48,738 nucleotides of DNA from Desulfobulbaceae bacterium. Lineage in GTDB: Bacteria > Desulfobacterota > Desulfobulbia > Desulfobulbales > Desulfocapsaceae. The notes beneath the pieces are model-generated. The model was given only the letters and a program-made list of their open reading frames with translations. It ran no database searches and had not been told where the DNA came from. Positions 1-48,738 of the stretch are shown here, one piece after another; the stretch's first letter is position 1; each line of letters starts with the position of its first letter. A program made the translations under genes and the position numbers. Where the stretch lies: the NCBI GenBank assembly GCA_011391225.1, contig JAABQY010000002.1:1-48738 (forward strand). Direction: 5' to 3'.

Positions 1-1
1 G

Positions 2-160
2 ATGCTGCACTCCTATCTTGAAGCATTGGACATCTTCCCTGGTCAGGAATCGACGGAAAAGGAAGAGGATCTCTCCGATCTTTTTGAGAGTATTCTTCTG
101 CCGGATGACGAAAATTCCGACCCTGATGATATTGGTAATATCAATATGGGGTCTTCCTGA
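2..160 (+). CDS. C-terminal 52 codons of an upstream protein cut by the window edge (acidic tail; possibly DivIVA-like by context only)
   Basis: Frame 2 is open from base 2 to TGA at 158-160: ...MLHSYLEALDIFPGQESTEKEEDLSDLFESILLPDDENSDPDDIGNINMGSS*. The next gene starts 8 nt later. Confidence 0.5.
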   Translation: MLHSYLEALDIFPGQESTEKEEDLSDLFESILLPDDENSDPDDIGNINMGSS

Positions 161-167
161 GAAAATC

Positions 168-476
168 ATGCCCTATCTCTCGCAAGCCTCCGATGGTAAC
201 GTTCTGGTCCGCTTGCATGTGCAGCCGAAGGCCTCAAAGACCAGAATAATCGGGCTTTTTGACGGATGTTTGAAGCTTGCCATTCTTGCCCCGCCGGTTG
301 ATGGCAGGGCCAATGAAGAAGTGGTGACATTCCTTGCTGGCCTGTTGGGGATTCCGGGGCGGAACATCACTTTGAAATCGGGGGCACAGGGACGGAGAAA
401 ACAGCTGCTCATTCATGGCTTGCCATTAGAGGAAGTGCGCCGCAAGCTTTCTGAAAGGCTTGTTGTCGAACCGTAA
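168..476 (+). CDS. DUF167/YggU family protein
   Basis: ATG at 168 gives MPYLSQASDGNVLVRLHVQPKASKTRIIG...LAPPVDGRANEEVVTFLAGLLGIPGRNITLKSGAQGRRKQLLIHG, the DUF167 signature (PPVDGRAN, SGxxxRxK). The longer track ORF from 18 overlaps the upstream gene. Confidence 0.88.
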   Translation: MPYLSQASDGNVLVRLHVQPKASKTRIIGLFDGCLKLAILAPPVDGRANEEVVTFLAGLLGIPGRNITLKSGAQGRRKQLLIHGLPLEEVRRKLSERLVVEP

Positions 477-493
477 AGCGGGAGGCGGGGAAT

Positions 494-1201
494 GTGAAAA
501 CCTATATTATTGCCAATTGGAAATGTCATAAGACAGGTGATGCAGGGCGGCGCTGGTTTGACCGTTTTGGAGCGCTCTATACGCCGCACCCTGAGGTGCA
601 GATCGTCGTTGCACCGCCCCTGCTCTCTCTTGAGACGCTGGCTGCCCATGTTCATCATCTGGGTCTTGAAAATGTTGCCCTGGCGGTCCAAGACATCTCA
701 CCTTTTCCCAGGGGCGGGTACACCGGGGCGATCGCGGCGGACATGGCGGCGGGGCTTGCCGGTTTTGCGATCGTAGGTCACAGCGAACGTCGCCGATATT
801 TTCATGAAACCCATATGGATGTGGCGAATAAAGTGGCCGAAGCAGTAGATGCTGGACTTATCCCCATTGTTTGTGTCGACGGCTCTTACGCCCTCACCCA
901 ACTTAACGCCCTCGAAGATACCCGCTCTCTATCGCTCGTGGTTGCTTATACTCCGGTTGAGGCGATGACTGTAAAAATTGCCGAAGCACCACTTGCAGTT
1001 GCCGAATCGGTGGGCCGTATAAAACAGATGTTTAGCTCCTGGCCGATAATCTATGGGGGAGCGCTTCTGCCGGAAAACGTCGGCAACTATTTGCAGTTAC
1101 CGCAACTGTCCGGAGTATTTGTCGGGGCGGCAAGCCTTGACCCAGATACCTTCGCCGCTATCTGCAGGCAGGCATTGCTTCAAAAGGTCACTGCCCTTTA
1201 A
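494..1201 (+). CDS. tpiA: Triosephosphate isomerase family protein, divergent
   Basis: ANWKCHK, IVGHSERRRYFHET, IIYGGALLPENV and VFVGAASL motifs. GTG start. Catalytic Glu region reads AYTPVEAM instead of AYEPVWAIGTG. Confidence 0.8.
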   Translation: MKTYIIANWKCHKTGDAGRRWFDRFGALYTPHPEVQIVVAPPLLSLETLAAHVHHLGLENVALAVQDISPFPRGGYTGAIAADMAAGLAGFAIVGHSERRRYFHETHMDVANKVAEAVDAGLIPIVCVDGSYALTQLNALEDTRSLSLVVAYTPVEAMTVKIAEAPLAVAESVGRIKQMFSSWPIIYGGALLPENVGNYLQLPQLSGVFVGAASLDPDTFAAICRQALLQKVTAL

Positions 1202-1242
1202 TGCTTCTGTAAAATAGTCGTGTCGGAGCTGGCTATTTGCGC

Positions 1243-1647
1243 TTACGCGTCCAGAGCGGAGAAGATCTGATCGAGTCGCCCAGGGAATTCCACGATGAGG
1301 ACATTGTAAATATCGGTAAAAGAGACAAGCTGGCAATTGTCCTGGAGTTTCTTGAACTCACTTGCCCACTCCGGCGGGATAAGATCGGGGCGGGTAGAAA
1401 GGATCTGCCCAAGCTTGATGAATGTTGGGCTGAGTTCCTCCAGAACCATGCGGACGCGAACCGGCCGGGGTAAAGCTTCATTGCCGTTGCTGGAAGGGGC
1501 CTCCAGCTCATCTTTGCTTCCGCCGAGGAGGCGATGCAGTCCTGTGTCCTGCACCAGTTGCCGAAAGCCGAATTTACACAACACCTTAATGAGTTCGGCA
1601 AATCTCCGGGTGTTTCTGATAGTCCGTTTGATGGAGGTGATTTTCAT
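1243..1647 (-). pseudogene. Truncated ABC1/UbiB-family protein (N-terminal KxGQ region only, kinase domain absent)
   Basis: [47 protein letters not shown] matches the ABC1/ADCK N-terminal region. The ORF stops at SALDA*, before the AAASIAQVH-type kinase motifs. Confidence 0.7.
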
Positions 1648-2534
1648 GCCGAGGTGAAGATGCTGAGAACGGCCTGATCACTCTGACGACTGCGTTTCAG
1701 CCCCTCAAACCACAGGCCAAGATTGTCATCATGCCAGTTGAGCCCGAAGTCCTGCCAGAGTTTGCCGGTTTCCGGCAGGAAATCGACGAACATCTTGGAG
1801 ACGTCTTCAGCCCTGAGAAGTTCGGGGCTGCAATACATCAGGGAGAGAATGTCGGCGACCTGGACGATGAGAGGATATTGGCGGAAAGCCCCGGCATCTT
1901 GAGGCGAATGATGGTAGCCAATGGCGGCAACCAGCTGTACCGGAAGTAGCCATTTTTTTGCCAGGAGCAAACCCACCTGGTCATGACTTATGGCAAATTT
2001 TTTCCGTTCTTCGGAGATATCATTAAACAGCGGGTGGTTGGCAAGTTCCTGCAGGATCGGATATGTGTCTGGGAAAGTAATGAACATTGCTAGCTTGCCT
2101 ATGTCGTGAATGAGGCCGGCTATAAACAGCTCGCTGGGGGAGAGATGCAGGTGTTCGCCGATGATTTTCGCCGCCAGCCCACAGGTGAAGGTATGTTCCC
2201 AGAAAAGACCGACCCTGTTTCTGGTTTCTTTCGTCATTTTCGGAAAAGATGAAAAAATTGCCTTACCGATGACAATATTTTTGATTTCCTCATAACCGAG
2301 TACGACAACCGCTCGTTCGATGGTGCCAACCTCCCGGGGAATACCGAAAAATGCCGAATTTGCCACTTTCAGGATGGTGGCGCACATGGTTTGATCGGGG
2401 AGGATGACCCGCATCAGATCATTGGCGCAGCACTCGGGATTGGCCGTGACGGTCATAATCTCGGTAACGATTGCCGGTAAAGCCGGAAACGATTCAATCC
2501 GGGCATTAATGGAGTTGAGAGATTGATCTGTCAT
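1644..2534 (-). CDS. HDOD domain protein
   Basis: [12 protein letters not shown]...[34 protein letters not shown]...[10 protein letters not shown] matches HDOD-family motifs. 4-nt overlap with the downstream ABC1 fragment. Confidence 0.9.
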
Positions 2535-4153
2535 GGGTTAAGCTCTGGAAAAGTATTGAACAGGTCCCGGCGGGCGTGTTCAAGGACAGCATGGTCCAGG
2601 TGAAGTAGATGGTTTTTTTCAATAACCGTAAGAAGTTGGGCAACCAAGAAGGGATCAAATTGCTTCCCCGCCTCCCTGCTCAACTCGAGGATGATCTCCT
2701 CGGGAGTCAGCTGAGGGCGGTAAGGACGTTTGGCATTCATCGCCGCAAGTGCATCAATGATGGTGAATATTCGTGCGCCAAGTGGGATCTCGTCACCTTT
2801 CAGGCCGTGCGGATGGCCGGTACCGTCATAGTGCTCACCCTGGCACATCAAAACCTCGCGTTCATCTGAGAAGTAATCGAACATATTGGTAAGTTCCGTC
2901 AGTTTCAACGGTAAGTCATCAATGATTTTTCGCTCTTTGTGCGACAGCTGCGTGGGTTTGCAGATAAGGTCATTGTGGAGCAGGGAGCGGAAACTGTTAC
3001 AGAGGGTGATGGTATTATGAAAGGTTTCGATATGCTGACCGGGCAAACCAAGTTGCTGGCCGAGGAGGGTGATGTAACGGGTGACTGAAGTTGCATGGGC
3101 CAGGTGATCGGGGCCGGCGACATTCTTGGCGAGAAGCTGAACGGAGGCGATAGCTGAATTTTTTGTCCTCTCCATGATTCGTTGCAGCGAGTCTTTGAGA
3201 AAAGCCATGGATTTCCTGGGGCTGAGCTGACTCGGGCAGTTCAGCGGACTGAATATATGCAGTCTGTTGCGGCCTTGGGCCTTGGCCATAAAGAGGGCAG
3301 TTTCCGCCATGTTGATAAAATCGTCATGGTTGGCCGGGTTATGGGTCTGCATGCTGGCAAGTCCCATTGAGATGGTGATACTATGGGTTGTCGGACCGCG
3401 GGTAAAGGGTTTTTCAGAACAGGCTTTGCGGATTTTCTCTGTGGTTTTTTTCGCTTCATCAAGACCTGCGCCGGGCATAAGAACGACAAATTCTTCGCCG
3501 GAGAAGCGGTAGCAGCTGTCAATTTTTCGCGAACTTGTCGTCAGTCTTGCCGCCATGTCATTGAGAATGAAATCGCCGTATTGCAGGCCGGAGGTTTTAT
3601 TGACGGTACTGAAAAAATCGATGTTGAGAAGCAGTAGAGAAAGGTCCTCGCCGCTGATTTTGGCGTTCTCCATGACCTGCATGAGACCCGTGGTAAGGTG
3701 GCGACGATTATACAGCCCTGTCAGCCCATCGCGGGTTGCCAGGGCATCAAGTTGCCGATTGAAAGTGGTGGAATTGGCATGATGTTCGACACAGATTTTC
3801 TGCATCCTGCAGAGAAAGTTTATTTTGTGCAGAAAAACTTCAAGGGGCACGGGAACAGACATAAAGTCGAGCAAAAACTTGTCGCGATAGTGTTGGAAAA
3901 AAGGGGGTACAAAAGCCTCGGCACTGAGAAAGAGAATTGGGGTAGAGGGTGGCAAGGACGAATGTTCGAAAAGTGGTTGAATTTCATCGGTTGCACCGGT
4001 AATGAGAATGAGTGAAGCTTTGCGCAATTCCTCTTGCGATGGGACAAGACCTTGGGACAGATAAAGAGCTGACGCACAAAGCGGAAGGACAAGTTCTTTC
4101 AGACGTTGGCCCGGGACGAGATCCGAGACGGTTAAATACCTGTTGTCGGTCAT
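2531..4153 (-). CDS. Putative diguanylate cyclase (GGDEF, SGEEF variant) with C-terminal degenerate HD-GYP-like domain and N-terminal receiver-like region
   Basis: DALATRDGLTGLYNRRHL...YRFSGEEFVVLMPG (GGDEF); C-terminal GEHYDGTGHPHGLKGDEIPLGARIFTIIDALAAMNAKRPYR (HD-GYP-like). Confidence 0.88.
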   Translation of the reverse strand: MTDNRYLTVSDLVPGQRLKELVLPLCASALYLSQGLVPSQEELRKASLILITGATDEIQPLFEHSSLPPSTPILFLSAEAFVPPFFQHYRDKFLLDFMSVPVPLEVFLHKINFLCRMQKICVEHHANSTTFNRQLDALATRDGLTGLYNRRHLTTGLMQVMENAKISGEDLSLLLLNIDFFSTVNKTSGLQYGDFILNDMAARLTTSSRKIDSCYRFSGEEFVVLMPGAGLDEAKKTTEKIRKACSEKPFTRGPTTHSITISMGLASMQTHNPANHDDFINMAETALFMAKAQGRNRLHIFSPLNCPSQLSPRKSMAFLKDSLQRIMERTKNSAIASVQLLAKNVAGPDHLAHATSVTRYITLLGQQLGLPGQHIETFHNTITLCNSFRSLLHNDLICKPTQLSHKERKIIDDLPLKLTELTNMFDYFSDEREVLMCQGEHYDGTGHPHGLKGDEIPLGARIFTIIDALAAMNAKRPYRPQLTPEEIILELSREAGKQFDPFLVAQLLTVIEKNHLLHLDHAVLEHARRDLFNTFPELNP

Positions 4154-4323
4154 AACCTAGAGGTTTATTCGTTCAGTTTCAGGTGGTAGCCGGAGGGGCA
4201 GTGTTCCTCGCAGGGAGATTGATCATGATTTCAAAGTATATATCTTCTCAGCAGCAAAAAGCAAATTTTTTAAATGCCCGCTTCCATATCAGAAAATAAA
4301 TGCATGGCAGAATAGGCTTTTTG

Positions 4324-5106
4324 TCAGAAAGGCAGGGTCGATGGCTTTGAATAATCGTGCCGGTTAAATGCCTGTTTAAGAATTTCGGTGAATTGCCCCT
4401 TGATCTGTTTGAGCGGCGGGATGGGATTAAGAAAGATCATGACCTCCTTGACTGGAGGGGGGGAAGCGATGCGCAGATCCTGCTCGAGAGCCTTGCTGGG
4501 TTCTAGGGTTGAGTGGGAATGAAGAAATCGCAGTCGTTCGGTGTCGGGTGAATCGAGATTGCGCAGAAAAGAAAGGATTTCGGAAAGGTCGTTTTGACGC
4601 TGAAATCTCTCGATTTCCATGCAGATCTCTGAATATTCTTCCTTGAGCAGGAGGTAAGTGTCGTGGTATGTCACAACATCTTCAGCTAAGGAATGGTAGA
4701 CAATGAGTGCCAGACCGCGAAACCTTCGCCAGCGGGTGAATCCTTCGCCGCGCATTGCTATAAAAAGTTCTTGCCCCTTCGGCAAGGTTTGGCGGTCGCA
4801 TGTATTCAGGGCGTATTCCTTTGGCAGGCCGGCAAGATCCAGGAAGGAACAAAAAAGGCGCGGTTCCTGGAGAAGGAACTGCATGCGGCAAAGATGCAGA
4901 CGGATTCCAACGTTCAGCTCTTGGTTGGTTTCCATCAGCTTTTCCAGATATTCCTTGGACTGGCTTTCAATCCGGGTGCGGAAACCGAAATAGCGGTTGG
5001 CAATCTCCTGCTTTACTTCGTAAGCGATGGCGTTTGCGAAATCTTCCATAGCGAAAACCGGGTGCTCAAGGGAGGAGGTGGGAAATAACCGGTCAAACAA
5101 TGGCAT
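4324..5106 (-). CDS. Hypothetical protein, 260 aa
   Basis: Long ORF compatible with the strand order of its neighbours. No family recognised. Confidence 0.6.
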   Translation of the reverse strand: MPLFDRLFPTSSLEHPVFAMEDFANAIAYEVKQEIANRYFGFRTRIESQSKEYLEKLMETNQELNVGIRLHLCRMQFLLQEPRLFCSFLDLAGLPKEYALNTCDRQTLPKGQELFIAMRGEGFTRWRRFRGLALIVYHSLAEDVVTYHDTYLLLKEEYSEICMEIERFQRQNDLSEILSFLRNLDSPDTERLRFLHSHSTLEPSKALEQDLRIASPPPVKEVMIFLNPIPPLKQIKGQFTEILKQAFNRHDYSKPSTLPF

Positions 5107-5161
5107 CCCACAGGTAAGGGTAGTATAGTGTGGATGCTGATAAGATGCACCGTACTTTTAC

Positions 5162-6985
5162 ATGGATGGACCAATGGCTGACAGGGAATCACGGGACGAT
5201 GTTGCCGCGCTTGTAAAAGAGCGGGCCGATATTGTGCAGATTATTGGGGAATGTGTAGAACTGAAACGGAGCGGCGTGCGTTTTCTCGGCAGGTGTCCTT
5301 TTCACGGTGAAAAAACGCCTTCATTTTCGGTGCACGCCGGCCAGCAGTTTTATCATTGTTTTGGCTGCGGTGAGTCAGGTGATGTCTTCAGCTTCATGAT
5401 GAAATATCATAATCTTGATTTCCCGAGTGCCCTCAAGGAATTGGCTAAAAGATATCAAATAGAACTGCCGGAGCGTCGCCCATCAAAAGAAGAGGAACAG
5501 CGGATACAGAAAAGCCAGCTGCTCTTTGCCGTCAATGACAAGTGCGCAACAATTTTTTGTCGTTATTTGCAGGATGCGCCGGGTGCTCGGGTGGCTCGGG
5601 ACTATTTAAGCAAAAGGGGGGTTAACTCCGAGATACTGACCAGGTATCGCATCGGCTATGCCCCGGCGGTTGAGGAAGTCGGGTGGAACTTCCTTGGCAG
5701 CCGGCTCGGGAAAGAAGAGCTGCCAACCGCCGTAGAAGCGGGACTGCTGGTCGAAAAGGAGCAGGGTGGGAGTTATGACCGTTTCCGTGACCGAATCCTC
5801 TTCCCGATTGCCGATATCAGTGGCCGGATCTGTGGCTTTGGCGGCAGGATTGTCGGAGAGGGTCAGCCTAAGTACCTCAATTCCCCTGAAAGCCCGGTTT
5901 TTATCAAAGGCAAATTGTTGCTCGGTCTGTTTCAGCAAAAAGAATATATCAGGCGGCAAAATCATGCGATCCTGGTCGAGGGCAATTTTGATCTTATTTC
6001 CCTCGTTGCCCATGGTTGCAACAATGTGGCAGCACCGCTTGGAACTGCCTTAACCCCTGAACAGCTCCGGCTGCTTAAGCGCTTTGCCGAGAAGGTAACT
6101 CTTTTGTTTGACGGTGATGATGCCGGCAGAAAAGCGGCTGTCCGGGCAGTGCCGCTTTTTCTCGCAGAACAGATTCCCGGACGGGTGGCCTTTCTCCCAG
6201 CGGAACATGACCCGGACACCTTTGTTCGGGAGAAGGGACTGGTGGAATTAAACAAGCTTCTCGATCAATCGATAGCTTTGCCGGAATTTGCCCTGGCGCA
6301 GATGACGGATAAACACGGGCTTACCCTTGACGGCAAGAGTAAAATCCTGGAAGAGCTCAAACCCTTGATCGCGGCGGCGGCTTCCCCCTTGCAACGCTCG
6401 CTCTTTATCGCCCATTTTGCTGAGAAACTCGGGTTGACGGTCGACCAACTTGGCGGAAACCTTGAGCGAGCCGCAGGGCCGATTGTTCTGCCACAGGCCA
6501 AGACGGTGCATAGGGCCAGAGCTGAACAGGCCGTGCCGTTGGCCATGGCTCAGCGCCAACTTGTCGAGTTCATGATTCTCCAGCCGAAATATTTTTTTCG
6601 GCTGGCCGAGGGTGGTCTCAGGGCTTGTCTTGCCGGGGGAGTTGGTGAAATTCTCTTTTTGCAGATGGAGAGCCTGCTCACCGCCAATCCTCAGGCGGAA
6701 CCCGAAGAATTGTTGACGGTCTTGCCGGAAGGTGGTGAACGAAGTTTGGTCGCTGAGCTTCTCCTGCGTGCCCCGGTACATGCATCCGAGCGGGACGAAA
6801 ACACTTCTTCCGAGGAGATTGCCGATTTGCTCCTCTATCTGCGTAAAGATAAATTGAAAAAGCAGTCCGAGGAGTTAATGTTGCGCATTGAACAGGCCGA
6901 GAAGTCCGGGGATCACCACCTCTTGCAGGATATGCTGGTGGAGAAGGTTGAGATCACTCGAAAATTGCATGATGAGAGCGTGTGA
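5162..6985 (+). CDS. dnaG: DNA primase DnaG
   Basis: CHC2 zinc finger (CPFHGEKTPSFSVHAGQQFYHCFGCGESGDVFSFMM) and Toprim motifs (LVEGNFDLI, LLFDGDDAGRKAA). The start may be the ATG at 5174. Confidence 0.97.
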   Translation: MDGPMADRESRDDVAALVKERADIVQIIGECVELKRSGVRFLGRCPFHGEKTPSFSVHAGQQFYHCFGCGESGDVFSFMMKYHNLDFPSALKELAKRYQIELPERRPSKEEEQRIQKSQLLFAVNDKCATIFCRYLQDAPGARVARDYLSKRGVNSEILTRYRIGYAPAVEEVGWNFLGSRLGKEELPTAVEAGLLVEKEQGGSYDRFRDRILFPIADISGRICGFGGRIVGEGQPKYLNSPESPVFIKGKLLLGLFQQKEYIRRQNHAILVEGNFDLISLVAHGCNNVAAPLGTALTPEQLRLLKRFAEKVTLLFDGDDAGRKAAVRAVPLFLAEQIPGRVAFLPAEHDPDTFVREKGLVELNKLLDQSIALPEFALAQMTDKHGLTLDGKSKILEELKPLIAAAASPLQRSLFIAHFAEKLGLTVDQLGGNLERAAGPIVLPQAKTVHRARAEQAVPLAMAQRQLVEFMILQPKYFFRLAEGGLRACLAGGVGEILFLQMESLLTANPQAEPEELLTVLPEGGERSLVAELLLRAPVHASERDENTSSEEIADLLLYLRKDKLKKQSEELMLRIEQAEKSGDHHLLQDMLVEKVEITRKLHDESV

Positions 6986-7229
6986 GGGGGCCAAGTTATT
7001 TCGTAACGGCTCTTTACCGCTGAGGCAAAGGATGTGGGTAATCTAATTACTTTGGGCTTTGTAAGGAAATTGCTTGACATTTCCATCTGTTTGGTTTGAT
7101 TGGAGGGTGTGAGTATGAAGTGTTGTGTGTATCGACGAGCAGTGCGTAATTCGGATACAGGGGATGGGTGAGACTGGCGGGAAAGAATGGCATGTTGGTT
7201 TGCCCGTGAATTGTTGAAAGGAGAGTTGC

Positions 7230-8903
7230 ATGGCGTTGGCAGGAAATGAAGACGACGTAGTCAGGGAGGCCGATGAGGTTATGAGAGAGTACGACGTGGT
7301 AGACGACGCAGCCTCTTATGGCATAAGCGATGATTTCAGCGAAGATCTTGCCGATGAATTGGTATTTCCCCTGGAGCTTTCTGAGTCATCGCAAGATAAA
7401 CGCGCCTCCCTCGGTCAAGATCGTCGGAGCAGTGCTCTCAGTGACCGACGCACGTGCGACAGACGCAGGGCAACGCGATACTCGGAAGAGCAGGATAAGG
7501 TCACTAAATCGAAGGGTTCTATCGATCCAATGAATATGTATCTTCGTGAAATGGGGACGATGACCTTGCTCAATCATGAAGAAGAATTGAAGCTTGCCAA
7601 AATGATGGAAGCCGGCAAGCAAAGGGTTCAGAATGCTGTTCTCAAGGCCCCACTGGCAATTCCTGCCTTACTTGAGGTGGTCCGGGGTCTTGACACCAAT
7701 AATGATAAGATCTGTCAGATTCTCGGCGGGATACTGGACAGTGAGCCCGGCACGGTAAAAATGGAAAGCCGGGAATTTTTGGCCTGCGTCGGACAGGCGG
7801 TGGAACTCAATAAAAAACGAGAAGCTATGCTGGCGAGGTATCTGCATCTGCCTGAACACAGCGCCGAAGCTGGCCTAGTTTTTGAGGAAACTCTCAAGAC
7901 AGGTGAAGAAATTGCCGGATTGTTTGCCGAAAAATTCATCTGTGTCGAATGTATTAAGGCGATGGCCGACGGACTTGAGGAATTGTCGAAGCGCTTTCGT
8001 AAAGTCCTTGTCGAGTTAATGCATCAACACAGCAGTTTACAGCTTAAAGCCACCCACGCCGCTTTGCCTGAAGCCCTTTCCCGGCAGGTTAATCGTCAGA
8101 TGCTTGAGGACTCCGGCATTGATCAACGGCAATTGCAACAGACTCTCCAGGAAATTGATGCCGGTTGGGATGTTTATAAACACGCCAAAGAAGGGTTGGT
8201 TCGGGCGAATCTGCGTCTGGTGATCTCCGTTTCCAAAAAATTTGTTAATCGCGGTCTGCAGTTCTCCGATCTTATTCAGGAAGGCAATATCGGCCTGATG
8301 AAGGCGGTTGAAAAGTTTGATTATCACCGCGGTTACAAATTCAGTACCTACGCCACCTGGTGGATCAGGCAGGCCATCACCCGAGGCATTGCCGACCAGG
8401 GCAGGACAATTCGCCTGCCCGTTCATATGATTGAGACGATAAATCGCCTTCTCAGGGTATCGAAAGATTTTCTTATCGAAGAGCATCGCGAACCGACACC
8501 CGAGGAGATGGCGATACAGCTCGGAACCGAAGTAAGCAAGGTTAAATCAGCACTGAAGATTGCCAAAGACGCAATCTCCCTGGATACCCCGGTGGGGGAT
8601 GACGGTGAAGTATTCCTTGGTGATTTCCTCGAGGACAAAGAAAAGCTTGGGCCGGATCAAATATCGATGGTCGCAAGTCTTAGAGAATGTTTGAGCCAGG
8701 TGATATCCTCACTTTCGCCGCGGGAAGCAAAAGTTTTACGGTTGCGATACGGGATTGATGTTGGTTGTGATCATACCCTTGAGGAAGTAGGCAAGGCCTT
8801 CGCAGTTACCAGGGAACGCATTCGGCAGATTGAGGCGCAAGCGATCATGAAACTGAAGCATCCTTCCCGGGTTGAAGAATTGAAAGTGTTTATGACTGAT
8901 TGA
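7230..8903 (+). CDS. rpoD: RNA polymerase primary sigma factor RpoD-like
   Basis: Regions 2-4: [60 protein letters not shown]...[22 protein letters not shown]. Directly downstream of dnaG. Confidence 0.96.
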
Positions 8904-9014
8904 AAGGCTTTTTATGGAAAAGCCGGTATAAGCTTAAAGGTAGAAACTTAAAATTAAAATGAACCGAAGGCAGCGCCTTCTGCCCTGCGGTTCGGAGAGA
9001 AAGGCAAGCGGAAA

Positions 9015-10127
9015 GTGGTAGCCACCCTCGATTGGATACGTCTTAGCCTGGTGCCTGGACTGGGGCTGGCAAGCTACTGGCGTCTCATCGATCATTTTCA
9101 ATCGCCCACCGCAGTTCTTCGGGCATCAAGAAAAGAACTTCTCCAGGTACGGGGAATACGCGAACAGCAGGTGTCGGGCCTCTTTTCCGGCGCGCACACA
9201 GTTGCTGATGGACAACGAGAGCTTGACCGACTGACGGCGGCCGGAGCGTATGCACTTTCCTTTGAAGATTTCAGTTATCCTCCTTTACTCCGGCAACTTC
9301 CCGACCCCCCGCCGGTGCTGTATGTCTTTGGTCGAAAAGAGCTGTTGAGTCGACCTGCGGTGGCCATTGTCGGATCACGGGCTGCTACCACCTACGGACG
9401 GAAAATCGCTTTTTCTCTGGCAAGTAAACTTTCATCCTCCCTGCTGACTGTTGTTTCCGGTCTGGCACTCGGAATAGATGCCGAAGCGCACGCCGGTGCC
9501 CTCACCGGAGGGGGTAGTACCGTCGCCGTTCTTGGTTGCGGGCTAGACGTAGTATATCCCCGAGAGAACCTGAAACTTTTTCGTAAAATCATCGAGACCG
9601 GTGCTGTGGTGTCCGAGTATCCTCTTGGTACCCGCCCTGAAGGTTTCCGCTTTCCTGCACGAAACAGGATTATTGCCGGACTCTGCAAAGGGGTTGTCGT
9701 TGTCGAAGCGGCAAAACGTTCCGGATCGCTCATTACCGCACAGATTGCCCTCGATTGCGGGCGGGAGGTTTTTGCCGTGCCCGGTCATATCGATTCGTGC
9801 AAAAGCGAGGGAACGCACTGGTTGCTGAAACAAGGCGCCAAGCTGGTCCAGGGCGCTGCCGATATAGTCGAGGAACTGGATATATCCTGTCCTCTTGGTT
9901 CCCCGGAAAAGACCGCAAGCAACCAAGAAAATTGTTCCGGTCTTGATCCGGATGCGCTAGCGTTGCTTGGCCACCTCGATTCCTACCCCCAGATGCGCGA
10001 GGGACTTCTTGACAAGACGGGGTTTTCCCCGGCGCGGGTCAGTGAATTGCTGCTTTTTCTAGAACTCGACGGGTGGATTGAGGTGTTGCCGGGGGACAGG
10101 GTGCGAAAAATATCACCGTTATCGTAA
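9015..10127 (+). CDS. dprA: DNA processing protein DprA/Smf
   Basis: VAIVGSRAATTYGRKIA...VVSGLALGIDAEAHAGAL...GCGLDVVYPREN...SEYPLGTRPEGFRFPARNRIIAGL...AKRSGSLITAQIALDCGREVFAVPG. Confidence 0.95.
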   Translation: MVATLDWIRLSLVPGLGLASYWRLIDHFQSPTAVLRASRKELLQVRGIREQQVSGLFSGAHTVADGQRELDRLTAAGAYALSFEDFSYPPLLRQLPDPPPVLYVFGRKELLSRPAVAIVGSRAATTYGRKIAFSLASKLSSSLLTVVSGLALGIDAEAHAGALTGGGSTVAVLGCGLDVVYPRENLKLFRKIIETGAVVSEYPLGTRPEGFRFPARNRIIAGLCKGVVVVEAAKRSGSLITAQIALDCGREVFAVPGHIDSCKSEGTHWLLKQGAKLVQGAADIVEELDISCPLGSPEKTASNQENCSGLDPDALALLGHLDSYPQMREGLLDKTGFSPARVSELLLFLELDGWIEVLPGDRVRKISPLS

Positions 10128-10186
10128 GGCATTGGCCAGCTATTTCGAGGGGCGCCAATATAAAACCGGGAAAACTGAGGGGAGTA

Positions 10187-10873
10187 ATGAGTCAAAAAAT
10201 GTATATAGCACCGTCGATATTGTCGGCCAATTTCAGTCGATTGGGTGAGGAGATTCGAGCCGTTGACGCGGCCGGTGCCGATATTATCCATATCGATGTC
10301 ATGGACGGGCATTTTGTTCCAAACATCACCATCGGGCCACTGGTTGTGCAAGCCGCACGAGCGGTAACCGCCAAGGTGCTCGACGTTCACCTGATGATCA
10401 CAGATGCGGATCGGTATGTCGATGCCTTCGCTGCTGCCGGTGCCGACTGGATTACAGTTCACGTTGAAGCATGCAGCCATCTGCAGCGTACCGTTTCAAG
10501 AATTCGTGAACTTGGCAAGAGGCCAGGGGTGGTTCTTAATCCGGCAACGTCGCTTGCGACTCTTGATTATATCCTTGCAGAGGTAGATCTGGTGATGCTG
10601 ATGTCGGTCAATCCCGGTTTTGGCGGGCAAGGGTTTATTCCCTCGACACTCACAAAGATCAAAGAGTTGAGATGTCGCATAGCTGCCCAGAAGCTGCATG
10701 TGGATATTGAGGTTGATGGCGGAGTAAGTGTCAAGACGATTGCCGATATCGCCGCTGCCGGAGCAAATATTTTTGTTGCTGGTTCGGCGGTGTATGGCAG
10801 CCAAGAATACCGCGAGACCATTGTGACGCTTCGAAAACTCGCCGAAGTTGGTTCTATACGCAATTGCCAATAA
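10187..10873 (+). CDS. rpe: Ribulose-phosphate 3-epimerase
   Basis: IAPSILSANFSRLGEEI, HIDVMDGHFVPNITIGP, VNPGFGGQGFIPSTLTKIKELR, EVDGGVSVKTI. Confidence 0.96.
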   Translation: MSQKMYIAPSILSANFSRLGEEIRAVDAAGADIIHIDVMDGHFVPNITIGPLVVQAARAVTAKVLDVHLMITDADRYVDAFAAAGADWITVHVEACSHLQRTVSRIRELGKRPGVVLNPATSLATLDYILAEVDLVMLMSVNPGFGGQGFIPSTLTKIKELRCRIAAQKLHVDIEVDGGVSVKTIADIAAAGANIFVAGSAVYGSQEYRETIVTLRKLAEVGSIRNCQ

Positions 10874-10889
10874 TACTGGAGGGAGAGGT

Positions 10890-12494
10890 ATGACTCATCA
10901 ATTCAAAGGACTTGCCGATGCAGATGTGTTTTCAGAACTGATCAGATTGGCGCAAAAGCCTTATGATCTGACTGGTGCAGGGGCCTTACTGGCTGATGGG
11001 CGACTCGCCCGGTATGTGTGTCGCTCTGAACTCTGGAGACTGCATTATGGAACAGAAAGAATAGATGACCTGGTGCTCACCAGCTTGCAAGAACTGGCGG
11101 ATGAACTGCGTTTAGTCGAGCAGTTCAAGATGATGCGGCGCGGAGCGGTGATGAACCGAATCGAGGGTTTTGCCTCTGAAAATCGTCAAGTTCTGCATAC
11201 CGCCAGCCGCGACATCTTTGATACGTCTCCGGTAGAGCCTCAGGCGAGTAGGGAGGCGCGGCGGGAAATTGAAAAACTGAAATTATTCTTATCAGACCTT
11301 GAAACCGGTCAGCTGGTCAACAAACATGGGCAGCCCTTCGACACCATGGTGCATATCGGCATTGGTGGATCTGATCTCGGTCCACGTTCGATCTTTGAGG
11401 CACTCAAGGCATATGGCATTTCGGGCCGAAAGGTGCGTTTCATTGCCAATGTCGATCCTGATGATGCCTCCCAGATCCTATCCGAAGTGAATCTCGCCAC
11501 AACCCTTGTCAGTATTGTCTCAAAGAGCGGCACGACCCTTGAAACCCTCACCAATGAACAGCATGCGCGTCAGGCCCTTGAAAGGGCCGGGCTTGATCCA
11601 GCTTGTCATTGCATTGCTGTCACCGGTGAAAAAAGCCCGATGGATAACCCGGATAAATACTTGCGCTCTTTTTATATGTTCGATTACATCGGTGGTCGAT
11701 ACAGCTCAACCTCGATGGTCGGAGCAGTGATGCTTGGTTTTTACATGGGTTTTCCAAGGGTAATGGAATATCTGCAAGGTGCCGGTATGGTTGATCGCGA
11801 GGCGGAAGAGACCGATGCCCGTAAAAATATCCCTCTGCTTCTCGCCTTACTTGGTATCTGGAATCATAATTTTCTCGGACACCCAACGCTTGCAGTTCTC
11901 CCTTACAGTCAAGGACTCCATCGTTTTCCGGCGCATCTCCAGCAGTGCGATATGGAAAGCAACGGAAAATCAATAGATCGGAAAGGCGCCACGGTGGTTA
12001 CCAAAACCGGGCCGATAATCTGGGGTGAGCCGGGGACCAACGGCCAACACGCCTTTTACCAGCTCTTGCACCAGGGTACCGAGATCGTCCCCGTGGAATT
12101 TATAGGTTTTAGCCATTCTCAATACGGTATGGACGCCGTTGTCAGTGGCTCGACTTCGCAACAGAAACTGCTCGCCAATCTTTTTGCTCAGATGGTAGCA
12201 ATGGCGGTCGGCCAGTCGTCCGATAATTCCAATAAATATTTTCCCGGCAATCGTCCATCGTGTCTCCTCATTGCAGACAGGCTGACACCGAAAGTGATGG
12301 GAGCTCTTCTGGCGCTGTATGAGGCGAAAATTGCCTTCCAGGGATTCGCCTGGAATATAAATTCTTTTGACCAGGAGGGTGTGCAATTGGGCAAGGCCTT
12401 GGCGACGGACTTTCTCAAAGCGATGACTGATTCATCGGCAAAATTCGATAGTCTTGAAAAAGTCTTCCTGAATCAGTTGGTTGATGTATCTTAG
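10890..12494 (+). CDS. pgi: Glucose-6-phosphate isomerase
   Basis: IGIGGSDLGPRSIFEAL, SKSGTTLETLTNE, GEPGTNGQHAFYQLLHQGTEIVPVEF. The ATG at 10890 follows a GGAGGGAGAGG Shine-Dalgarno; the longer track ORF overlaps rpe. Confidence 0.95.
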   Translation: MTHQFKGLADADVFSELIRLAQKPYDLTGAGALLADGRLARYVCRSELWRLHYGTERIDDLVLTSLQELADELRLVEQFKMMRRGAVMNRIEGFASENRQVLHTASRDIFDTSPVEPQASREARREIEKLKLFLSDLETGQLVNKHGQPFDTMVHIGIGGSDLGPRSIFEALKAYGISGRKVRFIANVDPDDASQILSEVNLATTLVSIVSKSGTTLETLTNEQHARQALERAGLDPACHCIAVTGEKSPMDNPDKYLRSFYMFDYIGGRYSSTSMVGAVMLGFYMGFPRVMEYLQGAGMVDREAEETDARKNIPLLLALLGIWNHNFLGHPTLAVLPYSQGLHRFPAHLQQCDMESNGKSIDRKGATVVTKTGPIIWGEPGTNGQHAFYQLLHQGTEIVPVEFIGFSHSQYGMDAVVSGSTSQQKLLANLFAQMVAMAVGQSSDNSNKYFPGNRPSCLLIADRLTPKVMGALLALYEAKIAFQGFAWNINSFDQEGVQLGKALATDFLKAMTDSSAKFDSLEKVFLNQLVDVS

Positions 12495-12555
12495 CAGAGA
12501 ACATTTTTTGCTGAATGGATGTTCATTTACAGGCTGGATGTTTATTGAATTTTTG

Positions 12556-12584
12556 TTGACAAAACCATCTTGCACAGCTATTCT
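12556..12584 (+). promoter_or_regulatory. Putative sigma70-type promoter for dsrABD
   Basis: TTGACA (12556-12561), 17-nt spacer, TATTCT (12579-12584), ~180 nt upstream of the dsrA ATG. Confidence 0.55.
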
Positions 12585-12763
12585 GGCACCCTAATTCAAA
12601 AATTCATAATCTTCTTTCACTCTCCGCTGACGTACAATGGATATGTCAGGAAAATGGACCGATGATTACGATGAAAAAGATAAGCCGACGGCTGAATCCC
12701 GGTTTTAAGTAAAAAGAGTTTGGTTAAGGTAGCAGTATAAACAGTAATTTAAAGGAGGAAATC

Positions 12764-14044
12764 ATGGCAAAACGTGAGACGCCCTTGTTGGACCAATTGG
12801 AGAGTGGCCCGTGGCCAAGCTTCGTGACCGACATTAAGCGCCAGGCGGAAACCAAGCCTGAGTGTTGGGATATTCTTGGTATTCTGGAACTGTCCTACAA
12901 AGAAAGGATCACCCACTGGAAACACGGCGGTATCGTCGGCGTTTTCGGATACGGTGGCGGTATTGTCGGACGTTACGCTGATGTTCCTGAGCTGTTCCCG
13001 GGTGTTGAGCATTTCCACACCATTCGTGTTGCTCAGCCTGCTTCGAAGTATTATACCAGTGCCAATCTTCGTCAGCTGATGGCACTTTGGGAGAAATACG
13101 GGTCCGGTATGACCAACTTCCACGGTTCCACCGGTGACATCATTCTTCTTGGTACCCGTACCGAGAACCTTGAGCCCTTCTTCTGGGATCTGACCCATGA
13201 TATGGGCCAGGATCTTGGTGGCTCCGGCTCGAACCTGCGTACTCCCGCCAACTGTATCGGCGAGTCTCGTTGTGAGTGGGCCTGTTATGACACTGAAGAA
13301 GCATGTCACTCAATGACAATCAAGTATCAGGACGAGATTCATCGCCCCGCTTTCCCTTATAAATTCAAATTTAAATTCTCCGGTTGTCCGAATGACTGTG
13401 TGGCCTCCATCGCCCGTTCCGATATATCCGTTATCGGTACCTGGAGAGATGCGATCCGCATTGATCAGGCTGCAGTGAAAGAGTATGTCGCCGGCAACTA
13501 CCCCGCAAACGGGGGTGCACATAGCGGTAAAGATTGGGGTAAGTTTGATATCACCAAGGAAGTTATCAACCTTTGTCCGACTGACTGTATGTGGATGGAA
13601 GGCGCAGAACTGAAAATCGATGATAAAGAATGTACCCGTTGCATGCACTGTATCAACGTCATGCCACGAGCACTCCGCCCGGGTCTTGACAAAGGCGCGT
13701 CCCTCTGTGTCGGTGCTAAAGCTCCAATTCTTGATGGTGCACAGTTTGCGACGTTGATTATACCTTTCGTCAAAATGTCCAAGGACAATGACTTTGAGGA
13801 ATTGGTAGACTTCATTGAGAAGGTTTGGGACTGGTGGATGGAAGTTGGTAAGAACCGTGAGCGCGTTGGTGAAACCATGCAGCGTGTTGGTTTGCCGACC
13901 TTCCTCTCTGTAATGGGCGTTACACCGATTCCGCAGCATGTCAAAGAACCTCGAAGCAATCCCTATATATTCTGGAGAGAAGAAGAGGTTGAGGGTGGTT
14001 TTACGCGCGACATCGATGAATTCCGTGCTAAACACAAGGCCTGA
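12764..14044 (+). CDS. dsrA: Dissimilatory sulfite reductase alpha subunit
   Basis: DsrA motifs: HGSTGDIILLGT, NCIGESRCEWACYDTEEAC, KFSGCPNDCVASIARSD, NLCPTDCMWME, CTRCMHCINVMPRALRPG. Confidence 0.98.
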   Translation: MAKRETPLLDQLESGPWPSFVTDIKRQAETKPECWDILGILELSYKERITHWKHGGIVGVFGYGGGIVGRYADVPELFPGVEHFHTIRVAQPASKYYTSANLRQLMALWEKYGSGMTNFHGSTGDIILLGTRTENLEPFFWDLTHDMGQDLGGSGSNLRTPANCIGESRCEWACYDTEEACHSMTIKYQDEIHRPAFPYKFKFKFSGCPNDCVASIARSDISVIGTWRDAIRIDQAAVKEYVAGNYPANGGAHSGKDWGKFDITKEVINLCPTDCMWMEGAELKIDDKECTRCMHCINVMPRALRPGLDKGASLCVGAKAPILDGAQFATLIIPFVKMSKDNDFEELVDFIEKVWDWWMEVGKNRERVGETMQRVGLPTFLSVMGVTPIPQHVKEPRSNPYIFWREEEVEGGFTRDIDEFRAKHKA

Positions 14045-14095
14045 TGCTGTTATAATTTGAGCTGATAATTCATATTAGAAATAAGGAGATTTGCC

Positions 14096-15223
14096 ATGGG
14101 TTACAATCCACAAAAGCCAATGGAAGGCCGTATCTCAGATCTTGGCCCCCCCTATTACGAAAATTTTTTCCCACCTGTCATTAAAGCCAACAAAGGTAAA
14201 TGGCTGTGGCATGAGATTACTCAGCCGGGTGTCTTGATGCATAAATCCGAGACCGGTGACGAGGTATACTCAGTGCGGGTCGGTTGTCCCCGTTTAGTGT
14301 CAGTTGAGTACATTCGTGAAGTATGTACCATCGCCGACAAGCATTGTGATGGTTTTCTGCGTTTCACCACTCGAAACAACATTGAGTTCATGGTTGATTC
14401 CCGTGCCAAAGTTCAACCGCTTCTTGATACTCTTGCCAGTTACGGCAACAAGTACCCGGTAGGTGGAACCGGCGCTGGTGTAACCAATATTGTTCATACG
14501 CAAGGCTGGGTACATTGTCATACTCCTGCTACCGATGCCTCTGGTGTCGTGAAAGCGGTTATGGATGAATTGTTTGACTATTTCACCTCCATGACTCTGC
14601 CGGCCCAGGTGCGTATCGCACTTGCCTGCTGTCTGAACATGTGTGGTGCGGTTCATGCATCCGACATCGCCATTCTTGGGATTCACAGGAAGCCACCGAT
14701 GATTGATAATAAGCGCATCTCCGGTGTATGTGAGTTGCCGCTTGCCATCGCTTCTTGTCCGCTTGGTGCCGTTAAACCGGCCAAAGCGATCGTGGATGGG
14801 GTGGAAATCAAATCGGTCAAAGTCACTGTAGAGCGTTGTATGTTCTGTGGTAACTGTTACACCATGTGTCCGGCTATGCCTCTTGCTGATCCGGAAGGCG
14901 ACGGCATTGCCATTCTCGTAGGCGGGAAGGTTTCCAACAGAATCAGTGCTCCAAAATTCTCCAAGCTCGTCATCCCCTTCTTGCCGAACACTACCCCGCG
15001 TTGGCCGGAAACAGTATCAGCCGTAAAGAAAATCTTGGTTGCTTATGCAGCCGATGCGAAAAAATATGAGCGTATCGGTGAATGGGCTGAGAGGATCGGT
15101 TGGGAAAAATTCTTTGAGAAGTGTGATATTCCGTTCACTGAGAAGAGCATCGACGACTATCGTCTTGCCTATGACACCTGGCGCACCACGGTCCAGTTTA
15201 AGTTTACCAGTCATATCAAATAG
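14096..15223 (+). CDS. dsrB: Dissimilatory sulfite reductase beta subunit
   Basis: DsrB motifs: [105 protein letters not shown]. Confidence 0.98.
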
Positions 15224-15244
15224 TAAGACAAGAATGATTTTTGC

Positions 15245-15273
15245 GGGCCAGGCAATGATACGTTGCCTGGCCC
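15245..15273 (+). terminator. Perfect 11-bp hairpin between dsrB and dsrD (attenuator, processing or stability element)
   Basis: GGGCCAGGCAA-TGATACG-TTGCCTGGCCC followed by only TTT. Confidence 0.6.
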
Positions 15274-15314
15274 TTTGATGCTTTCTTCTTCAACCTACTT
15301 ATAGGAGTTATATT

Positions 15315-15569
15315 ATGGCAATGAGTAAAGAAGAACTAAAAAAAGCCATTGAGGAGAAAGCGCTAACGTCTCCGAAGCCGCAGTTGTACATCAAGGATTT
15401 TTACGCCTGTGATCCTGATACCAAGCCGAGAGATATGAAAAACGTAGCGAATGAAATGGTACGAGAAGGAAAATTGATGTTTTGGTCTTCCGGTTCAACC
15501 ACCATGTATGCCATTCCCAGCCGTATTAAGAACGAAGAAGGGGCCGGCGGAATCGGCAATGTAGAATAA
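15315..15569 (+). CDS. dsrD: Dissimilatory sulfite reductase-associated protein DsrD
   Basis: 84-aa protein after dsrB: MSKEELKKAIEEKALTSPKPQLYIKDFYACDPDTKPRDMKNVANEMVREGKLMFWSSGSTTMYA. Confidence 0.95.
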   Translation: MAMSKEELKKAIEEKALTSPKPQLYIKDFYACDPDTKPRDMKNVANEMVREGKLMFWSSGSTTMYAIPSRIKNEEGAGGIGNVE

Positions 15570-15586
15570 TCGACCCCGTTTTTTTT

Positions 15587-15621
15587 AAAAAGCATAAGGC
15601 AGAATATTCCTTATGCTTTTT
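15587..15621 (+). terminator. Intrinsic terminator after dsrD
   Basis: AAAAAGCATAAGG-CAGAATATT-CCTTATGCTTTTT, 13-bp perfect stem. Confidence 0.85.
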
Positions 15622-15631
15622 GTTGTTTGCA

Positions 15632-16402
15632 ATGTATCCAATCCATTCTTTCGACACCGTCCCCTCAACCAACTCCCTTGCCAAGAAGCTTGCCGAAAAT
15701 GGGGCTCCACACGGCACTGCTGTTATAGCTGCCAATCAGACAGAAGGCCGGGGCCGACTTGGAAAGAACTGGCATTCAGTAGCTGGCAAAGGCCTTTATT
15801 GTTCAATTATTGTCAGACCGAAGCTTTCGCCTGAGGATTTTTGTAAAATTACCCTCGCGGCAGGGCTTGGAGCAGCGGTGGCGGTAGATCGTATTACAGG
15901 CGGATTCTCCCAGCTTAAATGGCCAAATGATATCTTCCTGGATGGTAAAAAGTGCGGGGGAATTTTGACCGAATCCTCGGCCCTGAACGAGTCGGCAGCG
16001 CGGCGATTTGCCGTTATCGGAATCGGACTGAACCTCAGTTCTTCTCTGGAGGACTTTCCAGAGGATTTACGTGATAAGGTTACGTCGATATCACTTCAGA
16101 CAGGAATCTGTCCTGACGCTTCTCACGTATTCTTAACTCTTCGTGACGAAATTCTGCAGCAGCTGGAGATGTTCTCTAGCGACGGTTTTCAACCGATTCT
16201 TGCATCCTGGAGAGCGCGCGACTTCCTGCTCGGTAAGCACATGGAATGTGTAAGGCCCGACGGAAAAATAATTGCCGGGGTATCTTTGGGGCCTGACAAC
16301 GAAGGTCAGCTTCACGTTAAGGACTTAGGTGGGCGGACACACACAGTTTTATCAGGTGATATCAGGTTAGCGGAGAAAAATAAAAAACCGCTAGATGAAT
16401 AA
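15632..16402 (+). CDS. birA: Biotin--[acetyl-CoA-carboxylase] ligase, catalytic domain without N-terminal HTH
   Basis: FDTVPSTNSLAKKLAE, NQTEGRGRLGKNWHSVAGKGLYCSI, LKWPNDIFLDGKKCGGILTES. Start taken as the ATG at 15632 (the track begins at a TTG inside the terminator). Confidence 0.92.
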   Translation: MYPIHSFDTVPSTNSLAKKLAENGAPHGTAVIAANQTEGRGRLGKNWHSVAGKGLYCSIIVRPKLSPEDFCKITLAAGLGAAVAVDRITGGFSQLKWPNDIFLDGKKCGGILTESSALNESAARRFAVIGIGLNLSSSLEDFPEDLRDKVTSISLQTGICPDASHVFLTLRDEILQQLEMFSSDGFQPILASWRARDFLLGKHMECVRPDGKIIAGVSLGPDNEGQLHVKDLGGRTHTVLSGDIRLAEKNKKPLDE

Positions 16403-16420
16403 GGCGTCTAGCGGTTTTTT
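16382..16420. terminator. Bidirectional terminator between convergent birA and ahcY
   Basis: AAAAAACCGCTAGA...TCTAGCGGTTTTTT inverted repeat overlapping the birA stop codon. Confidence 0.85.
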
Positions 16421-16440
16421 AAAGAGTTGAAACGATCCTC

Positions 16441-17754
16441 TTAGTACCGATAATACTCCGGTTTATAGGGCCCGTCGATTGATACACCAATATAGTCGGC
16501 CTGCTCTTTGCTCAGCTGGGTGAGATTTGCACCGATTTTCTGCAAATGCATTTTGGCCACCATCTCATCCAGATGTTTTGGCAGGAAATACACCTTATTC
16601 TCATATTTTCCAGAGTTTTGCCAGAGTTCGATTTGTGCTAGAACCTGGTTGGAAAATGAGTTGCTCATGACAAAACTTGGATGTCCGGTGGCACAACCAA
16701 GATTCACCAGGCGACCTTCAGCCAATACGATTATTTTCTTGCCGTCAGGAAAGATAACATGGTCAACCTGTGGTTTGATGTTGTCCCAAGGCAGATCACG
16801 GATTCCGGCTATGTCGATTTCTGAATCAAAGTGGCCGATATTGCAGACAATGGCCTGATCGGGCATTTTTTCCATATGGGCCCGAGTGATAACCCGTAAA
16901 TTTCCGGTACAGGTGACGAAGATGTTACCAAGGTGGGCAACATCGTCCATCGTGACCACCCTATAGCCTTCCATGGCGGCTTGAAGCGCACAAATTGGAT
17001 CAATTTCGGTGATATAAACGGTAGCGCCCATGCCTCTTAGGGCCTGAGCACAGCCCTTGCCTACATCGCCATAACCTACCACTACCACGTTCTTGCCGGC
17101 TATCATCACGTCGGTTGCGCGTTTTATTCCGTCGATAAGGGATTCCCGGCAGCCATAGAGATTGTCAAATTTGGATTTTGTTACCGAATCATTAACATTT
17201 ATGGCTGGACAGGCCAGTTTGCCGGCATTAGCCATTTCATTGAGGCGGTGTACTCCTGTGGTGGTTTCTTCGCTGATACCACGTATCGCGGTCAGCTCGT
17301 TTGTGTATTTATCATGGAGCACCAAAGTAAGATCGCCGCCATCATCGAGTATCATGTTTGGTCGCCAATCGTTCGGACCAAAGATTGTCTGGTCGATACA
17401 CCACCAGAATTCTTCCTCGTTCTCGCCCTTCCAGGCAAAGGTGGGTATGCCAGCAGCAGCAACGGCTGCGGCGGCATGGTCCTGGGTTGAAAAAATGTTG
17501 CAACTCGACCATCGCAATTCCGCACCCAATTCAACCAGGGTTTCCATGAGAACCGCAGTCTGAATGGTCATGTGCAGGCAACCGGCGATTCGGGCACCTT
17601 TGAGGGGAGCCTTGCCGCGATATTCCTGGCGTAATGCCATAAGACCGGGCATTTCGGTTTCAGCGATGGCAATTTCCTTTCTTCCCCACTCGGCAAGAGC
17701 CATGTCGGCGACCTTCCAATCAGTAAGTGTATGTGTCATTGTATTGTTTTCCAT
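16441..17754 (-). CDS. ahcY: Adenosylhomocysteinase
   Basis: [59 protein letters not shown]-terminal YKPEYYRY. Confidence 0.97.
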
Positions 17755-17803
17755 TCTTTAAATCTAACTTTGAAGAGTGATTTAACGTTGAGTAGAGATG
17801 ATA

Positions 17804-18970
17804 TTACTTCAGTTTTGCCGCATCCCGAAGTAGGACTGCTTTATCAGTCTTTTCCCAGGTGAAGTCGTCAAGTTCGCGGCCAAAATGGCCATAGGCAGCG
17901 GTAGCGAGATAGATAGGCCGTAAGAGATCAAGCTGTTGAATAATTGCCTTGGGTCTCAGGTCAAAGTGTGCGGTGATGAGTTTTTTTATTTCTGCGTCAG
18001 AAATTTTGCCGGTGCCAAAACTATTCACGTTAATGGACACCGGTTGAGAAATTCCTATGGCATACGCCACCTGCACTTCAATTTCATCAGCCAGACCTGC
18101 GGCGATTAAGTTCTTAGCAACATACCTGCCATAGTAAGAGCTCGATCTGTCGACCTTCGAAGGATCTTTTCCGGAAAAGGCACCGCCACCATGCGACCCT
18201 TTGCCACCATAAGTATCCACGATAATTTTTCGACCCGTCACACCACAGTCTCCTACCGGGCCACCAATGACAAATCGTCCTGTTGGATTGATATAAAACT
18301 TAGTATTGGCATCAATCATTTTAGCAGGGAGAATGGGTTTGATGATTTCTTCCATGACGCCTTCTTTCAGGTCGTCGTAGCTGACTGATGCCTCGTGCTG
18401 CGTAGAAAGTACGACTGCTTCAATTCTTAGGGGAACATTGTTAACATACTCTATAGTAACCTGGCTTTTAGCATCAGGGCGCAACCAAGTAAGGATATTA
18501 GCTTTACGGACGTCTGCCTGGCGTTTTGTGAGTTTGTGGGCCAAGGAAATGGGCATTGGCATAAGAGTTTCGGTTTCATTACAGGCGTACCCAAACATCA
18601 GGCCCTGGTCGCCGGCACCTTGCTCAAGGTCAAGACCTGTGCCTTCGTTTACACCCTGTGCTATGTCTGGAGATTGTTTGTCAATTGAGGTAATGACGGC
18701 ACAGGATTGCCAATCAAAGCCCATTTCTGAAGAGTTGTAGCCTATTTGTTTAATGGTTTGGCGGACAACGTCCGGCATGTCCACCCAAGCTGAAGTTGTA
18801 ATCTCCCCGGCAATTACAGCCATACCAGTAGTTACCAAAGTTTCACATCCGACCCTGGCAAATCGGTCTTGTGTGAGAATGGCGTCAAGAATGGCATCGG
18901 AGATCTGATCGGCAACCTTATCGGGATGACCTTCGGACACGGATTCTGAGGTGAAAAGGTAATCTGACAT
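17804..18970 (-). CDS. metK: S-adenosylmethionine synthetase
   Basis: [100 protein letters not shown]. Confidence 0.98.
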
Positions 18971-19032
18971 AAAAAACTCCAGTAGAAAAATTGGAAAGTT
19001 CGGCGAAATATTTATTTCTCAAAAAACCATGC

Positions 19033-19038
19033 ATTATA
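19033..19038 (-). promoter_or_regulatory. Possible -10 element (TATAAT) of the metK promoter
   Basis: ATTATA on the + strand reads TATAAT on the minus strand, ~60 nt upstream of the metK ATG. No convincing -35 box. Confidence 0.35.
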
Positions 19039-19297
19039 CACCAGTTTTGCGTAAAGTAATTGAAAAAGCGAAAGTATTGAAAATTACTTATGGATTCGCG
19101 AGATGGGCTGTCTATATTCCGCCGTCTTTTGACGCATTGCGCCGGGCAGCTTGCACTGGTGAAAAACGATGATTATGATGGCCACACTTTCAAGCAATTA
19201 CCCATCAGCTGTCTTGAGGATACAATATATGTTCGTTGAGATAGCTGTCGGTGTCGAGAAAAAGTTGATTAGCCATATGATAAGGATTTTCAAAAAA

Positions 19298-20269
19298 ATG
19301 TCTATAAATGATGCAAGAGAAGTTCTGCGTATCGAAGAAGAGGGACTTGCGGCGGTTCGTGAACGTATTGGTGAGGATTTCATTTGTGCTGTGGAAATGA
19401 TTCTTGCCAGTCCCGGTAGGGTAGTAATCACCGGTATCGGCAAATCTGGAATAGTCGGGCAAAAGATAGCGGCAACGATGAACAGTACTGGAACTCCTTC
19501 GTTTTTCCTTCATCCTGTCGAAGCGATGCACGGCGATCTTGGCATGGTGATGCCTGGAGATGTGATTCTCGCCATTTCCTACTCGGGCGAAACGGCTGAA
19601 TTAAATGGTTTACTTATTACCCTTAAAAAACGCGATAATAGAATAATCGCTATGACTGGGGAAGAAAAGTCATCTTTAGCTCTCCTTGCCGATGTTGCAC
19701 TCAACATCAGAGTTCCAAAAGAAGCTTGTCCGTTAGGGTTGGCCCCAACTGCAAGCACTACCGCGACACTCGCCTTGGGTGATGCTCTTGCCGTCGTACT
19801 TCTCAACAGGAAAAAATTTCAGAAAGAGGATTTCCACCTCAATCATCCAGGAGGTAGCCTTGGACAAAGATTAAAGGTGCGAGTGACGGAGGTAATGTTT
19901 GCCGGCAAAGATATTCCTGTAATTGCTGCCGATGCCTTAGCAACGGAAGCAATAAGGGTACTTAACGCAAAGAATAAGGGGGCTGTGCTGGTGGTAGATG
20001 GTACGAACAAGGTCTTGGGAATCGTCACCGATGGTGATGTGCGTCGTGCTATCGTTGGGGCTCAGTCAATTGCCGAGATGAACACGGCGCAGCTTATGAC
20101 CAAAAATCCCATATGCATAGACAGTACAAGGCTTGCAGCAGATGCTTTAAGTATCATGCAGACCCATGAAATCACCGCTTTGCCGATAATCGATGATGAC
20201 CGAACACTTTTAGGTCTTTTGCATCTCCATAATTTGCTTGGGAAAGGGGAGTTTCGTTTTCTCGTTTGA
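19298..20269 (+). CDS. kdsD: Arabinose-5-phosphate isomerase (KpsF/GutQ family; SIS + CBS pair)
   Basis: VITGIGKSGIVGQKIAATMNSTGTPSFFLHPVEAMHGDLGMV, SYSGETAE, LGLAPTASTTATLALGDALAVVLL and two CBS domains. Start placed at ATG 19298. Confidence 0.93.
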   Translation: MSINDAREVLRIEEEGLAAVRERIGEDFICAVEMILASPGRVVITGIGKSGIVGQKIAATMNSTGTPSFFLHPVEAMHGDLGMVMPGDVILAISYSGETAELNGLLITLKKRDNRIIAMTGEEKSSLALLADVALNIRVPKEACPLGLAPTASTTATLALGDALAVVLLNRKKFQKEDFHLNHPGGSLGQRLKVRVTEVMFAGKDIPVIAADALATEAIRVLNAKNKGAVLVVDGTNKVLGIVTDGDVRRAIVGAQSIAEMNTAQLMTKNPICIDSTRLAADALSIMQTHEITALPIIDDDRTLLGLLHLHNLLGKGEFRFLV

Positions 20270-20301
20270 GAAAATGCCGCGGGCATCGCAGGTGAGGTGG
20301 G

Positions 20302-22827
20302 TTATTGATGCTCGGAAAAGAACTCCCATCGGTTGTTTGCCTTTTCATACGAGTAAAACATGATCAGGGTCTGGGGTCTGCCTCGACCGCTTTCGGTACA
20401 TTGCATTTTAAAAATCATTTTGCCACCCATTTCTTTTATGTAGCTGATGGCAGGGCTATTGAGGTTCTCTGGAATGGCCGATGGGTAATTTGCTATAAAA
20501 ATAGTGCGAAAATTGTCTTTCAGGTACTGCTCTTTATCGACCTGATAAATTTTTTCATCGAGGGCTTGGATTGTAGCAATGCTGGTTTTTTTGGTTTCAA
20601 GGAATTCATCTTCAGCGGCAAAGCCACTGTTATTGATAGTGGCCACGATCTGCCGGAAAGCGTTTCTTGCCGCTGTCAGATCTTTCTTGTCATCTTTTAG
20701 GATATTTGCTGCTTGGCGGTCTCGAATTATTGTTGTTTGCAGGATAATTCTGCCGATTTTTTTTCGGGTTGCTTGTGAGTCGGATATCTTGATAGTTCCT
20801 TCTTTAGCGGTGAGAATTGCACCCGCCTTGTTGTACTCTTGTATTGCCTCATCCCAGGCCCCGGAGATGAAGGCCTTGTTTCCCCTATCAATGGTCGCAT
20901 AGAGTTCGGCGCGGCTGATGTTTTCACGGAGTGCATCAATGGTTTCCTGGGGTGCTACGTTCCCCTCTGCAACAGTTGGCAGAACAGACTTATATGAAGA
21001 AATAGCGTTCAGCCAATCGGCTTTGGAGAAAAATTCATCACCCTGTTTTCGGAAATCTTCAAAGTTGCATTTTGCCAATGCTGAGCTCAATTCGACGGCA
21101 TATCGTTGCCGATCCTTTTCAGGCAGAGCGTCAAGGAGGGTTTTGGCTTTTTTGATTTCCGAGGCAGCTTCCTGCCATTTCTTGTTCGCAAGTAAAGTGT
21201 TGGCGGCGCTAAACACCATGCTGAATCGAGTGAAATTCAGTTTGCTCTTCATCTCTTCGATGGCAGCTGGAGAAACGAGGGTGCTTATGTTGGTAATGGC
21301 CAAGATCTTGGTGAAACGCTCTTCTGCTTGTGTCCAGTTTTCCTGGTCGAAAAAATCTGCACCCTCTTTCAATAACTGTTTGTAAGTAAAGACGACGGCG
21401 GCATCTTTTTTGGGTAAATATTTGCCATCGACAAGAACCTTCCCTTCTAAGCCTTGGGCGAGTGTTTCCGACGTAAGGATTGCATTGATGCTGTTTTGTA
21501 GCTCTTTTACCCGATTTTGCTGGAAAAGCCTAACTCCAGACACGCTCTCAAGGGCATTTTCACAGGCTAGTTTGGCACCATCGAACTGTCCGTTATCCAT
21601 CAAGGCTGTGCAATGTTTCTGAGCAGTGCTTGACGCTTCGAGTTGCCGGGTGGCATTGAAATAGAAAAATCCACCGGCTGCAAGGATCATAAAAAAGATT
21701 CCGGCAAAAAGAGAGAAAACAAATATGCCGCCGACGCGTTTTTTATCAAGAAAGGACTCGTGATGTTTTAAGGGGCTAACTGGCAGTTTACGAACCTTGG
21801 ATGCCTTGACAGACATGTCGTGAACTGGCAAATCGTTTTCTGTTTGATCTGAATAATTAAAATTGGTGACGTCCGAGGTAGCGTCTTCTTTGCCTATGTC
21901 CAGGAGGCTTAGAGATTGCATAACCCTGTTTTTGTTAGCCTCAATGTTTGGAAAATCTGTTGCTATTGTAAAAACTTGTTCGTAGAGGCGGGAAGCATTT
22001 TTTAAGTTTCCGTCATTTTCAGCCTTACGGGCTGACCGATAAATATCTTCCGCTTTCTTGATCTCTTCTTCGGTATGAATGGAAATCTTTTCCATTTGAT
22101 CTGAAAAAGTGGGGCTCTTTGCAAGAGTTTGGCGAAGTGCGAAAAACCTTTTTTTGTTTTCTAAATGCTGTAATAAACCGAGGTCAGTGCCCGACGGTGT
22201 GTCAAGCGCCGGAAAAGAAGTATTTAAAATCAGTTCTTCGTCTGGGGAGGAACCCTCGGTTGAGAGAAACTCGAAATCAGGGGAAAGATCTGAGTCGTCA
22301 ATGGTATCAATCTGTGGTTTTGAATCCTTAGCATATCCGGATGATTTGTTCGTGTTGTCAATCCATTGAATATCGGCGATGGGCAAGGCATGGCTGTGAC
22401 TTTGGTACCAGATTGCCGCATCTTCATTAAAAGCGTTGCTTCTCGAGTAACTCTCGCCGTTAATGAGTTTTCCTATAAAAATTATGAGGTCAGGGATCTG
22501 ACTATCCTGCTGCCAGAAGTCTCCAAGGCAGATGGCCGCTGGGTCGAAATCAGGGTGGTAAATGTCACTTTTAGGCTTGCAACTCGGTGGAAAATGTGGA
22601 AAACCGAAGGGGATGGTCAGTTCGACCTTCAGGTTTTGGATAAGACTAGGTTCACCTTTACCAAGCTTACAGAAACCGGCAATATTGTATGTGATTTCGT
22701 ATTGTTCAGGAGGGTCGCCCTTGATTGGTTTGATGGAAATAGCTGGTTGAGAAAGAAAACCTTCTCTCAACTGACGATGGATTTCGCGTAGTTGGTCTTG
22801 GGAAACTGACATAAATTGTGTTTGCAA
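20302..22827 (-). CDS. E2/UBC-fold-like N-terminal domain fused through a linker and one TM helix to a long repeat-like C-terminal region
   Basis: Residues ~8-143 (22399..22806) contain PFGFPHFPPSCKPKSDIYHPDFDPAAICLGDFWQ...LINGESYSRSNAFNEDAAIWY, an E2-like order of motifs with Cys100 (22528-22530). TM GGIFVFSLFAGIFFMILAAGGFFYF (21658..21732). The C-terminal half is rich in helical Lys/Glu/Ala segments resembling TPR or coiled-coil repeats. Confidence 0.8.
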   Translation of the reverse strand: MQTQFMSVSQDQLREIHRQLREGFLSQPAISIKPIKGDPPEQYEITYNIAGFCKLGKGEPSLIQNLKVELTIPFGFPHFPPSCKPKSDIYHPDFDPAAICLGDFWQQDSQIPDLIIFIGKLINGESYSRSNAFNEDAAIWYQSHSHALPIADIQWIDNTNKSSGYAKDSKPQIDTIDDSDLSPDFEFLSTEGSSPDEELILNTSFPALDTPSGTDLGLLQHLENKKRFFALRQTLAKSPTFSDQMEKISIHTEEEIKKAEDIYRSARKAENDGNLKNASRLYEQVFTIATDFPNIEANKNRVMQSLSLLDIGKEDATSDVTNFNYSDQTENDLPVHDMSVKASKVRKLPVSPLKHHESFLDKKRVGGIFVFSLFAGIFFMILAAGGFFYFNATRQLEASSTAQKHCTALMDNGQFDGAKLACENALESVSGVRLFQQNRVKELQNSINAILTSETLAQGLEGKVLVDGKYLPKKDAAVVFTYKQLLKEGADFFDQENWTQAEERFTKILAITNISTLVSPAAIEEMKSKLNFTRFSMVFSAANTLLANKKWQEAASEIKKAKTLLDALPEKDRQRYAVELSSALAKCNFEDFRKQGDEFFSKADWLNAISSYKSVLPTVAEGNVAPQETIDALRENISRAELYATIDRGNKAFISGAWDEAIQEYNKAGAILTAKEGTIKISDSQATRKKIGRIILQTTIIRDRQAANILKDDKKDLTAARNAFRQIVATINNSGFAAEDEFLETKKTSIATIQALDEKIYQVDKEQYLKDNFRTIFIANYPSAIPENLNSPAISYIKEMGGKMIFKMQCTESGRGRPQTLIMFYSYEKANNRWEFFSEHQ

Positions 22828-22899
22828 GAGTTGTTAAATAGCGTACCATTTTTGTAAGTATATCAACTTATTTGAGTAACACAAAAAGAATTTTCAAAA

Positions 22900-24054
22900 G
22901 TGGGGCCGATTTGCGTTGAGAATGATGTGAAAAGCGCTTGTGCTGGGCAAACTCCGGACCTTTCCGGAAGGCAGTTTTTTGTGGTGGAGATGAAATTATT
23001 TAGCGCTATTTTTTTAATTGGAGCAGAGAAGAATTGCCCCCTCTATAAAGCTGGCGAGCGGTTGCTGCTATCGGAAAAAACGCTAGTCTGTCCTCAGAGG
23101 AAGGAAGTGTGTCTCATTCTTGTGCGTGACATGACTGAGCTGCTCTTCAAATTCCTTCAAAAACAGCCGATAAACCTCAAGGAATACGCCGGGACTGTTT
23201 TCAACTGCAGTGGATGCAAAGGCTTGATTAAATTTTCTCTGGTCGAGCCGGAATCCTTCCAGGGACAGGAACCAGGCCAAGGAGCAGTTGCGGCGATCGA
23301 ATCGACATCAAAGCCGGTCATTTCTCGGCTACTTGTCAGCCCTTTACTCAAAGCTATTCATCCCGATGAACTTGAAAGTGTATATAAATATCTTCGGGAG
23401 ATATTTTTCGAGAAAGGTTCGGTACTCATCAGAAAGGGTGAGCAGAACCTGAATCTCTATATTGTGGTTGAAGGGGAGCTTCGTGTTGAGGATGGAGGTG
23501 TTTGCTTAGCTACTCTTGCCGAAGGGGAACTCTGTGGGGAAATGAGTTATCTTGGCGCCGACGAGGCAGTCTCTACAGTTTTGGCAACAAAAAGGACGAA
23601 GGTACTGGCAGTGGCAGGGGATGTATTTGGTCGATTGCTTGGCAATAACCCGGCAGTGCAATCATACATGGCCCAATTACTTGCTTCTCGGCTCCGTCAG
23701 ACCAATGCCGCACGAGCACGAGACTTTGAATCCTGCATGAGTGGTCGCATTGATGAGATTGTTCCGGCCGAGCTGTTTCAAATCTTTCACATGCACCAAA
23801 AGACTGGGGTTTTGACCTTGCATTTTTCTGCAGGACAGGGAAAGGTGGCTTTTCGTGAAGGTTGCATTATAAATGCCGAATATCAAGAGCTGAGGAACGA
23901 GGAAGCAATTTTCAGAATTCTTGGTGAAAAAAAAGGACTCTATCGGTTTACCACCGGCCTCTCCCCAAAGGATATGCGGGCTGCCGAAATAGGCGATTTT
24001 ATGATGTTGTTGATGGAAGGGGTGAAACGAGTTGACGAAGAGCACGAACGGTAG
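22900..24054 (+). CDS. Cys-rich N-terminal domain + cyclic-nucleotide-binding-like domain + DUF4388 (PATAN-like) domain
   Basis: CPLYKAGERLLLSEKTLVCPQRKEVCLILVRDMTELL...FNCSGCKGLIKF; IFFEKGSVLIRKGEQNLNLYIVVEGELRV...LAEGELCGEMSYLG; GRIDEIVPAELFQIFHMHQKTGVLTLHFSAGQGKVAFREGCIINAEYQELRNEEAIFRIL. The start could be ATG 22990. Confidence 0.75.
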   Translation: MGPICVENDVKSACAGQTPDLSGRQFFVVEMKLFSAIFLIGAEKNCPLYKAGERLLLSEKTLVCPQRKEVCLILVRDMTELLFKFLQKQPINLKEYAGTVFNCSGCKGLIKFSLVEPESFQGQEPGQGAVAAIESTSKPVISRLLVSPLLKAIHPDELESVYKYLREIFFEKGSVLIRKGEQNLNLYIVVEGELRVEDGGVCLATLAEGELCGEMSYLGADEAVSTVLATKRTKVLAVAGDVFGRLLGNNPAVQSYMAQLLASRLRQTNAARARDFESCMSGRIDEIVPAELFQIFHMHQKTGVLTLHFSAGQGKVAFREGCIINAEYQELRNEEAIFRILGEKKGLYRFTTGLSPKDMRAAEIGDFMMLLMEGVKRVDEEHER

Positions 24055-24122
24055 ATAGTTTCAGTGGGAACATGCTCGACATTTGGCAGGGTGATACAAA
24101 CTTTTGTAAACCCACATGCCGG

Positions 24123-24764
24123 TCAAGCGTGTGGAGAGTGGCTTTCCAGCAGAGGTGGCAGCTTCAAGATATCCATGAAACAGCGAACGTGATATTTTGC
24201 TTGAAGGTTGGGATTTTTAAAAGCGATCAGTGGAACGTTGCAGGCCGCAGCATGCTGCTCATCGATAATCGAATCACCGATAAAGAGAGCTTCCTCCGGT
24301 TGACAGCAAAAATGTTCGAGAATTTCTAAAAGTGCATCGGGGGCTGGTTTTGGTTTAGCAGCCGTGTCGGCGGTCATGACCTTGCCGAAATAACCATCCA
24401 GTTTATAGCTCCTCAGGAGGGGCATCATCGTATTGGTGCGGTTCGTGGAAATGGCCAGGTGATATGTATCTTTGGCCTTTTCGAGAAATTGCACCAGATC
24501 GGGTTCCATGTCCATATAGGGCAGAAAGGATGAATAGTCACCTTGCCGTCTGAAGATGTGGACTTCTTCCAATGCTGGTTCCTGGTAATGGCGGAAGATA
24601 TGGCAAACTGAATCAACGACGTTGTGCATGTGGACATACTCTTCTTCACTTGCACTCATCAGAGGCAGGCCGAAGTGGCCGAGCAGGTGGTTGTAATACA
24701 TGCTGTTGGCCTTCCTTGAGTCAAACATGACTCCGTCGCAGTCAAATACGATGAGTTTTAGCAC
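24123..24764 (-). CDS. HAD-family hydrolase (phosphoglycolate phosphatase-like)
   Basis: LIVFDCDGVMFDSRKAN, LAISTNRTNTM, KPKPAPDALLEIL, ALFIGDSIIDEQHAAACNVPLIAF. Confidence 0.88.
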   Translation of the reverse strand: MLKLIVFDCDGVMFDSRKANSMYYNHLLGHFGLPLMSASEEEYVHMHNVVDSVCHIFRHYQEPALEEVHIFRRQGDYSSFLPYMDMEPDLVQFLEKAKDTYHLAISTNRTNTMMPLLRSYKLDGYFGKVMTADTAAKPKPAPDALLEILEHFCCQPEEALFIGDSIIDEQHAAACNVPLIAFKNPNLQAKYHVRCFMDILKLPPLLESHSPHA

Positions 24765-24791
24765 GAGTAGTTTTCCATTGCCTGCAATAAT

Positions 24792-25544
24792 TTATGGGAT
24801 GATGTTTCCTGAAAACTGAGAAAAAACAAGTCGGTGAAGCATCGTAATACCAAAGTTTAATAATTGATCATCATCGTGCAGTTGCTCCTTTTCCAAAGTA
24901 CTTAGGACGATGGACTCCAAGCGATCCTCGAACAGCAGCTTGCGAAAGGTGTCGAGGTTGTAGAGCGCCAGAATGAAGAGTGCAACATCCTGCTGCGATG
25001 GAATAAAGCCATTTCGGATTGCGTCGTGTTGGAGAATGTCCATCACCGCATCGTTGGAGCGGTTATAGGGAGTAAGCTCCTGTTCGAAACTGTAGCGTCC
25101 AGGAGTTTGGTTTGTCGCCTCAAGAAACCCCAGGCAATGGTCCTCTCTCATGAGCACGAATTGTTCTTCAGGCCCAGTGTCGGTGCGTGTTACGGCTCGA
25201 CCAAGAGGATAGACTCGGCAGGCCCCTGGACGATGCGCATAGACGGAGCAGCCATTCTTGCCCACGAATACGCAACTGGCCCTGCCGTCATCGACCATCG
25301 TCAGATACAGCCTGGGGAAAGGTTCCCCAGGCACTTGTTCGATGAGGATATATTCCGCCAGCAATTCCTCGGAGCTAAGGCCGGTGGCTTTACGCAGCCG
25401 AAGTACATCGTAGGGAGTCAGTGCCAGTTCCAATAGGCGACAACATTCGGTAAAACATTTTACCTGAGGATGGCAGTCAAAAGAAAAGAACGCATCGCCA
25501 TCCATTTGGGAAATGTGCTGAGGCAGATTGGTGGGATCAGCCAT
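24792..25544 (-). CDS. YkgJ-like cysteine-cluster (putative Zn/Fe-chelating) protein
   Basis: FDCHPQVKCFTECCRLLELALTPYDVLRL...ASCVFVGKNGCSVYAHRPGACRVYPLGR. Start taken as ATG 25544, overlapping the secDF stop. Confidence 0.8.
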   Translation of the reverse strand: MADPTNLPQHISQMDGDAFFSFDCHPQVKCFTECCRLLELALTPYDVLRLRKATGLSSEELLAEYILIEQVPGEPFPRLYLTMVDDGRASCVFVGKNGCSVYAHRPGACRVYPLGRAVTRTDTGPEEQFVLMREDHCLGFLEATNQTPGRYSFEQELTPYNRSNDAVMDILQHDAIRNGFIPSQQDVALFILALYNLDTFRKLLFEDRLESIVLSTLEKEQLHDDDQLLNFGITMLHRLVFSQFSGNIIP

Positions 25545-28122
25545 GCGTATATCCCAAAACAGCCTCTTTTTTCCATAAGGTGAGCAGAGGACTGGCAACA
25601 AAAATTGAGGAATAGGTGCCAAACAAGATGCCAACAGTCAGGACAAAGGCAAAGTCATGGATGACCGCCCCGCCAAAAAACATCAGTGCAAGAAGGGTAA
25701 ACAGCGTGGTCAAGCCAGTGACGACGGTTCGGCTGAGGGTCTCATTAATGCTGGTGTTGATAGTCGATTCCAGGCTCTTCTTGTCGGCTTTTAGCGCGTT
25801 TTCTCTGATCCGGTCGAAAACTACTACCGTATCATTGAGAGAATATCCTGCCAAGGTGAGCAAGGCGGTAACGATGAGCAGCGTAAATTCCATATTCAGA
25901 ACCCAGCATATTCCTACCAAGACAATAACATCGTGAAAGGTTGATACTGCGGCGGCAATGCCGAAGCGGATGTCAAAGCGGAATGCCAGGTAGATGATAA
26001 CCCCAACAAAAGAAATAAGGATAGCAAGGATGGCCTGGTTGCGCAGAGATGCGCTCACTGAAGAACCAATCTCCGATTCGCTTTCCAGCTTGAAATTCTT
26101 CTCAGGAAGTTCGGCGGTAAGAATTTTATCGACCTTCTCTGCAAGTTTAGAGATAACGGCTTCAGATTTCTTGATTTTCACGATCAATCGCTGTTCGTTT
26201 TCAACCTTTTGCAGGTCGGCCTCCGGCATCCCGCTTTTGGTCAGAGCCGCTCTTACCTCAGATATGGTAAAATTGTCGCCTGCCTTATATTGCAACAGCG
26301 AACCGCCGGAGAAGTCGACACCTAAATTGGCATGGCCGCGGGATACCTGAACGAAGGCTATAATTCCGATGATAACCAGAGCGGCGGAAAATGAGAAAGC
26401 AATGTTTCTAATGCGCAGGAAGTCAAAATTTGTTTTCGCGAGCATCGTCAGAAATCTGATGCGCTTCAGCGGCTTTATGGTGTTGATGGCATCAAAGGCA
26501 AAACGTGAATAAAACAGTACAGTAAAGAGATTGAAGATAATTCCCAAGGAAAGGGTTACGGCAAAACCCTTGATTGGGCCGGTTCCAAACATAAACAGGG
26601 CGAGTGCAGTTATCAGGGTGGTGACCTGAGAGTCGACGATAGAAGAAAAGGCTTTTTCGTAACCGGCCTCAACACACGAACGAACAGACTTTCCTATGGC
26701 GAACTCTTCGCGCATCCGCTCATAAATGAGGACGTTGGCATCAACCGCCATCCCTATGGAAAGGATAATACCGGCAATACCGGGCAGGGTAAGAGTGGCG
26801 TTGAGCACGGCAAGGCCGGCGAAAAGCAAGACAATGTTGAATATCATGGCTGTGTTGGCAATGATTCCGGAGAGCCGATAGTAGATAATCATAAAGGCAA
26901 GGACCATAATTGCCCCCCAGATACCCGAGGTGAGACCCTGGGTAATGGAATCCTGGCCAAGGCTTGCCCCTACACTCATGTTTTGGATGATATCAACTGG
27001 AGCAGGCAGGGCGCCGACTCGCAGGACAATAGCCAGGTCGGCGGCCTCTTCATGGCTGAAGCTGCCGGTGATCTGAGCGGAGCCACCAAGGATGCGGTCC
27101 CTGATGACCGGCGCGGAGCGGACAACTTCATCTAGGACAATGGCCAGCCTGCGACCGACATTGCTTTCGGTGACTTGGGCAAACACCTTGCCGCCGTGGC
27201 TGGTCATGTCAAGACCGACATAGGGTTCATTAAAGCTGCCGCCGATGCGTACCTGGGCATCTTTGATCATATCACCGGTCATGAGGATCTTGTTTTCCAG
27301 GAGGATCGGGACGAGCATTTCTTTTTTGGTTTTCTTGTCGACCTCTTTTTCAAAATTTATCGAGGTGTTATCGGGAAGTTTGTTTTGCAGGGCGCGATTG
27401 AGTTTTTTCATACTCTCACCATCTTGCCATTCTTTGGCGCTTTTAGCCTGGTGAACAAGCTCCTGCAGGTTTATACCGGTGGTGTCGGCCACAAGCTTGA
27501 ATTCAAGTTGTGCCGTGTCTCCGAGAAGTTTCAAAGCCCGCTCGGGATCCTTAACGCCCGGTAATTGGATAACGATTTCGTCCTCACCCTGGCGGATGAT
27601 AACAGGTTCGGCAACACCGAACTGGTCAATCCGGTTACGCAGTATTTCGAGAGATTGATCAACAGCGTGCTTTTTAATGAATTGCCGTTTTTCGCCCTTC
27701 AGGGTTAAAATGATACGCGGAAAACTTCCCTGTTTTGCATCGATTTTTCCGTCAATGTCGGGAAAATCATCGGTTACAATTTTTTTGACTTTTTCGATGG
27801 ATCCGCTGTTGGGGAGAGTGAAAATGACGGTATCGGCCGAGGGAGCAGAGGTTCGCACGGCAGAGATGGATTGCTCGGCAAGGGCGTTTTTAAGGTCGTT
27901 GGCAGCAAATTCCAGGTTGTTTTCCTCAGCTTTCTTCAAGTTGACCTTAAGCACCAGATGCATACCACCCTGGAGATCAAGCCCCAGTCGCAGTCCGCCC
28001 GGGGCGAGGTAGGTTTTCCACCAGTCTGGAGTGCCCGAGTAAAAGGAGGGCAGGACGGTAGTGATGGAGAGCAGGACGACCATCACGAGAAAGGCAAATT
28101 TGACTTTGAGTGTTGTATTCAT
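25537..28122 (-). CDS. secDF: Fused protein translocase SecD-SecF
   Basis: SecD part: GLRLGLDLQGGMHLVLKV, DQFGVAEPVIIRQGEDEIVIQLPGV, GIILSIGMAVDANVLIYERMREE. SecF part: NLGVDFSGGSLLQYK, AGYSLNDTVVVFDRIREN. One 861-aa frame. Confidence 0.95.
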   Translation of the reverse strand: MNTTLKVKFAFLVMVVLLSITTVLPSFYSGTPDWWKTYLAPGGLRLGLDLQGGMHLVLKVNLKKAEENNLEFAANDLKNALAEQSISAVRTSAPSADTVIFTLPNSGSIEKVKKIVTDDFPDIDGKIDAKQGSFPRIILTLKGEKRQFIKKHAVDQSLEILRNRIDQFGVAEPVIIRQGEDEIVIQLPGVKDPERALKLLGDTAQLEFKLVADTTGINLQELVHQAKSAKEWQDGESMKKLNRALQNKLPDNTSINFEKEVDKKTKKEMLVPILLENKILMTGDMIKDAQVRIGGSFNEPYVGLDMTSHGGKVFAQVTESNVGRRLAIVLDEVVRSAPVIRDRILGGSAQITGSFSHEEAADLAIVLRVGALPAPVDIIQNMSVGASLGQDSITQGLTSGIWGAIMVLAFMIIYYRLSGIIANTAMIFNIVLLFAGLAVLNATLTLPGIAGIILSIGMAVDANVLIYERMREEFAIGKSVRSCVEAGYEKAFSSIVDSQVTTLITALALFMFGTGPIKGFAVTLSLGIIFNLFTVLFYSRFAFDAINTIKPLKRIRFLTMLAKTNFDFLRIRNIAFSFSAALVIIGIIAFVQVSRGHANLGVDFSGGSLLQYKAGDNFTISEVRAALTKSGMPEADLQKVENEQRLIVKIKKSEAVISKLAEKVDKILTAELPEKNFKLESESEIGSSVSASLRNQAILAILISFVGVIIYLAFRFDIRFGIAAAVSTFHDVIVLVGICWVLNMEFTLLIVTALLTLAGYSLNDTVVVFDRIRENALKADKKSLESTINTSINETLSRTVVTGLTTLFTLLALMFFGGAVIHDFAFVLTVGILFGTYSSIFVASPLLTLWKKEAVLGYTHG

Positions 28123-28389
28123 TTAACTTCCCTGAATTTTTCTGGATGAGAAAGCAAAAAGTGAGTTTTGAGAAGAGCGTTTATCGCCGAACTTTGCGAT
28201 TATAACGCAAAGCCTGAATCTTGCAAGGTTTGGCACGAGATAATAGTGCTACAAGAAAATATATGTGGGTTTTTTATAAAAATAGTATTCGTTAATGGAT
28301 ATAATCTTCAGTAGATAGCTGATGTTGAAAATTAACCAGGCTCGTCGGGACGAGGGGAAAATGCTAATTTTTTTGAGGGGCTTTCAAGA

Positions 28390-29151
28390 TCAAAGAAGTA
28401 CTTTTTTGTTAATCGCTTCGGCCATACATGCCGCACCAAAGCCGTTATCTATATTGACAACGGCGACTCCGGGCGCGCAACTGTTCAACATCCCGAGAAG
28501 AGCTGCAATACCCCCGAAGCTTGCGCCATAGCCGACGGACGTGGGCACGGCAATTACCGGGCAGTCGACCAGTCCTCCGACGACGCTCGGCAGGGCACCT
28601 TCCATGCCGGCGACAACAATGATGACCGTTGCCTGGCGGAGCAGATCCTGTCTGCCAAGAAGACGATGCAGGCCGGCAACTCCTGCGTCATAGAGTTTTT
28701 GCACGGGATGGCCCAAGGTTTTAAGTGTCAGTCTGGCTTCTTCGGCAACAGGGATATCGGATGTTCCTGCTGAGATTACAAGGGTTTGCCCTCTATATTT
28801 GGTCGCATCGGTGGGTGCCGGGTTGCCTATGAGCATCCTGGCGTCATCGGCATAGCGTAACTGCGGGAGTTTTGTGATGACATTGCGTGCTTTTTCAGAA
28901 TCAATCCTGGTCGCTAGAACCGGGCCGCCCTGTTGCAGCATAGCTCGGGCAATATCTGCGATCTGTTCAGCAGTTTTTGATGCCCCATAGATTACTTCCG
29001 GAATCCCGGTACGAATGAGTCGTTGATGATCGAGACAGGCGTCGGGCAGCAATTCCGACGGAAAGGTTCCGAGTTTTGCAAATGCCTTTTCAATCGAGCT
29101 GGCGCCGCTTTGTACATCTTGCAGGAGAGAGAGGAGAGTCTTTCGATTCAT
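28390..29151 (-). CDS. larB: Nickel pincer cofactor biosynthesis protein LarB (AIR carboxylase-like)
   Basis: IPEVIYGASKTAEQI, ISAGTSDIPVAEEA, YDAGVAGLHRLL, VVAGMEGALPSVVGGLVDCPVIAVPTSVGYGASFGGIAALLGMLNSCAPGVAVVNIDNGFGAA. Confidence 0.92.
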   Translation of the reverse strand: MNRKTLLSLLQDVQSGASSIEKAFAKLGTFPSELLPDACLDHQRLIRTGIPEVIYGASKTAEQIADIARAMLQQGGPVLATRIDSEKARNVITKLPQLRYADDARMLIGNPAPTDATKYRGQTLVISAGTSDIPVAEEARLTLKTLGHPVQKLYDAGVAGLHRLLGRQDLLRQATVIIVVAGMEGALPSVVGGLVDCPVIAVPTSVGYGASFGGIAALLGMLNSCAPGVAVVNIDNGFGAACMAEAINKKVLL

Positions 29152-29386
29152 GGGGAATTTCCATTTTTGGGATTAATCAAATAGAAAACAAGGCAGAGAC
29201 AGCTTGGGGTGGATTTCGGCTCGAGTGATGTCTGAAGGTAAAGGAAGATCGCCTGATCGTGCCGAAAAGTTCCTTGCCATAACCATCCCCGGAAAGTACA
29301 TTCGTAGTTCTTTCATCATTGCACCATCCTACCGCATGGACATTAGACCATGTGGTTTAAATAATTATCTGTAGCGAGGCAAGAAG

Positions 29387-29833
29387 ATGTACACTCAAAT
29401 ATACATATTACGATTTCCAAAGGATACCAGTGATCAACCGTTTATTTACCGACTGGTCAAGGAATATGACATACAGTTTAATATCCTTAAGGCGGATATC
29501 CTTCTTCAGCGTGAAGGAATAATGATCATAGAGCTGAAGGGTAGCAGTAAAGCCAATGTCATTGCCGGTCTCGATTACTTAAAAGGAATGGGGGTAAAAA
29601 TCGAGCGATTGGCGACTCGGATCCGCAGAGACGATAACAATTGTTTTCAATGCGGGGCTTGTACCGGAGTCTGTTCCTCAGGAGCCCTCTACATAGAAAG
29701 ACCGGCAATGGCGGTGATCTTCGATGCGGAAAAATGTACAGGTTGCAGCCTTTGCGTACCTATATGCCCCGTGCGGGCAATGGAGGTATCCCTCAATGAC
29801 GACTGGATTCTCACCGAAGGTTTGTTGATTTGA
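29387..29833 (+). CDS. NIL domain + 2x[4Fe-4S] ferredoxin protein
   Basis: N-terminal NIL-like domain, then CFQCGACTGVCSSGAL and CTGCSLCVPICPVRAM clusters. Confidence 0.85.
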   Translation: MYTQIYILRFPKDTSDQPFIYRLVKEYDIQFNILKADILLQREGIMIIELKGSSKANVIAGLDYLKGMGVKIERLATRIRRDDNNCFQCGACTGVCSSGALYIERPAMAVIFDAEKCTGCSLCVPICPVRAMEVSLNDDWILTEGLLI

Positions 29834-29897
29834 TGTTGGTTGGCAGGAATTTTGGATCGTCTGCAAACAAGGATTTGAGCCGCAAAAAATCAACCTT

Positions 29898-30725
29898 TCA
29901 CTCCATTCTGGTGGCGTTTTCAGCGGCACCTTGACCCGAAAAGGACCAGGGACGCAGGTATAACTTTGGAAGCCATGAGGTGAGTGCCGATTTCGGAGGA
30001 TCACCGGCTTCCAGGCGAGCCAACAGTTCTTTGGCCTGAGGGGTTATGGTTTTGTCAGGATACTTGGCGAGCAGGTATTTCAGGCGAACCTTGGCCTGAT
30101 CGTATTTTTCTGTTCTGACGTAATACTGGGCGACAAAAAACTCGTGGTCGGCGAGAAACTCGTTGGCCGCAGCAATCCGTGCCTTAGCTTCACCGCTATA
30201 TGGCGAATTGGGATAGGATTTCAGCAGTTGTTTAAAGAACTCAATGGCCTTTGTGGCGCCGGTAGTGTCTCGGTCAATACGGTCAATCTGTTTGAAATTA
30301 CTCATACCCTTTTGAAACACGACATACGGAATACTTTCGTTGGTAGGGTGGCGATTTGCAAACTCGTCATACAGCACCAGCGCCTCTGGATAGCGCTCCA
30401 TATAGTAGCTGCAGTCTGCAGCTTTCAGCTCGGCCAGCGGGGCTTCCGGGCTGAAAGGATAGCGGTTGAGGATTTCTTGAAAGAATTCGATAGCTGTATA
30501 ATATTTTCCGACGTTATAGTCATCCATCCCTTTAGATAAAAGGTTTTTTGCCGGCAAATCCATGTCGGTTTTTGCCTCGTTTCCATCTTCATCAATGGAT
30601 GTAAAACCGAAGGTTTTTTTCATCTCACCGCAACCACTGAGAAAAAACAGCATACCCATGGTCAAGATCAATAACCTCATTTGAACAGCGAATCTTGTTT
30701 GCATTGACTCCATTGTCAGGCTCAT
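29898..30725 (-). CDS. bamD: Outer membrane assembly lipoprotein BamD
   Basis: Lipobox-type LFFLSGCG, YYTAIEFFQEILNRYPFSPEAPLAELKAADCSYYMERYPEAL...FKQLLKSYPNSPYSGEAKARI, typical BamD TPR pattern. Confidence 0.85.
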   Translation of the reverse strand: MSLTMESMQTRFAVQMRLLILTMGMLFFLSGCGEMKKTFGFTSIDEDGNEAKTDMDLPAKNLLSKGMDDYNVGKYYTAIEFFQEILNRYPFSPEAPLAELKAADCSYYMERYPEALVLYDEFANRHPTNESIPYVVFQKGMSNFKQIDRIDRDTTGATKAIEFFKQLLKSYPNSPYSGEAKARIAAANEFLADHEFFVAQYYVRTEKYDQAKVRLKYLLAKYPDKTITPQAKELLARLEAGDPPKSALTSWLPKLYLRPWSFSGQGAAENATRME

Positions 30726-30732
30726 TTAGAAG

Positions 30733-31662
30733 TTATTTTAAACTTTGAAGGTATTTCTCCGCAGCGAGGACTGCCACAGCGCCCTCACCGGCAGCGTTAA
30801 CAATCTGGCGGACGTCTTTGCTGCAGATATCTCCGGCAGCCATGACCCCGGGTACGGTCGTCCGCGATTCAATATCGGTGGGAATAAAGCCCCATTTATC
30901 AGCCTTGAGCAAATGAAGCGGCAATCCCGCATTATTGGGAGTTACACCTATGAGCACGAAAACGCCCTGGACATCAAGAGTTGAAGATGTTCCGTCATTG
31001 TCAACAAGATGTAGCCGCTCAACTCCTATCTGTCCCTCGATGGAGGTGACCCGTTTGTTCCATAGGAACTCGATCTTTTTGTTTGCAAAGGCAATTTCTT
31101 GGATAATTTTCGTTGCTCGAAGGCTTGCGCGGCGATGTATTACGGTTACCTTGCTTGCGAATTTGGTCAAATATTCAGCTTCCTGGATGGCGGTATTGCC
31201 GCCTCCGACTACAGCCACGTGCATGTTTCGATAGAACGGGGCATCACAAGTGCCGCAATAAGACACGCCTTTACCACGCAGCTCGCTTTCTCCTTTAATA
31301 TTCAAGGAGTTAGCGCTTGCCCCGTTGCAAAGTATGAGCGAATCACAGGTGACCAGGCTACCGTTTTCAAGATGGAGAATTTTTTGTCTCGGGTTGCTCA
31401 GATCGACTTCAGTGACACAGGCCAACTCAGTGTTCAAGTCGAATCTTTTGGCGTGTTGAGTCATCCTTTCAACCAGCTCGAAACCAGTCAGGCCATCAGG
31501 AAAACCGGGATAGTTATCTACCCAGTCGGTGAGCAAAACTTGCCCTCCAGGTGCGCCTTTTTCTATCAGAACATGATTGAGTCTGGCGCGGGCGGCGTAG
31601 AGACCTGCCGATAAACCGGCGGGCCCACCTCCAAGAATTACGAGTTCGTAGTGATCTTTCAT
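30733..31662 (-). CDS. trxB: Thioredoxin-disulfide reductase
   Basis: LVILGGGPAGLSAGLYAARARL, GVSYCGTCDAPFYR, VVGGGNTAIQEAEYL, GVMAAGDICSKDVRQIVNAAGEGAVA. Start taken as ATG 31662. Confidence 0.93.
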   Translation of the reverse strand: MKDHYELVILGGGPAGLSAGLYAARARLNHVLIEKGAPGGQVLLTDWVDNYPGFPDGLTGFELVERMTQHAKRFDLNTELACVTEVDLSNPRQKILHLENGSLVTCDSLILCNGASANSLNIKGESELRGKGVSYCGTCDAPFYRNMHVAVVGGGNTAIQEAEYLTKFASKVTVIHRRASLRATKIIQEIAFANKKIEFLWNKRVTSIEGQIGVERLHLVDNDGTSSTLDVQGVFVLIGVTPNNAGLPLHLLKADKWGFIPTDIESRTTVPGVMAAGDICSKDVRQIVNAAGEGAVAVLAAEKYLQSLK

Positions 31663-31753
31663 CGTGACTTGGACGAGTCCTTGAGTAGCGAAGAGGCTGC
31701 CATATCGATATTGGCGGGGTACCGGAAGGCGACAGGCAGCCTGATAATTTTGA

Positions 31754-32080
31754 CTATTTAGCCTTGTTAATGAGTGCAACTAGTTGAGATTTCCCAACCG
31801 AGCCGGTAATCTGGTCAACAACCTGGCCATCCTTGAAGAGTATCAGGGTCGGTATGGCACGGATGCCGAACTTGCCTGGTGTCGCAGGATTGTCATCTAC
31901 ATTCATTTTAGCAATAGTGACTTTCCCCTCATATTCGGTAGCAAGATCTTCAATGACCGGGCCAATTGCCTTGCATGGCCCGCACCAAGGTGCCCAAAAA
32001 TCGACCAGCGTGGGTTGCGCCGACTTTACCACGGTATCAAACTCGCCATCACTTAATTGCAGAACTTTATCATTAGCCAT
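31754..32080 (-). CDS. trxA: Thioredoxin
   Basis: LVDFWAPWCGPCKAIGPVIEDLA...IRAIPTLILFKDGQVV. Confidence 0.97.
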   Translation of the reverse strand: MANDKVLQLSDGEFDTVVKSAQPTLVDFWAPWCGPCKAIGPVIEDLATEYEGKVTIAKMNVDDNPATPGKFGIRAIPTLILFKDGQVVDQITGSVGKSQLVALINKAK

Positions 32081-32400
32081 TATTATCTCCTTTGAACATG
32101 AAATGAGTGTAGATTAAAAGGCATGGATGGTCAGTATCCCCGAACACAAAAACCGTCCTTCAACTCTACCTGCTGCACTAATGACTGACAAGCAGAAAAA
32201 GGTATCCGGCGTAACGACACTATGTCGGGCACAATCCGATTTCCTATAATGCGCATAATATTATGGAAATCAAGGGCAGGGGGTTTGACATCAAAACCTC
32301 CGTCATGCTATAGTCATACCCCTAATAATTAAAAACATCACGCCATGCAGATCGTATTTTTCAGATCGTCGGCGAGATCTTGATACAAAAGGAGTTATAC

Positions 32401-33693
32401 ATGGATTTTTCTGTTTCCAGCAAATTATTTGAACAGGCGAAAAAAGTTATTCCTGGAGGCGTTAACAGCCCAGTGCGGGCCTGCCGTTCAGTAGGGTGTG
32501 ATCCGGTCTTTATTACCAAAGCTTCAGGCGCTACTCTTTGGGATGCTGATGGTAACGAATATATTGATTTTGTCAGTTCCTGGGGACCGATGATTTTTGG
32601 TCATGCACACCCGGATATTGTTTCCGCCGTGGGCTTGGCGGCAGCTTCAGGAACTAGTTTCGGGGCGCCGACTCCGAAAGAGATTGATCTTGCTTCGATG
32701 GTGGTAGAAGCTGTCCCATCGATCGAGAAGGTTCGTTTTGTCAATTCCGGCACAGAGGCGACCATGAGTGCGGTACGGCTTGCTAGGGGGTATACCGGGA
32801 GGAAAGCGGTCGTCAAGTTTGACGGCTGTTATCATGGTCACGCCGACTCGTTTTTGGTCAAGGCTGGCTCGGGGGTGCTCACCCTTGGCATACCAGGCAG
32901 CCCCGGGGTGCCTGAAGATATTGTCAAACATACTGTTTCCATCCCTTTTAACAATGTGTCGGTGGTGGAGAGGACCTTAAGAGACAAGGAACTCGATGTT
33001 GCGTGTGTAATTGTTGAGCCGGTTGCCGGGAACATGGGGTGTGTTGCACCGCAACCAGGTTTTCTCGAAAAACTTCGAGATCTCACCAGTGAATTGAATA
33101 TTGTCCTTATTTTCGATGAGGTAATAACTGGTTTTCGTCTTGGTTATGGTGGAGCGCAGAGTTACTACAATATCCTCCCTGATCTGACGTGCCTGGGGAA
33201 AATAATCGGTGGCGGATTACCCGTTGGTGCCTATGGCGGCAAGTCTGAAATAATGAATTGTGTGGCACCGGATGGTCCTGTTTACCAAGCGGGAACACTG
33301 TCCGGTAATCCCCTGGCCATGGCGGCGGGGATCGCCACGCTCAAAATTTTACAAAAACCCGGTTTTTACGAACAGCTGGGTGCCAAGGCCGACCGCTTTG
33401 CTGAGGAACTTGCGGCAGTAGCAAAAAGAACGGGGATGGATATTCGGTTGAATCGCGTCGAGAGCATGATGACAGGTTTTTTCACCAAAGAAGCGGTGAT
33501 TGATTTCGAGTCGGCGATGCAAGCTGATACCAAGAGATATGCTCAGCATTATCGGCAGATGTTGGGACGAGGCATTTATCTTGCACCATCGCAATTCGAA
33601 GTCTCTTTTATTTCTGCGGCGCAAACTGATGATCATCTTGATAAGGCATTGAAAATCGCTGAATGGTCATTCAAAAAACTGCTTGAAAAGTGA
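32401..33693 (+). CDS. hemL: Glutamate-1-semialdehyde 2,1-aminomutase
   Basis: KKVIPGGVNSPVRACRSVGCDPVFITKASGATLWDADGNEYIDFVSSWGPMIFGHAHP, VNSGTEATMSAVRLARGYTGR, GCYHGHADSFLV, IFDEVITGFRL. Confidence 0.97.
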   Translation: MDFSVSSKLFEQAKKVIPGGVNSPVRACRSVGCDPVFITKASGATLWDADGNEYIDFVSSWGPMIFGHAHPDIVSAVGLAAASGTSFGAPTPKEIDLASMVVEAVPSIEKVRFVNSGTEATMSAVRLARGYTGRKAVVKFDGCYHGHADSFLVKAGSGVLTLGIPGSPGVPEDIVKHTVSIPFNNVSVVERTLRDKELDVACVIVEPVAGNMGCVAPQPGFLEKLRDLTSELNIVLIFDEVITGFRLGYGGAQSYYNILPDLTCLGKIIGGGLPVGAYGGKSEIMNCVAPDGPVYQAGTLSGNPLAMAAGIATLKILQKPGFYEQLGAKADRFAEELAAVAKRTGMDIRLNRVESMMTGFFTKEAVIDFESAMQADTKRYAQHYRQMLGRGIYLAPSQFEVSFISAAQTDDHLDKALKIAEWSFKKLLEK

Positions 33694-33779
33694 AATTTTA
33701 TTGACTTTGCTAAGGAGTCATGATACCAAACTCGGTTATATTATGGTGAATTGTTTTAAGCAAGGGGCCGGTGGACAAA

Positions 33780-34031
33780 ATGTCGGATGTGAAGAAGGAA
33801 TTTGTTCAACTGCTGGCTAATTATGGTCATGTTGGTTTTACTTTTGTTGCCTCAATTATTATTGGCTTAGGCGGGGGGATCTATCTTGATCAAAAGGTCT
33901 TTGATGATAGAACTTCCCCATGGTTTACCTTCATAGGATTGGCCTTTGGTATAGCTGCCGGTTATAAGACGCTTCTTGAAATCCTTTGGCGGAATAAAGA
34001 GAAAGAAGAAAAGCCAAAACGTCAGGACTAG
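33780..34031 (+). CDS. atpZ: AtpZ/AtpI-family F0F1 ATPase accessory protein
   Basis: Two-TM small protein (VGFTFVASIIIGLGGGIYLDQ...PWFTFIGLAFGIAAGYKTLLEIL) immediately upstream of atpI-atpB-atpE. Confidence 0.8.
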   Translation: MSDVKKEFVQLLANYGHVGFTFVASIIIGLGGGIYLDQKVFDDRTSPWFTFIGLAFGIAAGYKTLLEILWRNKEKEEKPKRQD

Positions 34032-34039
34032 AGGGCTGC

Positions 34040-34462
34040 GTGACTGAAGATTTGTTGACGTTGCAGAAAATGCAGGTTATAAGCTGGATTTGTTTGGCTG
34101 TATTGACCTTAGGATCGGTAGTTATTGTTTCTTTCGAGTTTGCTGCGGCGGTGTTGGTTGGAGGGCTCATTTCTCTTGGCAGTTTTTGGGTGTCGAGCAC
34201 TGAGGTGATGAGAGTTGTTCATTCGGTGGTATCGCCGCTGGACCTTAAAGATCGCCAGACCCAAGCTCGGCAAGGGCATAAGGGATACTTGGTGAAATTT
34301 TGGGGTCGACTTGCAATTATAGGCGCTGTCCTGCTGGTTATTATTAAGAGCCAGACGGTTAATATTTTTGGCTTGATTTTAGGTTTGTCAACAGTAGTGT
34401 TAGCGATCACTTTCATTTCTTTGAATGTGGCACGACACTACTTCTTCAGAGGGAGGAGGTAA
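34040..34462 (+). CDS. atpI: ATP synthase subunit I-like membrane protein
   Basis: Four hydrophobic segments, located between atpZ and atpB. Confidence 0.7.
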   Translation: MTEDLLTLQKMQVISWICLAVLTLGSVVIVSFEFAAAVLVGGLISLGSFWVSSTEVMRVVHSVVSPLDLKDRQTQARQGHKGYLVKFWGRLAIIGAVLLVIIKSQTVNIFGLILGLSTVVLAITFISLNVARHYFFRGRR

Positions 34463-34470
34463 AAGGAGTT

Positions 34471-35193
34471 ATGGAACATCCGATACTATTTATTTCGATT
34501 ATCCTTGAAAAACTGGGACTGCCAATTCCGCATGGTCCTGTCGGCCATACGTTTCTCGAACAACTGTGTGCGCCATATATGACATACACGTGGTTGGTCA
34601 TGGCGTTTCTTTTCTTGGTGTCCAAACTGACTCTTGGCAATCTCGAGATGATTCCTGGCAAAGGGCAGAATTTCTGGGAGTTGGTCATAGGTGGAATGGA
34701 TGATTTCTTTGCCGATAACATGGGCAGAGAAATGGCCGACAAGTTTTTTCCAATGATTGCGACCTTTGCACTGTATATCGCTGTTGCCAACCTCATTGGA
34801 CTTATTCCCGGCTTTATGTCGCCAACCTCCAGCCTTAATACTACCCTTGCTTTGACCCTTATCGTTTGGATTTCCCATCACATAATCGGGTTTAAAGAGC
34901 ACGGCCTGCATTACTACAAACATTTTATTGGACCGGTATGGTGGCTGATTCCTCTGCTTCTACCCATCGAATTGATTAGTAATCTTGCCCGTCTCCTCTC
35001 ACTGTCCATACGTCTTTTTGGAAATATTATGGCCAAAGAGACGCTGTTGGCTATTCTGTTCATGCTTGCAGGAAGCTTTTTTGCACCGTTGCCGATCATG
35101 ATACTTGGCGTCCTTGTATCTGTTGTCCAGGCCATGGTTTTTGTGCTCTTGACGGTTGTCTACTTTTCTCAAGCTCAAGCCCACGCCCACTAA
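34471..35193 (+). CDS. atpB: F0F1 ATP synthase subunit a
   Basis: LLPIELISNLARLLSLSIRLFGNIMAKETLL, the essential-Arg region of subunit a; multiple TMs. Confidence 0.96.
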   Translation: MEHPILFISIILEKLGLPIPHGPVGHTFLEQLCAPYMTYTWLVMAFLFLVSKLTLGNLEMIPGKGQNFWELVIGGMDDFFADNMGREMADKFFPMIATFALYIAVANLIGLIPGFMSPTSSLNTTLALTLIVWISHHIIGFKEHGLHYYKHFIGPVWWLIPLLLPIELISNLARLLSLSIRLFGNIMAKETLLAILFMLAGSFFAPLPIMILGVLVSVVQAMVFVLLTVVYFSQAQAHAH

Positions 35194-35263
35194 TGAAAAA
35201 TAGATTTTAGAAGCAATATAGAAGAAGGCCAACCCCCCCCAAAAAACATTTAAGGAGAAAGAA

Positions 35264-35515
35264 ATGGAAGGAAATCTCATGTACGCGCTTGTTTGTATTG
35301 GTGCCGCACTTTCAATCGGTCTTGCCGGTCTAGGGGCCGGTATTGGTATCGGTTCTGTAGGTAACGGCGCATGTCAGGGCCTTGCCAGGAACCCTGAGGT
35401 TCAGCCCAAGTTGATGGTTTTCATGATTCTTGGTATGGCACTTGCTGAGTCTGTAGCTATTTACGGTCTGGTTATTTCTCTTATCCTTCTTTATGCAAAT
35501 CCGCTTGTGAAATAG
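35264..35515 (+). CDS. atpE: F0F1 ATP synthase subunit c
   Basis: GLAGLGAGIGIGSVGNGACQGLARNPEVQPKLMVFMILGMALAESVAIYGLVISLILLYANP. Confidence 0.97.
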   Translation: MEGNLMYALVCIGAALSIGLAGLGAGIGIGSVGNGACQGLARNPEVQPKLMVFMILGMALAESVAIYGLVISLILLYANPLVK

Positions 35516-35550
35516 TGCGATGAGAGTATAACGGTCGTTTGTCGATCGGA

Positions 35551-35590
35551 GAAAAGGGCTGCAGAGTATTCTGCGGCCCTTTTCTTTTTT
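35551..35590 (+). terminator. Intrinsic terminator after atpE
   Basis: GAAAAGGGCTGCAGA-GTAT-TCTGCGGCCCTTTTC (one G-U pair), then TTTTTT. Confidence 0.85.
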
Positions 35591-35617
35591 GAAAATCTGA
35601 TTTTCCGGAGGGTTGTC

Positions 35618-36358
35618 ATGCGTCAGGATATCGATGCCAATATTCTTATTCATCCACGAAAAGGTGGAAAGGAAAAAAACCTCCCTGAAAACGGCTTATT
35701 GCTCGTAAATCCTTCGGAGGCATCTCGATGCCATTTTCAATTACGACAAAAGGGGGGCGAATCACGACATCTCTTTAATTCTGACCTGACCGTTGCTGCT
35801 GGTCAGTCGTTCTTTGTCGCCGGCCAGGCGATCGGGGCACCCATGGCGGCAATGAGTATGGAAAAGCTCATTGCCCTGGGCGCGAAAAGAATTATACTTT
35901 TCGGCTGGTGCGGGGCTATTTCGAGCACTCTGAAAGTTGGTGACATCCTCCTGCCTAGTGAGGCGAAATCCGGTGAAGGTACGTCAAGTTATTACCCACT
36001 TCCGATACCTGCGGCACCGTCGATGATATTTCGTTCAAGCATTGAAAAGGCATTCCGTGACAATAAAATGATAGTACACACAGGCTGTGTGTGGTCAACC
36101 GACGCTGTCTACCGCGAGGATCGTCAGATGCTTCAAGAGCTTAACAGAAGAGAAAGAGTGGACGCCGTTGATATGGAGTATTCAGCGCTCTGTTCGGTAG
36201 CGTGCTTTCGCAATATCAAATTCGCTGCGGTTTTAATTGTCTCGGATGAGCTGTGGGGTAAAACATGGAAGCCTGGCTTTTCCTCAGATATTTTTCTGAA
36301 AACCAAGGCTAAAGCACTGGATATAGTGCTGGCCGGTATTGATAACTTTGGAGAGTAG
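35618..36358 (+). CDS. Nucleoside phosphorylase (PNP_UDP_1 family)
   Basis: GQAIGAPMAAMSMEKLIALGAKRIILFGWCGAIS...VGDILLPSEA...VDAVDMEYSALCSVACFRNIKFAAVLIVSD. Confidence 0.85.
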   Translation: MRQDIDANILIHPRKGGKEKNLPENGLLLVNPSEASRCHFQLRQKGGESRHLFNSDLTVAAGQSFFVAGQAIGAPMAAMSMEKLIALGAKRIILFGWCGAISSTLKVGDILLPSEAKSGEGTSSYYPLPIPAAPSMIFRSSIEKAFRDNKMIVHTGCVWSTDAVYREDRQMLQELNRRERVDAVDMEYSALCSVACFRNIKFAAVLIVSDELWGKTWKPGFSSDIFLKTKAKALDIVLAGIDNFGE

Positions 36359-36360
36359 GT

Positions 36361-37695
36361 ATGGCTTTTTTTCATTTAGTTAGTCTTGGTTGCGCAAAAA
36401 ATCTTGTCGATTCGGAAGTTATTCTAGGCTCTATGGCAGCAAGTGATTGGCAGCTTTCTGCTAATCCTGATGACGCTGACGTGTTAATTATCAATACCTG
36501 CGGTTTTATTCAGGCAGCTGTTGAAGAGGCGATCAGTGAAATTTTTGAATTAGTAAAAATCAAAGAACGCTTTCCGGATAAGCGCCTAGTGGTCGTTGGT
36601 TGCCTTGTGCAGCGTTACCAGAAAAAGCTGGTTGAGCATCTTCCTGAAGTTGACCTTTTCGTCGGAACTGAAGGGGCAGGAGAAATTGCCCTGCTCATTG
36701 AAGGGATGAATACAGGGAACCTTGAACAGCGTATAATTCTCCCCGATCGTTCTTTAATGACCAAGGAAACTCCACGAGTGATATCGACCCCACCTTTTCG
36801 TGCTTGGTTAAAAATTACCGAAGGTTGCAACAACCGCTGTTCATATTGCATCATTCCCATGATCAGGGGTGGACTGCGCAGCAGATCCGTTGATGATCTT
36901 GTCGGTGAAGCAAAAAAACTCGAAAGCTTTGGAGTCAAGGAGCTTTCATTGATTGCCCAGGACAGCACTGCCTATGGGCGAGATCTGGATGATAAGGTCA
37001 GGCTTGAAAGCCTGATTCGGCAACTTCTCGAACAGACTACCATCCCTTGGTTGCGGCTTATGTACCTTTATCCCACAGGTGTGACAGACGAGCTGCTTGA
37101 CTTGATGGCGATGAATGAACGAGTTGTGCCCTATCTGGATATTCCTATGCAACATGTTAACGTCGACATTTTGCAAGCAATGAATCGACGTTACACTGGA
37201 GAGCAGCTCTACAGTATTATTGAAAGAATTCGCTCCAAGGTCCCGAATATTGCAATACGGACGACGTTCCTTGTCGGCTTTCCGGGGGAAAGTGAAAAAG
37301 CATTTATGGAGATTGAAGCTTTTTTACGAAAAGTCCGGATCGATCATGTTGGAGTGTTTTCTTATGCTAATGAAGAGGGGGCACCTTCAGAAAAATTCTC
37401 CAAACAGGTGTCGGAAAAGGTGAAAAGGAAGAGATTGGAGTATCTTTTGGCGGTTCAAGCCGAGCTTTCCGCTGAAATCCAAAAAAAGTATATTGGCAGG
37501 ATTGAGCCGGTTTTGATCGAAGGATTGAGTAGTGAAACTGATCTCCTTTTGCAGGGAAGATTTAGATACCAGGCGCCGGAGGTTGATGGCTGTGTCTTGA
37601 TAAATGAAGGAAACGCGTGCCCCGGAGATATTGTTGCCGTTGCTATCACCGACGCCCACGTTTACGACCTGATCGGGGGAATTGTCAGCGGATAG
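36361..37695 (+). CDS. rimO: Ribosomal protein S12 methylthiotransferase RimO
   Basis: VSLGCAKNLVDSEVILG, INTCGFIQAAVEEAI, ITEGCNNRCSYCIIPMIRGGLRSR, RTTFLVGFPGESEKAF. Confidence 0.95.
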   Translation: MAFFHLVSLGCAKNLVDSEVILGSMAASDWQLSANPDDADVLIINTCGFIQAAVEEAISEIFELVKIKERFPDKRLVVVGCLVQRYQKKLVEHLPEVDLFVGTEGAGEIALLIEGMNTGNLEQRIILPDRSLMTKETPRVISTPPFRAWLKITEGCNNRCSYCIIPMIRGGLRSRSVDDLVGEAKKLESFGVKELSLIAQDSTAYGRDLDDKVRLESLIRQLLEQTTIPWLRLMYLYPTGVTDELLDLMAMNERVVPYLDIPMQHVNVDILQAMNRRYTGEQLYSIIERIRSKVPNIAIRTTFLVGFPGESEKAFMEIEAFLRKVRIDHVGVFSYANEEGAPSEKFSKQVSEKVKRKRLEYLLAVQAELSAEIQKKYIGRIEPVLIEGLSSETDLLLQGRFRYQAPEVDGCVLINEGNACPGDIVAVAITDAHVYDLIGGIVSG

Positions 37696-37735
37696 CAAGT
37701 CGTGTTTCTCCAGGCCAAGAAGGCGGAGCACCCCC

Positions 37736-37768
37736 CCAAAAAGCGGTTTTGAGGGCGGGCTTTTTTGG
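37736..37768. terminator. Probable terminator between convergent rimO and the HU/IHF gene
   Basis: CCAAAAAGC...GCTTTTTTGG inverted repeat with one bulge. Confidence 0.45.
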
Positions 37769-37785
37769 AATTGCTTTAAAAAAGT

Positions 37786-38067
37786 CTATTTACTGGTGTT
37801 GACTTTTTCTCGCAGTTCCTTTCCCACTTTAAAAAAGGGAAGTTTCTTTGGTTTTACTTCAATCTTTCTGCCGGTTTTTGGGTTCCGACCTTCGTATGAA
37901 CCGTACTCTTTGATGACAAAACTCCCAAAACCGCGAATTTCGATACTCTCTCCTTTGGCCAGTGCTTCGGTCATTGTCTCAATTACGGTGTTGGTGATCG
38001 CTGCAGCCTCTCGATGAGGAATATTGATATCCTGTGCCAATGCCTCGATGAGTTCTGATTTGTTCAT
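37786..38067 (-). CDS. HU/IHF family DNA-binding protein
   Basis: MNKSELIEALAQDINIPHREAAAITNTVIETMTEALAKGESIEIRGFGSFVIKEYGSYEGRNPKTGRKIEVKPKKLPFFKVGKELREKVN. Confidence 0.95.
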   Translation of the reverse strand: MNKSELIEALAQDINIPHREAAAITNTVIETMTEALAKGESIEIRGFGSFVIKEYGSYEGRNPKTGRKIEVKPKKLPFFKVGKELREKVNTSK

Positions 38068-38297
38068 TCTTAACTCCTGTCTTTGAAAATCAAATTGGGA
38101 TGCATTATCAAAAAAAATACGGTTAAATAAGTACGTTTGTTAAAAACAAGGATAATTTTTAAGCAGTGTAATTGCTGCGATATTCGGAAAATAAATATAA
38201 AAATCAGTAAGTTGAGAGTGATCGAATGATGCCAGTGACCGATATCTCTCTAACTACTTAGATTTAATCAGCTAATCCTGGATTTGTAAAGGGAATT

Positions 38298-39014
38298 CTA
38301 TAAAAATATTTTTTTTAAATCTGAAGGGTTAAGTTGTCTGTAGCTACCGACGGGAAGGTTGCCAAGAGTAAGCTTGCCGTAGGCAATCCGTTTGAGGTGC
38401 AAAACTGGATGTCCAATGAGGCTAAACATTTTTTTTACCTGCCGTTTTCTTCCTTCGTGAATGGTGATTTTCACCAAACAGTTTTGACCCTTTGACGTAA
38501 GGATTGCAAGCGTTGCCGGGGAGGTTATTTTCCCCTCAAGCTGTATGCCATTTTCAAGAAGAGTGATCTTCTTTTTGGTGGGGCATCCTTTGATGAGTGT
38601 TTCGTAGGTCTTGTTGGTTTCATTGCTTGGGTGTTGGATTCTTTGTGCGAGATTGCCATCATTAGTCATAATGAGGGCGCCCTCGGTATCAAGATCAAGA
38701 CGACCAACTGGAAAGAGACGTATTCCGCCCTCTTTGACAAGAGAGGTGACTATCGGCCTGCCCTGAGGATCGGACAGGGTAGTGACGTAACCCTTGGGTT
38801 TATTGAGAAGATAATAGACGAGCTCTTCTTTGGCTTTTAACTGTTTACCTGCGAAGCTTACCAGGTTCATTCCAGGGATAATGCTTATTCCCATTTCAGT
38901 AACAACCTTCCCATCCACACTGATCAACCCTTCAGCAATCAGCTGTTCAGCCTTTCGGCGGGAAGCCAGGCCACACTGAGCAAGATATTTTTGTAAACGA
39001 ATGGGACCAGTCAT
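38298..39014 (-). CDS. RsuA/RluB-family pseudouridine synthase
   Basis: S4 domain RLQKYLAQCGLASRRKAEQLIAEGLISVDG, then LFPVGRLDLDTEGALIMTNDGNLAQRIQHPSNETNKTYE and EGRKRQVKKMFSLIGHPVLHLKRIAYG. ATG 39014 overlaps the ubiD stop. Confidence 0.93.
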   Translation of the reverse strand: MTGPIRLQKYLAQCGLASRRKAEQLIAEGLISVDGKVVTEMGISIIPGMNLVSFAGKQLKAKEELVYYLLNKPKGYVTTLSDPQGRPIVTSLVKEGGIRLFPVGRLDLDTEGALIMTNDGNLAQRIQHPSNETNKTYETLIKGCPTKKKITLLENGIQLEGKITSPATLAILTSKGQNCLVKITIHEGRKRQVKKMFSLIGHPVLHLKRIAYGKLTLGNLPVGSYRQLNPSDLKKIFL

Positions 39015-40789
39015 CGCCACTCTGCCGGAATAATTTTGGTGAATTGACGATCGACTTTTTCTTTTGTTGCCTGGTCGACTTCGAGGATCTTTGTATACCA
39101 GGGCTTCATTCGGCAATCAAAAACCACGGGAGGGTGGAGACCGACATGAAACCTGTGCACTGAGGTCGAGCGGGCATAAATATCGGCAGCTGGTTCAAAG
39201 CGGGTGAAAATGGTCCAGAGAAAATCTTGCGTTGAGGTCGTGGCTTCAGCGCTATTATCCACCAGTATGATGACCGGCCATTCCTGCAGAGCAGCAAATT
39301 CTGAGATTTCTTTGGCTAAGGTTATATTTTCTATATAAGGAACGCCCTCGATCACAAGGGTTCCGGGTAGAAAAACCTTCGGTTTCGAACAAAAGCTAGG
39401 TAAGGAAGTGGAGAAATGGAGCGGTAACTCCCGCTTCTTTTCCTTGCCGAGTCCCATCAGCATTGCTTTAGAACCTTTGTTGACAGAGGGCCCGGTGTAA
39501 TCAAGAGTGTCTTGAGAAACGTTGGCAAAGACAAAGAGATCCTGTTGCCATTGCACTCGCTCCAGCACATGAACCCACAGATTTGAAAAATTGGTGATAT
39601 CAATGTCGCCATCGGTGATGATCAGGAATTTAGTAAGGGAGAGTTGTCCTTCGCCAAGAATTCGTAAGCCGCAGGCAAAGGCCTCTCGAGGGTATCGATC
39701 GGAAACCTTTGCTGCGGCAAGACAATGGAATCCTGTTTCGCCAAAGGTCTTCAGCTCTTTGACTCCCTTCATAACCAGAGGAAAGAGTGGCGACAGCAGG
39801 TCTTGGAGAAAATCACCGATGAAAAAATCTTCCTGCCGGGGGCGGCCAACAACGGTCGCAGGATAAATAGCATCGCTTCGATGGTAAAGGTGGCTCACTT
39901 GAAAGACAGGGTAGTCGTGCTGCAAGGAATCATAACCATAATGGTCACCGAATGGGCCCTCAGGGTGACGAAGGTGTGGGGGAACTTGGCCTTTGATGGC
40001 AAATTCAACACCAGCCACAAGTTTGTGCCCTCCAAGAGGATCCCGGGTCATGTGCAGTTTGTCGCCAATGAGCAGGGAGGTGAGTAGGAGTTCCGGCAGA
40101 TCTTCAGGGAGGGGGGCGATGGCGGCAAGCATCAGGGCCGGTGGCCCGCCGATGAAAAGAGTCACCGACAGCGGTATATTCAGTTTTTCCGCCTCATAAT
40201 AGTGGTAACCGCCGCCCTTATGGATTTGCCAGTGAATGCCGGTGCTGGAGTCGTCGTACCGATGAATTCGATACATACCAAGATTATGTCCTTTGCCTCC
40301 AGGATGCTCGGTATACACCAGCGGCAGAGTAGCAAAAGGACCACCATCACTGTGCCAGGAGGTGAGCATTGGCAAAGAACTGAGTTGCGGAGGCTGTTGG
40401 CAATTGTCGAGGATCGGGCCACTGGCGACATTTTTTAGGCCAATCTTCAGTCCATCAAATAAAAGCTGTTTGTTCTTCCAGATTTGGGAAATGGACAGAG
40501 GCATGATCGACTCGGCAAGTCGAACAATGTCGCGAACAAATTGCTGTGGCTTGTTACCAAAGGCGAGTTCCAGCCTCTTGTCTGTCCCAAAAAGATTGGT
40601 GGTAACCGGGAATTTTGAGCCTTTGACTTTTGTGAAGAAAAGAGCCGGTCCGCCCTTGGCAATTATGCGCCGATGGATCTCGGCGATTTCCAGATAGGGA
40701 TCGACTTCTTCTTCAATGAGGAGAAGTTGTTTCTCTTTTTTGAGTACATCTAGGTAACTGCGTAAGTCACGTAATTTTTCGAGAGCCAC
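39011..40789 (-). CDS. UbiD-family decarboxylase (possibly menaquinone pathway)
   Basis: LRSYLDVLKKEKQLLLIEEEVDPYLEIAEIHRRI, GPFGDHYGYDSLQHDYPVFQV, TVVGRPRQEDFFIGDFLQDL, KFLIITDGDIDI. Confidence 0.88.
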   Translation of the reverse strand: MALEKLRDLRSYLDVLKKEKQLLLIEEEVDPYLEIAEIHRRIIAKGGPALFFTKVKGSKFPVTTNLFGTDKRLELAFGNKPQQFVRDIVRLAESIMPLSISQIWKNKQLLFDGLKIGLKNVASGPILDNCQQPPQLSSLPMLTSWHSDGGPFATLPLVYTEHPGGKGHNLGMYRIHRYDDSSTGIHWQIHKGGGYHYYEAEKLNIPLSVTLFIGGPPALMLAAIAPLPEDLPELLLTSLLIGDKLHMTRDPLGGHKLVAGVEFAIKGQVPPHLRHPEGPFGDHYGYDSLQHDYPVFQVSHLYHRSDAIYPATVVGRPRQEDFFIGDFLQDLLSPLFPLVMKGVKELKTFGETGFHCLAAAKVSDRYPREAFACGLRILGEGQLSLTKFLIITDGDIDITNFSNLWVHVLERVQWQQDLFVFANVSQDTLDYTGPSVNKGSKAMLMGLGKEKKRELPLHFSTSLPSFCSKPKVFLPGTLVIEGVPYIENITLAKEISEFAALQEWPVIILVDNSAEATTSTQDFLWTIFTRFEPAADIYARSTSVHRFHVGLHPPVVFDCRMKPWYTKILEVDQATKEKVDRQFTKIIPAEWR

Positions 40790-40792
40790 GCA

Positions 40793-41041
40793 TTACTCCT
40801 TGTGGTGGTGATCGCGATCAAGCAGGAAAAGCTGGTGGTATTCACTTTTGTTGAGATGCTTTTTGAGTAGCTCGAAAAATGCATCGACAAATTGAATTAT
40901 TTCTTCACTGGAAAGCCTTTTCGCAAAAAGTTCGGCGAATTCAGGACGGCCGCTCAACTGTAAAAAGGTTGCCAAGGATTGGCGATCAAGTTCCTCGGTT
41001 AATCCAAAGCACATTTTGTCGGGCTCGAGGTTCATAAGCAT
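40793..41041 (-). CDS. Small hypothetical protein (82 aa)
   Basis: ORF tightly packed between yjbQ-like (stop at 41043) and ubiD-like (start at 40789); no family recognised. Confidence 0.6.
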   Translation of the reverse strand: MLMNLEPDKMCFGLTEELDRQSLATFLQLSGRPEFAELFAKRLSSEEIIQFVDAFFELLKKHLNKSEYHQLFLLDRDHHHKE

Positions 41042-41042
41042 C

Positions 41043-41477
41043 TCAAGAGGCTAGGGTGTTGGCAAAGGGCTGTTGGGGGTCGGCTATAATTTTCCAGCGA
41101 ATTGAGCGGGTCCTTGGGCCATCGAATTCGCAAAAGAAGACTTTCTGCCAAGTCCCAAGCTGGAGCTTGCCATTTTCAATGAAAAGAGTGAGATTACTGC
41201 CGGTCAGCATGGTCATGATGTGCGATGGCGAATTGCCTTCTCGATGTTTGTATCCAAGATTGCGGGGAACCATGTGTGCCAGACCTTGCAAGATATCCAG
41301 GCACACATCGGGGTCGGCGCCCTCATTGATAATAAGCCCGGCGGTGGTATGCGGATTGAACAGGTGGATAACTCCCGAGGAAATCGGCTGGCTTTGCAGG
41401 ATTTTGTCAATTTCACTGGTAATGTTGACAAGTTCCACATTTGAAATCGTGGAGATTTTCAGTTGGCCATTGGGCAT
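41043..41477 (-). CDS. YjbQ/UPF0047 family protein
   Basis: GVIHLFNPHTTAGLIINEGADPDVCLDI...HREGNSPSHIMTMLTGSNLTLFIENGKLQLGTWQKVFFCEFDGPRTRSI. Confidence 0.92.
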   Translation of the reverse strand: MPNGQLKISTISNVELVNITSEIDKILQSQPISSGVIHLFNPHTTAGLIINEGADPDVCLDILQGLAHMVPRNLGYKHREGNSPSHIMTMLTGSNLTLFIENGKLQLGTWQKVFFCEFDGPRTRSIRWKIIADPQQPFANTLAS

Positions 41478-41821
41478 ATTCCCTCCTTTTGCTAACTTTT
41501 ATGCATTGGGCATGAATGTACCTTTCCGGTGGGCGAGAGGCACAGGTAGTGAACTGTTGGTAATGTGGGATGGCGGAGGAAGCTGATACGTCATCTTTCT
41601 TGTTGTAGAGCAGTTAGTATAGGTTCTTTTCGAGCTTCAGTCAATCTTTGCCCCGCATTACCATTTACATAATCCTCAGGAAATGCCAAGTTTGTATTTG
41701 AAGATGAGGACGCAAAATGGCAGATGCTAAAAAAAACGTTGAGATTTGCGGCAAACGGGTGATTTTCCAATGCCTGGATGGCAAGATGTTCGGCCGTTGC
41801 AGAGGCAGCGGTCGGTGGTTC

Positions 41822-41849
41822 TTGACATGTTCTGTAATACGAATACAAT
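41822..41849 (+). promoter_or_regulatory. Putative sigma70 promoter for glgA-like gene
   Basis: TTGACA (41822-41827), 16-nt spacer, TACAAT (41844-41849), ~105 nt upstream of the ATG. Confidence 0.5.
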
Positions 41850-41953
41850 ACAAGTCTAGGATGTACACAAATTCGCCGCTAAGACAATGCGTTGAAAGTC
41901 TCGAAAAATGAGTGAGGCACTGGATTTGTCTTGCAAGGCAAAGAGGGTAAGTA

Positions 41954-43582
41954 ATGTTTGGTTATGAGGATCAGATAAAAAAAATCTGGATGCTGAGCCG
42001 TGAGTATGGCCAGCTTGCCGGTGCGGGGGGGGTTAAAGATGTTGTTAGCCAACTAGCTGAAGCACTTGCCCGAAAAAATACGAGGTCGCTTCATGTCGTG
42101 CTGCCCCTTTACGGTTTTGTAAACGCTCGGGAACAGGGATTCAAACCTTTGTCGGATCCATTCTGTCCCGACCGTATCCTTCGGTTGCAGATCGATATGC
42201 ACCAGCCGGATAAACGAATACTCGAAGAAGTTCACTATTATTATAAAAAAATCAAGAAGGTAAACCTCTATCTTGTTGACGCTGATCGTTACCGACAGAA
42301 ATCAGATGTCTATACCTACAGCGAAAAAGACGAAAATCTGGTCCCCTGGCAGAAAAAATCCATGGGACATCATGACTTTTTCGCTATGAACCTGCTGCTG
42401 CAGAAGGCAGCCCTTGAGCTTATGATTGTCCTTGGTGAAAAGCCTGATGTTATTCATTGTCACGATGGCCATACGGCAGTATTACCGGCACTTATTCGGG
42501 AGAATGCCGGGTATCGCAATTATTTTCGGGCAACGGGATGTATCGTCACCATTCATAATGCGGGTTATGGCTATCACCAGGAGGTTATTGACATACCCTA
42601 TGCAGCCTCAATAACCGCCTTGCCGCAGCATGTGATTGAGGCCAATCAACTCGATTTAAAATTTGATCCTTTTCTTGTGGCCGGCCATTATGCGATACTC
42701 AACACAGTGAGTGAAAACTATGCCAGGGAGTTACGGGAGACCGACAGTGATAGTCTGACCGGGTGGTTGGGCCATGAATTGCTTCGGCGCAATGTCGTCC
42801 TGGAAGGAGTGACTAATGGTATCGATCCGGAGTTTTTTTGTTCCGCGGCCATAGCCGGAGACAAATCCGAGTTGCTTTTTTATCCAGGAAAGGAAGAAGA
42901 CACACTTGCTGGCAAAAAATGCTGTAAGGAAATGCTCCTTGCGCTTCTACAACCCGGGGCTACGTTTGATGGAGTACAATGTTTCGGCGGCCTTGCAAAG
43001 AATACCCACCATCCGCTCTTTACTTTTATCGGGCGTCTCAGTGAGCAAAAAGGTATTGATATTTTCATGGCGGTGCTTGATGACTTCCTGCGACAACATC
43101 CAAATGTTCAGGTTTTGATTTTTGGTAACGGGGCGAGCGACATCAATTCCGGCCTCATCCGTATGGTAGAGCGGCAAGAGTTTCATGGCCGGGTGTGTTT
43201 TTTGCAAGGATTTAGCACTGAAATGGCCAATAGAGTGTATGCCGCCGGAGATTTTTTTGTCATACCATCCAGGTATGAGCCGTGTGGTTTGACTGATTTC
43301 ATTGCCCAGTTGTTTGGCAATATCCCAATCGTTCACAATGTTGGTGGTTTGGTGAAAGTCATCGACGGAGTGACCGGGATTGCCTATGCTGGTAACTCTC
43401 CTGATGACTTGCTGGAGGCACTGGAAAGGGCGCTTGTGGTGTATCGGAATGATAAATTGAAACGCAAAATTCAGCTGCAGGCAGCAAAAGCAATTGAACA
43501 AAATTACACGTGGACTAAGGTTATGCGAAAATACTTGGAGCTTTACTTGAAAGCAAGAAAACAACAGTTATGCCGGGAATGA
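41954..43582 (+). CDS. glgA: Glycogen/starch synthase-like GT5 glycosyltransferase
   Basis: DVIHCHDGHTAVLPALI, TIHNAGYGYHQEV, FIGRLSEQKGIDIFMAVLDDFL, FVIPSRYEPCGLTDFIAQLFGNIPIVHNVGGLVKVI. Confidence 0.88.
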   Translation: MFGYEDQIKKIWMLSREYGQLAGAGGVKDVVSQLAEALARKNTRSLHVVLPLYGFVNAREQGFKPLSDPFCPDRILRLQIDMHQPDKRILEEVHYYYKKIKKVNLYLVDADRYRQKSDVYTYSEKDENLVPWQKKSMGHHDFFAMNLLLQKAALELMIVLGEKPDVIHCHDGHTAVLPALIRENAGYRNYFRATGCIVTIHNAGYGYHQEVIDIPYAASITALPQHVIEANQLDLKFDPFLVAGHYAILNTVSENYARELRETDSDSLTGWLGHELLRRNVVLEGVTNGIDPEFFCSAAIAGDKSELLFYPGKEEDTLAGKKCCKEMLLALLQPGATFDGVQCFGGLAKNTHHPLFTFIGRLSEQKGIDIFMAVLDDFLRQHPNVQVLIFGNGASDINSGLIRMVERQEFHGRVCFLQGFSTEMANRVYAAGDFFVIPSRYEPCGLTDFIAQLFGNIPIVHNVGGLVKVIDGVTGIAYAGNSPDDLLEALERALVVYRNDKLKRKIQLQAAKAIEQNYTWTKVMRKYLELYLKARKQQLCRE

Positions 43583-43698
43583 GCAATGTGTAATGAAAAT
43601 CAGGGCTGAGTGTGTCGACGGTTATGGGGCGTCAAAACAGTATGGCTGAAAAGAACCGGTTATCGTCGCTGACCGAGAAACCGGAAAGTTAACAGGAG

Positions 43699-44709
43699 AT
43701 GAATATGACGGTGAAAATAGGTATTAACGGTTTCGGTAGAATTGGCAGGAATATCTTCAGAGCTATTGATAAAGATGTGACGTTTGCCGATGTGGAGGTG
43801 GTTGCAATCAATGATTTGACCGACAATGCCACCCTTGCTCATCTCTTGAAGTATGATTCAGTTATGGGGGTATATGCAAGAGAGGTGCAAAGCAACAAGC
43901 AAGGTATTGTTGTTGATGGCCGGCTGGTGGCAGTTTCGAACCATCGAAATCCGGCGGAAATTCCTTGGGGCGAGTTGGGTGTTGAGTATGTTGCCGAATG
44001 TACAGGTAAATTTGTCGATGCGGAGTCAGCCCAAGCGCATATAGATGCCGGGGCCTCAAAAGTGATCATTTCAGCCCCTGCCAAAGGTAATGTTAAAACA
44101 TTTGTTATGGGGGTCAATGAGGACGAATATGACCCGATTGTTCACCATGTCGTCTCCAATGCATCGTGCACCACCAACTGCCTGGCCCCATTTGCCAAGG
44201 TCATTCTCGACAAGTTCGGCATTAAACGCGGCCTGATGACAACCGTGCATGCCTATACCGGTGACCAGCGGCTTCTTGATTTTCCCCATGCCGATCCGCG
44301 CCGGGCGCGGGCTGCTGCGATGTCAATGATTCCGACGAAGACCGGTGCAGCCGCAGCAGTCTCTCTAGTCATCCCTGAATTGAAGGGCAAGTTCGATGGG
44401 CTAGCGGTGCGGGTGCCTACACCGACGGTGTCATTGGTTGATGCCGTAATGGAGGTAGAGAGGGAGACAACTGTCGCTGAAGTTAATCAGGCCTTGAAGG
44501 AGGCGGCGAATAGATTTCTTGGTTATACCGAATTGCCGCTCGTTTCCATCGACTTTCAGGGCAATGCGCATTCTTCAATTATCGATGCCCAGTGTACTAA
44601 AGTGATCGGTACTTCTGTCAAGGTCATGAGCTGGTACGATAATGAGTGGGGCTACTCTAATAGAATGCTTGATCTTATTCTCCATATGGAGGCGAATAAG
44701 GCAATCTGA
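43699..44709 (+). CDS. gap: Glyceraldehyde-3-phosphate dehydrogenase, type I
   Basis: KIGINGFGRIGRNIFRA, SNASCTTNCLAPFAKVILDKFGIKRGLMTTVHAYTGDQRLLD, SWYDNEWGYSNRMLDL. Confidence 0.98.
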   Translation: MNMTVKIGINGFGRIGRNIFRAIDKDVTFADVEVVAINDLTDNATLAHLLKYDSVMGVYAREVQSNKQGIVVDGRLVAVSNHRNPAEIPWGELGVEYVAECTGKFVDAESAQAHIDAGASKVIISAPAKGNVKTFVMGVNEDEYDPIVHHVVSNASCTTNCLAPFAKVILDKFGIKRGLMTTVHAYTGDQRLLDFPHADPRRARAAAMSMIPTKTGAAAAVSLVIPELKGKFDGLAVRVPTPTVSLVDAVMEVERETTVAEVNQALKEAANRFLGYTELPLVSIDFQGNAHSSIIDAQCTKVIGTSVKVMSWYDNEWGYSNRMLDLILHMEANKAI

Positions 44710-44739
44710 TTTCTTATCTATTGAATAGGTTGTTGCATA

Positions 44740-44775
44740 CGTCTTTGAAGATTCGTCTTCAAAGACGTTTTTTTT
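44740..44775 (+). terminator. Intrinsic terminator after gap (TTCG tetraloop)
   Basis: CGTCTTTGAAGA-TTCG-TCTTCAAAGACG followed by a T tract. Confidence 0.93.
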
Positions 44776-44868
44776 ATCCCTTGCCACGGCAGGACTTTGT
44801 TCATTATACTCAAGATATGATGCCGGTGTCATTGAAATGCCTGTCAACAGTAACAAGAATAATCCACT

Positions 44869-47800
44869 ATGGGACAAACAGACAACAATATAGTAATTGA
44901 ATCAGATGCCTTGAAGGCAAATCTGATAGAAACCGCGGGAAGTGTAGTCATTAATAATGACCTGTTGGTACTGTTGGAAGTAGTTCAACAGTTTAATGGA
45001 TTGCATGCAACTCTGGAAAAACTCCTTTTTGAGGTATGCCATCCCTTTCGAAATTGGAAGATTATATTACCGCAACTACGAAATTTTGCTCTGAAAAACA
45101 TCAGCCATTACCGAACGCACGCGCTTGGACCACAGGCCTTTGGCCTCTTTGCGCAGCTATTTTTTGAGGCGATGAGTGACGCAATCCGCGATGCAACACT
45201 GCTGTCCCAGGCTGTCGGTGCGCAGATGGTCTGGCTCGATAAAATGGTCAGCCAGTTTACCCGTGATGACCTGCTTCGCTTCGAGGGGGAACTGAATATT
45301 ATCTTCGGGCGACTTACAGAGTTTGACCGGAGCGACAGACTGATAATGATGCAGGTTGTCCAGGGTCAGCATCCTTTTGCAAAAATTGCTAAGCAACTCC
45401 TTGTTACTGCCTCTAAGGATCGGGTCGAGTTTGATTTCGCCCCTCTGGCCCGACTGGTTCGAACTATACTCGCCAGATGCTACCAATATTGGCTTAAGGA
45501 GGACGATCCGCTAAGCTGGTTTCTCGACCGCTGCAGCATTCCTGTTGCTGATTTTCATTCTTCCAATCTTTTCCAGGCAATCTCCCATGGTACGATGGAA
45601 CAGCATCTAACGGTGATGAAGGAGATTGATCTGGAAAGGGAGCCCTTGTCGGCGCTTCAGGCCATGTTTAACTGTCCGGAACATATAGATATCGTCAAGT
45701 ATTACCGGGCGATGCCAAACAATCTGGTGGCCGCAGAGACGATTTTTCGCGAGATTGAACAGCAGGGTATGAGTCATCTCCACCATTTTAGTGAAAATAG
45801 AAAGTTACTCTTTTTATTTAAGATCATGGATACCGACGGGCTGTATCTCATCCATGAAGAAACCTTGCGGGAAATTAATCGCAGTCTCGTGCAACTCATC
45901 CGGCAGCAGAGTTTTGAGGAGATTGAGGAATTTCTCCTGACTGCATTCAAACTCTTGAAGGCCAATGTCAGGAAATTTCCGCACACCTCACTGCAGTGTA
46001 TTCAGGTCCTGGGTGGAGAGGTTTTTGACCGGGGCAATAGCCGTATGGTCGAGGCCTTTCTCTGGGGTGTCGTACGCTTTGGCTTTCAACATGCAAGCGT
46101 GGTTGGTGTCGATGAAAATTGGCAACCCCTTGCAAATCCAGCACATCTCGCCAATATTCGGGTGTGGCTGTATCTGATCATGCGGGAGCCCAAGTGGTGC
46201 TCGACCCTGTTCTCGGCCCTCATAATCCAAATTAAACTCTCCGGCACCTGCGTAAAAGATACCGATCTGTTTCAGCGGGACATTACCCAACTTCTCAATC
46301 ATCCGATTGAGCCTATTTACAACCTGTCGAAACAATTCACTAAGCTCATGCCGGTCTTTTTCAATGAAATTGGTTCGGAAGGAGAATTGCGGGATGTATC
46401 CACTGAACTTGACGAAATCCATAAGCGTAAGGATGTGTTGATTCACTTTCTTCGCAAGCAGGGACATGTTGAGAGTTCCAATCTCATTGTGGATTTTGTT
46501 CAGGCGATATTTCTTTTCTGGAAAACCAGGGACAAGACTCTCCTTATCCCCTTTATCCCGGAGGAGGTCTACAGCCAGGTTGCAACCGGGGGTGAGTATG
46601 TCGATGACCTTATGGCCCTCAGCACCAGGTTTTGGCCAGCCATGGGCATCAACAGGGTGCGGGATATTCTCGAAAAGGACAATAACGACATCGGCCTCTT
46701 TCTCGCCAGCCAGAATGATCTTCAGCCCCAGGAGGTGCGCCGCTTTGAACTGCTGGTGCGGATGTACAAACTTCTCTACAAGAAATATAAACTGGGAGTC
46801 CAACAGCTTAGGTCGGAAATCCTTAAAGCGGTCAATGACGGATTCCCCGAGATGGAGCGGCTGCTCGCTGATCTCGACCATGCGGATACCGAGGATTGCC
46901 TGGAAGCCCTTCTTACAGCTCTCGAAGGCCTAAAAAACATAATACTTAGCGGGGAAACATTTGAGGCCCAGGAGGATATCTACTATAAGCGGCATATTGC
47001 CGCTGATATCCCCTCGGTGTATGGAAGATACAAAGAACGCAAGTTCGATGCCCTCAGTCTTACCTTTCGCCTGGAAAACCTCGCCAATCTATATCTGGAA
47101 AAGTTGCCGGAAACGGTCAACCTGTCAATTATAACCCAAGCGACCTTCTATAATATAGTCCGGTGCATAAAACTCTTTCTCCGCGCTCTTGCGATCGACG
47201 GCATTACTTCCCGGAGGCTTTCCACCTATCTCTCGTTGCTTGAAACATCCTTGAAGGTTAGGCGTTTTTCCTATACACAGTATCTTGATATTTTCAGGGG
47301 AATGTCCGAAGGGGTAAAGGATATAATTTATGCTTTTTATACCAATATCCATCAGAATAATCTGTCGCTTATCATTCCCCAGATCGGGAGGGAAAATCTC
47401 CTTGAAAAATTTGCCAATTTCTACGATGAATCAGAAGTGGGAACGACAGTTCAAAGGCTATCCGAGGTGTTTTTCCGAGAATTGATCTCCAGCACCTTTG
47501 GCCTGCAACATCTTGATAATTTCATTCTTCGCATCCTCCAGACCCTTGAGAATCAGAAGGATCTTCTTGACAAGGGAAAACTTGACTTGCTCATGACTTA
47601 TAACCCCGAAGGAGTATTGTCATTTTTGCATAAGCCTAATCCCTACACCAATAACCTCATCCACCTTGGCAACAAGGGCTTCAACCTCGCAACACTCATT
47701 GGTGACGGGAAAAGTGTACCTCCTGCATTTGTTTTGACGACAGAAATCTTCCGATGTCGAGAGATCGTCTTTGGCTATGTCAAGACGAGAGAGGAGTTCA

Positions 47801-48738
47801 TGGAGCGCGTGCGCCAGGCCTTGACCGAAATCGAGCAGTTAACCGGAAAAACGTTTGGATCACCGGAAAGGCCGTTGCTGCTGTCGGTGAGGAGCGGTGG
47901 CGCCATTTCCATGCCGGGAATGATGGCAACTATTAATAATGTTGGATTGAATGAAGATCTCATCGCCGAACTCATTGTCAACCATAGCAACGCGTATCTT
48001 GCCTGGGATAATTACCGGCGCTTTTTGCAATCTTGGGCGATGATTTCCGGTATCGGCAGAGAAGAATTCCAGGTTCTCATGAATACAGCCAAGGCCAAAT
48101 ACAATGTCAGTTTAAAGAGGCATTTTTCCGCGGAACAGATGCAGGAGTTGGCCCTTTCCTATCAGCGGCTCATTCGTCAACGGGGGCTTGGAATACCCGA
48201 TGATCCCTGGCTCCAGCTGGTGAATGCCATCCAGCTGGTGTTGGATTCCTGGGAAACCCAGAAGGCTGTCGAGTATCGAAAGATTATGGATGTTTCAGAT
48301 TCATGGGGAACAGCAGTCATTGTTCAGGCCATGGTCTTCGGCAACAAGAGTGGCAATGCAGGATCGGGGGTGGTTTTTACCGCGCATCCCTACCGTAAGG
48401 TACAGCGAGTCGCACTGTGGGGTGATTATGCTTATGGCGATCAGGGCGAGGATATCGTTTCCGGACTGGTGACGAGCCATGCCATTTCCGTCGAGCAGGC
48501 CAAACTCGATGGTCGACATGAGGATGAAACCCTCGAGCTTCGCTTTCCTAAAATATATCAGAAATTATTGCATATTTCTCGTGAACTTGTGTATGAAAAA
48601 AGGTGGAACCCACAGGAGATCGAGTTTACCTTTGAGGGTCCTGAACCCAAGGAACTCTATCTCCTGCAGACCCGGGATATGATTACGATCAAGAAGAAGG
48701 AGCATCTGAATGTCTTTGTCGAGAGCCCGGCCCTCGAG
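44869..48738 (+). CDS. Pyruvate,phosphate dikinase-like (PEP/pyruvate-binding ATP-grasp) protein with ~920-aa N-terminal extension; 3' end beyond window
   Basis: ATG 44869, frame open to the window edge (1290 codons), so absent from the ORF track. From ~47641: NNLIHLGNKGFNLATLIGDGKSVPPAFVLTTE, LLSVRSGGAISMPGMMATINNVGLN, GNAGSGVVFTAHP, ELYLLQTRDM. Confidence 0.88.
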   Translation, partial: MGQTDNNIVIESDALKANLIETAGSVVINNDLLVLLEVVQQFNGLHATLEKLLFEVCHPFRNWKIILPQLRNFALKNISHYRTHALGPQAFGLFAQLFFEAMSDAIRDATLLSQAVGAQMVWLDKMVSQFTRDDLLRFEGELNIIFGRLTEFDRSDRLIMMQVVQGQHPFAKIAKQLLVTASKDRVEFDFAPLARLVRTILARCYQYWLKEDDPLSWFLDRCSIPVADFHSSNLFQAISHGTMEQHLTVMKEIDLEREPLSALQAMFNCPEHIDIVKYYRAMPNNLVAAETIFREIEQQGMSHLHHFSENRKLLFLFKIMDTDGLYLIHEETLREINRSLVQLIRQQSFEEIEEFLLTAFKLLKANVRKFPHTSLQCIQVLGGEVFDRGNSRMVEAFLWGVVRFGFQHASVVGVDENWQPLANPAHLANIRVWLYLIMREPKWCSTLFSALIIQIKLSGTCVKDTDLFQRDITQLLNHPIEPIYNLSKQFTKLMPVFFNEIGSEGELRDVSTELDEIHKRKDVLIHFLRKQGHVESSNLIVDFVQAIFLFWKTRDKTLLIPFIPEEVYSQVATGGEYVDDLMALSTRFWPAMGINRVRDILEKDNNDIGLFLASQNDLQPQEVRRFELLVRMYKLLYKKYKLGVQQLRSEILKAVNDGFPEMERLLADLDHADTEDCLEALLTALEGLKNIILSGETFEAQEDIYYKRHIAADIPSVYGRYKERKFDALSLTFRLENLANLYLEKLPETVNLSIITQATFYNIVRCIKLFLRALAIDGITSRRLSTYLSLLETSLKVRRFSYTQYLDIFRGMSEGVKDIIYAFYTNIHQNNLSLIIPQIGRENLLEKFANFYDESEVGTTVQRLSEVFFRELISSTFGLQHLDNFILRILQTLENQKDLLDKGKLDLLMTYNPEGVLSFLHKPNPYTNNLIHLGNKGFNLATLIGDGKSVPPAFVLTTEIFRCREIVFGYVKTREEFMERVRQALTEIEQLTGKTFGSPERPLLLSVRSGGAISMPGMMATINNVGLNEDLIAELIVNHSNAYLAWDNYRRFLQSWAMISGIGREEFQVLMNTAKAKYNVSLKRHFSAEQMQELALSYQRLIRQRGLGIPDDPWLQLVNAIQLVLDSWETQKAVEYRKIMDVSDSWGTAVIVQAMVFGNKSGNAGSGVVFTAHPYRKVQRVALWGDYAYGDQGEDIVSGLVTSHAISVEQAKLDGRHEDETLELRFPKIYQKLLHISRELVYEKRWNPQEIEFTFEGPEPKELYLLQTRDMITIKKKEHLNVFVESPALE

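Follow-up and report, generated by a model that had tools for sequence, protein, structure and literature searches.

Most sampled bacteria of the order Desulfobulbales encode a membrane-anchored protein whose N-terminal domain has the fold of ubiquitin-conjugating (E2) enzymes, and we consider it probable (roughly 0.6) that this domain is a former E2 of a ubiquitin-like operon now used as a mostly or wholly non-catalytic docking module. The repeated loss of its Cys, with no partner enzymes found, makes it probable that an old conjugating enzyme has been re-used for docking. The protein is an order-wide, usually single-copy bacterial E2-fold protein without a detected conjugation system. An E2 domain that repeatedly loses its catalytic Cys yet retains its binding face would mirror, in bacteria, the way UEV and RWD domains arose, and the Cys, Arg, Ser, His and Tyr orthologs provide a natural mutant series for E2-fold function without catalysis. 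A search of a collection of open-access papers returned no description of this protein.

Gene structure and protein architecture

The gene resides in a 48,738-nucleotide stretch of a Desulfobulbaceae genome (hereafter the window), which also carries dsrAB; the host is a sulfite-reducing bacterium. We assigned the start to ATG 22812 because nearly all orthologs begin at that Met in the ortholog alignment. An earlier interpretation made without database searches (the sequence-only reading) had begun at TTG 22827, which is five residues early. From the true start the HPD motif therefore occupies residues 86-88 and the transmembrane helix approximately residues 360-382, and the residue formerly numbered Cys100 becomes Cys95, although its codon (22528-22530) had been identified correctly. 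Translation and AlphaFold prediction likewise agree with the positions given earlier for the motifs, the transmembrane segment and the helical C-terminal part.

Table 1. Features of the E2-TPR-TM-TPR gene and its divergent neighbour; coordinates refer to the window.
Feature	Residues	Coordinates	Strand	Basis
E2-TPR-TM-TPR protein, CDS		20302..22812	-	Translation; 836 aa plus stop; ATG 22812
UBC/E2-fold domain	1-150	22363..22812	-	AlphaFold, Foldseek, PDB profile match, Pfam UQ_con
Cys78, in PPSCKP strand	78	22579..22581	-	78/78 in f1, also where Cys95 is lost
HPD motif, counterpart of HPN	86-88	22549..22557	-	78/78 in f1
Cys95, at E2 catalytic Cys position	95	22528..22530	-	73/78 in f1
Helical bundle, TPR/MIT-like, predicted cytosolic, between two disordered stretches	211-305	21898..22182	-	AlphaFold
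Single transmembrane helix	360-382	21667..21735	-	Hydropathy peak 2.47; KKR precedes
TPR-like helical array, predicted periplasmic	383-766	20515..21666	-	Pfam TPR models, AlphaFold
C-terminal beta domain, CTE.GRGRPL motif	767-836	20305..20514	-	AlphaFold, alignment
Intergenic region shared with divergent partner (177 bp)		22813..22989	.	Sequence
Divergent partner: four-Cys N-domain, cNMP-binding domain, DUF4388 (PATAN)		22990..24054	+	Pfam, alignment

The E2 domain is followed by a disordered linker (residues 154-207 and 307-363 in the AlphaFold model) that encloses a TPR-like bundle, then by one transmembrane helix, a TPR array and, at the C-terminus, a beta domain of small size. The bundle gives weak NCBIfam TPR-type matches; those to the family Amuc_1098 fall inside it and were taken as TPR similarity, and a type IV pilus link by this route was rejected. 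The transmembrane helix is equally placed in full-length homologs, which upholds the proposed membrane anchor, and paralogs of 540 residues retain both this helix and the C-terminus. The KKR sequence ahead of the helix suggests that the E2 domain is cytosolic, in keeping with the topology of cytosolic E2 domain and extracytoplasmic scaffold inferred previously.

Pfam TPR models match 32 of the 37 members, whereas the single matches of the window protein lie below the cut-off; the helical hairpins in its AlphaFold model place it among TPR proteins. The helical repeats that had been described for the entire C-terminal part hold for residues 383-766, but the remainder is the beta domain, for which no convincing relative was found in the PDB. 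Kelch-like PDB matches of this domain were rejected as short motif matches to designed proteins. Two homologs from genus g5 (L025 and L026) carry the beta domain twice. One ortholog (genome G004) is interrupted by an in-frame TGA codon (L003:3214-3216, also in L031), which could reflect a pseudogene, an error or recoding.

The N-terminal domain has a UBC fold

Assignment of residues 1-150 to the E2 fold is secure, as the sequence-only reading had proposed. A profile built from 39 N-terminal domains of the family retrieved 215 sequences from the PDB at E<=0.01, among them UBE2C at E=9e-9; the best 60 of the 215 are E2s or UBC-domain proteins. The AlphaFold model (39-sequence input; pLDDT 88.5, pTM 0.85) displays the helix, beta meander and C-terminal helices of a UBC fold. 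When this model was used for a Foldseek search, 375 PDB chains were returned at E<=0.001; the best 50 of these are all E2s (probability 1.00, TM 0.58-0.64). Pfam UQ_con (PF00179) matches 34 of 37 orthologs, with a best E value of 3.8e-8, and is the sole E2-fold family found in Pfam scans of the window protein and 37 members, which gave no UEV or RWD match.

The likeness could be superficial and the domain another alpha/beta fold, given that the window protein alone scores below the curated UQ_con cut-off (E=8e-4; 19.4 versus 27 bits) and that the Foldseek TM values are moderate. However, the strength of the family profile match to UBE2C, the UQ_con scores of other members and the presence of E2s exclusively among the best 50 Foldseek matches make this hardly credible. 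That three routes (profile, Pfam and AlphaFold/Foldseek) arrive at the same fold supports the docking interpretation.

With the UQ_con E2s UBE2C and UBE2N the family shares the fold, the PxxPP motif, the HP triad, the position of the Cys, the Trp and the N-x-x-A segment ahead of the last helix. It differs from them in having HPD rather than HPN, a Cys that is not conserved, no adjacent E1, Ubl or E3 gene, and a fusion to a transmembrane helix and TPRs. The inactive UEV and RWD binding domains resemble it in combining an E2 fold without a required Cys with an inferred role in protein binding, but Pfam assigns the family to UQ_con, and many of its members keep the Cys.

Distribution

The protein was found in 163 of 248 sampled genomes of the order, mostly in a single copy, as it is in the host genome, and most occurrences fall in families f1, f12 and f3. 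In a phylum-wide sample of 398 genomes only two matches lie beyond the order (genomes G279 and G584). A homolog with 71% identity is present in a record of an uncultured delta proteobacterium. A search of phages and plasmids found no relatives of the E2 domain, and the E2 protein has no PADLOC match; a role in anti-phage defence was rejected on these grounds.

Turnover of the catalytic Cys

Our active-site census covers 135 sequences, one of them partial. HPD is combined with Cys in 80, with Arg in 41 and with Lys in three, and less frequently with Ser (two), His (one) or Tyr (one) at the Cys position. The others are HPE-Pro (two), HPA-Ala (two), HPN-Cys (one, G584) and HPN-Asp (one, G279). 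Within f1, Ser, His, Arg or Tyr replaces Cys95 in 5 of 78 orthologs, and the position ranks 43 among 152 alignment columns for conservation. Sister family f12 has Arg at this site in 37 of 39 sequences, and f3 has Lys, Arg or Cys. HPD, in contrast, is near-invariant across the order, so that one of the two motifs singled out by the sequence-only reading is retained almost everywhere and the other is not.

The tree implies seven or more switches in Cys state, against a surface formed by HPD and PxxPP that stays almost fixed. This turnover, together with the conserved Arg of f12 and the conversion of HPN to HPD within the order, favours a docking function. The tree was rooted by an outgroup, and the root is tentative because of long branches; subject to that root, Cys is probably the ancestral state, as suggested by the HPN and Cys of outside relatives and the Cys of basal f3 sequences. 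Since Cys95 is also still 94% conserved in f1, thiol chemistry may persist in that family, which weighs against a purely non-catalytic role.

In classical E2s the Asn of HPN is catalytic and is needed for isopeptide formation. Across the order the family lacks a conserved Cys, and nearly all members lack this Asn; its interpretation as a conserved catalytic module is not supported. Compared with UBE2N, the spacing between HPD and Cys is reduced by one residue, which had already been noticed from the letters; the E2 encoded in an operon of G584 has the same short spacing, which is therefore a normal bacterial variant.

No dedicated conjugation partners were detected

The conserved neighbourhood of the gene contains no E1, JAB or Ubl gene, and neither JAB nor Prok-RING was found in the host genome, in accord with the orphan status proposed earlier. 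Among f1 genomes, JAB exceeds the cut-off in 3 of 16 (G022, G253 and G009) and Prok-RING_1 is present in none of the 10 searched, whereas the same Prok-RING_1 search does match in G584. ThiF proteins occur in 31 of 31 genomes tested, whether the E2 protein carries Cys or Arg. The ThiF genes viewed in context comprise a member of a thi operon (assigned with NCBIfam) and, by our reading of their sequences, TcdA-like and MoeB/HesA-like genes; those examined look biosynthetic. Although these observations favour docking, they come mostly from metagenome-assembled genomes (the host genome is 85% complete), and the ubiquitin-family search did not match its own positive control, small Ubls being outside its searchable range.

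The same genes bear on whether the protein is an active orphan E2 in the Cys lineages, with the Arg and Lys lineages representing pseudoenzymes. A housekeeping ThiF/MoeB-type E1 would then load a ThiS/MoaD-like or other Ubl onto Cys95, for transfer to a substrate located at the membrane. The Cys occupies the E2 catalytic position in nearly all f1 orthologs, E2s of E1-JAB operons have Cys at the equivalent position, and ThiF-type enzymes are universally available in the genomes tested. However, ThiF presence does not follow the Cys, HPD stands where classical E2s require Asn, most f1 genomes tested lack JAB and those searched lack Prok-RING_1, and some f1 members have lost the Cys yet kept the remainder of the domain. 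We therefore regard an active enzyme as unlikely.

In G160, a locus (L131:5088-14394) encodes a 767-residue protein that contains ThiF, and after it come several genes that match JAB weakly; this gene set is unrelated to the Arg-type E2 protein of the same genome.

Relationship to ubiquitin-like operons

Bacterial ubiquitin-like operons that encode E1, E2 and JAB proteins, sometimes with a RING protein, have been described (Iyer et al. 2006, PMC1779556). In G584, a member of the same phylum, an E2 is encoded together with ThiF-E1, JAB, FHA, Prok-RING_1 and DnaJ genes (L130:7451-14217), which constitutes a near-complete bacterial ubiquitin-like system. This E2 is the nearest Cys-bearing relative found outside the order and has identical spacing between HP(N/D) and Cys. 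A comparable arrangement on the Crinalium plasmid NC_019754.1 comprises ThiF, a pair of small putative beta-grasp Ubls (by our reading of their sequences), an E2 with HPN and Cys, and a Mov34/JAB gene. Operonic E2s of both kinds have HPN and Cys, lie next to E1 and JAB genes and lack the TM-TPR part, whereas the window protein is an orphan membrane protein. The family of the order thus looks like an E2 of the ubiquitin-like operon type that has left its operon, and the retention of HPN and Cys by a same-lineage outside E2 within an E1-JAB-RING operon supports the docking interpretation.

The other match beyond the order, a 1054-residue protein of G279 (L129), shares the order E2, TPR, TM and helical domain and has an E2 domain without Cys, but it keeps HPN, has a different helical C-terminus, and no PATAN neighbour was found.

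A divergent PATAN/cNMP gene is the common neighbour

Sufficient flanking sequence was available for 97 loci, and in about 80 of them the divergently transcribed partner adjoins the E2 gene. It is the sole neighbour common to f1, f3, f6 and f12, in most loci of which the adjacency holds despite differing other neighbours, and this exclusivity again favours docking. We infer that the E2-fold domain would bind a protein or peptide in the cytosol, in the manner of UEV and RWD domains, through its front surface, which has been retained and consists of the IPFGFPHFPP loop, HPD and the next Trp. The single transmembrane helix would join this domain to the periplasmic TPR array and beta domain, which may hold an envelope client. 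The PATAN/cNMP protein is the best candidate for a cytosolic ligand or regulator, a proposal that draws on gene adjacency and is tempered by the 6 of 53 Cys-bearing f1 genomes in which the partner is not adjacent. In other bacteria, PATAN-domain proteins have been connected with the control of type IV pili and polarity, which by analogy gives a possible direction for function.

Alternatively, Cys95, perhaps with Cys78, may sense redox state or a ligand and in this way adjust binding to the cNMP/PATAN partner, such that the Cys becomes free to change once the partner is lost or lacks its cNMP domain. Partners with a cNMP domain accompany 53 Cys and 3 non-Cys E2s, and partners that are absent or lack the domain accompany 35 non-Cys and 9 Cys E2s. 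For example, the cNMP domain is missing from 21 of 21 partners found in f12, where the E2 is of the Arg type. Among f1 genomes, 47 of 53 with Cys have the partner next to the E2 gene, versus 1 of 5 without Cys (Fisher p=0.002, uncorrected for phylogeny), and C18, C43, C75 and C78 of the partner are invariant in the five aligned sequences. When phylogeny is considered, however, five supported independent pairs remain, of which 3-4 agree and on average none opposes (sign test, median p 0.25), and there are exceptions in f3 (Arg with cNMP) and f6 (Cys without cNMP). The association is a lead because it was noticed in the same data before being tested on them, and we judge a sensor role improbable. 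Remoter still is a hybrid in which, in Cys lineages, a housekeeping ThiF/MoeB enzyme charges a sulfur-carrier-type Ubl onto the membrane-tethered E2 under control of the cyclic-nucleotide-binding PATAN partner.

The N-terminal domain of the partner (window 22990-23245, and paralogs) carries the pattern CPLY..CLILVRELT..CxGCxGLIKF and has no PDB match. Most of the tested genomes of the order carry 1-4 copies of it; it would be an undescribed sensor domain that possibly binds metal.

A probably inactive paralog in genus g2

Genus g2 encodes a 532-residue paralog (L041:5325-6920 and L039:4824-6422) with HPE, Pro at the Cys position, a transmembrane helix and a short TPR region. Its gene lies directly downstream of a ClpA-like gene, and L041 also includes a ClpS-like gene. 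This paralog would thus be an inactive E2-fold protein encoded next to a putative protein-degradation adaptor pair.
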